In this document: one piece after another, positions 1-64,000 of the stretch
Layout of the letters: each line of letters begins with the position of its first letter
Position numbering within the stretch: position 1 is the stretch's first letter
NCBI RefSeq assembly: GCF_004365965.1
Contig: NZ_SOEB01000010.1
Location: 62,001 to 126,000 of the forward strand
Direction: 5' to 3'
Length of the DNA: 64,000 bases
Source of the DNA: Rhodovulum visakhapatnamense
GTDB lineage: Bacteria > Pseudomonadota > Alphaproteobacteria > Rhodobacterales > Rhodobacteraceae
Notes under the pieces: model-generated
Databases searched by the model: none
What the model was told of the DNA's origin: nothing
The model's input: only the letters and a program-made list of their open reading frames with translations
Position numbers and translations under genes: made by a program

Positions 1-726
1 GCCCTTTGCCAGATCGGTCCGGCCGCGGAGGCCGCGACCGACATTCCCGGCTACTGGTCCGTGCTTCCCGGCTGGCAGTCCTGGCAGGTGCCCAGCGCCT
101 ATCAGGTCGGGTTCGAGGGGTCTTCCGAACTGGCGGTCGCCTGCGGCCCCGAGGGACAGCCGGTAATGGGGGTGCTGGCCGACGGGACCACCTTGCCTGA
201 TGGCAGTTTCGAACGTCCCGCCAAGATCGGCGAGCGGCATTTCCTGATTGCCTGGACCGGGCAGGCGGGCCTTGCGCTGGCCCGCCCCGATGCCGAGTTC
301 CTGACGGCGATGCGCAGCGGTTCGACGCTGGTGCTGTACGATTATCAGGGCGCGCCGGTCGATTTCCGCCTGAGCGGCGCGGCCCAGGCGCTCGATTCCG
401 CGCTGGCAGGCTGTCCGCCGCCCCATGCGGCGCGGCCAGACCCGGCGGCAATGCGGCGCGCGCTTGACGAGACCCTGCAGGCGCGGACCGACCGCGAATG
501 CCGGGCGCTGGGTCGCGACGGGACCGAGATCGGGGCCGGGGCGGTGCGCGAGCGGCCGCTGCCGGGGTCCGATTATCCCGAGGTGTCGGTCGATTTCGGC
601 TATGTCTCCTGCCGCGAGGGGCTGCGGCTCCATCGCGATTTCTGCACCGAGGCGGGCTGCGCCCATCAGCGCTATCTGCCCGGCGCCTCGGCCTATGTCC
701 TGATCGAGAACGGCGACCCTGACTAG
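1..726 (+). CDS. Secreted-type hypothetical protein (5' end outside window)
   Basis: The reading frame is open from the first base and stops at TAG 724-726, so the start lies upstream of the window. At least 241 residues are visible. I do not recognise the family. What can be seen is a Cys-containing protein (several Cys, including two close pairs near the C-terminus) with a central strand-rich stretch containing RSGSTLVLYDY, a pattern reminiscent of periplasmic IalB-like domains. That resemblance is only suggestive. The residues just inside the window (CQIGPAAEAATDIPGYW) could be the end of a signal peptide region. It precedes xth by 93 bp on the same strand; nothing links them functionally. 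Confidence 0.6.
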   Translation, partial: ALCQIGPAAEAATDIPGYWSVLPGWQSWQVPSAYQVGFEGSSELAVACGPEGQPVMGVLADGTTLPDGSFERPAKIGERHFLIAWTGQAGLALARPDAEFLTAMRSGSTLVLYDYQGAPVDFRLSGAAQALDSALAGCPPPHAARPDPAAMRRALDETLQARTDRECRALGRDGTEIGAGAVRERPLPGSDYPEVSVDFGYVSCREGLRLHRDFCTEAGCAHQRYLPGASAYVLIENGDPD

Positions 727-819
727 GCGCAGGCTTCGGCTTGAGCCCCGGGGCGCTGCCGTCTAGGGTCGCGCCCGGCGCGTCGCCCGCGCAAAGCCCG
801 TCCGGACAAGGAGACCCCG

Positions 820-1608
820 ATGCCCTTCACGCTTGCCACCTGGAACATCAATTCGGTGCGGCTGCGTGCCCCGCTGGTCGCCCGTCTGATGGAAGAGCAG
901 GCGCCCGACATCCTTTGCCTGCAGGAATGCAAGTGTCCGGTCGAGAAGCTGCCGCTCGAGGTCTTCGCGCCGCTCGGCTACACCCATGTCGTGGCGCGCG
1001 GGCAGAAGGGCTATAACGGCGTCGCGATCCTGTCGAAGCTGCCGCTCGAGGATGCGGGATCGGTCGATTTCGCAGGGCTCGGTCAGGCCCGCCATGTCGC
1101 GGCGCGGCTGGAAAACGGCGTTCTGCTGCACAATTTCTACGTGCCTGCGGGCGGCGATGTGCCCGACCGCGCGGCCAACGAGAAATTCGGCCAGAAGCTC
1201 GACTTTCTCACCGAAATGCGGGACGCCTTCCGGGCCAGCCGCCCGGAACGGTCGATCCTGGTCGGCGATCTCAACATCGCGCCGGGCGAGGACGATGTCT
1301 GGTCGCACAAGCAGCTTCTGAAGATCGTCAGCCACACGCCCGTGGAGGTCGACCATCTGGCCGCGGCGCAAGAGGCGGGCGGCTGGGTCGACGTGACCCG
1401 CGCCCATATCCCCGAGGGCAAGCTTTATTCCTGGTGGTCCTACCGGGCGCGCGACTGGGACGCGGCCGACAAGGGGCGGCGGCTTGACCATGTCTGGGCG
1501 ACCCCCGACATCGCGGGCGCGGCCGGGGACAGCCGCATCCTGCGCCCGGTGCGGGGCTGGGACCAGCCCTCGGATCACGTGCCGGTCCTGGCGCGGTTCG
1601 ATCTCTAG
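820..1608 (+). CDS. xth: Exodeoxyribonuclease III
   Basis: A 262-residue enzyme of the EEP (exonuclease-endonuclease-phosphatase) superfamily, acting in base excision repair as AP endonuclease and 3'-5' exonuclease. Family hallmarks are in order: the N-terminal strand with Asn (ATWNINSVR), the metal-binding Glu in LCLQECK, VGDLNIAP in the middle, and the C-terminal RRLDHVWAT and SDHVPV motifs with the catalytic Asp-His. Length matches XthA. The ATG at 820 follows the purine-rich CAAGGAGA, a good ribosome site. It stands alone, 73 bp before the thioredoxin gene, and looks intact. Confidence 0.95.
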   Translation: MPFTLATWNINSVRLRAPLVARLMEEQAPDILCLQECKCPVEKLPLEVFAPLGYTHVVARGQKGYNGVAILSKLPLEDAGSVDFAGLGQARHVAARLENGVLLHNFYVPAGGDVPDRAANEKFGQKLDFLTEMRDAFRASRPERSILVGDLNIAPGEDDVWSHKQLLKIVSHTPVEVDHLAAAQEAGGWVDVTRAHIPEGKLYSWWSYRARDWDAADKGRRLDHVWATPDIAGAAGDSRILRPVRGWDQPSDHVPVLARFDL

Positions 1609-1681
1609 GCCTTCGCCCTTGGGTTTTGCGGCGGACCGCCTCATATATTGCGAAACGCTCTGACGGACGGAGACGGAGACA

Positions 1682-2596
1682 ATGCTGGAACTGGGTGGCA
1701 AGGCTGCTGGGACGGGCGGGGCCTCTGAGGCCCTGATCAAGGACGTCACCGAGGCGACCTTCATGGCGGACGTGATCGACGCCTCGCATGAGGTGCCGGT
1801 AATCGTCGATTTCTGGGCAACCTGGTGCGGCCCCTGCAAGACGCTGGGGCCGATGCTGGAACAGGCGGTGACCGCGGCGGGCGGGAAGGTGCGGATGGCC
1901 AAGGTCGATGTCGACCGCAACCAGACCATCGCGGCGCAGCTTCGCATCCAGTCGATCCCGACGGTCTATGCCTTCTATCAGGGCCAGCCGGTCGACGGCT
2001 TCCAGGGCGCTCTGCCCGGGTCCGAGGTGCAGGCTTTCGTCGACCGGGTGGCGGCGATCGCGGGCGATGGCGGGCTGGCCGAAGCGGTCGCCGCGGCCGA
2101 AGAGCTTCTGGCCGAAGGGGCCGCAGTCGAGGCCGCGCAGACCTTTGCCGCGATCCTCGGCGAGGACCCGAAGAACGCGCCCGCCTATGCCGGGCTCGCC
2201 CGCGCGCATCTGGCGCTGGGCGAGATCGACCAGGCGGAACAGTTCCTGCAGGCGGTGCAGCCCGAGATCGCCCGCGCGCCCGAGATCGAGGCCGCGCGCG
2301 CCCAGGTCGCGCTGGCGCGTCAGGCGGCCGAGGCCGGGCCGGTGGCCGAGCTGCGGGCAGCGGTCGATCACGACCCCGACAACCATCAGGCACGATTCGA
2401 GCTGGCCAAGGCCCTGCATGCCGGTGGCGAGGTCGAGGCGGCGGTGGACGAACTGCTGGAGCTGTTCCGCCGCGACCGCGAGTGGAATGACGGAGCCGCG
2501 AAAGCCCAGCTTTTCACCATCTTCGACGCGCTGAAGCCGCAGGACCCCATCGTCCTGAAAGGCCGCCGAAAACTGTCGTCGATGATATTTGCCTGA
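1682..2596 (+). CDS. Thioredoxin-TPR co-chaperone (CnoX/YbbN family)
   Basis: A 304-residue protein with an N-terminal thioredoxin domain (about residues 20-120, motif WATWCGPCKTLGPM) followed by an alanine-rich helical region made of TPR-like repeats to the C-terminus. This is the architecture of CnoX/YbbN, a holdase that protects clients from oxidation and hands them to GroEL. The CXXC pair is complete here, as in the Caulobacter type and unlike E. coli YbbN, so thiol chemistry is plausible. The start follows a repeated GGAGACGGAGAC ribosome-binding sequence. It runs directly into the Lon-domain gene (3-bp gap), suggesting co-transcription. Confidence 0.9.
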   Translation: MLELGGKAAGTGGASEALIKDVTEATFMADVIDASHEVPVIVDFWATWCGPCKTLGPMLEQAVTAAGGKVRMAKVDVDRNQTIAAQLRIQSIPTVYAFYQGQPVDGFQGALPGSEVQAFVDRVAAIAGDGGLAEAVAAAEELLAEGAAVEAAQTFAAILGEDPKNAPAYAGLARAHLALGEIDQAEQFLQAVQPEIARAPEIEAARAQVALARQAAEAGPVAELRAAVDHDPDNHQARFELAKALHAGGEVEAAVDELLELFRRDREWNDGAAKAQLFTIFDALKPQDPIVLKGRRKLSSMIFA

Positions 2597-2599
2597 CGG

Positions 2600-3268
2600 A
2601 TGGCGCGGCCTAGCTTCTCGGGCATGTTCTCAGCGGTCGACCTGCCCGAAACCATTCCCGTTTTCCCGTTGCCAGGGGCGCTGTTGCTGCCACGGGCGCG
2701 GCTCCCCCTGCATATCTTCGAGCCGCGCTATCTGGCGATGCTTGACGATACGCTGAAGACCCCGCATCGGCTGATCGGCATGGTGCAGCCGCGCGAGGTG
2801 CCCGGCTCGGACGAGCGCAAGCTGCATGCGATCGGCTGCGCCGGGCGCGTGACGGCATTTTCCGAGACCGAGGACGGGCGCTACCTGATCACGCTGTCCG
2901 GGATCTCGCGGTTCCGGATGACGCGCGATCAGGCCGGGTTCACGCCCTATATCCGCGCCGAAGTGGCCTGGGACGGGTTCGGCCGCGATCTCGGGCCGGG
3001 GGAGGACGATCCGGGCTTTGACCGCGAGGCCTTTCTCAACTTGCTCGGCCGGTTCTTCGCCAGCCGCGGTCTTTCGACCGACTGGGACAGCCTGCGCGAG
3101 GCCGAGGACGAGTTGCTGATCAGCTCTCTGTCGATGCTCTGCCCCTTCGCGCCCGAGGACAAGCAGGCGCTGCTGGAGGCGCCGTCACTTTCGACGCGGC
3201 GCGAAACCCTTGTGACCCTCATCGAATTTGCCCTACGAAGCGGCAACGACGAGGAGAAGATGCAATGA
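2600..3268 (+). CDS. Lon substrate-binding (LON N-terminal) domain protein
   Basis: A 222-residue stand-alone version of the Lon protease N-terminal domain (motifs [13 protein letters not shown] and [10 protein letters not shown] near the start). The ATPase and protease domains of Lon are absent, which is normal for this family. Its biochemical role is not settled, although the fold binds unfolded protein. The start could be ATG 2600, just after the upstream stop, or ATG 2624, closer to the conserved domain; I give the longer form. It overlaps the next gene by 4 bp (ATGA), so it is probably translationally coupled to the Trm112-like protein. Confidence 0.85.
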
Positions 3269-3447
3269 ACGACGTGACCCAAGCCGACCGGAAGATGCTC
3301 GAATCGCTGGTCTGCCCGGTGACCCACGGGCCGCTGGCCTATGATCCGGACCGCCAGGAGCTGGTGTCGAAATCGGCCGGGCTGGCCTTTCCGATCCGCG
3401 GCGGGATTCCGATCATGCTGGTCGACGAGGCGCGGCGGCTCGACTGA
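3265..3447 (+). CDS. Trm112-like small zinc-ribbon family protein (YcaR type)
   Basis: A 60-residue protein with the Trm112/YcaR core: [13 protein letters not shown], then a strand containing [13 protein letters not shown] and an acidic Asp-Glu-Ala end. In bacteria these proteins accompany methyltransferases or lipid A genes, but the role is not defined. Only one Cys is visible (in VCPVT), so full zinc binding is unlikely for this member. The start overlaps the upstream gene by 4 bp. It is the last gene of the left block and converges on crtC. Confidence 0.88.
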
Positions 3448-3470
3448 GCGGCCACGCCGGGTCTGGACCC

Positions 3471-3491
3471 CGATTTTTCTGCGAAAAATCG
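3471..3491. terminator. Hairpin between convergent Trm112-like gene and crtC
   Basis: A 9-bp perfect inverted repeat (CGATTTTTC / GAAAAATCG) with a 3-nt loop lies in the 54-bp gap between two convergent genes. The T and A runs sit inside the stem, so on either strand the hairpin could act as a bidirectional terminator, but it lacks a separate U tract. Function inferred from position. Confidence 0.5.
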
Positions 3492-3501
3492 CGCCCGGGC
3501 C

Positions 3502-4428
3502 CTATCGCGGGCTGGGCCATCCAGGCTTTCGCGGGACCTTGACGGCCAGCATCGGCTTGATCAGCGGGCTGGCGAAACGGTCCAGATCGAGCGCCTCGTG
3601 CACGCCCACCATCTCTTCGCCGAACACCTTTGTGCGGATCGCCGACCGGCAGTAGAAGGGCGCATCCAGCATGTCGTGCACCTGCCGGGGCGTGTAGCCC
3701 GGATCGGCCCGGGTTTCGCGCCGGACCAGCCATTTCGACCGGGCAAACCGGGTGCGGGGCGGGGCCTCGACCACCTCGGCGCGGCCGTTCGCGTCGAAAT
3801 GGACGCCCAGCGCCAGTTCCGATCCGTCCCGCACCGAGGCATCGTAAAAGCACCAGGCGCCGTTCGCCTTGGTCGGGAACCGCCCCCAGGTCCAGTAGCT
3901 GAAATCGTCCTCAAGTGCCGCGGTGCCGAAATTCGCGTCGAAATAGCCGTGCCCGGTCCATTGCCAGCCCGGCTGGTTCAGGTCGACCTCGATCTCGGAC
4001 GACGGGCCGAACGGCCGCCAGATATGGGTGCCATCGGCCTTGAGCGGCAGCTCGACCCCGGTCACGGCCGAAGGCGTCACCGTCACCCGGCCCTTCAGCC
4101 GGCCCATATGCGGCCAGGTCATCTCGTCGATGTCGAAGATCAGCTTGCCGCCGGCCCAGGTCAGCTTCGACGGCCCCACCTGGAAGGTGTTTCTCGTCTG
4201 CTGTAGGGCGGCGCGGCCCCGGTCGGTCATGGTCCAGCGTCCGCCCGGCCCGTAGGTCGCGACGTTGATGCAACAATGGTTCTCGGGGCTCTTCCGGCCC
4301 GACCAGCGGTACCACGGCGAGAAGACCGAGCCGATGAACGAGATGATCGAAATCGACCGCTCGCCGTCATGACTCAGGCCGTCGACATACCACCACGCAT
4401 AGCCGTTCGCGGGGACGTCGAGGGCGAA
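3502..4428 (-). CDS. crtC: Hydroxyneurosporene synthase (carotenoid 1,2-hydratase) CrtC; start codon missing in frame
   Basis: CrtC adds water across the terminal double bond of neurosporene or its derivatives in the spheroidene branch. The product has the family signature NGYAWWYVDGLS at its N-terminus, then SVFSPWYRWSG, HCCINVATYGPGG and WTGHGYFDANFG. The body is intact to the stop at 3502. The 5' end is odd. In this frame there is no ATG, GTG or TTG between the conserved N-terminus and a point about 300 bp upstream, inside crtD. A GTG at 4430-4432 would give an ordinary start if one base (near 4429) were absent. The end at 4428 marks where the conserved frame begins and is not a verified start. 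Either there is a single-base sequence error or crtC is frameshifted. It overlaps the end of crtD. Confidence 0.85.
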   Translation of the reverse strand, partial: FALDVPANGYAWWYVDGLSHDGERSISIISFIGSVFSPWYRWSGRKSPENHCCINVATYGPGGRWTMTDRGRAALQQTRNTFQVGPSKLTWAGGKLIFDIDEMTWPHMGRLKGRVTVTPSAVTGVELPLKADGTHIWRPFGPSSEIEVDLNQPGWQWTGHGYFDANFGTAALEDDFSYWTWGRFPTKANGAWCFYDASVRDGSELALGVHFDANGRAEVVEAPPRTRFARSKWLVRRETRADPGYTPRQVHDMLDAPFYCRSAIRTKVFGEEMVGVHEALDLDRFASPLIKPMLAVKVPRKPGWPSPR

Positions 4429-5909
4429 GCACGGTCCGTCAAGATCGCCTCGGCCGCGTGCCGTCCGGAGAGGGTTGCCATCGGGATGCCCGCGCCGGGA
4501 TGCGTCCCGCCCCCCGCCAGATAGAGCCCCGCGACCGTCGTCCGCGCCGTCGGCCGCTTCAGCGCTGCCGTCAGTCCGTGCGGGCTCCGCCCGTAGAGGG
4601 AACCGTCCGAGGCCGGAAACAGCTTCGCGAACTGGCGCGGCGTCGTCAGCGCCTGAACCCCCGGCCTCGGGTCGAAGGTCAGCCCGAACCGGGCCAGTGT
4701 CTGGAAGGTGCGTGTCCGGCACGTCTCTTTCTCCTCGTCGGTCGGGTCCGCCCCGTCTGCCGCGGGCGGGCCATTCATGATGATCTCGAACCGTTCGAGC
4801 CCCTCGGGGCTGCGGCCGGTGCCGCGGTCCTGGGCGCAGATGTAAAGAGTCGGGTCCTCGGGCATCTCGCCCCGGGCGATAGGATCGAATTCGGCATGCG
4901 CGTCGTCGCAGAAGAAGACGTTGTGGTGAACCATCTCGGGGCCGTGGGGTTCCGCGGCATAGGACCACACATAGGCCGACAGGCTGCGCGGGCGGACCGC
5001 GTCGGGGGCTACGGTCTCGCGTAGGCCCTCGCCCAGAAGCCCGGCCGCAAGTGCCGCCGGATCGCCGTTGAACACCACCACATCGGCCGGAAGCCGGGCG
5101 CCGCTGTCCAGATGCACCGCGGCCGCCGCGCCCTGCTGTATCTCGACCCGGGTGGCGCGGTGGCCGAAGGTGAAGCGCACGCCCTTGTCATGGGCCAGCT
5201 GTTCCAGCGCGCGGGCCAGCCGGTGCATGCCGCCCTCGACCCGCCAGACGCCCTGTTCCTCGGCATGCCAGATCAGCGACAGCAGCGCGGGCGACTGGAA
5301 TGGCGAGCCGCCGACATAGGTCGCGTAGCGCCCGAAAAGCTGGGCGAGCCGCCGGTCGGAAAACGCCTTGCCGAGCGCCTGCGCGAGGCTGCGATGCGGC
5401 GCCATGTCCAGCGCCAGCCAGGGATGGGTTGCCACATGCCGGGTCAGCGCCCCTTGCGAGGGCTCGGCCGCGCGCATCATCGGTGCGTCGAAGGCGTGAA
5501 AAAGCCGCTCGGACCGGCGACAGAAGGCGCGGAACTCCTTTTCCGCCCGCGTGCCCGCGAACCGGCCCACCGCATCGGCGCTTTGCTCGCGTGAGGCGAA
5601 AAGATCGAGCGTCGAGCCGTCGGGCCACCAGTGCCGCGCCAGCACCTCTTCGCGGTGCAGGGTTACGTAATCGGACAGCCGCGCGCCGACACTGTCGAAC
5701 AGCTCTTCGAAGACCGGGCGCAGGGTCATCACCGTGGGGCCGGCATCGACCGGACCCGCATCGCTGTCAAAGGTGCGCATCTTGCCGCCGGGCACCGGCG
5801 CACGGTCGACGACCTCGACCTCAAGACCCGCATGGGCCAGCCGGATCGCGGCCGAAAGCCCGCCCATCCCCGCCCCGATCACGACGACTTTTCCCGGCGA
5901 TCCGGCCAT
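4374..5909 (-). CDS. crtD: Hydroxyneurosporene / methoxyneurosporene dehydrogenase CrtD
   Basis: A 511-residue FAD-dependent carotenoid 3,4-desaturase of the CrtI/CrtD phytoene-desaturase family. The N-terminal dinucleotide-binding motif VVVIGAGMGGLSAAIRLA is followed by GGKMRTF; near the C-terminus LYLAGGGTHPGAGIPMA is the flavin-binding signature. It acts after CrtC and with CrtF in spheroidene synthesis, at the membrane. Length is slightly above the usual ~495, because the last ~20 residues run into crtC in another frame. It is divergent from crtE; the shared 126-bp region holds two PpsR-type sites. Confidence 0.93.
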   Translation of the reverse strand: MAGSPGKVVVIGAGMGGLSAAIRLAHAGLEVEVVDRAPVPGGKMRTFDSDAGPVDAGPTVMTLRPVFEELFDSVGARLSDYVTLHREEVLARHWWPDGSTLDLFASREQSADAVGRFAGTRAEKEFRAFCRRSERLFHAFDAPMMRAAEPSQGALTRHVATHPWLALDMAPHRSLAQALGKAFSDRRLAQLFGRYATYVGGSPFQSPALLSLIWHAEEQGVWRVEGGMHRLARALEQLAHDKGVRFTFGHRATRVEIQQGAAAAVHLDSGARLPADVVVFNGDPAALAAGLLGEGLRETVAPDAVRPRSLSAYVWSYAAEPHGPEMVHHNVFFCDDAHAEFDPIARGEMPEDPTLYICAQDRGTGRSPEGLERFEIIMNGPPAADGADPTDEEKETCRTRTFQTLARFGLTFDPRPGVQALTTPRQFAKLFPASDGSLYGRSPHGLTAALKRPTARTTVAGLYLAGGGTHPGAGIPMATLSGRHAAEAILTDRASPSTSPRTAMRGGMSTA

Positions 5910-5950
5910 TTTTGATCCACCTCAAGGAATGTTGACTCGGGACCATAGAC

Positions 5951-5968
5951 TGTCCACCCTGATTTACA
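5951..5968. promoter_or_regulatory. PpsR/CrtJ-type site 1, crtD-crtE intergenic
   Basis: TGT followed by exactly 12 bases and ACA (TGTC...TACA). This matches the established PpsR/CrtJ palindrome TGT-N12-ACA, which represses carotenoid and bacteriochlorophyll genes in oxygen. A TACAAT hexamer overlaps its right edge. Eight bases separate it from site 2, the spacing used for cooperative binding of CrtJ at bchC. Confidence 0.8.
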
Positions 5969-5976
5969 ATCGTGAA

Positions 5977-5994
5977 TGTCTCGCCGTCCTGACA
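5977..5994. promoter_or_regulatory. PpsR/CrtJ-type site 2, crtD-crtE intergenic
   Basis: TGTC-N10-GACA, a full match to the PpsR consensus, 8 bp from site 1 and 41 bp before the crtE start. Because crtD and crtE diverge from this region, the pair could repress both operons. Confidence 0.82.
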
Positions 5995-6035
5995 GCTGCG
6001 TTTGGGGGCGGCGGGCCGACATTGGGGAGCCGTTC

Positions 6036-6905
6036 ATGGACATTTCGGCGCGAATCGAGGCCGCGATGCGGCAGGCGATTGCCGAGGGGCAGGCAGGGGC
6101 CGCGCCCGGCAAACTGGCATCGGCCTTCGAATATGCCCTGACGCCCGGCGGCGCCCGCATTCGTCCGACGATCTGCCTCAATGTGGCGCGCGCCTGCGGC
6201 GACGACCGCCCGGCGCTGGCCGATGCCGCAGCCATTTCCATCGAGCTGATCCACTGCGCGAGCCTCGTGCATGACGACATGCCCTGTTTCGACGATGCCG
6301 ATATCCGCCGCGGCAAGCCCGCGCTGCACAAGGCCTATGGCCAGCCGCTGGCACTGCTGACCGGCGACAGCCTGATCGTGGCGGGCTTCGAGGTGATCGC
6401 GCGCGCTGCCCATCACGACTGTGCCCGCGCGGTCGAACTGATCCGCATCCTGGGCCAGCGCACCGGCATGCCTTATGGCATCTGCGCCGGGCAGGGCTGG
6501 GAAAGCGAGGATCAGATCGACCTTTCCGCCTATCACCGGGCCAAGACCGGGGCGCTGTTCATCGCCGCGACCAGCATGGGCGCGGTGGCGGCAGGCCAGC
6601 CGGCCGAGCCTTGGGAAGAGCTGGGCGACCGCATCGGCGAGGCCTTCCAGGTGGCCGACGATCTGAAGGACGCGCTGCTCGATGCCGAAGCGATGGGCAA
6701 GCCCGCAGGTCAGGACGAGGCCCATGGCCGCCCCAGCGCCGTGACCGAGCTGGGCGTCGAGGGCGCGGTGCAGCGCTTCCGCGATATCCTGTCGGGCGCC
6801 ATCGCCTCGATTCCCTCCTGTCCGGGCGAGGCCGATCTGGCGGCGATGGTGCGCCACATGGCCGAACGGCTGATCCCCGAACCCGCGCGTCTGCCCGCAG
6901 AATGA
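6036..6905 (+). CDS. crtE: Geranylgeranyl diphosphate synthase CrtE
   Basis: A 289-residue trans-prenyltransferase that makes GGPP for carotenoids and for the bacteriochlorophyll tail. The first aspartate-rich motif is visible as [17 protein letters not shown] and the second as [16 protein letters not shown] 6036 is chosen over an in-frame ATG at 5976 because GGGGAG stands 8 bases ahead of it, the family begins here, and the 5976 start would lie inside a PpsR site. It overlaps crtF by 4 bp (ATGA), indicating coupling. Confidence 0.95.
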
Positions 6906-8047
6906 CCGACGCCGTTTCGGGAACCGGACCCGCGCGCCGCAGCGGGGTCAACTGGCGTCGCTGGCGCAACCGCAAGATCGCGGACCGCGGCTTTCAGAGC
7001 TGGGCCAGCCGCTTTTTCCTGACGCGGGGCCATGTCCGCCGCGAGGGCGAGCGGATGTTCGATCTGGTCTCGGGCTTCGTCTACAGCCAGGTTCTGTGGA
7101 CCGTGGTCGAGCTTGATCTGCTGGACGCCACCTGCGACGAGGCGCAAAGCCTTGCGGCGCTGGCCCATCGCGCGGCGATTCCGGTCGACCGGATGGAGGC
7201 GCTGATGCAGGCGGGCACGGCGCTTGGCCTCTTCGACCGGGTGGGGCCCGGCTATCAGCTGTCGGCGCTGGGCGCCGCGCTGATGGGCGCGCCGGGCGTG
7301 GTCGACATGATCCGCCATCACGACGTCTTCTATCGCGACATGCAGGACCCGCTTGCGGTGCTGCGCGGCGAGAAAGAGACCGAACTGGCGCGATTCTGGC
7401 CCTATGTCTTTGGCGCGGGGGCTGCGGAAAACCCCGAGACCGCCCAGCGCTATTCGAAACTCATGGCCGACAGCCAGGCGCTGGTCGCCGAAGAGACCCT
7501 GCGCGCGATCCGGTTCGACGGGGTCACGCGGCTGATGGATGTGGGCGGCGGCACCGGCGCCTTCCTCGCTTCGGTGGGGGCGGCCTGCCCCGATCTGAAG
7601 ATGACGCTGTTCGACCTGCCCGCCGTGGTGCCCGCCGCCGAAGAGCGGTTCCGGGCGCTGGGCATGGCCGGCCGGGTGACGGTGCGGGGCGGCAGCTTCC
7701 GCGACGATCCGCTGCCCGAGGGCGCGGATGCGGTGTCGCTGGTGCGGGTCTGCTACGACCATGCCGACGAGACGGTCAGGGCGCTGATGCGCAAGATCCA
7801 TGACGCCCTTCCGCCCGGCGGGCGGCTGATCGTATCCGAGCCGATGGCGGGCGGCGCGCATCCCAACCGGTCGGGCGACGCTTATTTCGCATTCTACTGC
7901 ATGGCGATGGGAACCGGCCGTGCGCGGTCCCCGGAACGCCTGGCGGAAATGATGAAAGAGGCAGGATTCCAAGGGGTTGAGATGCCCCGGACTCGCCGTT
8001 CCTATATCACGTCGGTTGTGGTGGGGCGAAAGCCCGGGGCGACATAA
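6902..8047 (+). CDS. crtF: Demethylspheroidene O-methyltransferase CrtF
   Basis: A 381-residue SAM-dependent methyltransferase that methylates the 1-hydroxyl introduced by CrtC, a late step to spheroidene. It has the plant-type O-methyltransferase layout: an N-terminal dimerisation helix region with a winged-helix fold, then the SAM motif [14 protein letters not shown] and the downstream [10 protein letters not shown]. The ATG overlaps the crtE stop. The gene ends 15 bp before the paired PpsR sites that precede bchC, so bchC expression may combine readthrough from crtEF with its own promoter (the known superoperon arrangement). Confidence 0.94.
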
Positions 8048-8061
8048 TGCTCGGGCCGGGC

Positions 8062-8079
8062 TGTCTAAAAAAGTTGACA
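8062..8079. promoter_or_regulatory. PpsR/CrtJ-type site 1 upstream of bchC
   Basis: TGTC-N10-GACA palindrome with an AT-rich core, a full match to the PpsR/CrtJ consensus. It overlaps the TTGACA hexamer of the predicted bchC promoter, so binding would block RNA polymerase. Confidence 0.88.
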
Positions 8080-8101
8080 CTTGGACCTGTCTAAATAAAC
8101 T
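8074..8101 (+). promoter_or_regulatory. Predicted sigma-70 promoter of bchC
   Basis: TTGACA at 8074-8079 and TAAACT at 8096-8101 are separated by 16 bp. The -35 hexamer lies in PpsR site 1 and the -10 in site 2, as is known for the bchC promoter of Rhodobacter. Assigned by pattern and position; no transcription start is known here. Confidence 0.65.
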
Positions 8102-8105
8102 GACA
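8088..8105. promoter_or_regulatory. PpsR/CrtJ-type site 2 upstream of bchC
   Basis: A second TGTC-N10-GACA palindrome, again exactly 8 bp after the first. Both sites have the TGTCTAAA left half. It overlaps the -10 region and ends 62 bp before the bchC start. Confidence 0.88.
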
Positions 8106-8167
8106 AGAGCCAATCACCAATGAGTGAGTCCCGTTCAAGCGGGCAAGCGTCAGGAAGGGAAACGTCC

Positions 8168-9115
8168 ATGGAGACGACGGCGGTCATCCTCCGGGGGCCC
8201 CGGGAAATCGGCCTCGGGAAACTCGGCCTGACGGCGCCCGGACCGAAGGACCTGGTGGTGGAGATTTCCCATTCCGGCATCTCCACCGGCACCGAGAAAC
8301 TCTTCTATACCGGCAACATGCCGCCCTTCCCGGGGATGGGCTATCCGCTGGTCCCGGGCTACGAGGCCGCGGGCGAAGTGATCGAGGCCGGGTCCGAGAC
8401 CAATTTCAAGGTGGGCGAACATATCTTCGTCCCCGGCGCCAACTGCTATGAGGGCGCGCGCGGCCTGTTCGGCGGATCGGCCCGGCGCCTGGTCACCGAT
8501 GCCAGCCGCGTGACCCGGATCGACCCGGGCCTCGGGGCGGAAGGTGCGTTGCTGGCGCTGGCCGCGACCGCGCGCCATGCGCTGGCGGGCGTCGACAAGA
8601 AGATGCCCGAACTGATCGTCGGCCATGGCGTGCTTGGCCGCCTGCTGGCGCGGCTGACCATCGCCGCCGGAGCCCCCGCGCCCACCGTCTGGGAAATCAA
8701 TCCCGACCGGCAGGGCGGCGCCATGGGCTACGAGGTGCTGCACCCCGATAACGACCCGCGCCGCGACTATCGCACGATCTACGACGCCTCGGGCGTGGGA
8801 TCGCTGCTCGATACGCTGATCACCCGCATCGCCAAGGGCGGCGAGGTGGTTCTGGCCGGGTTCTATACCGACCCGATTTCCTTCGCTTTCCCGGCGGCCT
8901 TCATGAAGGAGGCCCGGCTGCGCATCGCCGCCGAATGGGAACGCGAGGACCTGATTGCAACGCGCCAGCTCGTGGAATCGGGCGCGTTGTCGCTGGGGGG
9001 GCTCATTACCCACAGCGTTCCGGCGGAAGAGGCCGCAGAAGCCTATGAAACCGCCTTCAACGATCCTGCCTGTCTGAAAATGATCCTGAACTGGGGAGCC
9101 GTTCATGACGCTTGA
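8168..9115 (+). CDS. bchC: 3-hydroxyethyl bacteriochlorophyllide a dehydrogenase BchC
   Basis: A 315-residue NAD(P)-dependent alcohol dehydrogenase of the MDR family that oxidises the 3-hydroxyethyl group to the acetyl group of bacteriochlorophyllide a. The motifs [16 protein letters not shown] and [14 protein letters not shown] are typical of BchC, followed by the cofactor domain ([13 protein letters not shown]). ATG 8168 is preferred over the in-frame ATG 8120 because GGAAGGGA lies 8 bases ahead and the family begins at METTAVI. It overlaps bchX by 11 bp, the first link of a coupled chain to pufQ. Confidence 0.95.
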
Positions 9116-10106
9116 CGTCCCGAATATCAAAGACATCGACCAGCGCCTGCGTGACGAAGCCAACGAGCCGCTGGACGAAATCCCCGTAACCGAGCCGACC
9201 AAGAAGACGCAGATCATCGCGATCTACGGCAAGGGCGGCATCGGTAAGTCCTTCACGCTGGCGAACCTCAGCAACATGATGGCCGAACAGGGCAAGCGCG
9301 TCCTGTTGATCGGCTGCGATCCCAAATCGGACACCACGTCGCTGCTGTTCGGCGGCAAGGCCTGCCCGACCATCATCGAAACCTCGACCAAGAAAAAGCT
9401 CGCGGGTGAAGAGGTCGCCATCGGCGATGTCTGCTTCAAGCGCAACGGCGTCTTCGCGATGGAACTGGGCGGGCCCGAGGTCGGCCGTGGCTGCGGCGGG
9501 CGCGGAATCATCCACGGCTTCGAGCTGCTGGAAAAGCTGGGCTTTCACGACTGGGATTTCGACTATGTGTTGCTCGATTTCCTGGGCGACGTGGTCTGCG
9601 GCGGTTTCGGCCTGCCGATTGCCCGTGACATGGCGCAGAAGGTGATCCTGGTCGGCTCGAACGACCTGCAATCGCTGTACGTCGCCAACAACGTCTGCTC
9701 GGCGGTCGAATATTTCCGTAAGCTCGGCGGCAACGTGGGCGTCGCGGGGCTGGTCATCAACAAGGATGACGGCACCGGCGAGGCGCAGGCCTTTGCCAAG
9801 GCGGTGGATATCCCCGTGCTGGCCGCGATCCCGCAGGACGAGGATCTGCGCCGGAAATCGGCCAATTACCAGATCGTCGGCACCAATGACGGCCCCTGGG
9901 GCGAGCTTTTCGGCGCGCTGGCCGAAGCCGTCGCGGGCGCTCCGCCGATCCGGCCGAAGCCGCTCGACAATGACGGTCTGCTGGGTCTTTTCGCGCCCGA
10001 GGATGTGGGCGCCGATTTCGAGCTGACCCCGGCGACCGATACCGACATGCGGGGCAAGAACGCCAAGCCCAAGAAATCCCTCGAAGTGGTCTATGACGAT
10101 GTTTGA
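9105..10106 (+). CDS. bchX: Chlorophyllide a reductase iron protein BchX
   Basis: A 333-residue NifH-like ATPase that delivers electrons through a 4Fe-4S cluster to BchYZ, reducing ring B of chlorophyllide to give the bacteriochlorin. The P-loop is [11 protein letters not shown]; the cluster-ligand cysteines are visible in GRGCGGRG and DVVCGGFG. The start lies within the end of bchC. At its 3' end it overlaps a 50-codon reading frame by 8 bp rather than running straight into bchY. Confidence 0.96.
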
Positions 10107-10251
10107 TCTCAACCAGATGTCCCGCTGGGACAACGTGCTTGAGGCCCTCTCGCATCACGACGAGGACCGCGAATTCGCTGAAATCGCAGAGATCCAGGAG
10201 GCGCCCGCCGCAGAGGCGGCCGCGCCCTCGCGCGAACTGGAGGACGCATGA
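10099..10251 (+). CDS. 50-residue micro-ORF between bchX and bchY
   Basis: An ATG at 10099 overlaps the bchX stop by 8 bp and the frame ends with TGA sharing the ATGA of the bchY start, so it is exactly fitted into the coupled chain. The 50-residue product is acidic and alanine/glutamate-rich (begins [17 protein letters not shown], with HHDED and EIAEIQEAP further on), likely helical and soluble, without Cys or a membrane segment. I do not recognise a family. It may be a small accessory peptide of chlorophyllide reductase or only a spacer that keeps translation running into bchY. The precise junctions support real translation; no strong Shine-Dalgarno is seen. Confidence 0.6.
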   Translation: MFDLNQMSRWDNVLEALSHHDEDREFAEIAEIQEAPAAEAAAPSRELEDA

Positions 10252-11828
10252 CCGAAGAGGTCAGATATGACGAAGCCCACACCGCAGAGGTGATCGAGGG
10301 CACGCCCCGGGAGCCCGGAAACGCTCCTGAAGGAGCCGATCCTCGTTTGGGCGACGGCATGGGCTGCCATGCCGGAGCGGCCGAGATGGAGAAGGCGGCC
10401 CGCGCGGCGGGCGCCTCCGACATTCTCGACCAATATGCCAAGGACTATCCGCAAGGCCCGCACGACCGCCCGCAAAGCATGTGCCCGGCCTTCGGCAGCC
10501 TGCGCGTCGGGCTGCGCATGCGGCGCGTCGCGACCGTGCTGTCGGGCTCGGCCTGCTGCGTCTACGGGCTGTCCTTCGTGTCCCATTTCTACGGGGCGCG
10601 GCGGTCCATCGGCTATGTGCCGTTCAGCTCGGAAACGCTCGTCACCGGCAAGCTCTTCGAGGATATCCGCGACGCGGTGCATGAACTGGCCGATCCCGAC
10701 CGCTATGACGCGGTGGTGGTGACCAACCTTTGCGTGCCGACCGCCTCGGGCGTGCCGCTCCGGCTTCTGCCCGACGAGATCAACGGAGTGCGAATCGTCG
10801 GCATCGACGTGCCGGGATTCGGCGTGCCGACCCATGCCGAGGCCAAGGACGTTCTGGCCGGGGCGATGCTGAACTATGCCCGCAAGGAAATCGAGGCCGG
10901 TCCCGTTGCTGCCCCCGAAGGCGGCGTCTCGGATCGTCCGACCGTGACCCTTCTGGGCGAGATGTTCCCGGCCGATCCCATCGTGATCGGGCAGATGCTC
11001 GATCCGCTGGGGCTCGCGTGCGGCCCGGTCGTGCCCGCCCGCGAATGGCGCGAGCTTTACGCCGCGCTCGATTGCGGCGCGGTGGCGGCGATCCATCCGT
11101 TCTACACTTCCGCGATGCGTGAATTCGACGCGGCCGGTCGCCCGATAGTTGGGTCGGCCCCGGTGGGACATGATGGCACAGCCGCCTGGCTGGCCGGAAT
11201 CGGCGACGCCTTCGGGCTGTCGGCCGAGAAGGTCGCGAAGGCCCAGAACATGTTCCTGCCCGCCATCAAGGGCGCGCTGGCGGGTGCCCCGGTCAAGGGC
11301 ACGATCACGCTGTCGGGCTATGAGGGATCGGAGCTGCTGGTGGCGCGTCTGCTGATCGAGTCCGGCGCGAATATTCCTTATGTCGGAACGGCTTGCCCGA
11401 AAACAAAGCAGGCCGAGGTCGACCGCGACTGGCTGGAATCGAAGGGCGTCAAGGTCGTGTTCCGGGCGTCTCTGGAAGACGACAAGGCGGCGGTCGACGC
11501 GATCAAGCCCGATCTGGCCGTCGGCACCACGCCCGTGGTGCAGCACGCCAAAGAGCGGGGCATCCCGTCGCTCTACTTCACGAATCTCATCTCGGCCCGT
11601 CCGCTGATGGGTCCGGCGGGCGCTGGCAGCCTTGCGCAAGTGGTAAACGCGGCCATTGCGAACAAGGGACGCATGGCGTCGATGAAGGAATTCTTCGAAG
11701 GTGTCGGCGAGGGAGACACTGCGGGTGTGTGGGAAGGAGATCCGAATCTCCACCCCGAGTTCCGCGCTCTCCATCAGAAGAAACTGGACAAGAAACGTCG
11801 CGCCGAGAAGGCGCAGGAGATGATCTGA
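10248..11828 (+). CDS. bchY: Chlorophyllide a reductase subunit BchY
   Basis: A 526-residue NifD-like subunit of chlorophyllide oxidoreductase. The family block [18 protein letters not shown] and [10 protein letters not shown] supply cysteines for the catalytic 4Fe-4S cluster at the BchY-BchZ interface. The N-terminal ~45 residues are a variable, Glu/Pro-rich extension before GMGCHAGA. It shares ATGA with the preceding micro-ORF and one base with bchZ. Together with BchX and BchZ it forms the nitrogenase-like enzyme that commits to bacteriochlorophyll. Confidence 0.95.
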
Positions 11829-13312
11829 TGCTGGTCTTGGATCACGACAGGGCAGGGGGGTACTGGGGCGCAGTCTATGCGTTCTGTGCCACCAAGGGCC
11901 TGCAAGTGGTGATCGACGGGCCGGTCGGCTGCGAGAATCTGCCGGTCACCTCCGTCCTTCACTATACCGACGCGCTGCCCCCGCATGAGCTGCCCATCGT
12001 CGTCACCGGCCTCGGTGAGGAAGAGCTGGGCCGCGAGGGCACCGAGGGCGCGATGAAACGCGCCTGGAAGACGCTCGATCCCGCGCTTCCCGCGGTGGTC
12101 GTCACCGGGTCCATCGCCGAGATGATCGGCGGCGGCGTCACGCCCCAGGGCACCAATATCCAGCGCTTCCTGCCGCGCACCATCGACGAGGATCAATGGG
12201 AAGCGGCGGACCGGGCGATGACCTGGATCTTCACCGAATTCGGCATGACCAAGGGCCGGATGCCGCCCGAGAAGCCGCGCGAAGAGGGCGCAAAGCCCCG
12301 CGTGAACATCCTCGGGCCGATGTATGGCGTCTTCAACATGCCTTCGGACCTGGCCGAGATCCGGCGTCTGGTCGAGGGCATCGGCGCCGAGGTCAACATG
12401 GTGATGCCGCTCGGCGCCCATGTGGCCGAGATGCGCAACCTGGTGAATGCCGACGTGAACGTCGTGATGTATCGCGAGTTCGGCCGGGGTCTCGCCGAGG
12501 TTCTGGGCAAGCCCTATCTGCAGGCGCCCATCGGCATCGATTCGACGACGAAGTTCCTGCGCAAGCTGGGCGAGATGCTGGGGCTCGACCCCGAGCCCTT
12601 CATCGCGCGCGAAAAGCACTCGACGATCAAGCCGGTCTGGGACCTGTGGCGGTCTGTCACGCAGGACTTCTTTGCCACGGCAAGCTTCGCCATCGTCGCG
12701 AACGAGACCTACGCGCGCGGGGTCCGGCACTTCCTGGAGGCCGATCTGGGCCTGCCCTGCGCCTTTGCGGTGGCCCGCAAGCGCGGTGCAAAGACCAACA
12801 ATGCCGAGGTTCGCGCGCTGATGGGGCAGAAACGGCCGCTGGTCGTCTTCGGCTCGATCAACGAGAAGATCTATCTTGCCGAGCTGTCCGCCGGTCACGG
12901 CCCCAAGCCCGCCTTCATCCCCGCCGGGTTCCCCGGTGCGGCGATCCGGCGCGCGACGGGCACCCCCTTTATGGGGTACGCCGGTGCGACGTATCTGGTT
13001 CAGGAAGTGTGCAATTCCTTGTTCGACGCGCTCTTCCATATCCTTCCGCTCGGGACCGAGATGGACTCGGCCTCCGCAACGCCGACCCGGCTTCGCCGCG
13101 ACTTCCCCTGGGACCAGGATGCCCAGGCGCTGCTCGACCGTATCGTGGCCGAGCACCCGGTGCTGACCCGCATCTCTGCCGCGAAATCCCTGCGCGACGC
13201 CGCCGAGAAGGCTGCGCTTGAGCAAGGGGCCGAGCGCGTTGTTCTCGAGACCGTCGAGGCGCTTGCGCCCGCCGGCTTCGCCCGCCCTTCTTCGAAAGGA
13301 GAGTCGAAATGA
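11828..13312 (+). CDS. bchZ: Chlorophyllide a reductase subunit BchZ
   Basis: A 494-residue NifK-like subunit that pairs with BchY. The N-terminus [15 protein letters not shown] and [18 protein letters not shown] (cluster Cys) are characteristic, and a C-terminal region with helix-rich PCP-like segment ends at 13312. ATG 11828 shares its A with the bchY stop (TGATG); a longer in-frame extension upstream lies within bchY and is not used. The stop overlaps pufQ by 4 bp. Confidence 0.95.
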
Positions 13313-13530
13313 CTGACCAGACTTCCGACGTCCACCTGGTACGTGCCCATCGCCCGCCGAAAGCGGAGTTCATGGTCTATTTCGCAATTATCTTCATCGC
13401 CGCGCTGCCGCTGGCCTTCATCGCCTCCTTCCTGGCGATGGTCCGGCAGGGCGACCTGAAGACCAAGGGGCCGATCGCCCGCGCCTGGAGCCAGGCGCGG
13501 ATCATCACCCCCATGATTTTCTCTGCCTGA
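13309..13530 (+). CDS. pufQ: PufQ, bacteriochlorophyll/puf assembly factor
   Basis: A 73-residue protein with one hydrophobic segment (about residues 22-44) and a basic C-terminal part, matching PufQ in size, position and sequence style ([15 protein letters not shown]). PufQ is known to raise bacteriochlorophyll synthesis and to be needed for normal LH/RC formation; the mechanism is unclear. It starts in the bchZ stop (ATGA) after a GGAG Shine-Dalgarno, so the bch and puf parts are translationally linked. Confidence 0.93.
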
Positions 13531-13547
13531 AAAGGTGGAGTTCCGAA

Positions 13548-13574
13548 ATTCGCCCACCCCCCGGTTGGGCGAAT
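13548..13574 (+). promoter_or_regulatory. Stem-loop in the pufQ-pufB spacer
   Basis: A 9-bp perfect stem (ATTCGCCCA / TGGGCGAAT) with a 9-nt loop. The spacer of 122 bp between pufQ and pufB also has a second GC hairpin around 13600-13615. Such structures lie at the 5' end of the stable pufBA transcript in Rhodobacter and can act in mRNA processing or stability. Function inferred. Confidence 0.6.
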
Positions 13575-13652
13575 AGCCGGCAGGGATAAAACCTTGTCGG
13601 GACCCGGCCGCCGGGGTGCGCGGCATCAGTCTGACGATCCGGAGGAAAGTTA

Positions 13653-13799
13653 ATGGCTGAATCTGACGTGTCGTTCACCGGTCTGACCGACGAGCAGGCG
13701 CAAGAAATTCACGCTGTCTACATGAGCGGGCTTTGGCTGTTCTCGGCCGTCGCCGTGCTGGCTCACCTGGCAGTGTACATCTGGCGCCCGTGGCTCTGA
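13653..13799 (+). CDS. pufB: Light-harvesting LH1 beta polypeptide PufB
   Basis: A 48-residue antenna polypeptide with a polar acidic N-terminus ([10 protein letters not shown]), one transmembrane helix and the C-terminal VYIWRPWL. The bacteriochlorophyll-ligating His is residue 38 (LAHLAVYIW), with the conserved His20 near the membrane surface. A strong GGAGGAAAG site stands 7 bases ahead of the ATG. It pairs with PufA to form the LH1 ring around the reaction centre. Confidence 0.97.
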
Positions 13800-13815
13800 G
13801 AAGAGGACCTGAGAA

Positions 13816-13980
13816 ATGGCTAAATTCTACAAGATCTGGATGATCTTCGACCCCCGTCGCGTGCTCGTTGCGCAGGGCGTCTTCCTGTTCCTGCTGGCTG
13901 TGATGATTCACCTCGTCCTGCTCAGCACGGACTACTTCAACTGGCTGACCATTGCCGCCGAGAAAGCCGCCGGCGCGTAA
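13816..13980 (+). CDS. pufA: Light-harvesting LH1 alpha polypeptide PufA
   Basis: A 54-residue antenna polypeptide: cytoplasmic N-terminus with [11 protein letters not shown], one transmembrane helix with the bacteriochlorophyll-ligand His32 (MIHLVLLS), and periplasmic FNWL. It lies 16 bp after pufB and is followed by two hairpins before pufL, the usual arrangement that gives more LH1 than reaction-centre mRNA. Confidence 0.97.
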
Positions 13981-13992
13981 GCGCCCCAGCGG

Positions 13993-14059
13993 CTTCCGGA
14001 TGTGAGCAGTCGGAAGTAACACCAAACGCTGCGGGCGGGAGCCCCGATCTCCCGCCCGC
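13993..14059 (+). promoter_or_regulatory. Intercistronic stem-loops between pufA and pufL
   Basis: Two hairpins: CTTCCG/CGGAAG (13993-13998 with 14011-14016), then a very stable 11-bp perfect GC stem GCGGGCGGGAG/CTCCCGCCCGC (14031-14041 with 14049-14059) with a 7-nt loop and no U tract. In Rhodobacter, equivalent hairpins protect the pufBA segment from 3' decay and set the LH1:RC ratio. The sequence shows the structure; the role is by analogy. Confidence 0.8.
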
Positions 14060-14125
14060 GGCAATCTCAAGAACAAGGACGGCTGAGGCCCGGACGGACA
14101 CGGCCGCCATTTGCGGAGACAGACG

Positions 14126-14980
14126 ATGGCACTGCTCAGTTTTGAGAGAAAGTATCGCGTCCGTGGAGGGACGCTCATCGGTGGCGATCTGTTCGACTTT
14201 TGGGTGGGGCCTTTCTTTGTGGGCTTCTTCGGAGTGACGACGATCTTCTTCGCCACCCTCGGAACCGCCATGATCTTCTGGGGCGCCGCGCTTCAGGGGA
14301 CATTCAACCCGCTGAAGATCCACATCGCGCCGCCGGATCTCAGCTACGGGCTCAGCATCGCGCCGCTCGCCGAGGGCGGGCTTTGGCAATTCATCACGCT
14401 CTGCGCTATCGGCGCGTTCGTGAGCTGGGCTCTGCGCGAAGTGGAGATCTGCCGCAAGCTCGGCATCGGCTACCATATTCCGATCGCCTTCAGCGTGGCG
14501 ATCTTTGCCTATGTGACGCTGCAAGTGTTCCGCCCGATGTTGATGGGCGCCTGGGGGCACGCGTTCCCCTATGGCATCTTCACCCATCTCGACTGGGTGT
14601 CGAACACCGGCTACCACTATCTGCACTTCCACTATAACCCGTTCCACATGCTGGGCGTGTCGCTGTTCTTCGCCACCTGTCTGGCGCTCGCGCTGCATGG
14701 TGGTCTGATCCTGTCGGCCTGCAACCCCGAAAAGGGTGAAGAGGCGAAGACGCCGGATCACGAAGACAGCTTCTTCCGCGACCTCATCGGGTATTCGATC
14801 GGGACGCTCGGGATCCACCGCGCCGGCTGGCTTCTGGCCATCAACGCGGTCTTCTTCTCGGCGGTCTGCATCATCATCTCCGGTCCGCTCTGGACCGAGG
14901 GCTGGCCCGAATGGTGGACTTGGTGGAGCAACCTGCCGATCTGGCCCGAAGCCATTCCGGCTGTCCAGGGGAGCATGTAA
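14126..14980 (+). CDS. pufL: Photosynthetic reaction centre L subunit PufL
   Basis: A 284-residue integral membrane protein with five transmembrane helices that binds half of the special pair, accessory pigments and QA/QB-site elements. Typical blocks are [13 protein letters not shown] at the N-terminus, [17 protein letters not shown] with pigment ligands, and [11 protein letters not shown] for the non-haem iron helix. ATG 14126, with GGAGAC 6 bases upstream, is chosen over a TTG at 14111. It is separated by only 2 bp from pufM. Confidence 0.97.
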
Positions 14981-14982
14981 CC

Positions 14983-15951
14983 ATGGCTGAATATCAGAAC
15001 ATCTTCACCCAGGTGCAGGTCCAGGGTCCCGGCGACTGGGGCATGGACAACGAGAACAACATGATGGAAGAGCGGGCCGCAGGTACCGGCCACTTCTCCA
15101 TCCTCGGTTGGCTCGGCAACGCGCAACTCGGCCCGATCTATCTGGGCTACACCGGTGTGATCTCGGTGATCGCGGGCGCCTTCGCGTTCCTCATCATCGG
15201 GCTCAACATGCTGGCCCAGGTCGACTGGTCGCTGGTGCAGTTCCTGCGTCAGGGCTTCTGGCTGGCGCTTGAACCGCCCTCGCCGGAATACGGCCTGCGA
15301 ATCCCGCCGCTGAAGGAAGGCGGCTGGTACATGATCGCCAGCTTCTTCCTGCTGATCGCGGTTTGGGCCTGGTGGGCACGGACCTACATGCTGGCCGTGG
15401 AACACAAGATGGGCAAGCATATTGCCTGGGCGTTCCTGTCGGCGATCTGGCTGTTCATGGTGCTGGGCTTCTTCCGCCCGATCCTGATGGGCTCCTGGTC
15501 GGAAATGGTGCCCTACGGCATCTTCCCGCACCTCGACTGGACCACCGCCTTCTCGATCCGGTACGGCAACCTCTACTACAACCCGTTCCACGCGCTCTCG
15601 ATCGCGTTCCTCTACGGCTCTGCCCTGCTCTTCGCGATGCATGGCGGCACCATCCTTGCCGTGACCCGCTTCGGCGGCGACCGCGAGCTGGAGCAGATCT
15701 ACGACCGCGGGACCGCGTCCGAGCGTGCCGCCCTGTTCTGGCGCTGGACCATGGGCTTCAACGCCACCATGGAAGGCATTCACCGTTGGGCCTGGTGGTT
15801 CGCGGTTCTGACCCCGCTGACCGGCGGGATCGGCATCCTGCTCACGGGCACTGTCGTCGACAACTGGTATATCTGGGCCCAGGAGCACAACTTCGTCACG
15901 GAGTACACCCAGCCCTACGGCATTGACGCCTATGTCGGGCAAGGAGGCTGA
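14983..15951 (+). CDS. pufM: Photosynthetic reaction centre M subunit PufM
   Basis: A 322-residue partner of PufL, with five transmembrane helices. Family blocks are [15 protein letters not shown], the special-pair/BChl helix [19 protein letters not shown] and the iron/quinone helix containing [17 protein letters not shown] 14983 follows GGGGAGCATGTAACC, so its ribosome site lies in the end of pufL. It is followed after 2 bp by pufC. Confidence 0.97.
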
Positions 15952-15953
15952 TC

Positions 15954-17021
15954 ATGCTTAAGTTCCCGAAATGGTTCTTCAAATGGAGTGAGGAGAACCC
16001 GACCGACCTGATGGGGCCGGGGATCCTCGTGGGGACTGTCGGCGGTGCTGTGGCCGTGGCTGCGATCATCGTGGCCTTCGGCAACCCCAATGCCACCATC
16101 GACCAGCAGACCGGCCCCCGCGGCATCGGCATGGCGGTGTCCAAGTTCGTCAAGGACAACCCGCAGTTCGATGTCTACGAGGCCGAGTATCAGGTCTTCG
16201 ACCGGGTCGAGGCGCCGGAAGGCACCCCGACCGCGGCCGAGGCCTACGGCGACAGCGTGATCGCCTTCGGCGACATGGACCAGGCCAACTTCGACCAGCT
16301 CACCAAGGCGATGAGCGCCTGGGTCGGCATGGATGTGGTGCTTTACGACAATGGCGAGGTCGATCAGACCACGCTGGCGATCACCGAGAACTGCATCGAG
16401 GCGACCCAGTATCTCAACGACTCCTGGGACACGCATAACCTTGCCTCCGAAGGCAAGGGCGTGAACTGCTACACCTGCCACCGGGGTCAGCCGACCCCTC
16501 CCGGCTCGTGGATGAAGTCCGGCAACGTCAACAGCGCCATGGAAAGCTGGTCCGGTGTGCAGAACCGCCTGATGGTGGGCCGCAAATACACCGACAGCCA
16601 GTTCACCTCGCTGCCGGTCGATGCGCTGGAGAAACTGCTGCTTGACGGCGAGACCATCAAGGTCACCGACACTGAAAGCCGCGTCGACCAGCAACCGGGC
16701 GACCCGACCTGGCAAGATGCCGAGCGCACCTACAGCCTGATGAACCATCAGGCCAACGCGCTGAACGTCGGCTGCGTCTACTGCCACAACACCCGGGCCT
16801 TCTACGACCCGACCCAGGTGACGCCGCAATGGTCGGTGACGACGCTGGCGCAGCAAATGACGATCGACATGAACCAGACCTATTACGAGCCCCGCTCGGA
16901 GATCCTGGGGCATGAATCGGCCAAGATCGACTGCATGACCTGCCACATGGGCGTCATCAGCCCGCTGAACGGCAAGAACATGGTTGCCGAATGGCCCGAA
17001 CTGGCCACTCCGGCGGAATGA
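15954..17021 (+). CDS. pufC: Reaction-centre cytochrome c subunit PufC, three-haem form
   Basis: A 355-residue periplasmic cytochrome that re-reduces the oxidised special pair. Only three CXXCH haem motifs are present: CYTCH (172-176), CVYCH (274-278) and CMTCH (327-331). Where the classical tetrahaem subunit has its first CXXCH, about 40-50 residues before the first one here, the sequence reads WVGMDVVLYDNGEVDQ with no Cys pair. The N-terminus has a membrane segment (about 21-42) without a lipobox Cys, so it appears to be anchored by an uncleaved helix. Both traits are established for Rhodovulum sulfidophilum. The gene is directly after pufM where pufX would be in Rhodobacter. Confidence 0.96.
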   Translation: MLKFPKWFFKWSEENPTDLMGPGILVGTVGGAVAVAAIIVAFGNPNATIDQQTGPRGIGMAVSKFVKDNPQFDVYEAEYQVFDRVEAPEGTPTAAEAYGDSVIAFGDMDQANFDQLTKAMSAWVGMDVVLYDNGEVDQTTLAITENCIEATQYLNDSWDTHNLASEGKGVNCYTCHRGQPTPPGSWMKSGNVNSAMESWSGVQNRLMVGRKYTDSQFTSLPVDALEKLLLDGETIKVTDTESRVDQQPGDPTWQDAERTYSLMNHQANALNVGCVYCHNTRAFYDPTQVTPQWSVTTLAQQMTIDMNQTYYEPRSEILGHESAKIDCMTCHMGVISPLNGKNMVAEWPELATPAE

Positions 17022-17033
17022 TCTGACTTCGAG

Positions 17034-17057
17034 GGGGCGGCGCGCGAGAGCCGCCCC
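17034..17057 (+). terminator. GC hairpin after pufC
   Basis: GGGGCGGC / GCCGCCCC with an 8-nt loop begins 13 bp after the pufC stop and is followed by TTCCCC. It may stabilise the 3' end of the puf mRNA or terminate part of transcription; the weak T tract argues for partial termination. Confidence 0.6.
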
Positions 17058-17140
17058 TTCCCCTCATCGGGTCCCTGGCGGGGCCCGGTATTCGGGGCCT
17101 CCACACCCCGGTTCCCTTCCTGTCAGACACAGGACACTGG

Positions 17141-17175
17141 CGCCGTGTGGGGAACAGACCACACGGCGCTTTTTT
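17141..17175 (+). terminator. Strong intrinsic terminator just upstream of dxs
   Basis: A perfect 10-bp stem CGCCGTGTGG/CCACACGGCG, 8-nt loop, then C and six T. It ends 28 bp before the dxs ATG. It would end puf transcripts before dxs. There is no room for a full promoter between it and dxs, so dxs must be read through it or be transcribed from a promoter that includes it. Confidence 0.85.
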
Positions 17176-17203
17176 CAAACTGGAAACGCGCGGGAGACGA
17201 CCA

Positions 17204-19126
17204 ATGACAGTCAAGCCTCCGACCCCGATCCTGGACCGTGTCGCCGGTCCGGCCGATCTCAAGGGCATGAGCCAGACCGACCTGACGCTGCTGGCGCGGG
17301 ACCTTCGCGAAGAGGTGATCTCGGTGGTCGCCCAGACCGGCGGGCATCTGGGCTCGTCGCTGGGGGTCGTCGAACTGACGGTCGCGCTGCACGCGGTCTT
17401 CAACACGCCCTTCGACAAGCTGGTCTGGGATGTCAGCCACCAGTGCTATCCGCACAAGATCCTGACCGGGCGCCGCGACCGGATGCACACGCTGCGCCAG
17501 GGCGGCGGGCTCGCGGGCTTCTGCAAGCGCACGGAAAGCGAATACGATGCCTTCGGCGCGGGCCATTCCTCGACCTCGATCTCGGCCGCGCTCGGCTTTG
17601 CCGTCGGCCGCGACATGGGCCAGCCCACGGGCGACGCCATCGCGGTGATCGGCGACGGCTCGATCAGCGCGGGCATGGCCTACGAGGCGCTGAACAATGC
17701 GGGCCATGAAAAGCGCCGCCTCTTCGTGATCCTGAACGACAACGAGATGTCCATCGCCCCGCCCGTGGGCGCGATGTCGAAATATCTCTCGGGGCTCTAT
17801 CACGAGACGCCGCTGGGCAAGCTCAAGGACATGGCCGAGGATTTCGAGGCCGCCCTTCCCGGCCCGATCCGCGAAGGCGCGCGCCGCGCGCGTCAGCTGG
17901 TCACCGGCTTCCCCGGCGGCGGCACGCTCTTCGAGGAACTGGGCTTCGACTATATCGGCCCGATCGACGGCCATGACATGGGCCAGCTGCTGACGGTGCT
18001 GCGCGCCGCCCGGGCGCGGGCCTCGGGGCCGGTCCTGATCCATGTCTGCACGGTCAAGGGCAAGGGCTATCAGCCGGCCGAACGCTCGGCCGACCGCGGC
18101 CATGGCGTGTCGAAATTCGACGTCGCCTCGGGCGCGCAGAAGAAAAGCTCCAGCAACGCGCCCTCCTACACCAAGGTCTTCGGCCAGACCCTGACCGACG
18201 AGGCCGCGCGGGATGCCAAGATCGTCGGCGTCACCGCCGCGATGCCCTCGGGCACCGGGCTCGACATCCTGCAGGATCGCTTCCCGAAACGGGTCTTCGA
18301 TGTCGGCATCGCCGAACAGCACGCGGTGACCTTCGCGGGCGGCATGGCGGCTTCGGGCCTGAAGCCCTTCGTCGCCATCTATTCGACCTTCCTGCAGCGG
18401 GGCTATGACCAGATCGTCCATGACGTGGTGCTGCAGAAACTGCCGGTCCGGTTCTGCGTCGATCGCGCGGGGCTTGTGGGCGCCGACGGCTCGACCCATG
18501 CGGGCGCCTTCGACGTGGCCTTCCTGTCGAACCTGCCGGGCATGGTGGTGATGGGCGCGGGCGACGAGGCCGAGCTTCGCCACATGGTCGCGACCGCCGC
18601 GGCCTATGACGAGGGTCCGATCTCGTTCCGCTATCCGCGCGGCGAGGGCATGGGCGTCGAGATGCCCGACCGCGGGCAGGTCCTCGAGATCGGCAAGGGC
18701 CGCGTCGTGCGCGAGGGCAGCAAGGTCGCGCTTCTGTCCTTCGGGGCGCCGCTGGTCGACTGCCTCGCGGCCGCCGATGCGCTCGAGGCGCGGGGCGTCT
18801 CGGTCACCGTCGCCGATGCCCGCTTCGCCAAGCCCCTCGATACCGATCTGATCGCCCGGCTGGCGAAAGAGCACGAGGCGCTGATCACCGTCGAGCACGG
18901 CGCCGAGGGCGGCTTCGGCGCACTTGTCCTGCACTGGCTGGCCCGGACCGGCCGGCTGGATCGCGGGCTGGCGATCCGGACCATGACGCTGCCCGATGCC
19001 TTCATCGAACAGGGCAGCCCGGCCGAGATGTATGCCGAGGCGCAGCTGACCGCGCAGGACATCGCCGCGACCGCGCTGCAGGCGCTGGGTGTCGCGCCCG
19101 GCCAGTTCGGGCAGGCCAGCGCGTAA
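17204..19126 (+). CDS. dxs: 1-deoxy-D-xylulose-5-phosphate synthase
   Basis: A 640-residue thiamine-diphosphate enzyme condensing pyruvate and glyceraldehyde-3-phosphate, first step of the MEP isoprenoid pathway that feeds carotenoids, phytyl tails and quinones. Motifs: [34 protein letters not shown] and [19 protein letters not shown] (ThDP site), then the transketolase pyrimidine and C-terminal domains ([16 protein letters not shown]). ATG 17204 has CGGGAGA ahead. A TTG/GTG start further upstream (17147) would lie inside the terminator and is rejected. dxs downstream of puf is conserved in Rhodobacteraceae. Confidence 0.96.
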
Positions 19127-19144
19127 GGCGTCAACCTCTCCGCG

Positions 19145-19179
19145 AAGGGGCCTCGTCCGGGAAACCGGGCGGGGCCCTT
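19145..19179 (+). terminator. Predicted terminator after dxs
   Basis: A long interrupted GC stem (AAGGGGCC... / ...GGGCCCTT) closed by a GAAA tetraloop-like apex (CGTCCGG GAAA CCGGGCG), beginning 18 bp after the dxs stop and followed by CCTCTGTC. It lies between convergent dxs and the DUF2783 gene and may serve both. Confidence 0.6.
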
Positions 19180-19206
19180 CCTCTGTCGGGAACCGTGGCT
19201 CGGCCC

Positions 19207-19395
19207 TCAGCGGCCCCGGGCGAGGTCCAGCGCCTCGGTCAGGGTTTCGCGGTCGCCGACATGATTGGCGAGAATCAGGATCAGCCGCGCGTTCAGCGCC
19301 TGGCTTTCGGCGTCGGACAGGCCGCGATGGGCGGCCAGAAGCTCGGCCAAGAAGCCGTCATGGTCGGGCAGGTTCGGGGCGGTGATCAGTTTCAT
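19207..19395 (-). CDS. DUF2783 domain small protein
   Basis: A 62-residue protein starting MKLITAPNLPDHDGFLAEL and rich in short helices (LNARLILILANHVGD). It matches the DUF2783 family, which habitually lies beside flavin monooxygenases of aromatic-acid catabolism. The start overlaps the monooxygenase stop by 4 bp (ATGA), so the two are made together and may act together; no enzyme motif is present. Confidence 0.85.
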   Translation of the reverse strand: MKLITAPNLPDHDGFLAELLAAHRGLSDAESQALNARLILILANHVGDRETLTEALDLARGR

Positions 19396-20945
19396 TCCCG
19401 TCCCTCCCACATCGCCCGGATGGCGGCCGAAACCGCCCGGGACTCGGCCGTCACCCAGCGCGCGGCCACCACCAGATCGGGCCGGATCAGATACAGCGCC
19501 CGCTCGGCATCGCCCAGATAGCGGGTCCGAAGCGTGGGATCGGCCCGCACCGACAGCGTCGGAATCTGCAGCCCGTCGGGGGCCGCGCAGTTGATCGCCA
19601 GCAGCGTCGGCCCGGGGCCGATCTGGTCCAGCAGCCAGCCATTGCCGATCCGCGCCTCGGGCGCTGCGGCGCCGGGCCGGGCCTCGTCGGGCAAGAGCAG
19701 GTCGTCGGGCGCGCCGGTCGCATAGATGCAGGGCACGGCCAGACGTCCGGCATTGACCCATTCTCGGGCAAAGGCGGTTTCGCGGGCCAGCGCCAGCACC
19801 TGATCGCGAAACAGCCGCTCGACCCCCGGGGCGGGCGAGATGAAGCTTGCGGCCCGGGCGGAATCGCGCAGGTTCTCGTCGGCGGCCTGGACCCGCTCGC
19901 GGTTGTAGCTGTCCAGCAGCCGCTCGTCGGCCCGGCCTTCCAGCACGGCGGCCAGCTTCCAGCCCAGGTTCTCGACATCCCGCAGCCCGCCATTGGCGCC
20001 CCGGGCCGAGAAGGGCGGCACCAGATGCGCGGCATCGCCCAGAAAGATCACCCGGCCATGGACGAACTCGGCCAGCCGACGGCTTTGGAAGGTGTAGATC
20101 GACACCCATTCCAGATCGAAATCGGGCCCCACCACCGCCTGAATGCGCGGGATCACCCGGTCCGGCCGCGCCTCTTCCCCGGCATTGGCCAGGCGCCCCA
20201 GTTGCAGGTCGATACGATAGACATTGTCGGCCTGGGGCATCAGCATCGCCGACTGGCCGGAATGGAACGAGGGGTCGAACCAGAACCAGCGCTCGGCTGG
20301 GAAATCGGCCTCCATCTCGATATCGGCGACGAGAAAGCGCTCCTCGTAGAATTCTCCCTCGAAATCCAGATCCATCAGCGCGCGCGTCAGCGACCGGGCG
20401 CCGTCGCAGGCCAGCAGATAATCGGCCGAAAGCCTGTAGGGGCCGTCGGGCGTCTTGACCGAAAGCTCGACACCGGTCCCGTCCGGGTCGACGCCGGTCA
20501 GCCGGTTGCGGAAGCGCAGGTCGATCAGCGGCTCGGCCAGCGCGCGCGCGATCAGGATGTCCTCGATATGGTATTGCTGCAGATTGGCGAAGGGCGGGAA
20601 GCGGCCAGCCGCCGTCCCGGCCATGTCGAAGCTGAAGATCTCTTCGTCGCCATGGCTAATTCGAGCGATGCTCCAGGGCACGGCGCGGGCCATCACCTGA
20701 TCGACGATGCCGAGCCGCGCGAAAAGCTGCAGGCTGCGCTCGGACCAGACGATGGCGCGCGAGCCGATCGTGACCGAGGATTTGTCCTCGAGCACCACCG
20801 AGGCGATGCCGAGCCGCGCAAGATCCAGCGCCATCGCCAGCCCGACCGGCCCCGCGCCGACCACCACGACGCGGTGACGCGGTTCGGGCCCGCTCAGCCC
20901 GGGCGGCGCGGAATAGGGAAGCGGCTTGTAGTCATAGGGCATCAC
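19392..20945 (-). CDS. FAD-dependent aromatic monooxygenase (MhpA/PheA-like)
   Basis: A 517-residue class A flavoprotein hydroxylase. The Rossmann motif VVVVGAGPVGLAMALDLAR opens the protein, ACDGARS is the middle NAD(P)H/FAD motif, and FLGDAAHLVPPFSARGANGG is the second FAD motif; a thioredoxin-like C-terminal domain follows. It probably hydroxylates a phenolic or aryl-acid substrate, but the substrate cannot be read from sequence. ATG 20945 and 20942 are both possible. It is divergent from a thiolase; a 14-bp palindrome lies 42 bp upstream. Confidence 0.85.
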   Translation of the reverse strand: MMPYDYKPLPYSAPPGLSGPEPRHRVVVVGAGPVGLAMALDLARLGIASVVLEDKSSVTIGSRAIVWSERSLQLFARLGIVDQVMARAVPWSIARISHGDEEIFSFDMAGTAAGRFPPFANLQQYHIEDILIARALAEPLIDLRFRNRLTGVDPDGTGVELSVKTPDGPYRLSADYLLACDGARSLTRALMDLDFEGEFYEERFLVADIEMEADFPAERWFWFDPSFHSGQSAMLMPQADNVYRIDLQLGRLANAGEEARPDRVIPRIQAVVGPDFDLEWVSIYTFQSRRLAEFVHGRVIFLGDAAHLVPPFSARGANGGLRDVENLGWKLAAVLEGRADERLLDSYNRERVQAADENLRDSARAASFISPAPGVERLFRDQVLALARETAFAREWVNAGRLAVPCIYATGAPDDLLLPDEARPGAAAPEARIGNGWLLDQIGPGPTLLAINCAAPDGLQIPTLSVRADPTLRTRYLGDAERALYLIRPDLVVAARWVTAESRAVSAAIRAMWEGRE

Positions 20946-21270
20946 GCATCCTCCACCGGCGGCCCGGGCAGGGACAGGCCCGGGATGCCGACGCGTCGGC
21001 GGATTTTCCGGATCGGGAGGCGAAAGAACGCGACGCTTCCGGCGCGACCCTCAGGTCGCCGCGGACGGCCCCTCTCCTCATCGCAGTCTCCCACACCGGT
21101 TCTTGTTCTTATCCGCTGTTCGGGCGTTAACCTCTGCTACTCGACTGGTCACTGCAACCGGTTTTTTCACACTAGATTTACAGCCCCGCTGCGGTCAGGC
21201 TGGCTGCGGGGCCGGTGCGCCGCGGGGCAGAGAGCCCGCCGCACCGGCCGATGAGGGGAGGAGGCCGAGA
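20946..21270. other. Intergenic region between divergent monooxygenase and thiolase genes
   Basis: 325 bp without a gene. It holds a 14-bp perfect palindrome (20987-21000), a 6-bp hairpin GCGACC-CTCA-GGTCGC (21044-21059) and, nearer the thiolase, a less GC-rich stretch (21095-21180) that is the likely promoter zone. No clear sigma-70 pair was identified. Confidence 0.5.
20987..21000. promoter_or_regulatory. 14-bp perfect palindrome, candidate operator
   Basis: GCCGACGCGTCGGC is a perfect inverted repeat 42 bp before the monooxygenase start, in the leader/promoter position. No regulator gene is adjacent. GC-rich palindromes occur by chance in such DNA, so this is tentative. Confidence 0.3.
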
Positions 21271-22446
21271 ATGACCGGAATTGTGATCCTGGGGGCCGCG
21301 CGGACCGCGATCGGCACCTTCGGGGGCAGCCTTGCGGGCGTGCCGCCGATTGCGCTGGGGGCGACGGTGGCCAAAGCCGCGCTGGCGCGGGCGAAGCTTC
21401 CGGCCGACCGGGTCGGGCATGTGGCCTTCGGGCATGTCATCAATACCGAGCCGCGCGACATGTATCTCAGCCGGGTCGCGGCGATGGAGGCAGGCGTGCC
21501 CGACACGGTGCCTGCGATGAACGTCAACCGGCTGTGCGGGTCGGGGGCGCAGGCCATCGTGTCGGTGGTGCAGGCGCTGATGCTGAACGAGGCCGATTTC
21601 GGGCTGGCGGGCGGGGCCGAAAGCATGAGCCGCGCCCCCCATATCCTGCCGGATGCGCGCTGGGGCCGGAAGATGGGTGACACGCCCGCCGCGGACATGA
21701 TGCTGGGGGCGCTGACCTGCCCGTTCGGGACCGGCCACATGGGGGTGACCGCCGAGAACGTGGCCGAGGCCCATGGCGTGTCGCGGGCCGATCAGGACGC
21801 CTTCGCGATGCAGAGCCAGGAGCGCGCGGCCTGGGCCATTGCCGAGGGCCGGTTCGACGCCCAGATCGTGCCGGTCGACGTGCAGAGGCGGCGCGAGACC
21901 GCGGCCTTCAAGGTCGATGAGCATCCCAAGGCCACGAGCCCCGAGGCGCTGGCGGCGCTTAGGCCCGCCTTCCGCAAGGACGGCAGCGTGACGGCGGGCA
22001 ATGCGAGCGGCATCAATGACGGCGCCGCGGCGCTGGTGCTGGCACGCGAGGCGGCCGCCGAGGCGGCCGATCTGGTGCCGCTGGCCCGGATCGTCGGCTA
22101 TGCCCATGCGGGCGTGGCGCCCGAGGTGATGGGGATCGGGCCGGTGCCCGCGGTCGAGGCGCTGTGTGCGCGGACCGGGCTGGCGCCGGACGCGTTCGAC
22201 GTGATCGAAAGCAACGAGGCTTTCGCCGCGCAGGCGCTGGCGGTCAGCCGGATGCTGGGGCTCGACCCGGCCAGGGTGAACCCCAATGGCGGGGCCATCG
22301 CGCTGGGCCATCCGGTCGGGGCGACCGGCGCGATCCTGACGGTGAAGGCGATCTACGAGCTGGAACGGACCGGAGGCCGCCGTGCGCTGGTGACCATGTG
22401 CATCGGCGGCGGTCAGGGGATTGCGCTGGCGCTGGAGCGGATCTGA
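21271..22446 (+). CDS. Acetyl-CoA acetyltransferase / beta-ketothiolase (BktB-like)
   Basis: A 391-residue biosynthetic/degradative thiolase. The nucleophile Cys is in NVNRLCGSGAQAI, the substrate-binding His in NPNGGAIALGHPVGATGA and the second catalytic Cys in VTMCIGGGQG. It either condenses two acyl-CoA or cleaves 3-ketoacyl-CoA. ATG 21271 follows GGGGAGGAGGCC, a strong ribosome site; the frame upstream to 21103 is not used. It is divergent from a monooxygenase, which hints at aromatic or fatty-acid breakdown. Confidence 0.92.
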   Translation: MTGIVILGAARTAIGTFGGSLAGVPPIALGATVAKAALARAKLPADRVGHVAFGHVINTEPRDMYLSRVAAMEAGVPDTVPAMNVNRLCGSGAQAIVSVVQALMLNEADFGLAGGAESMSRAPHILPDARWGRKMGDTPAADMMLGALTCPFGTGHMGVTAENVAEAHGVSRADQDAFAMQSQERAAWAIAEGRFDAQIVPVDVQRRRETAAFKVDEHPKATSPEALAALRPAFRKDGSVTAGNASGINDGAAALVLAREAAAEAADLVPLARIVGYAHAGVAPEVMGIGPVPAVEALCARTGLAPDAFDVIESNEAFAAQALAVSRMLGLDPARVNPNGGAIALGHPVGATGAILTVKAIYELERTGGRRALVTMCIGGGQGIALALERI

Positions 22447-22455
22447 TCCGGCGGA

Positions 22456-22470
22456 GGCCCCTTCGGGGCC
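22456..22470 (+). terminator. Short GC hairpin after thiolase
   Basis: GGCCCC-TTC-GGGGCC followed by ATTCCTT, 10 bp after the thiolase stop and before the convergent pbpC. A weak intrinsic terminator is likely. Confidence 0.5.
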
Positions 22471-22543
22471 ATTCCTTCACTGCGGCGCGCCCCTGCCGGA
22501 CGCCCCGGTTCGGGTATTTTTGCCAAGAAGAAAACAGGGGCTG

Positions 22544-24577
22544 TCAGTCGGTCAGGTGCAGGCGGGCGCGGGCGGCGTGCCCGGCGGCGTCGATGGCCGA
22601 GAGCGTCACAAAGCCCGGCCCCGGCGCGGGCAGGGCGGCGGTCCGGTGGCGCAGGCCGGTGGCGAGGGGGCGGCCATCGGCCAGCAGGGTGAAGGGCGGC
22701 GTGCCGCCCTCGATCTTGACCGCCAGGGGCGCGCCGTCGAGCGCCAGATCGGCGCCGTCGGGCGGGAAGGCCAGGCGCAGCGGGTCGGTGCCGGGGCTCT
22801 CGCCCGGCCGGAAGAAGCGGCGGAGCGGTGCGGGCAGGGCGCTGTTGGCCGCGATCAGCGTGCCGGGCGGGGGCGGGGGCAGCGCCTCGGGCGGGCCGAG
22901 CCGGGCGAAGGCGTCGAACAGCAGCGGCGCCGCGCGGTCGGCGCCGAAGGCGCCCGGCACCGGGGTCCCGTCGGGGCGGCCGATCCAGATCGCCACCACA
23001 TGGCGCCCGTCGAAGCCCACCGCCCAGGCATCGCGATGGCCGTAGGAGGTGCCGGTCTTGAAGGCGATCCGGCCTTGCGGTGCGCTGGCGGGCGCGGGTA
23101 CGCCGCGCAGGATGTCGGCGACCTGCCAGGCGGCCTCGGGGGTCAGCACCGGCGGGCCGTCGGCGGCGGGCGCAGCGCCGATGCGCCAGTAAAGCGGCAC
23201 CGGGCGGCCGCCCTCGGCCAGGGCGGCATAGAGCCGGGCCAGGTCTTCGAGCGTCAGGCCGAGCCCGCCCAGCGCGATGGCAAGTCCGGGCGGGCCGTCG
23301 GGCAGGCGCGGCGCGGCGCCCGCGCGTTTCAGCCGGGCCAGCAGCCGGGCCGGGCCGAGTGCCTCGGTCAGCGCCACGGCGGGGATGTTGAGCGAGGCCT
23401 GAAGGGCGGCACGGACCGGCAGGGTGCCGCGGTAGCGGCCGTCGAAATTCGACGGGCGGTAGGGGCCGAAGGCGGTCGGGCGATCCTCGATCAGGGTTTC
23501 GGGATGGGCGAGCCCCTCGGCGAAGGCGAGGCCGTAGATCAGCGGCTTGAGCGTCGAGCCGGGCGAGCGTGTCGCCACCGCCATGTCGACGAAGCCGTCG
23601 CGGGCGGTGTCGGTGTAATCGGGGCTGCCGATCTCGGCCAGGATCTCGCCGGTCCGGTGGTCGGCCACGATCAGCGCGGCCGAGAGCCGGTCGCCCATCG
23701 GGCGGACGGTGCCCCGGACAAGCGTTTCCAGCCGCGCCTGCAGGCCCGCATCGAGGGTCAGGCGATGGAGGCGCGTCCCCGGCTCGGCGGCGCGGGCGCG
23801 GTCGGCCAGATGGGGCGCAAGCTCGGGAAAGGCGCGGCGGGTCGTGGGCACCGGGCTTCGGGCGGCGCGGGCGGCGGTTTCGGCGTCCAGAACGCCCGCC
23901 TCTGCCATCCGCGTCAGCACCCGGTCGCGGGCGGCCCGGGCGGCGTTGGCCGCGCGGTCGGGGCGGCGGGTTTCGGGCGATTGCGGCAGCGCCACCAGCA
24001 GCGCCGCCTCGGCCGGGCTCAGGCGCGCGGGCGGTTTGCCGAACCAGGCGAGGCTGCCCGCCGCGATGCCTTCGAGATTGCCGCCGAAGGGGGCGCGGGC
24101 CAGATAAAGCGCGAGGATGCCGTCCTTGCCGATCCGCCGTTCCAGCGCCAGCGCCACCCGCATCTGCCGGAGCTTGCCCGCCCAGCGCCCGGTGCCGCTG
24201 TCTTCCAGCAACCGCGCGGTCTGCATCGACAGCGTCGAGCCGCCCGAGACGATCCGGCCCTGCGCCAGCGCCTGGCCCGCCGCCCGCAAAAGCGCGCGCG
24301 CGTCGATGCCGGGATGGGACCGGAACCGGCGGTCCTCATAGGTGACGAGCATCTTCAGATAAAGCGGATCGACCCGGTCGGGACTGGCCGCCAGCCGCCA
24401 GCGTCCGTCCTCGACGGTATAGGCGCGCAGCAGCGTGCCGTGCCGGTCCAGCACCTCGACCGAAGTCTCAGTGGCCAGCGGCGGCAGCACGGTCGCGTCG
24501 ATCCAGGCGTCGACCGCATCGCGTGCGGCGGCGCCGAGGAACAGCACCGCCGCCAGCGCGGGCAGAAGCGCCCTCAT
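22544..24577 (-). CDS. pbpC: Penicillin-binding protein 1C
   Basis: A 677-residue periplasmic peptidoglycan glycosyltransferase of the PBP1C class, anchored by an N-terminal hydrophobic segment. The transglycosylase domain shows YEDRRFRSHPGIDARAL and SGGSTLSMQTARLL; the transpeptidase-like domain has the SxxK motif in RSPGSTLKPLIYG and KTGTS; a C-terminal BiPBP domain follows. PBP1C is typically paired with an alpha-2-macroglobulin, as here: the start overlaps its stop by 4 bp (ATGA). The pair is thought to repair wall breached by invading proteases. Confidence 0.94.
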   Translation of the reverse strand: MRALLPALAAVLFLGAAARDAVDAWIDATVLPPLATETSVEVLDRHGTLLRAYTVEDGRWRLAASPDRVDPLYLKMLVTYEDRRFRSHPGIDARALLRAAGQALAQGRIVSGGSTLSMQTARLLEDSGTGRWAGKLRQMRVALALERRIGKDGILALYLARAPFGGNLEGIAAGSLAWFGKPPARLSPAEAALLVALPQSPETRRPDRAANAARAARDRVLTRMAEAGVLDAETAARAARSPVPTTRRAFPELAPHLADRARAAEPGTRLHRLTLDAGLQARLETLVRGTVRPMGDRLSAALIVADHRTGEILAEIGSPDYTDTARDGFVDMAVATRSPGSTLKPLIYGLAFAEGLAHPETLIEDRPTAFGPYRPSNFDGRYRGTLPVRAALQASLNIPAVALTEALGPARLLARLKRAGAAPRLPDGPPGLAIALGGLGLTLEDLARLYAALAEGGRPVPLYWRIGAAPAADGPPVLTPEAAWQVADILRGVPAPASAPQGRIAFKTGTSYGHRDAWAVGFDGRHVVAIWIGRPDGTPVPGAFGADRAAPLLFDAFARLGPPEALPPPPPGTLIAANSALPAPLRRFFRPGESPGTDPLRLAFPPDGADLALDGAPLAVKIEGGTPPFTLLADGRPLATGLRHRTAALPAPGPGFVTLSAIDAAGHAARARLHLTD

Positions 24578-27500
24578 GGCGTGACGCTGGCGCGACCCGC
24601 ATCGGTCCAGGCGCGGCGGTCGGGACGATACATGTCCTCGACGCTGGCCGCAGGGGCGCGATAGGTCCCGGGCGCGGTGGCGCGCAGGATATAGGCCAGC
24701 CGGAACGGATCGGCCGACCCCCAGTCGATGGCGGCAAGAAACCGGTCCTGTCTTGCCTCGCTGTGCTGGACACCGGCGGTGGTGCCAAGCCAGTCCAGCG
24801 CCCGGATGTCGCCCGCCCGCAGCAGGTTCGGGTTGTCGATCTCGAAGCCCGCCGGGATCGGGTCCGAGACCATCAGCCGGGCCTGATCGGCCGAGAACGG
24901 CGTCACCTCCAGCACCGTCACGATCCGGGTGCCCTGCGGCACGGCGTCAAGCGTGACCGCATCGCCCTCCAGCGTGTAGTGCTGCCGCGAGATGGCATAG
25001 CCGTTGCCGCCCGCGGGGTCCGGCACCTCGGGCACGCCGAAGCTGGTGACGGTCAGGGTCTCGGCGCGGCCACTGTCATTGCCCAGCACCGCCGGACCCT
25101 CGCCGGGGGCCAGAAGCCGCACCAGCGGTCCGGTCAGGGGCGCGCCGTTCAGCGTGAAGCCCTCGGCGCCGGGACGGTCGATCAGCTCATGGGTGGCCAG
25201 CAGCATCCAGCTTGCCTCCTGGGTCGAGAGCGGCCGGTCGGTCTCCGCCAGATAGCGGGTCAGCGCGTCGCGGTCGACAGCGGTGCTGCCGGCGGCGAGG
25301 GCCAGCGTCAGAAGCCCCGCCGCGTCGCGCAGGTCGGTGCCGTAGTCGATGCGCCAGACCGGGGGCTCGGCCCGGCCCATCCGCCCGGCCATCATCCGGG
25401 CGGCGCGGGCGAACATCAGATCGGCCCGCGTCGGGTCGCCATAGGCGGCCAGCGCCGCGCCAAGCTGCCCGGCAGCCAGCGGTGTCGCGAAGGCCCCGGC
25501 CCTGGTGTCGGCATAATAGCGCAGGTCGGCCATCGCGGCCTTGCCCTCGCGCGCCAGCACCATCAGCGCATAGGCGATATCCTCGCCGCCATCGTCGAAA
25601 TCGGGTGCGTAATTGACCCGGTTCTGTAGGTTGTCGAGCGCCATTCCGAAAGCCCGGTCGGGCACCGTCACCCCTTGCGCGCGGGCGCGCGACAGGAAAT
25701 CGGTGACATAGGCGTCGAGCCAGAAATCGCCCGCACCCGGAGCCCAGAGCCCGAACCCGCCCGAGGGCGACTGGTTGGCCAGCACCTCGGTCACCGCCTG
25801 ATCCAGCCGTTCGGCCAGCCGCTCGCGGGTGCCAAGCCCCAGCGCCTCGGCCACCTGGTCGAGATAGAGCAGCGGCAGCGCCTTCGACGTCACCTGTTCG
25901 GTGCAGCCATAGGGATAGCGGTCGAGGCCGGCCAGCAGCCCCGCCGCATCGAGCCGCGCGATCGGACCAAGCGCCAGCGTCGCGCGCCCGGTCCCGGGCA
26001 GCATGTCGGCGAACAACGCGTCATCGGCGGTGAAGCTCTGCCCGTCGGCGAGGGTAAAGCGCGAGGTCCGCACGACTTCTGGGTCGGTGACCTCGACCGG
26101 CAGCGTCAGGGTCCGGCTCAGCACCTTGCCATCGGGCGTGGTCAGGGCGACCTCGACATGGTGAACCCCCGGCATGCCCGCCGTGATCGGGATCGACAGC
26201 GCGGTCTTGCCGCCCTCGGCCAGCTCGACCGCCTCGGGGATCGCGGCCGGATCGAGGGTGACGCCCTCGGCTGTGACGCTCAGCGGCATCCGCCCGGCCG
26301 GGCCTTCGGCATGGACCAGCTCCAGCAGCAGGCGGCTTTCATCGCCGGGCGCAAGGAATCGCGGCAGGCTGGCGGTCACCACCACCGGATCGCGGATCAG
26401 GATATCGGCCTCGGCCTGGCCGATCCCGGTCGGCGACCAGGCGACCGCCATCAGCCGCAGCGTGCCGTTGAAGGCGGGGATGTCGAGCCGGGCACGGGCA
26501 ACGCCGTCCGCGCCAACCGTCACCGGCCCCGAGAACAGCGCGACCAGTTCCTCGGTCGGCGGCGGCGCCTGACGGCGCATCCCGGCCGTGCCGTCGCCGC
26601 CCGAGCGCACCGTGCCCATGGCGCCGTTCAGCCCGTCGATGAGCCGCCCATAGACGTCGCGCAGCCCCATCCCCAGCTTTCTCTGCCCGAAATAATGGCT
26701 GTCCGGGTCGGGGCTGGCAAAGGCCGTGACGTTCAGGATGCCCAGATCGACGGCCGCGATGGTGGCATAGGCGGTTTCGCCCGGGGCGATGCCGTCGACC
26801 TTCAGCGCGATGTCGAGCGGCTGGCGCGGCTCGGCCTCGGCCGGGACCTCGAAGTCGGCCGCGAGGCGATGCGGGCCGGGGTCGACGGCGGCATGAGCCA
26901 GCCCCAGCGCCCGGGCCGGGTTATGGCCCGCAGGCAGGTCCATCGGCCGGATCAGGGTCGCGGCGACATAGGCGCCCGCGCCCCAGTCATCGGTCACCGG
27001 CAGGCGGACGACGTTCTCGCCCTCGGTCAGATCGACCGGCACCATGTCGATCAGCCGGTTCGACATCACGGTGACCAGCCCCTTGCCTGCCTCGCGCGGC
27101 ACGATCCTCAGCGTCGCGGTCTCGCCGGGGCGATAGGCGGGCTTGTCCAGAGACAGCTCCAGCATGTCGGGCGTGGTGCTGGCATCGGCGGGCGCGTACC
27201 AGCCGGCCTCGAAGGCGACCGCGGCCTCGGCCCAGGCGCCGTCGCGGCGTTCTGCCACCAGTTCGTAGCGGCCCCAGCGCACCGGCACCTCGACCGAGGC
27301 GCGGCCGTTCTCGAGCCGGGCCTCGCCGTCGGCGATGCGCTCGCGCGTGGTGATCGGTTCCCAGGCCCAGTCGCCATCGACCCGGTACCACTGATAGCGG
27401 GTCTCGACCCTGTTCAGCACCCAGTGCAGCACCGAGTCCCCGGGCTGGCCGTCAGCCCCCAGCACGATCAGGTCGAACCCGGCCTCGGCGCCTTCGGGCA

Positions 27501-30081
27501 GGTCGCCGTCAAAGCGCGGCCTGATCCCGACCATCGGGCCGGACGGCACGACGGGGCGGGTGAGGCTGCGTTCGACCGGGCGCCCCGAGCCTTCGGACAG
27601 GCGCAGGGTGATCCGGGCCTCGACCGGCTGGCCCTCGGTCCTGAGGGGGGGCAGCGACAGCCCGATCCGGGCCTGACCGGCCGCATCGGTGCGGCCCGCG
27701 CCCTCGATTGCGGCCATCGCGGGTGCGACCGAGGCGTCGTAGCGGCCGAAGACGAAGCCCGGATAGGCGGGCAGACCCGAGACGGCGGCCAGGCGTACCT
27801 CGCCCTCGATCGGCAGATCGGCCCCCGGCGCGCCAAAGAGATAGCGCGCCTCGACCGACAGCAGCGGCGGGGCGGCGGGGTCGATGGGCGCCTCGGGCAG
27901 GCCGAGGTCGAAATCGATGCGTTCGGGCAGGAAATCCTCGACCAGGATCTTGGACGAGGCCAGCGCGGGCGCCTCGGGATCGGCGTAAAGGTCGAGCGTC
28001 CAGGTGCCGCGCGGTGCGGTCCCGGCGATGTCCAGATCGAAGACATGGCCGCCCGCGATGCCGCCCGGCGACAGCTGGCGGGCATGTTCCAGCCCGTCGG
28101 GGCGCGTCAGGATCGCGGTCAGCGGCAGATCGGCGATGGCCTCGGCCCGGTCGTCGCGCGCCAGCGCGGTTGCATGCACGGTCTCGCCGGTGCGGTAGGC
28201 GCCGCGATCGGTGGTCAGGAAGACGTCGATGGGCGGGGTGGGCTCGCGGCCCTCGACGCCCCGGTCCGACAGATCGAATTCGGGATCGGTCAGCGACAGG
28301 AAGGCGATGTCGGCGGCCCCATCCTCGGCGGCCCCATCCTCGGCGGTCAGCATGGCAGGCGCGGCGCCCGCGCGTCCGCGCGTGAGCCCCGGTTCGAACC
28401 GCGCATAGCCCTGCGCGTCGGTCATGGCGGTGCCCAGAACCTCGTTCGCGCGGGACAGCAGCGAGACCTTGATCCCGGACTTCGGTTCGGCACTGCCAAG
28501 CGCGCGCACGAAGACATGCAGCCCGTCGGTGCCGCTCATGCTGGCAAGCCCCAGGTCGGACAGCACGAACCACTGGGTCGCGGCGGGCACGTCATATGGG
28601 TCCTCGCCCGGGATCGCGGCAGTCAGCGCATAGATCCCGGCGGGCTGGCCCGCCAGAGCCTCATCGAGCGGCAGCCGGGTGGTCACGTCGCGGTTGAGAT
28701 CGCGCCCGACCTCGGCCAGGCCCGACCAGACCTTTTCGGCCAGATCGGTCGAGACCGTCTCCTCCTCCCAGGGCGACAGCGCCTCGCCGAAATAGCCGCT
28801 CTGCACCGACCGCAGCAGGTTCCGGTCGGACATCCGGTAAAGCGTCAGGCCAAGCCGGTCCGAATTGACGGTGACGACGGGCAGCGCGGTGCCGCCCGTC
28901 TTCGGCAGGACATAGGCGCGGCCTGGGAACCGGACCGAGGGGCTGCGGTCGCGCACATACTGGGTCAGCGTCACGGGCTTTGCCAGCGTCTCGCCGCTTG
29001 CGGCGGGCAGACCGGCGCGGAAGGTCAGCCGGTAGCGTTCGCCATGGCTCAGCCCCTCGACGCACAGCCGCCGGTCCTCGGCGGTGACGGCCAGGCCCGG
29101 GTCGGGCAATTGCACGAAGGGGGCGTAGTCGATCCGGGCCTTGACCAGATCCTCTGAGAATTCGGCGCAGATCCGGGGCCGGGCGGCATCGCTTTCGACC
29201 ACGGTATCGGTGATCCGGAAGCCGTATTTGCCGATGGCCTCGTCAAGGCGCGCGGACAGCTCGTCCCGGGGCGCGAGCGTCTGTGCCAGTCGCAGCGCCG
29301 GGATCATGTCGCGGCCACGGCCGAGATCCTCGAGCGCCGTCGCCATCACCTCCAGTGCGCGGGCGCGGAGCGCCGGGGCGCCACCGCGCAGATAGGCGTT
29401 GACCGCCGCCGAAAGGGCGTCGCCGCGGGCGCGGCGCCGGGCGCCGCTGTCCTCGGGCGACAGCGCGGCCGAGGCGGCGGCGTAATCCGTCCAGGCGGCG
29501 GCATCGTCGCCCAGCGCGACCGCGGCGCCCAGCTGGCGGCGGGCTTCGGCCGGGCGGTTCGCGGCGCGCGCAGAGGCGGCCGCGCGGCGCAGTTCCTCCA
29601 GGGTGGCGCCGTCGACCGGATGGTCCTGCGGCAGCTTCTCGGCCTGCTCGCGGGCCTCGGCCAGATCGCTGTCGCGCAGGAACCCAAGCTCGGCCGCGCG
29701 GGCCGGGGCTGCGGCGAGAACCGCCGGGTCGGTCGCAGCGATCCGGGCCGAGACGGCCCCGGAATAGGGCGTGGGCGCGTCGGCCCGGGACTTGGGGAAA
29801 CAGGCGCCGGCGCGGGCGTTGAAGGTGAAGGCTGTGCAGCGCGCATCGCTCAGGCAGGCGCGCAGGCAGCCCGGCAGGCTGGTGTCGAGAAGGGTCCGAA
29901 GATCGCCGCCGGGAAAGTCCATGTCGCGCCACAGCACCGCGCGCCGCTCGGGCAGCGGGCCGCCCTCGGACTGGGCCGAGGACTGGGCCGAGGACTGGGC
30001 CGAGGACTGGGTGGCCGCGCCGGTCGTCAGGATCGCAAGAGCGCTGAGGGCAAGGGCCAGAAGGGCGGCTGAACGGGCCAT
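24574..30081 (-). CDS. Bacterial alpha-2-macroglobulin (YfhM type) with PAN-like N-terminus
   Basis: An 1836-residue periplasmic protease-trap protein. After a signal peptide (MARSAALLALALSALAILTT) comes a short Ser-Ala-Gln repeat, then a Cys-rich PAN/apple-like domain (PGCLRACLSDARCTAFTF), macroglobulin domains and the thioester site YPYGCTEQ (Cys about residue 1393, Gln 1396). The thioester covalently traps attacking proteases. ATG 30081 is chosen because the signal peptide begins there and GAGGCCTC precedes it; an upstream ATG at 30174 adds an unlikely leader. It forms an operon with pbpC. Length is above the ~1650 of E. coli YfhM owing to the N-terminal domain. Confidence 0.93.
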   Translation of the reverse strand: MARSAALLALALSALAILTTGAATQSSAQSSAQSSAQSEGGPLPERRAVLWRDMDFPGGDLRTLLDTSLPGCLRACLSDARCTAFTFNARAGACFPKSRADAPTPYSGAVSARIAATDPAVLAAAPARAAELGFLRDSDLAEAREQAEKLPQDHPVDGATLEELRRAAASARAANRPAEARRQLGAAVALGDDAAAWTDYAAASAALSPEDSGARRRARGDALSAAVNAYLRGGAPALRARALEVMATALEDLGRGRDMIPALRLAQTLAPRDELSARLDEAIGKYGFRITDTVVESDAARPRICAEFSEDLVKARIDYAPFVQLPDPGLAVTAEDRRLCVEGLSHGERYRLTFRAGLPAASGETLAKPVTLTQYVRDRSPSVRFPGRAYVLPKTGGTALPVVTVNSDRLGLTLYRMSDRNLLRSVQSGYFGEALSPWEEETVSTDLAEKVWSGLAEVGRDLNRDVTTRLPLDEALAGQPAGIYALTAAIPGEDPYDVPAATQWFVLSDLGLASMSGTDGLHVFVRALGSAEPKSGIKVSLLSRANEVLGTAMTDAQGYARFEPGLTRGRAGAAPAMLTAEDGAAEDGAADIAFLSLTDPEFDLSDRGVEGREPTPPIDVFLTTDRGAYRTGETVHATALARDDRAEAIADLPLTAILTRPDGLEHARQLSPGGIAGGHVFDLDIAGTAPRGTWTLDLYADPEAPALASSKILVEDFLPERIDFDLGLPEAPIDPAAPPLLSVEARYLFGAPGADLPIEGEVRLAAVSGLPAYPGFVFGRYDASVAPAMAAIEGAGRTDAAGQARIGLSLPPLRTEGQPVEARITLRLSEGSGRPVERSLTRPVVPSGPMVGIRPRFDGDLPEGAEAGFDLIVLGADGQPGDSVLHWVLNRVETRYQWYRVDGDWAWEPITTRERIADGEARLENGRASVEVPVRWGRYELVAERRDGAWAEAAVAFEAGWYAPADASTTPDMLELSLDKPAYRPGETATLRIVPREAGKGLVTVMSNRLIDMVPVDLTEGENVVRLPVTDDWGAGAYVAATLIRPMDLPAGHNPARALGLAHAAVDPGPHRLAADFEVPAEAEPRQPLDIALKVDGIAPGETAYATIAAVDLGILNVTAFASPDPDSHYFGQRKLGMGLRDVYGRLIDGLNGAMGTVRSGGDGTAGMRRQAPPPTEELVALFSGPVTVGADGVARARLDIPAFNGTLRLMAVAWSPTGIGQAEADILIRDPVVVTASLPRFLAPGDESRLLLELVHAEGPAGRMPLSVTAEGVTLDPAAIPEAVELAEGGKTALSIPITAGMPGVHHVEVALTTPDGKVLSRTLTLPVEVTDPEVVRTSRFTLADGQSFTADDALFADMLPGTGRATLALGPIARLDAAGLLAGLDRYPYGCTEQVTSKALPLLYLDQVAEALGLGTRERLAERLDQAVTEVLANQSPSGGFGLWAPGAGDFWLDAYVTDFLSRARAQGVTVPDRAFGMALDNLQNRVNYAPDFDDGGEDIAYALMVLAREGKAAMADLRYYADTRAGAFATPLAAGQLGAALAAYGDPTRADLMFARAARMMAGRMGRAEPPVWRIDYGTDLRDAAGLLTLALAAGSTAVDRDALTRYLAETDRPLSTQEASWMLLATHELIDRPGAEGFTLNGAPLTGPLVRLLAPGEGPAVLGNDSGRAETLTVTSFGVPEVPDPAGGNGYAISRQHYTLEGDAVTLDAVPQGTRIVTVLEVTPFSADQARLMVSDPIPAGFEIDNPNLLRAGDIRALDWLGTTAGVQHSEARQDRFLAAIDWGSADPFRLAYILRATAPGTYRAPAASVEDMYRPDRRAWTDAGRASVTP
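29968..30011. repeat. 12-bp tandem repeat in alpha-2-macroglobulin gene
   Basis: About 3.7 copies of the unit GGACTGGGCCGA. On the coding strand it encodes the repeated tetrapeptide Ser-Ser-Ala-Gln directly after the signal peptide. The copies are identical, which suggests recent slippage; the unit length keeps the frame. Confidence 0.9.
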
Positions 30082-30218
30082 CGAGGCCTCCTCGTCAGGC
30101 TGAAATTGCCGGGATGCTGACACGTCACGCGCGTATTTGGCAAGGATTCCCGGCCGCGTTAATCGGCTGTTCACCGTGAAGCGCCCAATACCGGAGAAAC
30201 GAGTCCCAGGGGTCCGGA

Positions 30219-32789
30219 ATGGATCTGCATGACAAGCTGGCCAAGGAACGGCGCGCCCGTCTGGCAGCAGAACGCCTGCTGGAACAGAAAAGCCGCGAGC
30301 TGTTCGAAGCGAACCGCCGCCTGGCGCTGCATGCGCGTGCCCTGTCGGAAGAGATCGTCCAGACCCGCCAGACCGCCGAGGAACTGCGCGGCCGCAACAA
30401 CAAGGTCATGAACGAACTGGCCGAGGTCTCGAAGGCCTTCACCGTGGCCAAGCAGCGGCTCTGGGATTCGCTCGAAACCGTCAAGGACGGCTTTTCGCTG
30501 TTCGATGCCGACGACCGGCTGGTGATCGCCAACAATGCCTTCTTCGAGCTGTTCGAGGGGCTCGAGGCGGTTGCGCCCGGTGCCCGTTATGACGAGATCA
30601 TCCGTCTTGCGGTCGAGGAGGGCCTGTTCGACATCGGCGACGAACGTCCGCAGGCATTCGCCGAGGATCTGCTGTCGCGCTGGCATCTCGATCCGGTGCC
30701 CTCACGGGTCGTCCGGCTCTGGACCGGCGAATACATGAAACTGATCGACCGCCGCACGCCTTCGGGCGATATGGTCTGTCTGGCGATCAACATCACCGAC
30801 ATGATGCGGATGTGGGCCTCGGTCGAGGCGATCCCCGACGCCTTCGTGCTGTACGACTACGAAGACCGGCTGGTGATGTGCAACGACCGCTACCGCGAGT
30901 TCTATGCCGAAAGCGCCAAGGCCATGGTCCCGGGGGCCAAATTCGAGGATGTGCTGCGTCACGGGCTGGCGCATGGCCAGTACCCCGAGGCCCTGGGCCG
31001 CGAGGAAGAGTGGCTGACCGAACGGATGACCAACCACCAGAAGCCCGGAGCCCCGGTCGAACAGCGGCTGGCCGACGGGCGCTGGCTGCGCATTCTCGAA
31101 CAGCGCACCCCCGATGGCGGGATCGTCGGGCTTCGGGTCGACATCACCGAACAGAAGCGCCAGCAAGAGGCGCTGGATCACGCCCGCGTCGCCGCCGAGG
31201 CCGCGAACCGCGCCAAGTCGGCCTTCCTCGCCAACATGAGCCACGAGTTGCGGACCCCGATGAACGGGGTGGTCGGCATGGCCGAACTGTTGTGCGAAAC
31301 CGACATGTCCGAAGAACAGCGGCTTTACGCCCATACCATCCGCGAGTCGGGCGAGGCGCTTCTGGGGCTTTTGAACGACGTGCTCGATTATTCCAAGATC
31401 GAGGCCGACAAGCTGACCCTGCATCCCGAACCCTTCGATCTGGAACGGACCATCCACGAGGTGGTGATGCTGCTGCAGGCGCCTGCGCGCGACAAGCGGC
31501 TGGACATGCTGATCGACTACGACATCTTCCTGCCCACGCGCTTTGTGGGCGACGGGGTGCGGGTGCGGCAGATCCTCACCAACCTCGTCGGCAACGCGGT
31601 CAAGTTCACCGAGGAAGGCCATGTGCTGGTGCGTGTCGTTGGCATCGAGGATGCGCCCGGCAGCTACCAGATCCACCTGACCGTCGAGGATACAGGCATC
31701 GGCATCTCTCCCGATCTGCAAGAGCATATCTTCGGCGAGTTCAACCAGGTCGACGACCAGGAAAACCGCAAGTTCGAGGGGACCGGGCTGGGCCTGGCCA
31801 TCACCAAGCGGCTGGTGGGCATGATGGAGGGCGAGATCTGGCTGGTCTCGGAAAAAGGCGAGGGGGCCTGTTTCGGCATCCGCCTGACGCTTCCGGTCTG
31901 CGAAGAGGCCGACGACCTGCCGGTCGCGCCCGCCATCGGCGCGCGTCGGGTGCTGGTGGTCGACGACCAGGAGGTGAACCGTACCATCCTCGAACGCCAG
32001 CTGGCCCAGCTGGGGCTGGAGGTCGTCTGCCACATCTGCGGCGAACTCGCGCTTCAGGACGCTCAGGGCTTCGATCTTGTCATCACCGATCACCGCATGC
32101 CCGGGATGGACGGCATGTCCTTCGCGCGGGCGCTGCGCGACGGAGGCTATGCCGGGCCGATCCTGATGCTGTCCTCGAACCCGATGCGAATGCGGGCGAC
32201 CGACGACCCGCAGTCGAGCGGGATCGACCTGATCCTGCAAAAGCCGCTGCTGCGGCGCGCGCTTTTCGAGGCGGTGGCGAAGCTCGCGCCGCCCGGACCG
32301 GCCGCGGCCGCCCCCGCCGCGCTGCCCGCGCCGGACCCCTCGACCGGTGACCCGGCACCCGGCGGCGCCCTCCCGATGCGGGTGCTCGCGGCCGAGGACA
32401 ACCGCACGAACCGGCTGGTTCTGGAAAAGATGCTGGGCGGGCTCGCGCTCGAGATCCGCTTTGCCAAGGACGGGAACGAGGCGGTCGACGCCTTCGCCGA
32501 GGCGCGACCGGACCTGATCCTGATGGACATCTCGATGCCGGGCTGCGACGGCAAGGAGGCCACGCGCCGGATCCGCGCGCTCGAGGCCGGAACCGGGGTC
32601 GCGCCGGTGCCGGTGATTGCGCTGACCGCCCATGCGCTCAGCGGCGATGTTCTCGAAATCCTCGAGGCCGGGCTTGACGGCTGCCTGACCAAGCCCTTGC
32701 GCAAGGCCGAGATCGTCGAGACGCTGGAGGCCTACCGCCCCGACGGCCGCCTGCCGATCCTGCCGGGTGCGGCGGCGGGGGGGGCGTGA
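30219..32789 (+). CDS. Hybrid sensor histidine kinase with two PAS-like and two receiver domains
   Basis: An 856-residue soluble kinase. Domains: N-terminal coiled coil (about 1-80), two PAS-type sensor domains (about 85-200 and 210-315, e.g. [17 protein letters not shown] and [17 protein letters not shown]), HisKA with phospho-His 342 ([10 protein letters not shown]), HATPase ([19 protein letters not shown]), receiver 1 (Asp 624 in ITDHRMPG) and receiver 2 (Asp 770 in LMDISMPG). No transmembrane segment or HPt domain is present, so phosphate transfer beyond the receivers needs a partner elsewhere. The signal is unknown. It diverges from the alpha-2-macroglobulin operon across 137 bp. Confidence 0.9.
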
Positions 32790-32802
32790 GCCGGGCGTTC
32801 CG

Positions 32803-33579
32803 TCAGGAGTCGCCGTCCCGCAGGAACACGAGCGTGCTGTCGTCCGAAACTTCGGGCCGGAACCGGTAGCCGCCCGCGTCGAAGTCCTTCAGGCCCTCGG
32901 GATCGGTCAGGCGGCGTTCGACGATGAACCGCGCCATCGCGCCCCGTGCCTTCTTGGCGTAGAAGCTGACGATCTTCGGCCCCGAGGGGCGCTCCTCGAA
33001 AAAGACCGGCGTGACGACCTTGGGCCTTAGTGCGGCCCGGTCGGCGGCGGTGAAATACTCCTTGCTGGCGCAGTTCACCAGAAAGTCCGTGCCTGCCGCC
33101 TCTGCCGCGCGGTTCAGCGCCTCGGCGACCCGGTCGCCCCAGAAGTCGTACAGGCAGGCGCCTTTCTCGGTCGCCAGCCGGCTGCCCATTTCCAGCCGGT
33201 GCGGCTGGATCGCGTCGAGCGGACGCAACAGCCCGTACAGCCCCGACAGGATGCGCAGATGGCCTTGGGCATAGCGCAGGTCTTCGGGATCAAGCGATCC
33301 GGCATCGAGCCCGGCATAGGTGTCGCCGTCGAAAAGATGGACGGCGGGTTTCACCGCCTCGGGGGCGGGTTCGGCCTGAAAGCCCGCGAACCGCGCGGCA
33401 TTGAGGCAGGCGAAGCTGTCGCTGATATGCATGAGCCCGCGCAGATCCTCGGGCGACAGCCGCGCCGCCACCCCGGCCAGATGGGTGGCTTCGGCCTGAA
33501 ACTCGGGCCGCGTCGTCTCGGCCATCTCGGGACCGGGCTTTTCGTCAAGCCGTTTGGCGGGCGAAATCACCACAAGCAT
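32803..33579 (-). CDS. yaaA: Peroxide stress protein YaaA
   Basis: A 258-residue DUF328 protein with the family start MLVVISPAKRLD and the motifs YGLLRPLDAIQPHRLEMG and NCASKEYF. E. coli YaaA lowers free iron during hydrogen peroxide stress and binds DNA. It ends 13 bp from the convergent hybrid kinase and starts 60 bp from the recQ stop on the same strand. No regulatory site was recognised. Confidence 0.93.
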   Translation of the reverse strand: MLVVISPAKRLDEKPGPEMAETTRPEFQAEATHLAGVAARLSPEDLRGLMHISDSFACLNAARFAGFQAEPAPEAVKPAVHLFDGDTYAGLDAGSLDPEDLRYAQGHLRILSGLYGLLRPLDAIQPHRLEMGSRLATEKGACLYDFWGDRVAEALNRAAEAAGTDFLVNCASKEYFTAADRAALRPKVVTPVFFEERPSGPKIVSFYAKKARGAMARFIVERRLTDPEGLKDFDAGGYRFRPEVSDDSTLVFLRDGDS

Positions 33580-33639
33580 CGGGAACCTCCTGCACGTTCG
33601 GGCGACTGATAGCAGCCCTGCGGCCGGGGTAAAGGCGCC

Positions 33640-35691
33640 TCAGCCCTCGGCCAGCACGTCGAGGAAGGCCGCCCCGAAGCGGTCGGCCCGGCGTTCGCCC
33701 AGAAGCCGGGTCAGCGTGCCCATGTCCGAGGGCCGGATCTCGGCCAGCTTGGCCACCTGCGAGGCGGTGCAGCTCAGCGGCTTTTCGCAGCCATCCTCGC
33801 CCCGGGCGAGCCTGTTCTGCGCGGCCATCAGCCGGTCGTAAAGCGAGGCCGCGCCGCCGCCCGCCAGCTTGCGCCGGGCGGGGTGGGGCAGGTCGGCCTC
33901 GGCGCCGGTGATGACCTTCAGGAACTCGGCGCCGTGGCGTTCCAGCTTGGTGGCGCCGACGCCCGAGATCCGCGCCATGGCGTCGAGGCTGGCGGGGCGG
34001 GTCTCGGCCATCTCGATCAGGGTTCGGTCGGTGAAGATGATATAGGCGGGCACGCCTGCGGCCTCGGCCAGCGCCCGGCGCTTGGCCTTCAGCGCCGACA
34101 GCAGCGGCGCGTCCTCCTCGCTGACCAGCATCTTGACGGCGGGCCGGGCGGCGGCGGCCGCGGCGATGGTGTCGCGGCGCAGCTCGATCGTCGCCTCGCC
34201 CTTCAGGATCGGGCGCGCGGCCTCCATCATCCGCAGCGCGCCATGGCGCTCGGGGTCGGGGCGGACCAGATCGCGGCCCATCATCTGGCGAAACACGGCC
34301 TGCCAGCCGCGCTTGTCGAATTCGCGCCCGACGCCGTAGGTTGGCAGCTTGTCATGGCCGCGCTCGCGGATCTTGTCGGTCGCGGCCCCGGTCAGGATGT
34401 CGATCAGATGGCCGGTCCCGAAATACTCGCCTGTCCGCAGCATCGCCGACAGCGCCTTGCGCACGGCCTCGGTGGCGTCGAACCGCTCGGGCGGGTGGTC
34501 GCAGAGATCGCAATGCCCGCAGGGCACGGCCTCTTCGCCGAAATAGCCCAGAAGCGTCTGGCGGCGGCAATCGAGCGCCTCGGCCAGCCCCAGCAGCGCG
34601 TTCAGCCGGGCATGATCGGCGGCGCGGCGTTCGGGCGGCGCCGGGCTTTCGTCGATCTGGGTCCGGCGCAGGCGGATGTCGTCGGGGCCATACAGCGTCA
34701 GCGTCTCGGCCGGGGCTCCGTCGCGGCCCGCGCGGCCGATTTCCTGGTAGTAGGCCTCGATCGACTTGGGCAGGTCGGCATGGGCGACCCAGCGGATATC
34801 GGGCTTGTCGATCCCCATCCCGAAGGCGACGGTTGCGACCACGATCAGCCCGTCCTCGGTCTGGAACCGCGCCTCGACCGCGCGGCGGTCCTGGGCCTCC
34901 ATGCCCCCGTGATAGGAACAGGCGCTGTGGCCCGCCTGTTCCAGCGCGGCGGCGAGGCTTTCGGTCTTGGCCCGCGTCGCGCAATAGACGATGCCCGACT
35001 GGCCCTTGCGGGCGGCGGCATAGGCCAGGATCTGGCGGCGGGGCTGGTCCTTGGGGCTGAAGGCCAGCCGGATATTCGGGCGGTCGAAACCGCGCAGGAA
35101 GGTTTCCGGTGCCTCGCCGTCGAACAGCCGGGTGACGATCTCGGCCCGGGTCTCGGCATCGGCGGTGGCGGTGAAGGCCGCCAGCGGCACGTTCAGCGCC
35201 CGCCTGAGCTCGCCGATCCGCAGGTAGTCGGGGCGGAAATCATGGCCCCACTGGCTGACGCAATGCGCCTCGTCGACCGCGATCAGCCCGACGCCGATCC
35301 GGCGCAGCATGTTGGCGGTGCCGCCCGCGGCCAGCCGTTCGGGCGCCATGTACAGAAGCTTCAGCCGCCCGGCCTCGAGCGCGTCGAATACCGCGCGGGT
35401 TTCCTCGTCGGTATTGCCCGAGGTCAGCGCACCGGCCGGCACCCCGGCCTCGGTCAGCCCGCGCACCTGGTCGCGCATCAGCGCGATCAGCGGCGAGATC
35501 ACCACGGTCACGCCATCGCGCAGCAGCGCCGGAAGCTGGAAGCACAGCGACTTGCCGCCCCCGGTGGGCATGATCGCAAGCGTGTTGCGGCCCGAGGCCA
35601 CGGCCTCGACGATGTCCTGCTGGCCGGGACGGAAGGCGTCGAAGCCGAAGATCGACTGCAAAAGGGCGTGGGGGCGGTCCATGGTTTCCAT
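33640..35691 (-). CDS. recQ: ATP-dependent DNA helicase RecQ
   Basis: A 683-residue superfamily 2 helicase. Walker A is MPTGGGKSLCFQLPALL, the DEAH box is VDEAHCVSQWGHDFRPDY, motif VI lies in YYQEIGRAGRDG. A zinc-binding Cys cluster (CGHCDLCDHPP), a winged helix and a C-terminal HRDC domain follow. It unwinds DNA in recombination and replication-fork repair. The start may be 35691 or the ATG at 35682 (MDRPHALL). Confidence 0.95.
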   Translation of the reverse strand: METMDRPHALLQSIFGFDAFRPGQQDIVEAVASGRNTLAIMPTGGGKSLCFQLPALLRDGVTVVISPLIALMRDQVRGLTEAGVPAGALTSGNTDEETRAVFDALEAGRLKLLYMAPERLAAGGTANMLRRIGVGLIAVDEAHCVSQWGHDFRPDYLRIGELRRALNVPLAAFTATADAETRAEIVTRLFDGEAPETFLRGFDRPNIRLAFSPKDQPRRQILAYAAARKGQSGIVYCATRAKTESLAAALEQAGHSACSYHGGMEAQDRRAVEARFQTEDGLIVVATVAFGMGIDKPDIRWVAHADLPKSIEAYYQEIGRAGRDGAPAETLTLYGPDDIRLRRTQIDESPAPPERRAADHARLNALLGLAEALDCRRQTLLGYFGEEAVPCGHCDLCDHPPERFDATEAVRKALSAMLRTGEYFGTGHLIDILTGAATDKIRERGHDKLPTYGVGREFDKRGWQAVFRQMMGRDLVRPDPERHGALRMMEAARPILKGEATIELRRDTIAAAAAARPAVKMLVSEEDAPLLSALKAKRRALAEAAGVPAYIIFTDRTLIEMAETRPASLDAMARISGVGATKLERHGAEFLKVITGAEADLPHPARRKLAGGGAASLYDRLMAAQNRLARGEDGCEKPLSCTASQVAKLAEIRPSDMGTLTRLLGERRADRFGAAFLDVLAEG

Positions 35692-35808
35692 GGTATTTTA
35701 GGAAAACTGCTCGGTACCATGGACCATCCCATACTAAGACGGGGTGAACAACCCTCGGGGCGCGGCGCCGCCGGTGCCCCGGCCCGCGCTCCGGATGGCC
35801 TCAGGCGA

Positions 35809-36096
35809 TCAGACGAAGGCCATCATGTTGTTGGCGATGATGATCCGCAGCGCATAGATCGCGATCAGCACGATCAGCGGCGCCAGATCGAGCCCGCCGG
35901 TATTGGGCAGGATGCGGCGCACCGGCGAATAGAGCGGCTCGAGCAGCCGGTTCAGGCCTGACCAGATCTGGCGCACCAGCGGCTGGTAGACGTTGAGCAC
36001 GTTGAAGCTGATCAGCCAGGACATGATGATCTGGACGATGATGATGAACCAGACGATGTCGAGGATCAGCAGGAGGATCTGGAACAGAGACAGCAT
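35809..36096 (-). CDS. YggT family membrane protein
   Basis: A 95-residue protein with two hydrophobic helices flanking the YggT signature (IIVQIIMSWLISFNV ... LEPLYSPVRRILP). Family members affect osmotic tolerance and cell-division or plastid organisation; the mechanism is unknown. ATG 36096 is used because AGGAAAGGCC lies ahead and the first helix begins there; the longer frame to 36126 lacks conservation. It is a single gene, 117 bp downstream of the recQ start, same strand. Confidence 0.88.
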   Translation of the reverse strand: MLSLFQILLLILDIVWFIIIVQIIMSWLISFNVLNVYQPLVRQIWSGLNRLLEPLYSPVRRILPNTGGLDLAPLIVLIAIYALRIIIANNMMAFV

Positions 36097-36248
36097 GGGC
36101 AGGCCTTTCCTGGGGCGGTTGCCCAAGAGGTAGGCGGAGAGGCGCCCATGCGCAACGGGCTTTCCGTCACGCTTTCCGCCGCGAGTCCCTTGACCGCAGC
36201 CCCGTGCCGCGCGAGGCAGGGTTGCCTCATGCGCGACGGAGCCTGCCG

Positions 36249-36782
36249 ATGTACCCCTTCTTCCGCCTGTTCAAGGAACTCTACCTGCACCGCAATGCCG
36301 AGCCGCTGCCGCTGACCGGCATCCATGTCTCGCGCCATGTCTGCTGGCCCTGGGATCTGGACATGTGGATGGAGTTGAACAACGGGCGGACGCTCACGCT
36401 GCTGGATCTGGGGCGGCTGCCGCTGGCGCAGCGGGTCGGGCTGATCGCTGTGCTCAGGCGCGAGCGCTGGTCGCTGACCATGGCCGGGGTCTCGGTGCGC
36501 TACCGCCGCCGGGTGAAGATGTTCGACACCTTCGAGATCCGCAGCCGCTGCGTCGGGTGGGATGACAAGTTCCTCTATATCGAACAGGGCATGTGGCGAA
36601 ACGGCGACTGTGCCAACCACGCGCTGTATCGCGCGGCGGTCACCGACCGGAACGGCATCGTGCCGACGGCACGGATGATGGCGGCGATGGGACGCGAGGT
36701 CGCTCCGCCGCCCCTGCCGGACTGGGTGCAGGCTTGGATCGCGGCCGAGGCCGAACGTCCCTGGCCGCCGATGGCCGACTGA
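36249..36782 (+). CDS. Hotdog-fold thioesterase-like protein (4HBT/THEM6 type)
   Basis: A 177-residue protein of the hotdog superfamily, with the order expected for 4-hydroxybenzoyl-CoA-thioesterase-like proteins: DLDMWMELNNGRTLTLLDLGR near residue 37 (Asp-x-x-x-x-x-Glu-x-Asn in the catalytic position), then the central strands FDTFEIRSRCVGWDDKF. Substrate unknown. ATG 36249 is taken since the frame further upstream is not conserved. It stands divergent from yggT. Confidence 0.82.
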   Translation: MYPFFRLFKELYLHRNAEPLPLTGIHVSRHVCWPWDLDMWMELNNGRTLTLLDLGRLPLAQRVGLIAVLRRERWSLTMAGVSVRYRRRVKMFDTFEIRSRCVGWDDKFLYIEQGMWRNGDCANHALYRAAVTDRNGIVPTARMMAAMGREVAPPPLPDWVQAWIAAEAERPWPPMAD

Positions 36783-36869
36783 CCGGACCCGGCCTCCGCC
36801 CCGAGAAGACCGATTGCGCCTGACCCGGAAACCCTGTCAGATGAGCGGGTTGCGGGATGGCGGGGCAAG

Positions 36870-38234
36870 ATGGCGGCGATCGATGGCAGGATGGCACAGC
36901 GGCGGATCTGGGGCTGGTGGTTTTACGACTGGGCCAGCCAGCCCTATGCGACGCTTCTGCTGACCTTCATCTTCGCGCCCTATGTCAAGGATCTGCTGGG
37001 CGACGGCTCGGCGGCGCAGGCGGCCTGGGGCTACGGGGTCGGCGCGGCCGGGCTGATCGTCGCCCTGCTGGCCCCCTGTCTGGGCGCGGTCGCCGACCTG
37101 AACGGGCACCGGATGCCCTGGATCGCGCTGTTCTCGGTCTTCTATGTGTTGGGCGCGGCCGGGCTCTGGTTTGCCGATCCGACGGGGTTCAGCCTGCCTT
37201 TGATCCTGTGCTTCTTCGGGCTCGGGCTGGTCGGCATGGAATTCTCGGCGATCTTCGTCAATGCCATGCTGCCCGATCTGGGGCCGCGCGACGAGCTGGG
37301 GCGGATCTCGGGATCGGGCTGGGCCTTCGGCTATGTCGGCGGGCTGATCGCGCTGGTGCTCACGCTGGCCTTCTTTGCCGAGAACGAGGCCGGACGGACC
37401 CTGCTCGGGCGCGCGCCGGCCTTCGGGCTCGACCCGGAAACGCGCGAGGGCACCCGGTTCGTCGGGCCCTTCGTGGCGATCTGGTATGCGGTCTCGATGA
37501 TTCCGTTCTTTCTCTGGGTGCGCCTGCCGCAAAGCCCGCGCCGCGCGACGCTGCGCCAGGCGCTGGGCCAGGTCGGGCCCGAGCTTTCGGCGACGCTGCG
37601 ACGTCTGCCGAAGACGCCAAGCCTGTCGGCCTATCTGCTGTCCTCGATGGTCTACCGCGACGCGCTGAACGGGATGTATGTCTTTGGCGGCATCTACGCG
37701 GCGGGCGTGCTGGGCTGGTCTGTGGTCGATGTGGGCCTGTTCGGCATCCTCGCCGTGGTGACCGCGGCCCTCGTCGCCTGGCTGGGCGGCAAGGCCGACC
37801 GCCGCTTCGGGCCGAAACCGGTGATCCTCGTCTGCCTTGTCGCGCTGATCGCGGCGGCGGTGCTGGCGATCTCGATCTCGCGGACGACGGTTCTGTGGCT
37901 GCCGGTGGCGCCGGGCTCGACCCTGCCCGATCTGGCCTATTACCTGGTCGGCGCGGTGATCGGCGCGGCGGGCGGCGCGCTGCAAAGCGCGAGCCGCACG
38001 ATGATGGTGCGTCAGGCCAATCCGGCGCGGATGACCGAAAGCTTCGGGCTTTACGCGCTATCGGGCAAGGCCACCGCCTTTCTGGCGCCGATGTCGATCG
38101 GGCTGGTGACCGACCTGACCGGCTCGCAGCCCGCGGGCATTATCCCCCTGGTTGTGCTTTTCCTGCTGGGGCTCGGTCTGCTAGGCTTCGTCCGGGCAGA
38201 GGGCGAACGGGCGGATCGATGGCCAACACCCTGA
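36870..38234 (+). CDS. MFS transporter, UMF1 family
   Basis: A 454-residue polytopic protein (about 12 hydrophobic segments). It starts MAAIDGRMAQRRIWGWWFYDWASQPYATL, the characteristic N-terminus of the UMF1/Atg22-like MFS family, where WxWYDWAxxxY is strongly conserved. Substrate is not known; the relatives include vacuolar amino-acid effluxers. ATG 36870 is chosen for the conserved start. Its stop overlaps the start of mepA by 16 bp. Confidence 0.88.
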   Translation: MAAIDGRMAQRRIWGWWFYDWASQPYATLLLTFIFAPYVKDLLGDGSAAQAAWGYGVGAAGLIVALLAPCLGAVADLNGHRMPWIALFSVFYVLGAAGLWFADPTGFSLPLILCFFGLGLVGMEFSAIFVNAMLPDLGPRDELGRISGSGWAFGYVGGLIALVLTLAFFAENEAGRTLLGRAPAFGLDPETREGTRFVGPFVAIWYAVSMIPFFLWVRLPQSPRRATLRQALGQVGPELSATLRRLPKTPSLSAYLLSSMVYRDALNGMYVFGGIYAAGVLGWSVVDVGLFGILAVVTAALVAWLGGKADRRFGPKPVILVCLVALIAAAVLAISISRTTVLWLPVAPGSTLPDLAYYLVGAVIGAAGGALQSASRTMMVRQANPARMTESFGLYALSGKATAFLAPMSIGLVTDLTGSQPAGIIPLVVLFLLGLGLLGFVRAEGERADRWPTP

Positions 38235-39130
38235 GCGGAAAGATCCTGGCGCTGGCACTGGCGGTTGCGACCGCTCTGCCGGTCTCGGCGGCGCCGACGG
38301 CGGCCTCGCTGTTCGGGGCCGAGAAACGCGCCTCGCGGCAGGCGCCCGCGCCCATCGGCACCTACGCCAGGGGCTGCGGCGCCGGTATGGTGCAGCTGCC
38401 CGAGACCGGCCCGACCTGGCAGGCGATGCGGCTGTCGCGCAACCGCAACTGGGGCCAGCCCGAAATGATCGCCTTCATCCAGCGGCTGGGTGGCCACGCT
38501 GCCGCCATCGGCTGGAAGGGCATCTATGTCGGCGATATCAGCCAGCCCCGGGGCGGTCCGATGACCAGCGGGCATGCCTCGCATCAGATCGGGCTCGACG
38601 CCGATATCTGGATGTTGCCGCCCAGGCGGCTGACCCTGACCCGGGCCGAGCGGGAATCGATCTCGTCGATCTCGGTGCGCTCTGCCGACCAGCGCCGGGT
38701 GAACGGCAACTATACCGCCGCGCATGCAGCACTTTTGCGTGCCGCGGCGATGGACCCGGCGGTCGACCGGATCTTCGTCACCGCCCCGGTCAAGATCGAG
38801 ATGTGCAAGCATGCGACCCGGGCCGACCGCGCCTGGCTGCAGAAGATCCGCCCGCTTTACGGGCATGACACGCATTTTCACGTGCGTTTGAAATGTCCGC
38901 CCGGCGCGCGCAGTTGCGAGACCCAGCGGCCCACGGTAGCGGAGCTGTCGAAGGGCGGGGATGGCTGCGACGAGACGCTGACATGGTGGGTGACCGACTA
39001 TCTCGATCCGCCGAAGAAGGCGGCCCGGCCCGCGCAACCGGCCAAGCCCCAGCCCAGAAAGCGGGGCGCGCGCGAGTTCACCATGACCGACCTGCCCCGC
39101 GAATGCCGCGCCGTGCTGGCCTCGGACTGA
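38219..39130 (+). CDS. mepA: Penicillin-insensitive murein endopeptidase MepA
   Basis: A 303-residue periplasmic LAS-type metallopeptidase that cleaves cross-linked peptidoglycan. It has a signal peptide (NTLSGKILALALAVATALPVSA), zinc motifs SGHASHQIGLDADIWM and DTHFHVRLKCP, and conserved Cys residues. ATG 38219 lies inside the end of the MFS gene, implying coupling. The 3' end overlaps the next gene by 28 bp. The C-terminal ~40 residues are Pro/Lys/Ala-rich then basic. Confidence 0.93.
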   Translation: MANTLSGKILALALAVATALPVSAAPTAASLFGAEKRASRQAPAPIGTYARGCGAGMVQLPETGPTWQAMRLSRNRNWGQPEMIAFIQRLGGHAAAIGWKGIYVGDISQPRGGPMTSGHASHQIGLDADIWMLPPRRLTLTRAERESISSISVRSADQRRVNGNYTAAHAALLRAAAMDPAVDRIFVTAPVKIEMCKHATRADRAWLQKIRPLYGHDTHFHVRLKCPPGARSCETQRPTVAELSKGGDGCDETLTWWVTDYLDPPKKAARPAQPAKPQPRKRGAREFTMTDLPRECRAVLASD

Positions 39131-40020
39131 GCCTCGCCGCCGGTCTTCTGGCCTTGGGCGCGACGGCCCTGTCGCCGCGCGCCGCCCCCGGAACGCGGGC
39201 CGAACTGGTCGCCGAGCTGGCCATCGCCAAGACCGCCGCGACGCAGGGGCTTTCGGGGCTCGAGCTTTCGGCCGATGGCACAAGCAGCCGTCTGGTCGCC
39301 GACCGGGGCTGGCGGCTGGATGTCACCATCGCCCGCAGGGACGAGATCCCCGTCGCACTGCGGGTCTCGGCGCCGCATCCCCTGACCGGCCCGGACGGGC
39401 GCCCGCTGGAAGGACGGGCCGAGACCGATGCCGAGGCGCTGGCCCTGGCGCCAGACGGCACGCTTTACGTGGCCTTCGAGGGCGATCACCGGATCCTGCG
39501 CTGGGCGCCGGGCGCGGTGCGCCCCGAGGCGCTGGACCCGCCGCCCGACGCCGCCGCCTATCCCGAGAATGGCGGGATCGAGGCGCTGGCGCTGGGCCCG
39601 GACGGCGCGCTTTACGCCATTCCCGAACGCTGGACGGAGGACGGCGCGATCCCGGTCCACCGCCATGACGCCCGGGGCTGGACCCGCGCCGCCAGCTTGC
39701 TGCCACAGGGGCGGTTTCACCCCTCAGGCGCGGATTTCGGCCCCGACGGGCAGCTTTATCTTCTGGAACGCGCCTTCGACGGGCCGTTCGGCTTTCGCAG
39801 CCGGGTCCGGCGCATCGCGCTGGGACCCGACGGCGCGACCGAAGACAGCGTCCTGCTGGAAACCGGGTCGGGCCGGCACGGCAATCTGGAAGGGCTGGCG
39901 GTCTGGCGCGACAAGGCCGGGGCGATCCGGCTGAGCCTGGTCAGCGACGACAACGGGCTGGCGATCCAGCGCAACCAGTTCGTCGAATACCGGGTTGTCA
40001 GCGGCGCGGCGGGGCTGTAG
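39103..40020 (+). CDS. Secreted phytase-esterase-like beta-propeller protein
   Basis: A 305-residue protein with a signal peptide (MPRRAGLGLSLAAGLLALGA) and the 'esterase-like activity of phytase' domain, marked by repeated short strands: LSGLELSADG, DAEALALAPDGTLYVAFEG, GIEALALGPDGALYAIPE, HPSGADFGPDGQLYLLER and HGNLEGLAVW. Likely periplasmic and able to bind metal or phosphate esters; activity unproven. ATG 39103 gives the signal peptide and overlaps mepA by 28 bp in another frame. Confidence 0.82.
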   Translation: MPRRAGLGLSLAAGLLALGATALSPRAAPGTRAELVAELAIAKTAATQGLSGLELSADGTSSRLVADRGWRLDVTIARRDEIPVALRVSAPHPLTGPDGRPLEGRAETDAEALALAPDGTLYVAFEGDHRILRWAPGAVRPEALDPPPDAAAYPENGGIEALALGPDGALYAIPERWTEDGAIPVHRHDARGWTRAASLLPQGRFHPSGADFGPDGQLYLLERAFDGPFGFRSRVRRIALGPDGATEDSVLLETGSGRHGNLEGLAVWRDKAGAIRLSLVSDDNGLAIQRNQFVEYRVVSGAAGL

Positions 40021-40089
40021 GAAACCGCGTCCGCCGGGCGTCCCGCGCGGACCAAGTCTCCGCGACCTTGCCAAAACGGAACCCGCAGC

Positions 40090-40710
40090 ATGACCCGTCT
40101 TCTTCCCGGCATCCTTGCCATGGCCGCCATCGTCGTGGCCTCGAATATCCTCGTCCAGGTGCTGTTCGGCCAATGGCTGACGCTGGGCGCCTTCACCTAT
40201 CCGCTGGCCTTTCTCGTGACCGACGTGATGAACCGCGTCTATGGCGTGGCCGCCGCCCGCCGCGTGGTCCTGGCGGGCTTCGTGGTGGGGGTGATCTGCT
40301 CCTTCATCGGCACCCAGATCCAGGGCGAGTTCGGCCCGATCGTCACCCTGCGCATCGTCATGGGGTCAGGCCTGGCCTTCCTCTGCGCGCAACTGCTGGA
40401 CGTGGCGGTGTTCGACCGGCTGCGCGCGGGCCGCTGGTGGCGGGCGCCGCTGGCCTCGACCCTGATCGGGTCGAGCGTCGATACGCTGGTCTTCTTCAGC
40501 GTCGCGTTTTCCGGAACGCTCAGCATGCTGGAGCCCGCCAATGACGTGTCCTGGGCGGGTGAGATGCTGCCGCTTCTGGGGGTCGGACCGCAGGTGCCGC
40601 TGTGGGTTTCGCTGGCGCTGGCGGATTGGTGCGTGAAACTTGCCCTCGCCTTGATCGCGCTTGTGCCATTTCGCTTAATTGTTAGGCGTATGACCGCACA
40701 GCTTGCGTGA
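40090..40710 (+). CDS. Queuosine precursor transporter (YhhQ/QPTR)
   Basis: A 206-residue inner-membrane protein with about six hydrophobic helices and the family motif YPLAFLVTDVMNRVYG, plus ADWCVKLALALIALVP near the end. It imports preQ0/preQ1 for queuosine tRNA modification. ATG 40090 is 69 bp after the previous stop; that gap was checked for a preQ1 riboswitch and nothing convincing was seen. Downstream is the unusual RNA-like interval. Confidence 0.88.
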   Translation: MTRLLPGILAMAAIVVASNILVQVLFGQWLTLGAFTYPLAFLVTDVMNRVYGVAAARRVVLAGFVVGVICSFIGTQIQGEFGPIVTLRIVMGSGLAFLCAQLLDVAVFDRLRAGRWWRAPLASTLIGSSVDTLVFFSVAFSGTLSMLEPANDVSWAGEMLPLLGVGPQVPLWVSLALADWCVKLALALIALVPFRLIVRRMTAQLA

Positions 40711-40779
40711 ATTAACTGGACTTATACCAGATCTGTGGCAGGCTGAACTCAACGGCAACAGCAGAAAGGAGGTGGTCCA

Positions 40780-40836
40780 GTGTCTAGAGTGATATTGGAG
40801 AAGGGTCTTGGAACAGTCAGGGGGGCCGTGGTCTGA
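40780..40836 (+). CDS. 18-codon GTG mini-ORF behind an extreme Shine-Dalgarno
   Basis: A GTG at 40780 lies 6 bases after AGGAGGT; the whole stretch 40763-40778 pairs with the 3' end of 16S rRNA (16 positions, one G-U). The frame reads VSRVILEKGLGTVRGAVV and stops at TGA 40834-40836. It uses AGA, ATA, TTG, AGG, CTT, GGA and ACA, rare in this GC-rich window, so it is either a leader-type peptide or not translated at all. In the folded RNA the Shine-Dalgarno is sequestered. Confidence 0.35.
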   Translation: MSRVILEKGLGTVRGAVV

Positions 40837-40905
40837 GGGCAATCCCTGAGACTGAAATCTTCTGATTGGGCCCACGCTCTAACCGGGCCATCTCCGTAGC
40901 TCTCG

Positions 40906-40930
40906 GGGCCGTTCGCAAGAACGGCCCTTT
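40906..40930 (+). terminator. Intrinsic terminator of the RNA candidate
   Basis: Perfect 9-bp stem GGGCCGTTC/GAACGGCCC with a stable GCAA tetraloop, then TTTCCGTTT. It separates the RNA candidate from arfB. Confidence 0.8.
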
Positions 40931-41014
40931 CCGTTTCGTCCTCTCGGCCCATGATGGGGCAGGCCGGGGCCGTCATGCTCTTGCGTCCTGCGACCACCGC
41001 GATAGGGTCCCCCC

Positions 41015-41437
41015 ATGCTGCGCATCACCGATACTGTCGCCCTTGCGGACTGGGAACTGACCGAGGTGTTCTCGCGCTCCTCCGGCCCCGGCGGGCAGAA
41101 CGTCAACAAGGTCTCGACCGCGGTCGATCTGAGATTCGAGGCCGAGCGGTCTCCGAACCTGCCCGGCCCGGTCAAGGCGCGTCTGAAACGGCTGGCGGGG
41201 CGGCGCTGGACCCAGGATGGCGCGGTGCTGATCCGGGTCGAAGAGACCCGCAGCCAAGCCCGCAACCGCGAGATTGCCCGCGAGCGGCTGGCCGAGCTGA
41301 TCCGGAAGGCGCTGGAAAAGCCCAAACGGCGGGTGCCGACCCGGCCCACGCTGGGGTCGCAACGTCGGCGGCTTGCGGCCAAGAAGGAACGCGGCGCGGT
41401 CAAGGCGCTGCGCGGTACCATTGCACCGGACGACTGA
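41015..41437 (+). CDS. arfB: Alternative ribosome-rescue factor B (peptidyl-tRNA hydrolase ArfB)
   Basis: A 140-residue release-factor-like protein with the catalytic GGQ in RSSGPGGQNVNKVST and a basic C-terminal tail (KPKRRVPTRPT ... RLAAKKERGAVKALRG) that inserts into the empty mRNA channel of stalled ribosomes. It releases nascent chains when mRNA lacks a stop codon. Length and both domains match ArfB/YaeJ. ATG 41015 is 84 bp after the terminator of the RNA candidate. Confidence 0.93.
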   Translation: MLRITDTVALADWELTEVFSRSSGPGGQNVNKVSTAVDLRFEAERSPNLPGPVKARLKRLAGRRWTQDGAVLIRVEETRSQARNREIARERLAELIRKALEKPKRRVPTRPTLGSQRRRLAAKKERGAVKALRGTIAPDD

Positions 41438-41467
41438 GCTACGTCCCGGCTGTGATGCGGCTTGGTC

Positions 41468-41755
41468 TCAGTCTACCGGATTGCACCGGTACTTCCGGGC
41501 CGGATTGGTCTCTGCCGCCCGGCTTGCGATTTCAGCGCACGCGGCGGCGTCGCCGGGGTCCGCGACTCCGAAAATGAGGGCAAGCTTCTCCCAGTGTCCG
41601 AATACGTTCTGCATCTCCAGCCAGCACCCTCCGTCGGTCAGAGGACTGGTTCGGGCAAACGCGATGAGCGCGCCGAGGTCGTCTTCCTGGTCGTCTGCCG
41701 GCGCAGGCAGTGCCTGAAGGAAGATCAGGGCTATAAGTCCAGCGTGAATTCTCAT
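41468..41755 (-). CDS. Small secreted Cys-containing hypothetical protein
   Basis: A 95-residue protein with a clear signal peptide (MRIHAGLIALIFLQALPAPA) followed by an acidic mature start (DDQEDD) and three Cys (in GGCWLEM, AAACAEI and KYRCNPV). The ribosome site GAGGAGG stands ahead of the ATG. I do not recognise the family. Base composition is less GC-rich than most neighbours. It lies convergent to arfB (30-bp gap) and 80 bp from the serB end. Confidence 0.65.
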   Translation of the reverse strand: MRIHAGLIALIFLQALPAPADDQEDDLGALIAFARTSPLTDGGCWLEMQNVFGHWEKLALIFGVADPGDAAACAEIASRAAETNPARKYRCNPVD

Positions 41756-41835
41756 TCTTGGCCTCCTCTTCCTATGCCTTTCTAGCCGGATTCGGATGGC
41801 TTATGCCGGAGTTGGTATTGGACGGTCCGAGGGAG

Positions 41836-42711
41836 TTAGGAAACGAACTCGTCCCGGGCGTAGCCCTGCAGGTACAGCAGCGCGGTCAGGTCGCCGTGAT
41901 TGACCCGAAGCTCGCATTGGGCCGCGACCGAGGGCTTGGCATGCAGCGCGACGCCCGCGCCCGCCAGCCCCAGCATGCCCAGATCGTTCGCCCCGTCGCC
42001 GACGGCCAGCGCGTCCTCCAGCCCGATCCCAAGCCGGGCCGTGACCTCGCGCAGCGCCTCGACCTTGGCCTCGCGCCCCAGAATCGGCTCGGCCACGGTG
42101 CCGGTCAGGTGCCCGTCCTCGATCAGCAGTGTGTTGGCGCGGTACTCGTCGAAACCGAGCGCGGCTCCGACCTTCGAAGCGAAATTGGTGAAGCCGCCCG
42201 AAACCAGCAGCGCATAAGCGCCGTTGGCCTTCATCGTGGCGACCAGCACATGGCCGCCCGGCATGAAGGTGATCCGCTCGGCCAGCACCTTGTCGATGAC
42301 GCGCGCATCGAGCCCCTTGAGCAACCCGACCCGTTCGCGCAGCGCGCCGTGGAAATCGAGCTCGCCATTCATCGCCCGCGCGGTGATCTCGGCCACGCGC
42401 GGCCCGACCCCCGCCTCGGCGGCCAGTTCGTCGATGCATTCCTGCTGGATCATGGTCGAATCCATGTCCGCGATCAGCAGCCGCTTGCGGCGGCCCTCGG
42501 CGGGCTGGGCCACAAGGTCGATCCCCAGCCCCTGCAGGTCGGCCCAGACCTCGCGGAAATTGCCGGGCAGCGCCGCGACGGCAAACTCGGCGGCAATGCC
42601 GGGGGCCAGCCAGATCGCCTCGCCGCCGCCCCAGGCATCCCGAAGCGATTCGACGGTGCCGCGGTCGAGGGACGCGCGCGCGGGGTTGGTCAGAAGCGTG
42701 ACGACAGGCAT
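41836..42711 (-). CDS. serB: Phosphoserine phosphatase
   Basis: A 291-residue HAD-family phosphatase catalysing the last step of serine synthesis. Motif I is LIADMDSTMIQQECIDE with the nucleophile Asp, motif II VSGGFTNFA and motif III VGDGANDLGML. The first ~75 residues form a degenerate ACT-like N-terminal domain, as in proteobacterial SerB. A single gene; the 80-bp gap downstream and 110-bp gap upstream hold nothing identifiable. Confidence 0.95.
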   Translation of the reverse strand: MPVVTLLTNPARASLDRGTVESLRDAWGGGEAIWLAPGIAAEFAVAALPGNFREVWADLQGLGIDLVAQPAEGRRKRLLIADMDSTMIQQECIDELAAEAGVGPRVAEITARAMNGELDFHGALRERVGLLKGLDARVIDKVLAERITFMPGGHVLVATMKANGAYALLVSGGFTNFASKVGAALGFDEYRANTLLIEDGHLTGTVAEPILGREAKVEALREVTARLGIGLEDALAVGDGANDLGMLGLAGAGVALHAKPSVAAQCELRVNHGDLTALLYLQGYARDEFVS

Positions 42712-42821
42712 GGGGCAGGTTCCGATCGGCTGCTGGGCGCCGCAAAAGCGCGGTCGCGGGCCGGAATAGCCCAGCTCCGGGTCGTGCGCCAGAGCGGCGG
42801 GGGCGCACCCGGCATCGCCGA

Positions 42822-43472
42822 TCAGGTCGCGAGGAACTTCAGCCCCTGGGTCACGTCGGTGCGCACCGCCAGCTGCAGCGCGGGTTCGTCCCCGACCCGA
42901 AGCGCGGCGAGGATCATCCGGTGATGCTGCGGCGGCTCGGTCCGGCCGAGGCGTCCGTAGAACGACCGCATCGTCGGGCCAAGCTGCAGCCAGACCGTCT
43001 CGGCGATGGCCAGCATCGCGGGGGCCTGGGCGCGCAGGTAAAGCGCGCGGTGAAATTCCAGGTTCTTCTGGATATAGGCGACCGCATCGCCCCGTGCGAC
43101 GACCTCGCCGATTTCGGCATTGATCTTCTGCATCCGCTCGATCAGCGCGAAATGCGCGCGGGGCAGGGCGCGGCTGGCCAGTTCGGGTTCCAGCAACCCG
43201 CGCAGCGAGGCCAGTTCCTCCAGCCGCTCGTTCGACAGCTCGGGTGTCGAGACCCGGCCCGACGAGGACAGCGTCAGCGCGCCCTCGGCCACGAGCCGCC
43301 GCACCGCCTCGCGGGCAGGGGTCATCGACACGCCAAAGCTCTTGCCGATCCCCCTCAGCGTCAGGGGCGCGCCGGGGGCCAGTTCGCCATGCATGATCTG
43401 GGTCCGGAGCGTGCGGTAAAGACGCTCATGGGCCGCAGAGACGGTCTCGCCGGGGCGGGTCTGGATCAGCAT
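42822..43472 (-). CDS. GntR-family regulator, FCD (FadR-like) subfamily
   Basis: A 216-residue transcription factor. The N-terminal winged helix shows SAAHERLYRTLRTQIMHGEL and FGVSMTPAREAVRRLVAEG; the C-terminal all-helical FCD ligand domain follows, with acidic/His metal-site candidates (LEFHRALY). The effector and targets are unknown; no catabolic gene is adjacent in the same direction. It starts 33 bp from the end of the metallopeptidase gene. Confidence 0.9.
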   Translation of the reverse strand: MLIQTRPGETVSAAHERLYRTLRTQIMHGELAPGAPLTLRGIGKSFGVSMTPAREAVRRLVAEGALTLSSSGRVSTPELSNERLEELASLRGLLEPELASRALPRAHFALIERMQKINAEIGEVVARGDAVAYIQKNLEFHRALYLRAQAPAMLAIAETVWLQLGPTMRSFYGRLGRTEPPQHHRMILAALRVGDEPALQLAVRTDVTQGLKFLAT

Positions 43473-43505
43473 GGGGGCGATAGTGCTGCCGCGCGGGGCC
43501 GGGCG

Positions 43506-44198
43506 TCAATCGCCGAAACGCACACGGTGAAGCGCCGCGCCATTGGCCCTCAGCCAGGCGCGGGGCGCTTCATAGCCCGGCATCAGCCGCGCGACCACGG
43601 CCCAGAAGGCGGGCGAGTGGTTCATCTCGACCAGATGCGCCACCTCATGGGCCGCGACATAGTCCAGCACCTCGGGCGGGGCCATGATCAGCCGCCAGGC
43701 GAACATCAGATCGCCCCGCGAGGAACAGGACCCCCAGCGCGACCGGGCGTCGCGAAGCGTGAGCCGCCGGTAGGACAGCCCCAGCGCGGCGGTATAGCCG
43801 TCGGCCGCCGCCGCCAGACGCGCCCGCGCCCGGGTCTTCAGGAAGGCCTGCACCCGGGCGGGCACCTCGGCCGCGGGGCCGGGCACGGCCAGCGTCCCCT
43901 CGTGCAGCCGCGGCGCCCGGCCGCTGCCGGGCACCAGCGCCAGCGCGCGGCCCTCGTAGGGCACCGTGCCGCCCGCGCGCACCACCTGATCCTCGGGCCG
44001 CGCCGACAGGTGCCGGCGGATCCAGGCTTCCTTCTCGCGGACGAAGGCCAGCCCGTCGGCCTCGGGCGCGCGCTGCGGCAGGGTCAGCGTCACCCGTCCG
44101 TCAAGCTGCGAGACGCGCAGGGAATAGCGCCGCGCCCGCGCCGAACGGCGCAGCGTGACCTCGAGCGGCGGATCGCCGGGAATGCGGGTGATGCTCAT
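43506..44198 (-). CDS. M48-like / YgjP zinc metallopeptidase (DUF45)
   Basis: A 230-residue protein of the DUF45 (YgjP/SprT-like) family, with the zinc motif AAHEVAHLVEMNH (HExxH) and the preceding RWGSCSSRGDLMFAWRL block. Predicted cytoplasmic; substrate unknown. ATG 44198 is preferred because GAGGCAG lies ahead, although an upstream in-frame ATG at 44249 is possible. It diverges from the TIGR02300-type gene. Confidence 0.85.
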   Translation of the reverse strand: MSITRIPGDPPLEVTLRRSARARRYSLRVSQLDGRVTLTLPQRAPEADGLAFVREKEAWIRRHLSARPEDQVVRAGGTVPYEGRALALVPGSGRAPRLHEGTLAVPGPAAEVPARVQAFLKTRARARLAAAADGYTAALGLSYRRLTLRDARSRWGSCSSRGDLMFAWRLIMAPPEVLDYVAAHEVAHLVEMNHSPAFWAVVARLMPGYEAPRAWLRANGAALHRVRFGD

Positions 44199-44311
44199 CT
44201 CTGCCTCGTCTTTTCCTGCGAGCATATCAGCCGAAAAGGGCTTTGACACGTGGGGGGACTTATGGCACGTGGCTGCAACCGCAAAGCCGTGACCCCTGTG
44301 AGAGGATGCCC

Positions 44312-44647
44312 ATGCCCAAGGAAGAATGGGGCGTTAAGCGCGTTTGCCCGCACTGCTCTACCCGATTTTACGATCTTCAGCGCGACCCGATGACCTGCCC
44401 CTCCTGCGGTCACAGCTTTTCCGCGGAAAGCCTGACCACCGGCAAGCACCGCACGCTGATCGCCGAAAAGGCCGCGCCCGCCAAGGCGCGCGATGAAGAC
44501 ATCGACACCGATGACGACATCATCGATGACGAGGACGACAGCACCGATGTCGATCTGGGCGACGATGTGCTCGAGGACGACGACGACGACAACGTCTCGC
44601 TCGACGATATCGCCGACATGTCCTCCGAGGACGACGACGAGACCTGA
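44312..44647 (+). CDS. TIGR02300-type zinc-ribbon protein with acidic tail
   Basis: A 111-residue alphaproteobacterial protein: N-terminal MPKEEWGVKRVCPHC, a two-CXXC ribbon (CPHC and CPSC) around RFYDLQRDP, then a strongly acidic Asp/Glu tail from about residue 60 to the end. Function unknown; the FYDL-x-P block identifies the family. ATG 44312 is preferred over 44306 on family length, with GAGAGGAT as ribosome site. Confidence 0.85.
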   Translation: MPKEEWGVKRVCPHCSTRFYDLQRDPMTCPSCGHSFSAESLTTGKHRTLIAEKAAPAKARDEDIDTDDDIIDDEDDSTDVDLGDDVLEDDDDDNVSLDDIADMSSEDDDET

Positions 44648-44653
44648 TCCTTC

Positions 44654-44685
44654 GGCCGGGCGGCCCTGCGGGGCCCCGCCCGGCC
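44654..44685. terminator. Strong GC stem between convergent genes
   Basis: GGCCGGGCGG (44654-44663) pairs perfectly with CCGCCCGGCC (44676-44685). It begins 7 bp after the TIGR02300-type stop, in the 166-bp convergent gap. No T tract, so termination is only inferred. The rest of the gap holds no gene. Confidence 0.4.
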
Positions 44686-44813
44686 CGCCGGAACGGGCAG
44701 GGGCCGCGGGCCGGGCGACGGAACCGTCCGGCAGGCATTGCCTGCACCGGACCATTCCGCCCCCGAAATCCCTGCGCCGCCGGACCTGAGGGGCCTCCCG
44801 AGGCGCCGGGCGG

Positions 44814-46037
44814 TCAGTCGTATTTCCGGGTATCCTCGATCACCAGCCCGTCATTCGGAAGGCTTCCCGGCGCGACCAGCTCGATCTCTGCCTTCAGCTT
44901 GAGCACGGCGGCCACCGAGGCCGCGTAGGGCGCGGGGTCGGTCGCCTCGGTCTCGATCCGCACCGTCATCATGTCCTTCTCGCCCGCGCGCCCCGCCACG
45001 ACCCGCGCTTTCGCGACGTCGGGATGACGCGCGACCAGATCGGCGACCTGCTCGGGGCGCACGAACATGCCCTTGATCTTGGTGGTCTGGTCGGCCCGGC
45101 CCATCCAGCCCTTGATGCGCATGTTGGTGCGGCCGCAGGGCGAGAGGCCCGGCAGCACCGCCGACAGATCGCCGGTCGCGAACCGCACCAGCGGATAGTC
45201 GGGGTTCAGCGCGGTCACCACGACCTCGCCCACCTCGCCCTCGGGCACGGGATCGCCGGTGCCGGGGCGCACGATCTCGACGATCACGCCCTCGTCGACG
45301 ATCATCCCCTCCATCGCCGGGCTTTCATAGGCGACATTGCCCAGATCGGCGGTCGCATAGCATTGCAGGCAGGCGATGCCGCGATCCGCATATTCCTGGC
45401 GCAGCGACGGGAACAGCGCCCCGCCCGACACGACGGCGCGCTGGATGCGCGAGAGGTCCATGCCCAGCTCGTCCGCCCGATCGAGCAGCACCTTGAGGAA
45501 ATCGGGGGTGCCGGCATAGGCGGTCACGCCCACGTCATGGGCGGCGCGCACCTGCAGATCGGTCTGGCCGGTCCCCGCGGGCAGGACCGCCGCGCCGACC
45601 GCCCGCGCGCCGTTCTCGAACATCATCCCGGCGGGGGTCAGATGATAGCCAAAGCAGTTCTGGACGATGTCGCCCTCGCCGATCCCGGCGGCATAGAGGA
45701 AGCGCCCCAGCCGCCACCAGTTGGTGCTGACGCAGCCCGGTTCGTAGATCGGACCCGGCGACTGGAAGATATGGTCGAACTGATGCTGGCCCCAGGCGGT
45801 GTAGCCGCCCAGGGGGGCCTCGGCCGATTGCGCGGCCACCAGCTCGGACTTGCGCAGGACCGGCAGCGCCGCCAGCGCCTCGCGCGAGGTCACGGTCAGC
45901 GGGTTCACCTCGGCCAGCGTCGCGGCATAGCCGGGCAGCGCGCGCGCGGCCGCGATCAGCGTCGGCAGGCACTCGGCCAGCGAAGCGGCCCGCGCGTCCG
46001 CCGAGCGGGTTTCGAGATCGTCGAAATGGACGGACAT
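44814..46037 (-). CDS. Phenylacetate-CoA ligase-like AMP-dependent enzyme (PaaK family)
   Basis: A 407-residue adenylate-forming ligase of the PaaK branch: YTAWGQHQFDHIFQSPG, VQNCFGYHLTPAG, the nucleotide loop, DYPLVRFATGDLSAV and the C-terminal MRIKGWMGRADQTTKIKGMFV. It likely activates an aromatic or other carboxylic acid to its CoA thioester in the cytoplasm. ATG 46037 (MSVHFDDLE) is preferred to the GTG/ATG slightly upstream. It ends the LIV-transporter block, 64 bp downstream of the livF-like gene. Confidence 0.85.
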   Translation of the reverse strand: MSVHFDDLETRSADARAASLAECLPTLIAAARALPGYAATLAEVNPLTVTSREALAALPVLRKSELVAAQSAEAPLGGYTAWGQHQFDHIFQSPGPIYEPGCVSTNWWRLGRFLYAAGIGEGDIVQNCFGYHLTPAGMMFENGARAVGAAVLPAGTGQTDLQVRAAHDVGVTAYAGTPDFLKVLLDRADELGMDLSRIQRAVVSGGALFPSLRQEYADRGIACLQCYATADLGNVAYESPAMEGMIVDEGVIVEIVRPGTGDPVPEGEVGEVVVTALNPDYPLVRFATGDLSAVLPGLSPCGRTNMRIKGWMGRADQTTKIKGMFVRPEQVADLVARHPDVAKARVVAGRAGEKDMMTVRIETEATDPAPYAASVAAVLKLKAEIELVAPGSLPNDGLVIEDTRKYD

Positions 46038-46101
46038 AAGCACTCCTTCGGTCACTCTTTCCGGTCTGCGAGGGCAGCGTGGCCCGACGAGTGCCTTTTC
46101 G

Positions 46102-46926
<825 letters not shown>

Positions 46927-46984
46927 CGGCGTTTTCCTTGTGGGCCAAGCCCCCGGCCGGGTCGCGGCCGGGGGCGGACAGGGC

Positions 46985-48265
46985 TTAGTCGCAGCGCGGC
47001 GCGATGCCGTTCTCGGCCGCGAAGGCCGCGGAATCCGCCTCGACCAGCGGCGCGATCACCTCGGCATCGGGGGCGATGAAATCGGTCAGCGGCACCCATT
47101 TCTTGTCGCCCGCGTTCCACTGCTGGACGATGGCCATGCCCGACCCGCCGTGATCGGCGCAGCTCACGGAGAATTCCGGGCCGATCCCCGGCATGCCCAG
47201 CGCGTCCATCCTGGCGGCGGTCATCTCCAGATGCTCCATCCCGTCGCGCATCATCGCCGCGTCGATCTGGGCGGTGCCGGTCATTTCCTGCGCGGTTTTC
47301 GCCGCCTCGACCGCCAGCATCGCCGCATACATGCCACGCGTATAAAGCACCGAGCCCACATTGGACCCGTCGCCCGCCGCCAGCCCCTTGTCGACGACAT
47401 GGGTGCGGATATCGGCGAAGACCGGGTAATCGACCACCCGGTTCATGTTCAGCGCCTTGTAGCCGTCGGCGGCCATGCCCGCGGGGGTCACGTCATGTTC
47501 GGCCCCGGCCCACCAGTTGCCGATGAAATGGTCCATCGGGAAGCCGATGTTGGCGGCCTCCTGGATCGCGACCTGGTTCATCACGCCCCAGCCCCACATC
47601 ACCACGACATCGGGCCGTTCGCGCCGGATCTGCAGCCATTGCGACTTCTGTTCCTGGCCGGGGCTGTCGACCGGGATCAGCGTCAGCTTGAAGCCGTGCT
47701 TCTTCGACAGCGCCTCCAGCGTCGGGATCGGTTCCTTGCCATAGGCCGAGTTGTGATACAGCAGCGTGATCTTCTTGCCCTCGAGGCTGCCGCCGTTCTC
47801 GTCCATCAGGTACTTGATGACGACCGAGGCCCCGTCCCAGTAATTGGCGGGATAGTTGAACACCCATTCGAAGACCTTGCCATTGGCGGCCGAGGTGCGG
47901 CCATAGCCCATGGTGTGCAGCGGAATGTGATCGGCCTCGACCTTCGGGATCAGCTGATAGGTGATGCCGGTGGACAGCGGCTGGTAGATCAGCGCGCCGT
48001 CGCCCTTGGTGGCCTCGTAGCACTCGACCCCCTTCTCGGTGTTGTAGGCGGTCTCGCATTCGGGCACCCGGGCCTTGACCCCGCCGATGCCGCCGTCGCG
48101 TTCGTTCATCAGGGTGAAGTAGTCCTGATAGCCGTCCGAGAAGGGAATGCCGCCCGCCGCGAAGGGGCCGGTGCGGTAGCTGAGATCGGGGAAGACCAGA
48201 TCGGCCAGGGCAGGGCCCGCGGCCAGGGCCGCGCAAAGCGCAAGCGGTGCCAGTCGTGTCGTCAT
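46985..48265 (-). CDS. LIV-type ABC periplasmic binding protein
   Basis: A 426-residue substrate-binding protein with a signal peptide (TTRLAPLALCAALAAGPALA) and a type I periplasmic-binding fold of the LivK/urea-amide class. The substrate cannot be read from sequence; it is longer and more divergent than LivK, and its CoA-ligase neighbours suggest a carboxylic acid. Cys residues occur near both ends. It lies between livM and livF. Confidence 0.88.
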   Translation of the reverse strand: MTTRLAPLALCAALAAGPALADLVFPDLSYRTGPFAAGGIPFSDGYQDYFTLMNERDGGIGGVKARVPECETAYNTEKGVECYEATKGDGALIYQPLSTGITYQLIPKVEADHIPLHTMGYGRTSAANGKVFEWVFNYPANYWDGASVVIKYLMDENGGSLEGKKITLLYHNSAYGKEPIPTLEALSKKHGFKLTLIPVDSPGQEQKSQWLQIRRERPDVVVMWGWGVMNQVAIQEAANIGFPMDHFIGNWWAGAEHDVTPAGMAADGYKALNMNRVVDYPVFADIRTHVVDKGLAAGDGSNVGSVLYTRGMYAAMLAVEAAKTAQEMTGTAQIDAAMMRDGMEHLEMTAARMDALGMPGIGPEFSVSCADHGGSGMAIVQQWNAGDKKWVPLTDFIAPDAEVIAPLVEADSAAFAAENGIAPRCD

Positions 48266-48329
48266 GTCGTCGTTCCTCCCTTGAAAATGCGTGCCGGGTT
48301 GGCCCGGTCGGTCGCGCGTGTCGTGCCCG

Positions 48330-49406
48330 TCAATGCGGGAATGGCCAGAGCCTCAGCTTTTCCTTTCCGATCCGCCAGAGCTGCGCCAGCCCGTGCGGCT
48401 CGGCGATCAGAAAGCCGATGATCAGCGCCCCCACGATCATCAGCTGGACATGGGCGGTCAGATCGGTGGGCCATCCCAGCGTGCCCACCAGCACGTTCTT
48501 CAGCAGAACCGGCAGCAGCACCAGGAAGGCCGCGCCCGCGAAGCTGCCGAAGATCGAGCCGAGCCCGCCGATGATGATCATGAAGAGGATGAGAAAGCTC
48601 TTCTGTATGCCGAAGGCCTCGCCGACCTCGACCGCGCCCAGATAGACCGCGAAGAACAGCGCGCCCGCGATGCCGATATAGAAGGACGAGACCGCAAACG
48701 CCGTCAGCTTGGCCTTGAGCGGGTTCACCCCGATGATTTCGGCCGCGATATCCATGTCGCGGATCGCCATCCAGGACCGCCCGACCGTGCCCCGCGTCAG
48801 GTTGCGCGCGGCCCAGGCCAGCACGACGGCGAAGACGAGACAGATCATGTATTGCGCCCAGGCCTCGACGCCGGGGCCTGTGACCGGCAGGCCGAAGACG
48901 CTGCGCGCGGGCGCCGAGATCTGCCCCGAGGCCGAATAGTTGTAGAACCACGGCACCTTGTTGAAGAGCCAGACCAGGAAGAACTGCGCCGCCAGCGTCG
49001 CGACCGCGAGATAGAAGCCCTTGATCCGCAGCGAGGGCAGGCCGAACAGCACCCCCACCGCCGCCGTGACCAGCCCGCCGCCCAGGATGCAGACGACGAT
49101 GTTGAGGTCGGGAAAGGCGGTCATCAGCTTGTAGCAGGCATAGGCCCCCACCGCCATGAAGCCGCCGGTGCCCAGCGACAGCTGCCCGCAATAGCCCACA
49201 AGGATGTTCAGCCCGATGGCGGCGATGGCATAGATCAGGAAGGGCACGAAGATCGCGCTGGCCCAGTAGTCGTCGATGACGAAGGGCACGACCGCGAAGG
49301 CCAGCACCAGCACCGCGTAATAGCGGTAGCGGTCGAACCCGATCGGAAAGGTCTGGCTGTCGTCCCGGTAGGACGTCTTGAAATCGCCGGCCTCGCGGTA
49401 GAACAT
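48330..49406 (-). CDS. LIV-type ABC permease (LivM-like)
   Basis: A 358-residue permease with about ten hydrophobic helices and the LivM block GYCGQLSLGTGGFMAVGAYA; the cytoplasmic coupling loop is WMAIRDMDIAAEIIGVN. The start at 49406 is adjacent to the glyoxalase stop (49407), so co-translation is likely. It pairs with the LivH-like permease. Confidence 0.92.
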   Translation of the reverse strand: MFYREAGDFKTSYRDDSQTFPIGFDRYRYYAVLVLAFAVVPFVIDDYWASAIFVPFLIYAIAAIGLNILVGYCGQLSLGTGGFMAVGAYACYKLMTAFPDLNIVVCILGGGLVTAAVGVLFGLPSLRIKGFYLAVATLAAQFFLVWLFNKVPWFYNYSASGQISAPARSVFGLPVTGPGVEAWAQYMICLVFAVVLAWAARNLTRGTVGRSWMAIRDMDIAAEIIGVNPLKAKLTAFAVSSFYIGIAGALFFAVYLGAVEVGEAFGIQKSFLILFMIIIGGLGSIFGSFAGAAFLVLLPVLLKNVLVGTLGWPTDLTAHVQLMIVGALIIGFLIAEPHGLAQLWRIGKEKLRLWPFPH

Positions 49407-49778
49407 TCAGTCGACCTCCCTGGCATCTTTTGGAAAATCCCCTTCGGGCGGAACCAGACAGAAGCGGTGCCCGGTGGGCGCCTGCATCACCACCCAGTCC
49501 TTGATCCGCGTTATCTCGACCGCGCCGAGGCCGGTCAGACGGGCGCATTCGGCCTCGATATCGTCGGTCTCGATGTCGAGATGCACGCGGGGGTCGTGGC
49601 CGACCGCCTGCAGGATCACCTGCGGCGCGGCGGGCGGGCCACTGAGCTGGGCATAGCGCCCGTCCTCGACGAGCGCACCCTCGCGCCCCAGCGCCGCCGA
49701 CCAGAAGGCCAGTGCCGGACCCAGATCGTCGGTCTGGCAATCGATGCAAAGGCCGCCGATCCGGGTCCGGTGAGTCAC
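49407..49778 (-). CDS. Glyoxalase/VOC-fold protein
   Basis: A 123-residue VOC-fold protein with a GTG start (49778) overlapping the upstream stop (GTGA). It shows two beta-alpha-beta-beta-beta modules: FWSAALGREGALVEDGRYAQL, VHLDIETDDIEAECARL and the end GHRFCLVPPEG. Some metal-ligand positions of glyoxalase I are not obvious, so the function is unknown. Its position inside the transporter operon suggests a substrate-linked role. Confidence 0.8.
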   Translation of the reverse strand: MTHRTRIGGLCIDCQTDDLGPALAFWSAALGREGALVEDGRYAQLSGPPAAPQVILQAVGHDPRVHLDIETDDIEAECARLTGLGAVEITRIKDWVVMQAPTGHRFCLVPPEGDFPKDAREVD

Positions 49779-50008
49779 AGCGGCCTCCGCACCCGGGCGA
49801 CGCCCATGGGCATCGTCCTGATGACCGGCCGCTTGCCGCGGACCAGCCGCACCCAGCACAACATGCCGGCCACGAAGCCCGCGAAGGACAGCAGGCCGTA
49901 GATCACCGACATCCATTCGGCGTCGTTCGACGAGGCCACGGCAAGATAGGCGAACGCATAGAAGAACCCCCAACCGATCACACAGGCAATGGCATAGAGC
50001 TTTTGCAT
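49775..50008 (-). CDS. Small membrane protein inside LIV-type operon
   Basis: A 77-residue protein with two predicted transmembrane helices (about residues 4-25 and 33-56), then a basic tail (RGKRPVIRTMPMGVARVRR). No family recognised. It overlaps the glyoxalase start by 4 bp and lies 1 bp after the LivH-like stop, so it is part of the operon. Accessory small subunits of this kind accompany such transporters in Rhodobacteraceae; role unknown. Confidence 0.7.
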   Translation of the reverse strand: MQKLYAIACVIGWGFFYAFAYLAVASSNDAEWMSVIYGLLSFAGFVAGMLCWVRLVRGKRPVIRTMPMGVARVRRPL

Positions 50009-50009
50009 G

Positions 50010-51002
50010 TCAGACCCTTTCGATGATCCTCTCTCCGAACAGGCCCTGCGGCCTGAACACCAGAAAGACTAGCGCCAGCACATAGGCGAACCAGTTCTCG
50101 GTCGCGCCGCCGATCATCGGGCCGACCGTGAATTCGAACAGCTTCTCGCCGACCCCGATGATCAGCCCGCCGACGATGGCGCCCGGGATCGAGGTGAAAC
50201 CGCCCAGCATCAGCACCGGCAACGCCTTCAGCGCGATCAGCGACAGGCTGAACTGTACACCGGACTTGGCGCCCCACATGATGCCCGCGACCAGCGCGAC
50301 GATGCCCGCGATGGACCAGACCAGCACCCAGATGAAGCGCAGCGAGATGCCGACCGACAGCGCCGCCTGATGATCGTCGGCCACCGCCCGCAGCGCCCGG
50401 CCCTGCTTGGAAAACTGCGAGAACAGGGTCAGCGAGATCACCAGAACCGCCGCGACCAGCGTCGCCACGATGTCGAGCCTGTCGATGAAGAAGCCGTAGA
50501 ACTCGTCGCTGCCCCAGCCCGCGGTGGCCTGTTCAAGCCAGGCGCTGCCGCCCTGTGGCAGCCCCACATCCAGCGTCTTGATGTCGGCGCCCCACATGAT
50601 GTCGCCGAACCCTTCAAGGAAATAGGCCAGCCCGATGGTCGCCATGAACAGGATGATCGGCGCCTGGTTGACCAGATGCTTGAGGATCAGCCGCTCGATG
50701 GCGATGGCCAGCAGCACCATCACCCCCACCGTCAGCACGATCGCCACCACCGCCGGAAGCTGCCAGCCGAAATGATGCAGATCGGTGCCGAGCGCCGCGT
50801 TGATCAGATGGGCGAAGGGCACCTGTCCCTCCTGCAACCCCACGAGCGTCAGCGCCGCGAACAGCGCCAGCACCCCTTGCGCGTAGTTGAAGATGCCCGA
50901 GGCCTTGAAGATCAGGACGAAGCCCAGCGCCACCAGCGCGTACAGCACGCCCGCCATCAGCCCGTTGATCATCACCTCGACAGCGTAAAGCAGATCAGTC
51001 AT
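50010..51002 (-). CDS. LIV-type ABC permease (LivH-like)
   Basis: A 330-residue permease with about eight hydrophobic helices. LivH features: MINGLMAGVLYALVALGFVLIFKASG near the N-terminus, RALRAVADDHQAALSVGI as the coupling loop, and SIPGAIVGGLIIGVGEKL late. The start overlaps the LivG-like stop by 8 bp. Confidence 0.92.
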   Translation of the reverse strand: MTDLLYAVEVMINGLMAGVLYALVALGFVLIFKASGIFNYAQGVLALFAALTLVGLQEGQVPFAHLINAALGTDLHHFGWQLPAVVAIVLTVGVMVLLAIAIERLILKHLVNQAPIILFMATIGLAYFLEGFGDIMWGADIKTLDVGLPQGGSAWLEQATAGWGSDEFYGFFIDRLDIVATLVAAVLVISLTLFSQFSKQGRALRAVADDHQAALSVGISLRFIWVLVWSIAGIVALVAGIMWGAKSGVQFSLSLIALKALPVLMLGGFTSIPGAIVGGLIIGVGEKLFEFTVGPMIGGATENWFAYVLALVFLVFRPQGLFGERIIERV

Positions 51003-51828
51003 GGGCCACCCCCAGATAGGCGTCGATCACGTCCTTGCTGGCGCGCACCTCCTCGGGCGGGCCGTCGCCGATCTTGCGGCCGTAATCCATCACCACCACC
51101 CGGTCGGACAGGTCCATGACCACGCCCATGTCATGCTCGATCAGCACGATGGTGGTGCCGAATTCGTCGTTCACATCGAGGATGAAGCGCGACATGTCCT
51201 CCTTCTCCTCGACATTCATCCCGGCCATGGGTTCATCCAGCAGCAAGAGCCGCGGCTCGGCCGCCAGAGCCCGGCCCAGTTCCACCCGCTTCTGCAAGCC
51301 GTAGGGCAGACGGCCCACCGGGGTCTTGCGGATATGCTGGATCTCGAGGAAGTCGATGATCTTCTCGACCGCCTCGCGGTGCGCGCTTTCCTCGCGCTCG
51401 GCCGGACCCCACCACAGCGCCTGGGACAGCAGCGAGGATCTCATCCGGGTGATACGCCCGGTCATGATGTTGTCGAGCGTCGACATGCCGGAAAAGAGCG
51501 CGATGTTCTGGAAGGTCCGGGCGATCCCCTGCCGCGCGACCTTGTAGGGGCGCATTGGCGGACGCCGCGCGCCCTCGAACCAGACCTCGCCCTCGGTTGG
51601 CCGGTAGAAGCCCGAAATCACGTTCAGCATCGAGGACTTGCCCGCGCCGTTCGGGCCGATGATGGCGCGGATCTCGCCCTCGCGGATATCGAAGGAGATG
51701 TCCTTGATCGCGACCACGCCCCCGAAGCGGAGCGTGATGTTTCTCAGCTCCATCAGCACCGGGCCGATGGCGCGGCCATCCTCGGTCACATGCGACGGGG
51801 TGGGGGGCGGAGGCACCATCCGGTTCAT
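50995..51828 (-). CDS. LIV-type ABC transporter ATPase (LivG-like)
   Basis: A 277-residue ATPase. Walker A IGPNGAGKSSMLN, signature LPYGLQKRVELGRALAAEP and Walker B LLLLDEPMAGMN are present, with the LivG hallmark FGGVVAIKDISF and a Q-loop. It has an N-terminal extension of ~25 residues ahead of the usual start. The start overlaps the next upstream gene (ATGA). Confidence 0.92.
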   Translation of the reverse strand: MNRMVPPPPTPSHVTEDGRAIGPVLMELRNITLRFGGVVAIKDISFDIREGEIRAIIGPNGAGKSSMLNVISGFYRPTEGEVWFEGARRPPMRPYKVARQGIARTFQNIALFSGMSTLDNIMTGRITRMRSSLLSQALWWGPAEREESAHREAVEKIIDFLEIQHIRKTPVGRLPYGLQKRVELGRALAAEPRLLLLDEPMAGMNVEEKEDMSRFILDVNDEFGTTIVLIEHDMGVVMDLSDRVVVMDYGRKIGDGPPEEVRASKDVIDAYLGVAHD

Positions 51829-52178
51829 ATCGCCGCCAGGAGTTTCGCCATCGCCATGCGGACGCCCGAACCCAGCACGGTGGCGGCGCCGTAGACGAAG
51901 ACCATGGTCACGAGATTGGCCAGCCCGTAGCGCAGCGCATGCGACAGCGGCGCGAGGCGGCCGCCTTCGGGCGTCGGCGGTTCCTGCGGCACCCGGATCT
52001 GGGCGAAGACCGCCAGCGCCAGCGAAAAGACCGCGGCCAGGGCCCAGAAACCGGCGCCGAGGGCCACCATCGCGGTCAGCAGGGCGAAGCTTGCCCAGAG
52101 CACGTCCTTCTGGGCCCGTCCGAACGGGATCTGCCAGTCGAGCGAGGGCATCGGGATCGTAGGTCGGTTCTCGGTCAT
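51825..52178 (-). CDS. Small hypothetical membrane protein
   Basis: A 117-residue protein with a soluble N-terminus (MTENRPTIPMPSLDWQIPFG), a long hydrophobic hairpin (about 28-62) and a third hydrophobic segment near the C-terminus. Not recognised. It lies between the acyl-CoA ligase and livG, overlapping both by 4 bp, which indicates a shared transcript and tight translational coupling. Confidence 0.7.
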   Translation of the reverse strand: MTENRPTIPMPSLDWQIPFGRAQKDVLWASFALLTAMVALGAGFWALAAVFSLALAVFAQIRVPQEPPTPEGGRLAPLSHALRYGLANLVTMVFVYGAATVLGSGVRMAMAKLLAAI

Positions 52179-54340
52179 TCCGCGGCCACCTTCCTCGGGA
52201 ATTCTGCCGGGAAGCTGCGCGCGTCCCGGATCTTGAGCGTGGCCCGGATGCGCCCCTTGCGCCCGTCCTCGTAGGTCACCTCGGTTTCGGTGTATTTCTC
52301 GGCCGAGCCGTCATAGAGCGCGGCCACCAGATCGGCGAATTTTTCCTCGATGATGCGGCGGCGGACCTTGCGGGTGCGGGTCAGCTCGCCGTCATCGGCG
52401 TCAAGCTCCTTGTGCAGCACCAGAAACCGGCGGACCTGACAGCCCGACAGCATCTCGTCCCCGGCGAGCGAGCGGTTGACCTCCTCGACATGCGACTTGA
52501 TCGTCTCAAGGACGCGGGGGTGGCCCGCGAGTTCCTGATAGGACGCATAGGCGATGTTGTTGCGCTCGGCCCAGTTGCCGACCGCGGTGAGGTCGATGTT
52601 GATGAAGGCGGTGCACATCTCGCGCCCGGCGCCGAACACCACCGCCTCGAGGATGTCGGGGAAGAACTTCAGCTTGTTCTCGACATATTTGGGCGCGAAG
52701 AGCGCGCCATCGGCCATCCGGCCCACATCCTTCGCGCGGTCGATGATCCTGAGATGGCCGCTGGCCTCTTCGAAGAAACCGGCATCGCCGGTTGCGACCC
52801 AGCCCTCGGCATCCTTGGTCGAGGCGGTGCTTTCGGGGTTCTTGTAATATTCGACGAAGGTGCCGGGGCTGCGATAGAAGACCTCGCCGCTCTCGCCGAT
52901 CTTCACCTCGACCCCGGGACTCGGTACGCCGACCGTGTCGGACCGGACCTGCCCGTCGGGCTGCTGGGTGATGAAGACCGAGGCCTCGGTCTGGCCGTAC
53001 AGCTGTTTCAGGTTGATCCCGAGCGAGCGGTAGAAGTCGAAGATCTCGGGGCCGATGGCCTCGCCCGCCGTATAGGCCACCCGGATGCGCGACAGGCCCA
53101 GCGTGTTCTTGAGCGGCCCGTAGATCAGCACCTCGCCGGTGCGGTAGTCGAAATAGTCGCGCAGCGGCTTGGGATAAAGGTTCAGCAATGGCCCCCGCGC
53201 TTGGTAGTGCTTTCGCGCCTCCAGCGGGTGGCGCAGCCGCACGAAGAAGCCGCGCACCGCGTTCTCGGCCAGGGTCTCGATCGCGAATCCGATGCCCATC
53301 GCATAGCGGTAGACCCAGCGCACCCGGCGCCTCAGCGTCGGGCGCGACTGCTTGCGGCGATAGCGCGGCATCCCGAAGCGTTCGCCGGTGCCCTTGGCGA
53401 AGTCCATGAAATGCCTGAACAGCGCGTGCTTCAGATCGCCCGCATCCTCCATCCGGATCATCACGCTGGTCAGCATGGTCTCGAAGATCCGGGGCGGCGC
53501 GAAGAAATAGGTGGGCCCGATCTCGCGCAGGTCGGTCATCATCGTGTCGGGGCTTTCGGGGCAGTTGACGCAGAAACCCGCGACCATGGCCTGACCGATG
53601 GAGAAGATGAAATCGCCGACCCAGGCCATCGGCAGATAGGCCAGAACCTCCTCGTCCTGACCCAGATGGTCGAAGGCGACCGAGGCCTTCGCGGTCTCGA
53701 TGATGTTGCGGTTCGACAGCACCACGCCCTTGGGCTTGCCGGTGGTGCCCGAGGTGTAAAGCATGACGCACGTCGTGTCCCAGGTCTGCTCGGCGATGCG
53801 CGCGTCAAGCTCGGGTTCCAGCCGACGATGCGCCGCGCGGCCCTCGTCGCCGATATCGTGCAGCCAGTTCAGATGGCTGTGGTCGTATTTCCGCATGCCG
53901 CGCTTGTCGTTGTAAAGCACATGCTCGACGCCGGGCGCGCGGTCGCGGATCTCGATGACCTTGTCGACCTGTTCCTGATCGCCGCACACGACGAAGCGGG
54001 CGCCGCAATGGTCCAGCACATAGGCCATCTCTTCGGCCACCGCGTCCTGATACAGTGGCACCGGCACCGCGCCGCACATCTGGGCGGCCACCATCGCCCA
54101 GTAATGCGCGGGCCGGTTGCGGCCGATCACGGCGACATGGTCGCCCCGCGCCATCCCCAGCGCCAGAAAGCCCAGCGCCATGGCGCGGATCTCGTCCGCC
54201 GCCTCGGCCCAGGTCCAGGCCTGCCAGATCCCGAATTCCTTCTCGCGATAGGCCGGGCGGTCGCCGTAAAGCGCGACGTTGCGCGCCAGCAGCGCCGGAA
54301 TTGAACAGGGATCGTGCGCAGACGCGCCAGGTGCCGCCAA
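52175..54340 (-). CDS. Long-chain acyl-CoA synthetase-like AMP-dependent ligase
   Basis: A 721-residue ligase of the ANL family. P-loop MLYTSGTTGKPKGVVLSN, A5/A8 motifs (QLYGQTEASVF, YRSPGTFVEYYKNPEST, WVATGDAG) are intact. It is longer than typical FadD because of inserts around residues 330-390. It probably activates a fatty or aromatic acid taken up by the adjacent ABC system. The start is TTG 54340 with GGGGGAGGACGACC ahead; no nearer ATG fits. First gene of the block. Confidence 0.88.
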   Translation of the reverse strand: MAAPGASAHDPCSIPALLARNVALYGDRPAYREKEFGIWQAWTWAEAADEIRAMALGFLALGMARGDHVAVIGRNRPAHYWAMVAAQMCGAVPVPLYQDAVAEEMAYVLDHCGARFVVCGDQEQVDKVIEIRDRAPGVEHVLYNDKRGMRKYDHSHLNWLHDIGDEGRAAHRRLEPELDARIAEQTWDTTCVMLYTSGTTGKPKGVVLSNRNIIETAKASVAFDHLGQDEEVLAYLPMAWVGDFIFSIGQAMVAGFCVNCPESPDTMMTDLREIGPTYFFAPPRIFETMLTSVMIRMEDAGDLKHALFRHFMDFAKGTGERFGMPRYRRKQSRPTLRRRVRWVYRYAMGIGFAIETLAENAVRGFFVRLRHPLEARKHYQARGPLLNLYPKPLRDYFDYRTGEVLIYGPLKNTLGLSRIRVAYTAGEAIGPEIFDFYRSLGINLKQLYGQTEASVFITQQPDGQVRSDTVGVPSPGVEVKIGESGEVFYRSPGTFVEYYKNPESTASTKDAEGWVATGDAGFFEEASGHLRIIDRAKDVGRMADGALFAPKYVENKLKFFPDILEAVVFGAGREMCTAFINIDLTAVGNWAERNNIAYASYQELAGHPRVLETIKSHVEEVNRSLAGDEMLSGCQVRRFLVLHKELDADDGELTRTRKVRRRIIEEKFADLVAALYDGSAEKYTETEVTYEDGRKGRIRATLKIRDARSFPAEFPRKVAAE

Positions 54341-54702
54341 AGGTCGTCCTCCCCCCTTCGCCAGACCCCGGACCTGCCCGCGTTGCCCGCGGGTCTGTCC
54401 GGGTCCGGCCTGCGCGCCCCGACCGAGCGGGCCGCAGCGACGAGGCCGGATGGTCCGGCCGCATCGACTGCGTTCCTGCGCATGGTTTCCTCATCGCGCC
54501 CGGACATAAGGCCCCGTTGGGCCCCCCTCCACATCCGGGCGTTGATGGCAGATTTGCGCAAGCCCAAACCCGGGTCAAGGGAAAGGTTGGATAATTGCGC
54601 GAGGCGGGCAGGGGTGGGAAATTTTGCTTTCCGTAACGGGAGGATGGCCCGCCCGGGCGGGTGCGGTGCACCAGTGCTGAAGACGCGGTGCCGGGCCGGT
54701 GC
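54341..54702. other. Intergenic region upstream of the transporter-ligase block
   Basis: 362 bp without a convincing gene. A possible minus-strand promoter (TTGACC, 54573-54578 and AAATCT, 54550-54555, 17-bp spacing) lies ~210 bp upstream of the ligase start. A perfect 14-bp palindrome CCCGCCCGGGCGGG at 54648-54661 follows the DUF3775 stop and may help end that transcript. Nothing else is identified. Confidence 0.45.
54550..54578 (-). promoter_or_regulatory. Possible promoter of ligase-transporter operon
   Basis: On the minus strand TTGACC and AAATCT are spaced by 17 bp. The -35 is close to consensus and the -10 poor, so this is only a candidate. Confidence 0.3.
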
Positions 54703-55035
54703 CTAGCGGTCGAAGAAATCCTCTTCGACATCGGCCGGGCTGATCCCGATGGCTTCAAGCCCGGCTTCGAGATAGTCGGCAAAAAGCGGCATGTTCACGA
54801 GATAGTCCTCGGTCGGCGTGGTCGCCTCGGCCTTGGCGGTCTCGATCGCCTCTTCCAGCTCGTCCGCGTCGAAGGTTTCGCGGCCGATCCAGGTCAGCGC
54901 CACAAGGCTTGCCTTTTCGTCCTCGTTCATCGCCGCGATGAAGCCGCGCAGCTCGGCCTCGCCCAGGCGTTTCTCGCGGGCCTGAAAGATCACCTGCACC
55001 ACCTTGCTGGGGCTGATTTCCAAGAGCTCTTCCAT
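54703..55035 (-). CDS. DUF3775-type hypothetical protein
   Basis: A 110-residue acidic protein (MEELLEISPSKVVQVIFQAR; ending VEEDFFDR) resembling the DUF3775 family. Helical, soluble, no Cys or catalytic motif; function unknown. ATG 55035 is set by the strong GGAGGAGAAG ribosome site. It follows the SDR gene by 68 bp on the same strand and could be the last cistron of the singlet-oxygen operon or independent. Confidence 0.75.
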   Translation of the reverse strand: MEELLEISPSKVVQVIFQAREKRLGEAELRGFIAAMNEDEKASLVALTWIGRETFDADELEEAIETAKAEATTPTEDYLVNMPLFADYLEAGLEAIGISPADVEEDFFDR

Positions 55036-55103
55036 GGGTCGTCTTCTCCTCCGGCACGGGCGCACAGTGTCGCCTGCGCCCGTCGCGGAGGCAAGGGCAA
55101 GCG

Positions 55104-55847
55104 TCAGCCCTTGCGTGCAAAAAGCGGGAAATAAATCCAGTCGGGCAGCAGCTGGGTCAGCCGCAGAATCCACGAGAACAGCGTCGGGAAGCTGCGCGAC
55201 ATCGCGTCCGACATCATCAGCTCGACATATTCATGCGCGGCCTCTTCCGGCGTCATGATGAACGGCATCGTGAAGTCGTTCTTTTCGGTCAGCCGGGTCT
55301 TGACGAAGCCCGGGCTCGCGATCTGGACCTTGACGCCGGTGCCGCGCAGATCGGCCTGCAGGCTTTCGCCCAGCGACATCAGCCCGGCCTTGGACGCGCC
55401 ATAGCCGATGGCCCCCGGCAGCCCGCGATAGCCCGCAAGGCTGCCGGTCAGCACGATATGGCCGCGGTCGCGGGCCACGAACCAGGGCACGACATGGCCC
55501 AGCACGCGCGCGGCGCCCGTCAGGTTGACGTCGATCATGGTCTCGACCTGCTCGGCATTCCAGTCCTGCGCCGTCATCGGCCAGTAGGTGCCCGACACAT
55601 AGATCATTCCGTCGATCTCGCCGACCGCTTCGACCGCGGCCTTGACCGAGGCCGCGTCGGTGACGTCCACCGGGACCACATCGGCCTTGCGCGGCAGCGA
55701 TGCTGCCAGCTCGTCCAGCCGGTCCGTGCTGCGGGCGCTGAGCACGAGGTTGACCCCGAGCGCCCCCAGCCGTTCCGCCAGAGCGCGGCCGATGCCCTCG
55801 CTCGCCCCGATGATCCAGTAGCGTTTTCCGATCCAGTCCGTCGTCAC
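55104..55847 (-). CDS. Short-chain dehydrogenase/reductase, RpoE-linked operon
   Basis: A 247-residue Rossmann enzyme: IIGASEGIGRALAERLG (cofactor glycine motif), a Tyr-x-x-x-Lys active site (GYGASKAGL, Tyr-Gly-Ala-Ser-Lys) with the catalytic Ser in LTGSLAGY. Starts GTG 55847, overlapping the DUF3833 gene stop (GTGA). It is the last of five overlapping genes opposite rpoE-chrR. The same order flanks rpoE-chrR in Rhodobacter sphaeroides, where it belongs to the singlet-oxygen regulon (established knowledge). Confidence 0.9.
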   Translation of the reverse strand: MTTDWIGKRYWIIGASEGIGRALAERLGALGVNLVLSARSTDRLDELAASLPRKADVVPVDVTDAASVKAAVEAVGEIDGMIYVSGTYWPMTAQDWNAEQVETMIDVNLTGAARVLGHVVPWFVARDRGHIVLTGSLAGYRGLPGAIGYGASKAGLMSLGESLQADLRGTGVKVQIASPGFVKTRLTEKNDFTMPFIMTPEEAAHEYVELMMSDAMSRSFPTLFSWILRLTQLLPDWIYFPLFARKG

Positions 55848-56398
55848 GCGGCCTCCTTCGGGCGCATCGTCGCCACCAGCTCGGCGACCAAAAAGCCGAA
55901 CTTGCGGAACTGGCTGCGATTAACGATCGCCCCGTTTTCCATCAGATACATCCAGTCGGTCACCGCCAGCACATGCCCGCCCGAATCCTCGGGCAGCCGG
56001 ATGCGGTAGCGGAGGTTTACCCCCGATCCCCTCTGCATGCCATGCCCGGAGCCGACAAGATCCGGAGCATCGGCCGTAATCGACCCATCGTTTTCAAGGC
56101 GGAAGGTCCATCTGCGACTTTGGGTAGCACCGCTGTCATAACGGAATTCCTCGGCCATCGTTCCGGTATTGCCGTCCCATCGGGCCAGAAAATCCCCGGT
56201 AAAGCGCGACACCACGCGGCCGGTCGGGCCGTAGATCACGCCCTCGCAAAGAATGGGGCCGTCAAGATGGCGGCGCAGGTCGAAGGCGGGTCCCTTGCCG
56301 TCGTAATCTGCGGGGGTCTGCGCCTCGAAGCCCAGATAGCGGGTCTTGAGCGCGACAAGGGCCAGCGCCACCGCCAGCCCCAGGACGAATGCGATCAT
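55844..56398 (-). CDS. DUF3833 family protein, RpoE-linked operon
   Basis: A 184-residue protein with an N-terminal membrane segment (IAFVLGLAVALALVAL) and a beta-rich lipocalin-like region: VSRFTGDFLARWDGNTGTM, SRRWTFRL and ending VTDWMYLMENGAIVNRS, which fits DUF3833. ATG 56398 overlaps the MFS stop by 4 bp. Role unknown; may act on oxidised lipids given the operon. Confidence 0.85.
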   Translation of the reverse strand: MIAFVLGLAVALALVALKTRYLGFEAQTPADYDGKGPAFDLRRHLDGPILCEGVIYGPTGRVVSRFTGDFLARWDGNTGTMAEEFRYDSGATQSRRWTFRLENDGSITADAPDLVGSGHGMQRGSGVNLRYRIRLPEDSGGHVLAVTDWMYLMENGAIVNRSQFRKFGFLVAELVATMRPKEAA

Positions 56399-57630
56399 CC
56401 GATCGTCTCCCTGTTGAGCGGGGTCGCGACCAGAAGCGCGACCGCCACGAGTTTGAGGGCGCAGGGCAGGGCCGCGTAAAGCAGGCTCAGAACCACCAGC
56501 GCCCGCGCCGGAGAGGTGGCCTCTCCGGGCTGGAACCCCGCCCCCTGCAGAAGCGGCAACAGCGCCACCGCCGCAAGCGCGAGGGTGAATTTCGACACGA
56601 AGGACCAAAGCCCGAAGGCCTGCCCGGCATTGGGCGCGATCCGTGCCATCCGGGCGGCGAAGATCGCGGGCAGAAGCGTCATGTCGGCCCCGAGCGCCGC
56701 GCCCGAGGCCAGGCAGATCGCGGCGAAGGGCAGGGTGTCGCCCGGACCCAGCAGCGTGGCGAAGCCGAAGGCCAGGATCGACAGGCCCATGCCCGCCAGA
56801 AGCGCGGGCTTTTCCCCGACCCGGCGCGCGGCCAGTCCCCAGAAAGGGGCCGAGGCGGCCGCCGACAGGAAGAACAGCAGCAGCAAGGGTCCCTCGAGCC
56901 CCGGAGCCTCGAGCCGACTTTCGACGAAGAAGAGAAACAGCGTCGAGGTCACCGCGACCGGTGTCGCGTTCACCAGCGCCAGAAGCAGCAGCCGCCGCGC
57001 GACCGGATCGGCCAGAACCCTGCGCCAGTCCGAGTGCCCGGGGGCCGCGGGCAGGGTCCAGTCGCGCCGCATCGCCACCGCCGCGATCGCCGCCAGCACG
57101 GCGAAACCGGCGGCAAAGGCCGCGAAGGGCGCGTCGGTCACCCCCATCAGCAGCGTCGGCGCGACCGCCGCTGCCGAGACCCCCAGAAGCGCCCCGGTCT
57201 CGCGCCAGGCGGCCAGCCGCACATGCCCGCCCGGCCCCATCCGGCCCGCCCGGGCCACGCCCTGGGCATAGAAGGTGATGGTCAGGAAGCTGAAGGCGGT
57301 AAACAGCCCGGTCAGGGTCAGCGCGAACCACAAAAGCGGCGCGACCGGCGGCGTCACCGCGAAAAGCCCTGCCATCGAGGCCGCCAGCAGAACGACCGCC
57401 CCCGCCACCGCGGCGGGTCGCCAGCGGTGCAGCCGTTCGGACAGCCAGCCCAGCACCGGGTCCTGCACCACGTCCAGCAGCCGCAGCCCGAACAGCACCG
57501 CGCCCAGCGCGGCAAGGCCGACGCCGTACTGGTCGACATAGACCTTGGGCGCGTGGATGTAGATGGGCAGCCCGGCCCCCGCCAGCATCGCCGCGAAAAG
57601 CGCGTAGCCCGGCAGGGGGGCTGCCCGCAT
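56395..57630 (-). CDS. MFS/GPH-type transporter, RpoE-linked operon
   Basis: A 411-residue protein with about 12 hydrophobic segments. The block RLLDVVQDPVLGWLSERLHRW matches the glycoside-pentoside-hexuronide:cation symporter (MelB-like) family, although the substrate in this singlet-oxygen operon is unknown. The start shares one base with the DUF1365 stop (TGATG). Confidence 0.88.
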   Translation of the reverse strand: MRAAPLPGYALFAAMLAGAGLPIYIHAPKVYVDQYGVGLAALGAVLFGLRLLDVVQDPVLGWLSERLHRWRPAAVAGAVVLLAASMAGLFAVTPPVAPLLWFALTLTGLFTAFSFLTITFYAQGVARAGRMGPGGHVRLAAWRETGALLGVSAAAVAPTLLMGVTDAPFAAFAAGFAVLAAIAAVAMRRDWTLPAAPGHSDWRRVLADPVARRLLLLALVNATPVAVTSTLFLFFVESRLEAPGLEGPLLLLFFLSAAASAPFWGLAARRVGEKPALLAGMGLSILAFGFATLLGPGDTLPFAAICLASGAALGADMTLLPAIFAARMARIAPNAGQAFGLWSFVSKFTLALAAVALLPLLQGAGFQPGEATSPARALVVLSLLYAALPCALKLVAVALLVATPLNRETIG

Positions 57631-58394
57631 CAGGTCAGCTCTTCGGACGGCGGCTTGGGCCGGGTCCGGTATTTCGCGCCCTTCAACGCCAGCCGCAGCG
57701 CATGCCAGTAGATCAGCACGATCACCCGGCGCGACCCGAAGGGCCGCCGCAGGGCGCTTTTGAGGATGGCCCAGGTGCTCAGCGGCCGACGCGGCCCGGT
57801 CAGGGTGGCGTAAAGTCCTTCCTCGCCCCCGGCGGAAAAGTCGATCCAGATCCCGACCTTGTCAGGCCGGATGTCGAAGCGGAACCGATAGCCGCCCGAA
57901 ATCGGCTGGAACGGCGAGACATGGAAGATCTTGGTCGCGGTCAGGATGTCGGTGGGTTCGATCGGGCGCTGGTCGGGATGGCAGCACAGATAGCAATGCC
58001 GGTCGCCGAAGGTGTTGTTGACCTCGGCGATCACCGCGCGCAGCTGGTCTTCCTTGTCATGGCACAGCCAGAAGCTGACCGGGTTGAATTCGTGCCCCAG
58101 CACGCGCGGCAGGGTCATCAGCTCGATCTTGCCGCGGATCGCGAAAAGGTCGCGTGCCTTCAGCACCTCGCGCACCCAGGCGGCGCCCCGGCCCTGGCCC
58201 TTGGGTCCGCCGTGATCGCTGTCGAGCACCGCCATCGACTTGCCCGGCTCGCGCCCGAACCAGCGCGGCGCCGTCAGCTCCGGCGCCTCGGCGTCGAAGA
58301 GGACGTAATCGACCGTATGCGACAGCTTGTGCCCGACCTGGCCGCGCCGCTCGTGAAAGGTCTTGCCCCGGATATGCTCTACAACCGCTGTCAT
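57630..58394 (-). CDS. DUF1365 family protein, RpoE-linked operon
   Basis: A 254-residue protein with the DUF1365 features: FHERRGQVGHKLSHTVDYVL at the N-terminus, MTLPRVLGHEFNPVSFWLCH and VNNTFGDRHCYL in the middle, KIFHVSPFQP further on. Family members occur with the FAD oxidoreductase in lipid-modification (furan/cyclopropane fatty-acid) contexts. It overlaps the FAD gene by 4 bp and the MFS gene by 1. Confidence 0.9.
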   Translation of the reverse strand: MTAVVEHIRGKTFHERRGQVGHKLSHTVDYVLFDAEAPELTAPRWFGREPGKSMAVLDSDHGGPKGQGRGAAWVREVLKARDLFAIRGKIELMTLPRVLGHEFNPVSFWLCHDKEDQLRAVIAEVNNTFGDRHCYLCCHPDQRPIEPTDILTATKIFHVSPFQPISGGYRFRFDIRPDKVGIWIDFSAGGEEGLYATLTGPRRPLSTWAILKSALRRPFGSRRVIVLIYWHALRLALKGAKYRTRPKPPSEELT

Positions 58395-59686
58395 GCCGCC
58401 ACCGCCTCGGGCCGCCCGCGCAGAATGGCCTCTGCCACCTCGATGCCGCTTGCCAGCCCGTCCTCGTGAAACCCGTTGCGCATCCAGGCGCCGCAGAACC
58501 AGGTGCGGTTGGTGCCGTTCATCCGCCGCACCGTCTGCTGCGCCTCGAGCGCCCCCCGGTCATAGACCGGATGCCGGAAGGTGACCGTGTCATAAATCAA
58601 GTCGTCCCGGATCGGCCGCCGACTGTTCAGCGTGACGAAAAGCGGATCGTCCTCGGGGATCGGCTGCAGCGAGTTCATCCAGTAGGTCAGGTCGATCCGC
58701 TCGGCCCGGGCGCCGGAGTCCTCGGCGTAGTTCCAGCTCGACCAGACCGCGCGGCGTTTGGGCATCACGGAAAGGTCGGCATGCAGCACCGCCTCGTTCG
58801 GCTGATAGCGCACGGCCCCCAGCGCCGCGCGTTCCTCGGGCGCAGCATCGGCCAGCATCGCCAGGCTGTCATCGGAATGGGTCGCAAAGACCACCTCGTC
58901 GAACCGCTCCCACGCGCCGCCCTGGGCGCGGATCTCGGCGCCCTCGGCATCGCGGCGCACCGCCGCGACCGGCGCGGCCTTGCGGATCTCGACGCCCTGG
59001 GCGGCCAGCGCGGCCTCGAGCCTGCGCACATATTCGACCGACCCGCCCGCGACCGTGTACCACTGATGCTGGCCCGAGGTGCTCAGAAGCGCGTGATTGT
59101 CGAAGAAGTTGACCAGGGCCTGGGCCGGGAAATCGAGGATGCCCTGGCTTGGCGTCGACCAGATCGCACCCGAAAGGGGCAGCAGATAGCGGTCGCGGAA
59201 CCAGTCGCCGGTCCCGAGCGCAGCCAGGAAATCGCCCAGGGAAACCGACGGATCGCGGGCCTCGTCCCGTGCGCGGGCATTGAAGCGGGTGACATCGCGC
59301 AGCATGCCCCAGAAGCGCGGGTTCAGCGCGTTCGCGGGCTGGGCGAAGACCGCGCGGAGGTTTCTCAGCCCGTATTCGAAGGCCCCGCCATCGAAAGAGG
59401 CGCCGAAGCTCATGTCGGATTTCGCCACCGGCACGCCGAGCTTTTCGAACAGCCGCACCATATGCGGGTAGTTCACCCGGTTGAACACGATAAAGCCGGT
59501 ATCCACCGCCCGGTCGCCCTGTCGGCCCGCCAGCACCGTGCGGGCATGCCCGCCCAGTCGCCCCTCGGCCTCGAACAGCGTCACCCGGGCGCTTTCGGCC
59601 AGCAGATGCGCCGCGCCAAGCCCCGAGATGCCGCCCCCGATCACGGCGATGCGCCGGCGATGCCCTGCGGCGGTGTCGATTGCCAT
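58391..59686 (-). CDS. FAD-dependent amine-oxidase-like oxidoreductase, RpoE-linked operon
   Basis: A 431-residue flavoprotein: IAVIGGGISGLGAAHLLAES (FAD motif), GGHARTV, DTGFIVFNRVNYPHM and FCGAWMRNGFHEDGLASGIE at the C-terminus, as in the cyclopropane/amine-oxidase-like group. It is the first gene of the five-gene operon divergent from rpoE. ATG 59686 is selected because the FAD motif follows within 14 residues; an upstream frame to 59854 crosses the promoter region. Established for R. sphaeroides: orthologues help relay the singlet-oxygen signal. Confidence 0.9.
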   Translation of the reverse strand: MAIDTAAGHRRRIAVIGGGISGLGAAHLLAESARVTLFEAEGRLGGHARTVLAGRQGDRAVDTGFIVFNRVNYPHMVRLFEKLGVPVAKSDMSFGASFDGGAFEYGLRNLRAVFAQPANALNPRFWGMLRDVTRFNARARDEARDPSVSLGDFLAALGTGDWFRDRYLLPLSGAIWSTPSQGILDFPAQALVNFFDNHALLSTSGQHQWYTVAGGSVEYVRRLEAALAAQGVEIRKAAPVAAVRRDAEGAEIRAQGGAWERFDEVVFATHSDDSLAMLADAAPEERAALGAVRYQPNEAVLHADLSVMPKRRAVWSSWNYAEDSGARAERIDLTYWMNSLQPIPEDDPLFVTLNSRRPIRDDLIYDTVTFRHPVYDRGALEAQQTVRRMNGTNRTWFCGAWMRNGFHEDGLASGIEVAEAILRGRPEAVAA

Positions 59687-59818
59687 TGCGTTATGCTCCT
59701 GTCTGCCCCGTGCTCGGATATGGGCCTTCGGGGGCGTCTGTCCAGAACCTGGGCGCCTTTGTCCCGCACCGTTCCGTCCCGTTCCGGCGGCAGGCTGGCG
59801 TTTTTTTCGGCATCGCGG

Positions 59819-59847
59819 TGATCCGGATCGGCGTCTGCTGCGTAACA
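59819..59847 (+). promoter_or_regulatory. Predicted RpoE-dependent promoter of rpoE-chrR
   Basis: TGATCC (59819-59824), 18-bp spacer and TAACA (59843-59847). This fits the group IV sigma RpoE pattern known from R. sphaeroides (TGATC...GTAA-type). It lies 111-139 bp before the rpoE start and implies autoregulation. Confidence 0.7.
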
Positions 59848-59957
59848 CGACCATGATGCACGGCTTGCAGGCCAGCCAGTTTGGGGATGAAGCCAGGAGG
59901 GCGCCGCCCTATCTTGGGAGAAATGAACCATTTCTGCGCAGGACCGAGGCTGACGTC

Positions 59958-60506
59958 GTGAGTGAAAGACAGACGGCCGACACCAGATGGGTGACGTGCG
60001 TGACGCGCATCCGGGACGAGCGGGACCAGACCGCTTTTGCCCGGCTGTTCGCGCATTTCGCCCCCCGGGTGAAGGCGTTTTTGATGAAATCCGGGGCCGA
60101 TGCGGCCCTGGCGGAAGAATGTGCGCAGGAGGTGATGGCGACGGTCTGGCGCAAGGCGCATCTGTTCGACCCGGAACGGGCCAGCGTGGCGACATGGATC
60201 TTCACCATCGCCCGCAACCGGCGGATCGACGCGCTGCGCAAGCAGCGGCATCCCGAACCCGAGGATCTGCCCTGGGGCCCGGAACACGAGCCCGACCAGA
60301 CCGAGACGCTGGCGCTGCAACAGGAAAGCGAACAGCTCGGGCGCGCGCTTCAGGCGTTGCCCGAGGCCCAGAGGGTGCTGATCGAACGGGCCTATTTCGG
60401 CGAACTCTCGCATCGCGAGATCGCAGCCGAGACCGGCCTGCCGCTTGGCACGATCAAATCGAGGATACGGCTGGCGCTGGATCGCCTGCGCCAGGAGATG
60501 ACATGA
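59958..60506 (+). CDS. rpoE: ECF sigma factor RpoE (singlet-oxygen response)
   Basis: A 182-residue extracytoplasmic-function sigma factor. Region 2 includes FAPRVKAFLMKSGADAAL and ATWIFTIARNRRIDALRK; region 4 includes LSHREIAAETGLPLGTIKSRI. Very similar in layout to R. sphaeroides RpoE. The start is GTG 59958, set by the conserved N-terminus. It is adjacent to its anti-sigma chrR (16-bp gap). Singlet oxygen made by the photosystem encoded earlier in this window is its known trigger. Confidence 0.94.
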   Translation: MSERQTADTRWVTCVTRIRDERDQTAFARLFAHFAPRVKAFLMKSGADAALAEECAQEVMATVWRKAHLFDPERASVATWIFTIARNRRIDALRKQRHPEPEDLPWGPEHEPDQTETLALQQESEQLGRALQALPEAQRVLIERAYFGELSHREIAAETGLPLGTIKSRIRLALDRLRQEMT

Positions 60507-60522
60507 GGATGCGACCGGACCC

Positions 60523-61182
60523 ATGACGACGCCCATCACCCACCACCTGACCGACGATATCCTGATGGCCCATGCTTCGGGCAGCCTGCCCGAGGCCTTC
60601 GGGCTGGTCGTCGCGACCCATGTATCGCTGTGCGACGAGTGCCGGGCCCGGCTGGCCGGATACGAGGCGGTGGGCGGCGCGGTGCTCGAGGATTCGGACC
60701 CGTCCGTTGCCATGGCCGAGGACAGCCTTGCCGCGACGCTCCGGCTGATCGCGGCCATGCCCGAGGACGACCGCATCGACGCGCCCGCGCCCGCCGAGGG
60801 TGGCGTCTTTCCGATGCCGCTGCGCGACTATGTGGGCGGCGATGCGGATGCGGTTCAATGGCGCGCGCTGGGCGGCGGGGTGCGGCAGGCGGTGCTGCCC
60901 ACCGCCCGGGACGCGACCGTGCGGCTGCTGTATATCCCCGCGGGCATGGCGATGCCCGATCACGGCCATGGCGGGATGGAACTGACACTGGTGCTGCAGG
61001 GCGCCTTCGAGGATGCGGGCGGCCGCTACGGGCGCGGCGATGTCGAGGTTGCGGGCGAAGACCTTGACCACACCCCGGTTGCCGCCCCCGGCCCCGACTG
61101 CATCTGTCTGGCCGCGACCGACGCGCCGCTGAAATTCCACGGCCTGCTGCCGCGTCTGGCGCAGCCCTTCATCGGGATCTGA
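60523..61182 (+). CDS. chrR: Zinc anti-sigma factor ChrR
   Basis: A 219-residue anti-sigma factor with two zinc-binding domains. The N-terminal anti-sigma domain has His33-x3-Cys37-x2-Cys40 (HVSLCDEC), with His7/8 as an additional ligand; the C-terminal cupin shows DHGHGGME (His147, His149, Glu153) and a further His183 (LDHTP). In R. sphaeroides, singlet oxygen leads to ChrR proteolysis and frees RpoE. All metal ligands appear conserved. Confidence 0.94.
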   Translation: MTTPITHHLTDDILMAHASGSLPEAFGLVVATHVSLCDECRARLAGYEAVGGAVLEDSDPSVAMAEDSLAATLRLIAAMPEDDRIDAPAPAEGGVFPMPLRDYVGGDADAVQWRALGGGVRQAVLPTARDATVRLLYIPAGMAMPDHGHGGMELTLVLQGAFEDAGGRYGRGDVEVAGEDLDHTPVAAPGPDCICLAATDAPLKFHGLLPRLAQPFIGI

Positions 61183-61191
61183 TCGGCCGCC

Positions 61192-62364
61192 CTATTCGGC
61201 GGGCCGGGGCAGGGGCGGCATCATCTCGTCCTGCTCGGCCCCCAATTCCTCGAAATCGAGGTTGTCGAGCCGGGCCGCGCGCTTGCCCGCGCGCTCGGCC
61301 GCGACGCCGATGCCTTCCAGATCGGCGCGGGCCTGACCGAAATGGGTGGTCAGCCGGTCGACCCGTTCCCCCACCAGTTCGACATCGCGATGCAACTGGC
61401 GCAGCGTGCGCCGGATGGCGCCGGCCTGATCGCGCATCCGCGCATCCTTGAGGATCGCCCGCATCGTGTTCAGCGTCGCCATGCAGGTGGTGGGCGACAC
61501 GATCCAGACCCGTGCCTCGAAGCTTTCGCGCACCAGATCGGGGAAATTGGCGTGCAGTTCCGCATAGACCGCCTCGGAGGGCAGGAACATCAGCGCGCCG
61601 TCTGCGGTCTCCTCGGCAATGATGTATTTCTGCGAGATTGCCCGGATATGGGTCCGGACGGCGGTGCGGAAGGCGCGCGCGGCCTCTTGCCGGTCCCACT
61701 GGGTTTCGGCCCGGCGCAGCGCCTCGTAGGCTTCCAGCGGAAATTTCGAATCGACCACGATGGGCCCGGGCGGCTTCGGCAACCGGATCAGGCAATCGGC
61801 CCGCTTGCCGTTCGACAGCGTCGCCTGCAGCACATAGCTGTCCTTGGGCAGCGCCTTGCCGACGATATCTGCCAGCTGGATCTCGCCAAAGGCGCCCCGG
61901 GTCTGCTTGTTCGACAGGATGTCCTGCAAAGACAGCACGTTGCCCGACAGCTTTTCGATATTCTCCTGCGCCCGGTCGATGGTGGCCAGCCGTTCCTGCA
62001 ACTCGCCCAGCGACAGCGCGGTGCGGCGCGAGGCGCCTTCGAGATTGCGGTTCATCCGTTCGGTGACTTCGGCCAGACGGCTTTCCATCAGCCGCAGCAT
62101 GTTGGCCTGCGCCGCCGCCTGCGCCTCGGACACATGGGTCAGCCCGCCCGCCAGCCGCTGCTGCCCCTCGCCCAGAGCATCGACCCGCCGCGCCAGCCGG
62201 TCCATCTGGTAGATCAGCGGCGCGGCCATTTCGGCCGAGCGCCCGGCCCGGCGCACCGCCGCGATCAGAAGCCCCAGCACCAACAGGATCAGCGCCGCAG
62301 CCCCGCCCGCCGCCAGCACGACAGGATCGTCATAGGCATAGGCCTGGCCCAAGACCTCGATCAT
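61192..62364 (-). CDS. rmuC: DNA recombination protein RmuC
   Basis: A 390-residue protein with one N-terminal membrane helix (VLAAGGAAALILLVLGLLIA), a long coiled coil (about 60-150) and the RmuC nuclease-like domain (KQTRGAFGEIQL, VDSKFPLEAYEAL, DGALMFLPSEAVYAEL). E. coli RmuC limits inversion events and is a predicted nuclease. ATG 62364 overlaps the mutL stop by 4 bp. Confidence 0.92.
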   Translation of the reverse strand: MIEVLGQAYAYDDPVVLAAGGAAALILLVLGLLIAAVRRAGRSAEMAAPLIYQMDRLARRVDALGEGQQRLAGGLTHVSEAQAAAQANMLRLMESRLAEVTERMNRNLEGASRRTALSLGELQERLATIDRAQENIEKLSGNVLSLQDILSNKQTRGAFGEIQLADIVGKALPKDSYVLQATLSNGKRADCLIRLPKPPGPIVVDSKFPLEAYEALRRAETQWDRQEAARAFRTAVRTHIRAISQKYIIAEETADGALMFLPSEAVYAELHANFPDLVRESFEARVWIVSPTTCMATLNTMRAILKDARMRDQAGAIRRTLRQLHRDVELVGERVDRLTTHFGQARADLEGIGVAAERAGKRAARLDNLDFEELGAEQDEMMPPLPRPAE

Positions 62365-64000
62365 GTGCGCCCGAACAGCCGTTCGATGTCGGACAGTTTC
62401 AGTTCGACATAGGTCGGGCGGCCGTGGTTGCACTGGCCCGACAGCGGCGTCGCCTCCATCTCGCGCAGAAGCGCGTTCATCTCGTCGGCGCGCATCCGCC
62501 GCCCCGAGCGGATCGAGCCATGGCAGGCCACCCGGCTGAGGATCGCGTCAAGCCGCGCCTGCAGGGTCTGGCTGTCGCCCTGATCGGCCAGTTCGTCGAG
62601 GATGTCGCGGATCAGCGCCCCGGCATCGACCTCGCCCAGCAAAGCGGGCGTCTCGCGCACCGCGATGGCGCCCGGGCCGAAGGGCTCGACGGTCAGGCCC
62701 ATGCGGGTCAGGTCGGCCTCATGCTCCATCAGCCGGGCGATGTCGCCCTCTGACAGCTCGACGATTTCGGGGATCAGCAGCGCCTGCGCCGCGATGCCCC
62801 GCTCGGCCATCTGGCGTTTCAGCTTCTCGTAAACCAGCCGCTCATGGGCGGCATGCTGGTCGACGATGACCATGCCGCGTTCGGTCTGGGCGATGATGTA
62901 ATTCTCGTGCAATTGCGCCCGGGCGGCGCCCAGCGGCAGCGCCTCGGCCTCGGGGGCAGGGGCTGCGGTCTCGAACCGGGCGGACGGTTCGGCAAAGCCT
63001 TCGGCCAGCGGCGCCTCCGGCGCGGCGGGGGCCTGCGCGGCATAGGACAGGCTCAGCGCGCGAGGCGAGGGGCGGTCCATCTGGTAGACCCGCGGCGGGC
63101 CGGAAGGCTCTGGCCGCATCGCCCCCAGCGTCGCGCCCGCCACCGTGCTCGAGGCGCGGTGCCCGGCCCCGGCCAGCGCATGGCGCAGCGCCGAGACGAT
63201 CAGCCCGCGCACGATGCCCGGCTCGCGGAAGCGGACCTCGGCCTTGGCGGGGTGGACGTTGACATCGACCAGATGCGGGTCGCAATCGATGAACAGCGCA
63301 GCCGCCGGATGCCGGTCGCGGCTGAGCACGTCCATATAGGCGGCCCTCAGCGCCCCGATCAGTTGCTTGTCGCGGACCGGGCGCCCGTTGACGAAGAAGA
63401 ACTGCGCCACCGCCGCGCCGCGCGAATAGGTCGGCAGGGCGGCGAAGCCGGTTAGGGCAAACCCCTCGCGCTCGGCCTCGATCTTCAGCGCGTTCTCGGC
63501 GAAGTCGCGGCCCATCACCGCGACGACCCGGCCATAAAGCGCGTCGAACAGATCGCCGGTCTGCGCATCGGCGCGGAAGATCACGCGGCCCTCGCCGCCA
63601 TCCGACATGTCGCGCAGGGTGAAGCCGATGAAGGGCTCGGCCAGCGCCAGCCGTTTCACCACATCGCCGATGGCCTGCGCCTCGGCCCGGTCGCTGCGCA
63701 GGAACTTGAGCCGCGCGGGCGTCGCGAAGAACAGATCGCGCAGCTCGACCACGGTGCCCCGGTTCAGCGCGGCGGGCGTCACCGGCCCGGCCGCGCCGCC
63801 GGTCACGGCGATCCGCGCGGCCTCGGCGCCGTCGCGGCGCGAGGTGATGGTCAGCCGCCCGACCGCGCCCAGCGAGGGCAGCGCCTCGCCGCGAAAGCCG
63901 AAACTGCGGATATCCAGAAGGTCCGAACCGTCGATCTTCGAGGTCGCATGGCGCGACAGCGCCAGCGGCAGATCCCCGGGCGCCATGCCCCAGCCGTCGT
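62361..64000 (-). CDS. mutL: DNA mismatch repair protein MutL (5' end outside window)
   Basis: Open to the window edge, so the ATPase N-terminus (including the start codon and motif I) is missing. The visible part begins in motif II/III context (ATSKID, FGFRGEALPSLG), followed by the transducer domain (RPVRDKQL), then a Pro/Ala-rich linker and the C-terminal endonuclease domain with IVDQHAAHERLVYEKL (DQHA-x2-E-x4-E). The endonuclease motif is expected for bacteria without MutH. Confidence 0.95.
   Translation of the reverse strand, partial: DGWGMAPGDLPLALSRHATSKIDGSDLLDIRSFGFRGEALPSLGAVGRLTITSRRDGAEAARIAVTGGAAGPVTPAALNRGTVVELRDLFFATPARLKFLRSDRAEAQAIGDVVKRLALAEPFIGFTLRDMSDGGEGRVIFRADAQTGDLFDALYGRVVAVMGRDFAENALKIEAEREGFALTGFAALPTYSRGAAVAQFFFVNGRPVRDKQLIGALRAAYMDVLSRDRHPAAALFIDCDPHLVDVNVHPAKAEVRFREPGIVRGLIVSALRHALAGAGHRASSTVAGATLGAMRPEPSGPPRVYQMDRPSPRALSLSYAAQAPAAPEAPLAEGFAEPSARFETAAPAPEAEALPLGAARAQLHENYIIAQTERGMVIVDQHAAHERLVYEKLKRQMAERGIAAQALLIPEIVELSEGDIARLMEHEADLTRMGLTVEPFGPGAIAVRETPALLGEVDAGALIRDILDELADQGDSQTLQARLDAILSRVACHGSIRSGRRMRADEMNALLREMEATPLSGQCNHGRPTYVELKLSDIERLFGRT

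Follow-up and report, generated by a model that had tools for sequence, protein, structure and literature searches.

A predicted RNA of about 180 nt in Rhodovulum visakhapatnamense is, judged by covariance-model alignment, a divergent full-length relative of the Caulobacter small RNA CC2171 (Rfam family RF01867). On balance, and with some reserve, we favor the view that it is a translation-gated structured RNA in which the 16S rRNA tail of an incoming 30S ribosomal subunit meets competition from a mimic of that tail within the RNA. The case is built on what can be read from the sequences themselves, namely family membership, a promoter and terminator in Rhodobacterales, pairing potential, covariation, and selection on the start and stop codons of a mini-ORF. 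If the switch is real, Alphaproteobacteria, a class with symbionts, phototrophs, and marine bacteria among its members, would possess a compact, natural readout of free 30S subunits, and an orphan Rfam small RNA would become a widespread, translated, ribosome-gated RNA. The analyzed stretch of DNA, 64,000 nt from contig NZ_SOEB01000010.1 (positions 62,001 to 126,000), is referred to as the window, and its relevant features are collected in Table 1.

Table 1. Features of the CC2171-like element and its surroundings, in window coordinates
Feature	Positions	Strand	Basis
Vut_1 (YhhQ-like) transporter, upstream neighbor	40090..40710	+	PF02592, 5e-29
Sigma-70 type promoter (predicted)	40717..40744	+	-35 TGGACT 40717-40722, -10 CAGGCT 40739-40744
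Whole predicted RNA, about 180 nt, divergent CC2171-family member	40750..40930	+	cmscan RF01867 and conservation
Extended Shine-Dalgarno (SD)	40763..40780	+	18 bp with 16S tail, one G-U; core once per genome in 18 genomes
SD core GGAGGUG, 5' side of SD/anti-SD helix	40768..40774	+	7 core pairs kept
Start-codon hairpin, 40776-40784 with 40791-40799	40776..40799	+	97.4% paired cells, 34 Rhodobacterales sequences
Mini-ORF (putative)	40780..40836	+	GTG start, 18 codons, TGA stop, VSRVILEKGLGTVRGAVV
Rod stem, 40814-40822 with 40860-40868, enclosing stop-codon hairpin	40814..40868	+	6/9 pairs changed on both sides
Anti-SD (16S-tail mimic), 3' side of SD helix	40885..40895	+	duplex search
Intrinsic terminator, 40905-40928 in the MFE structure	40905..40930	+	98.7% paired cells; 7/9 pairs changed on both sides
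arfB, downstream neighbor	41015..41437	+	RF-1 domain PF00472, 2.1e-20

A divergent branch of the CC2171 family

At the Rfam gathering thresholds, nothing in the window was matched. With an E-value threshold, cmscan aligned RF01867 to positions 40756-40927 (36.2 bits, E 3.3e-6, below the 75-bit cut-off) over the whole model (positions 1-159 of 159); in this alignment, the terminator stem is kept, and the long-range stem contains many non-standard pairs. A preliminary description of this DNA could assign no known family and had proposed such an Rfam search, which supplied the assignment. Apart from the full-length alignment, the window RNA and CC2171 have similar lengths, a terminator, and the 5' block CAACA...GAAAGGAGGUGrUCCAGUGUCU in common. 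CC2171 is typed as a small RNA gene by Rfam, whereas in the window RNA the mini-ORF and the 16S complementarity are among the most constrained parts; furthermore, the Rhodobacterales SD, unlike that of CC2171, pairs directly with an anti-SD arm.

The same description had made its case depend on conservation beyond this strain, and this is found: the element is kept in all 15 genomes of the genus that were searched and across many Alphaproteobacteria. The RF01867 model has matches in 45 of 190 alphaproteobacterial genomes, seven of them above the cut-off, with scores that form a continuum from 90 down to below 30 bits. Copies from Bosea (88.5 bits) and Methylobacterium (89.9 bits) pass, and those tested from Rhodobacterales, Sphingomonadales, Bradyrhizobium, and Mesorhizobium are excluded by the cut-off, a point on which the annotation should be corrected. 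A scan of GTDB with GAAAGGAGGTGRTCCNDTGTC returned at least 119 stretches; among the matches listed, nearly all are alphaproteobacterial (Rhodobacterales, Rhizobiales, Sphingomonadales, Acetobacterales, and Caulobacterales). A sequence-only model of the 33-nt 5' block (E below 1.3e-4) detected the element in about 95 of 385 alphaproteobacterial genomes, usually as a single copy; in the remaining classes of the phylum, no match exceeded 21 bits. The weak matches near 20 bits, mostly to model positions 6-24, we take to be 16S 3' ends in antisense. By these searches, the family appears largely confined to Alphaproteobacteria.

One genome (G036) is exceptional in carrying two copies of the 5' block, at C1:805105 and 2922044, where most others have one. 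Among the GTDB matches listed are two records with Gemmatimonadota titles (L073 and L098) that contain the 5' block and a short frame; they may reflect transfer or a binning error, or be chance matches.

An extended Shine-Dalgarno sequence

The sequence AGAAAGGAGGTGGTCC is read directly in the window at 40763-40778 (+). It had been noted as a 16-nt match to the 16S rRNA tail, and the match proved to be longer: with the two following positions, as AGAAAGGAGGTGGTCCAG, it pairs with the tail CUGGAUCACCUCCUUUCU over 18 bp including one G-U, with a predicted duplex energy of -32.2 kcal/mol. The SD must first be released from the fold, at a predicted cost of 13.3 kcal/mol, which leaves a net -18.9 kcal/mol. 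The Rhodobacterales tail used here, CTGGATCACCTCCTTTCT, was taken from plasmid-borne rRNA operons; the 16S 3' end of this very genome was not found in the searchable assembly. Matches to the 16-mer with up to three mismatches are expected 0.26 times in a shuffled window, and the window holds one other, at three mismatches. The SD core AAAGGAGGTGRTCC was present in 18 of the 26 genomes searched, a single time in each and always at this element, so that in these 18 genomes it occurs nowhere else. Antisense of rRNA 3' ends is absent from these matches because such ends are seemingly missing from the searched genome texts.

An 18-bp complementarity that takes in the spacer exceeds the needs of initiation, and the full duplex, covering the spacer up to the start codon, may hinder initiation. 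Such excess, and the uniqueness of the sequence in each genome, would suit a decoy or parking RNA that holds free 30S subunits via the 16S tail with little productive translation. This is the main rival of the gated switch and a possible one, to which we assign a low probability: the start and stop codons, which are under selection (see below), would be superfluous in a pure decoy, and a decoy would have to be very abundant. The complementarity also reaches the end of the 16S tail, as would be expected if the RNA paired with the 16S 3' end while that end matures, or checked for a free tail. Selection on start and stop codons is left without explanation by this proposal, and we consider it very doubtful.

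The mini-ORF and its peptide

As first described, the GTG at 40780 opens exactly 18 codons, up to the TGA at 40834-40836, and the frame contains codons that are rare in six neighboring genes (AGA 0.6, ATA 0, TTG 3.2, and AGG 2.6 per 1000); TCT and ACA are likewise rare there. The start-codon hairpin accounts for some of the conserved rare codons, namely ATA and TTG, which make up its 3' side. A search of 385 genomes with AAAGGAGGTGATCCNNNGTC, a pattern that fixes neither the base before the start codon nor that codon's first two bases, yielded ATG, GTG, or TTG at the start position in 55 of 55 matches. Codon 19 is TGA 27 times, TAG 13 times, TAA six times, and another codon once in Rhodobacterales, where the absence of TGG is significant (Fisher p 2.7e-7, uncorrected for kinship); in Sphingomonadales, it is TAA 13 times, TGA 12 times, and another codon once. 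Judged by these patterns, the mini-ORF is real, its start and stop being under selection even though the stop codon itself changes.

A micropeptide gene, with a product of 14-35 residues as the functional part, would equally show selection on start and stop, and the Rhodobacterales data could be taken in its favor: the peptides are similar within the order, and the in-frame synonymous fraction is raised (0.43 vs 0.28 and 0.24 in the other frames). Between orders, the peptides are unrelated, with 18 codons both in Rhodobacterales (VSRVILERGVGTVRG...) and in Sphingomonadales (MSHGSAERS...), 14 in Bradyrhizobium (VSYLKRCHLAGIAR), and about 20-35 in other groups, the group labels resting on peptide patterns and named records of the GTDB scan. 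Moreover, Sphingomonadales have a smaller synonymous fraction in frame (0.20) than in either of the other frames (0.40 and 0.49), and nonsynonymous changes dominate there. The residues that are conserved in two groups, TWIxAS and EQPS, are encoded by codons that fall on the SD partner. A conserved peptide was rejected on the grounds of this coincidence and of the order-specific sequences, and a functional micropeptide, including the self-repressed one suggested in the preliminary description, is improbable, slightly more so than the decoy.

In two elements (L156 and L190), the same SD/start block precedes a longer frame of 56-59 codons with a secreted-protein-like beginning, MSHGASPVVAALFGLAALLTAGIANA...

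A covarying rod

A stretch of 196 nt around the element folds with a minimum free energy (MFE) of -87.7 kcal/mol (z = -4.2), and none of 200 shuffled sequences was as stable; the opposite strand reaches a z of only -1.8. The predicted MFE structure contains all three of the features described earlier: the rod, the terminator, and 11 bp between 40768-40778 and 40885-40895.

Covariation was assessed on an alignment of 34 Rhodobacterales sequences. The SD/anti-SD helix, rod stem, stop-codon hairpin, and terminator have 89.1% of cells paired, and 76 cells are changed on both sides compared with 26.6 expected, a number reached in none of 500 shuffles, although neither the shuffle nor the slide control removes kinship. 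On pairing and covariation score combined, again none of 500 shuffles matched the real alignment, and sliding the helices by one column lowered the paired cells from 89% to 61% or less. All seven pairs of the SD core form in every sequence with letters on both sides, with one gap, while the 3' side alternates between G-C and G-U and between U-A and U-G. The rod is thereby supported by covariation among the aligned sequences. In the start-codon hairpin, the changes seen are compatible with pairing. That this hairpin is common to all orders was considered and rejected, as it is clear only in Rhodobacterales.

A long rod with a large bubble is shared with 6S RNA, and a 6S-like RNA binding RNA polymerase was among the roles suggested earlier. 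The 6S model RF00013 has no match in 40600-41014 even with E values up to 10 allowed; the genome has a 6S candidate at a different locus, and an ORF is under selection here, all of which makes a 6S-like function hardly credible. The candidate, G000:C24:55275-55432 (locus L186), is likely the 6S RNA of this genome, with an RF00013 score of 38 bits for a cut-off of 46.4; this group may escape the Rfam 6S model.

An internal mimic of the 16S tail

The search for duplexes between the SD and the rest of the RNA gave a z of -3.4 for the window copy and a mean of -2.0 over 44 Rhodobacterales elements. The means are -1.9 for four Bradyrhizobium-type elements, -0.9 for the 'MSS' group, and -0.7 for the 'VSH' group; in Sphingomonadales, SD sequestration is weak (mean z -0.2). 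The position of the partner differs among groups. Rhodobacterales have it near +118 to +131 (CGGCCCAUCUCC; element L018 has CGCACCUCCUUA). Where the ORF carries TWIxAS codons, the partner falls within the ORF, at +50 to +71 (UGGAUCNUCGCCUCC); the group marked by EQPS codons has it at +66 to +82 (GGAGCAGCCUCUG), and Bradyrhizobium at +44 to +57. A copy of the 16S tail is contained in CGGAUCACCUCC of element L148. In Sphingomonadales and TWIxAS ('VSH') examples, codons 2-7 stand opposite the stretch just before the terminator (CAUUGUCA / UGACAAUGG; CAUGGUUCAGC / GCUGACCAUG). Outside Rhodobacterales, the duplex energies of 5'/3' closure are not above those of shuffled sequences.

Anti-SD motifs have been described in small RNAs of Rhizobiales, where CCUCCUCCC occurs in hairpin loops and could pair with the SDs of mRNAs (PMC3927594). 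In those RNAs the motif is located in loops, whereas in the window RNA the anti-SD is predicted to pair with the RNA's own SD.

Just 5' of the anti-SD (window 40877-40886, CTCTAACCGG), a CTAACCG block is almost invariant in Rhodobacterales and is not needed for SD pairing; it could be a target-pairing or protein site.

A stand-alone gene with shifting neighbors

The predicted promoter places the expected transcript start near 40750. A strict consensus promoter scan did not report this promoter at 40717-40744. TTGAC precedes the SD by 8-70 nt in 31 of 46 Rhodobacterales elements, and 30 of these have it at 49-52 nt; among control stretches, it occurs in 27 of 540 (5%). A simple scan detected a terminator in 148 of 177 elements.

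The transporter gene is upstream in 43 of 47 Rhodobacterales elements and arfB downstream in 37 of 47; the arfB gene named in the preliminary description is confirmed by its RF-1 domain. Elsewhere, the downstream gene is often an aminotransferase of class IV (ilvE-like) in Sphingomonadales, encodes DUF188 in some Rhizobiales, and is a TMEM175 gene on the opposite strand in a Bradyrhizobium example; genomes of the Mesorhizobium type have an acetyl-CoA synthetase-like gene upstream (named by eye). Since the neighbors differ between orders, adjacency to arfB is a feature of Rhodobacterales, and the earlier suggestion of a leader, taken here as a cis-acting one for arfB, is not supported. The best reading of its organization is a stand-alone gene, usually in single copy.

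The closest published parallel to a leader or attenuator of the downstream gene is the uORF of DUF1127 in Sinorhizobium meliloti, a small ORF whose ribosome-binding site folds away, as here, and which was proposed to sense ribosome availability (PMC12218461). This alphaproteobacterial precedent, the combination of uORF and terminator, and the co-orientation of downstream genes in Rhodobacterales and Sphingomonadales would speak for an attenuator, and a translated upstream ORF, as in ribosome-dependent attenuators, is indeed suggested by the selection on start and stop codons. A conserved regulated gene directly downstream is missing: arfB, ilvE-like, DUF188, or other genes follow according to order, unrelated to one another, and the Bradyrhizobium gene is on the opposite strand. 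The DUF1127 uORF regulates its adjoining gene by premature, probably Rho-dependent, termination (PMC12218461), whereas the window RNA stands alone, with an intrinsic terminator of its own. We therefore regard an attenuator as very unlikely. Another small RNA that carries an ORF, rnTrpL of S. meliloti (14 codons, peptide peTrpL), corresponds to an attenuator (PMC10117765); unlike the window RNA, it is leaderless and tied to trpE, with an mRNA that starts at the AUG and hence has no SD.

Between arfB and the next gene, the window contains a 95-codon frame (41468-41755, -) with a beginning like that of a small secreted protein (MRIHAGLIALIFLQALPAPA...).

A proposed ribosome-gated switch

From these features, we infer that the RNA is transcribed, that the mini-ORF is translated in the cell, and that the RNA acts as a switch. 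In the free RNA, the proposed closed state would have the SD core paired with the 16S-tail mimic and the start codon in its hairpin. With 18 bp between its own tail and the SD, a 30S subunit could displace the internal pairing. The ribosome would then translate the 18 codons, for which the SD helix and the start hairpin must open, and the rod would be disturbed; the peptide would be a by-product. The balance between the closed rod and the open form would be set by the amount of free 30S subunits or by initiation capacity. As to the output, our guess is that the freed anti-SD-like arm might act on other mRNAs, or that opening might set the stability of the RNA.

Among the roles listed in the preliminary description, the ribosome-sensing or self-gated element fits best. 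More tentatively than the gating itself, we suggest that the RNA might be an alphaproteobacterial sensor of ribosome capacity: bearing both the complement and a mimic of the 16S tail, it would let free 30S subunits and the mimic vie for one sequence, and translation of an expendable mini-ORF would set the fold and free an anti-SD arm to act on other mRNAs. That one mechanism is common to all orders we infer by analogy, because of the weak SD sequestration in Sphingomonadales, the start hairpin that is clear only in Rhodobacterales, and closure energies that outside Rhodobacterales do not exceed those of shuffles.

A literature search with the peptide and DNA strings of the element gave no relevant match, and in the searchable, largely non-subscription literature neither the extended complementarity to 16S rRNA, nor the selection on the mini-ORF, nor the tail mimic was found described. 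Within this literature, CC2171 itself is mentioned in the Rfam 15 paper and in a prediction for Mesorhizobium huakuii only. For Caulobacter, Schrader 2014 states that two predicted ncRNAs are translated.
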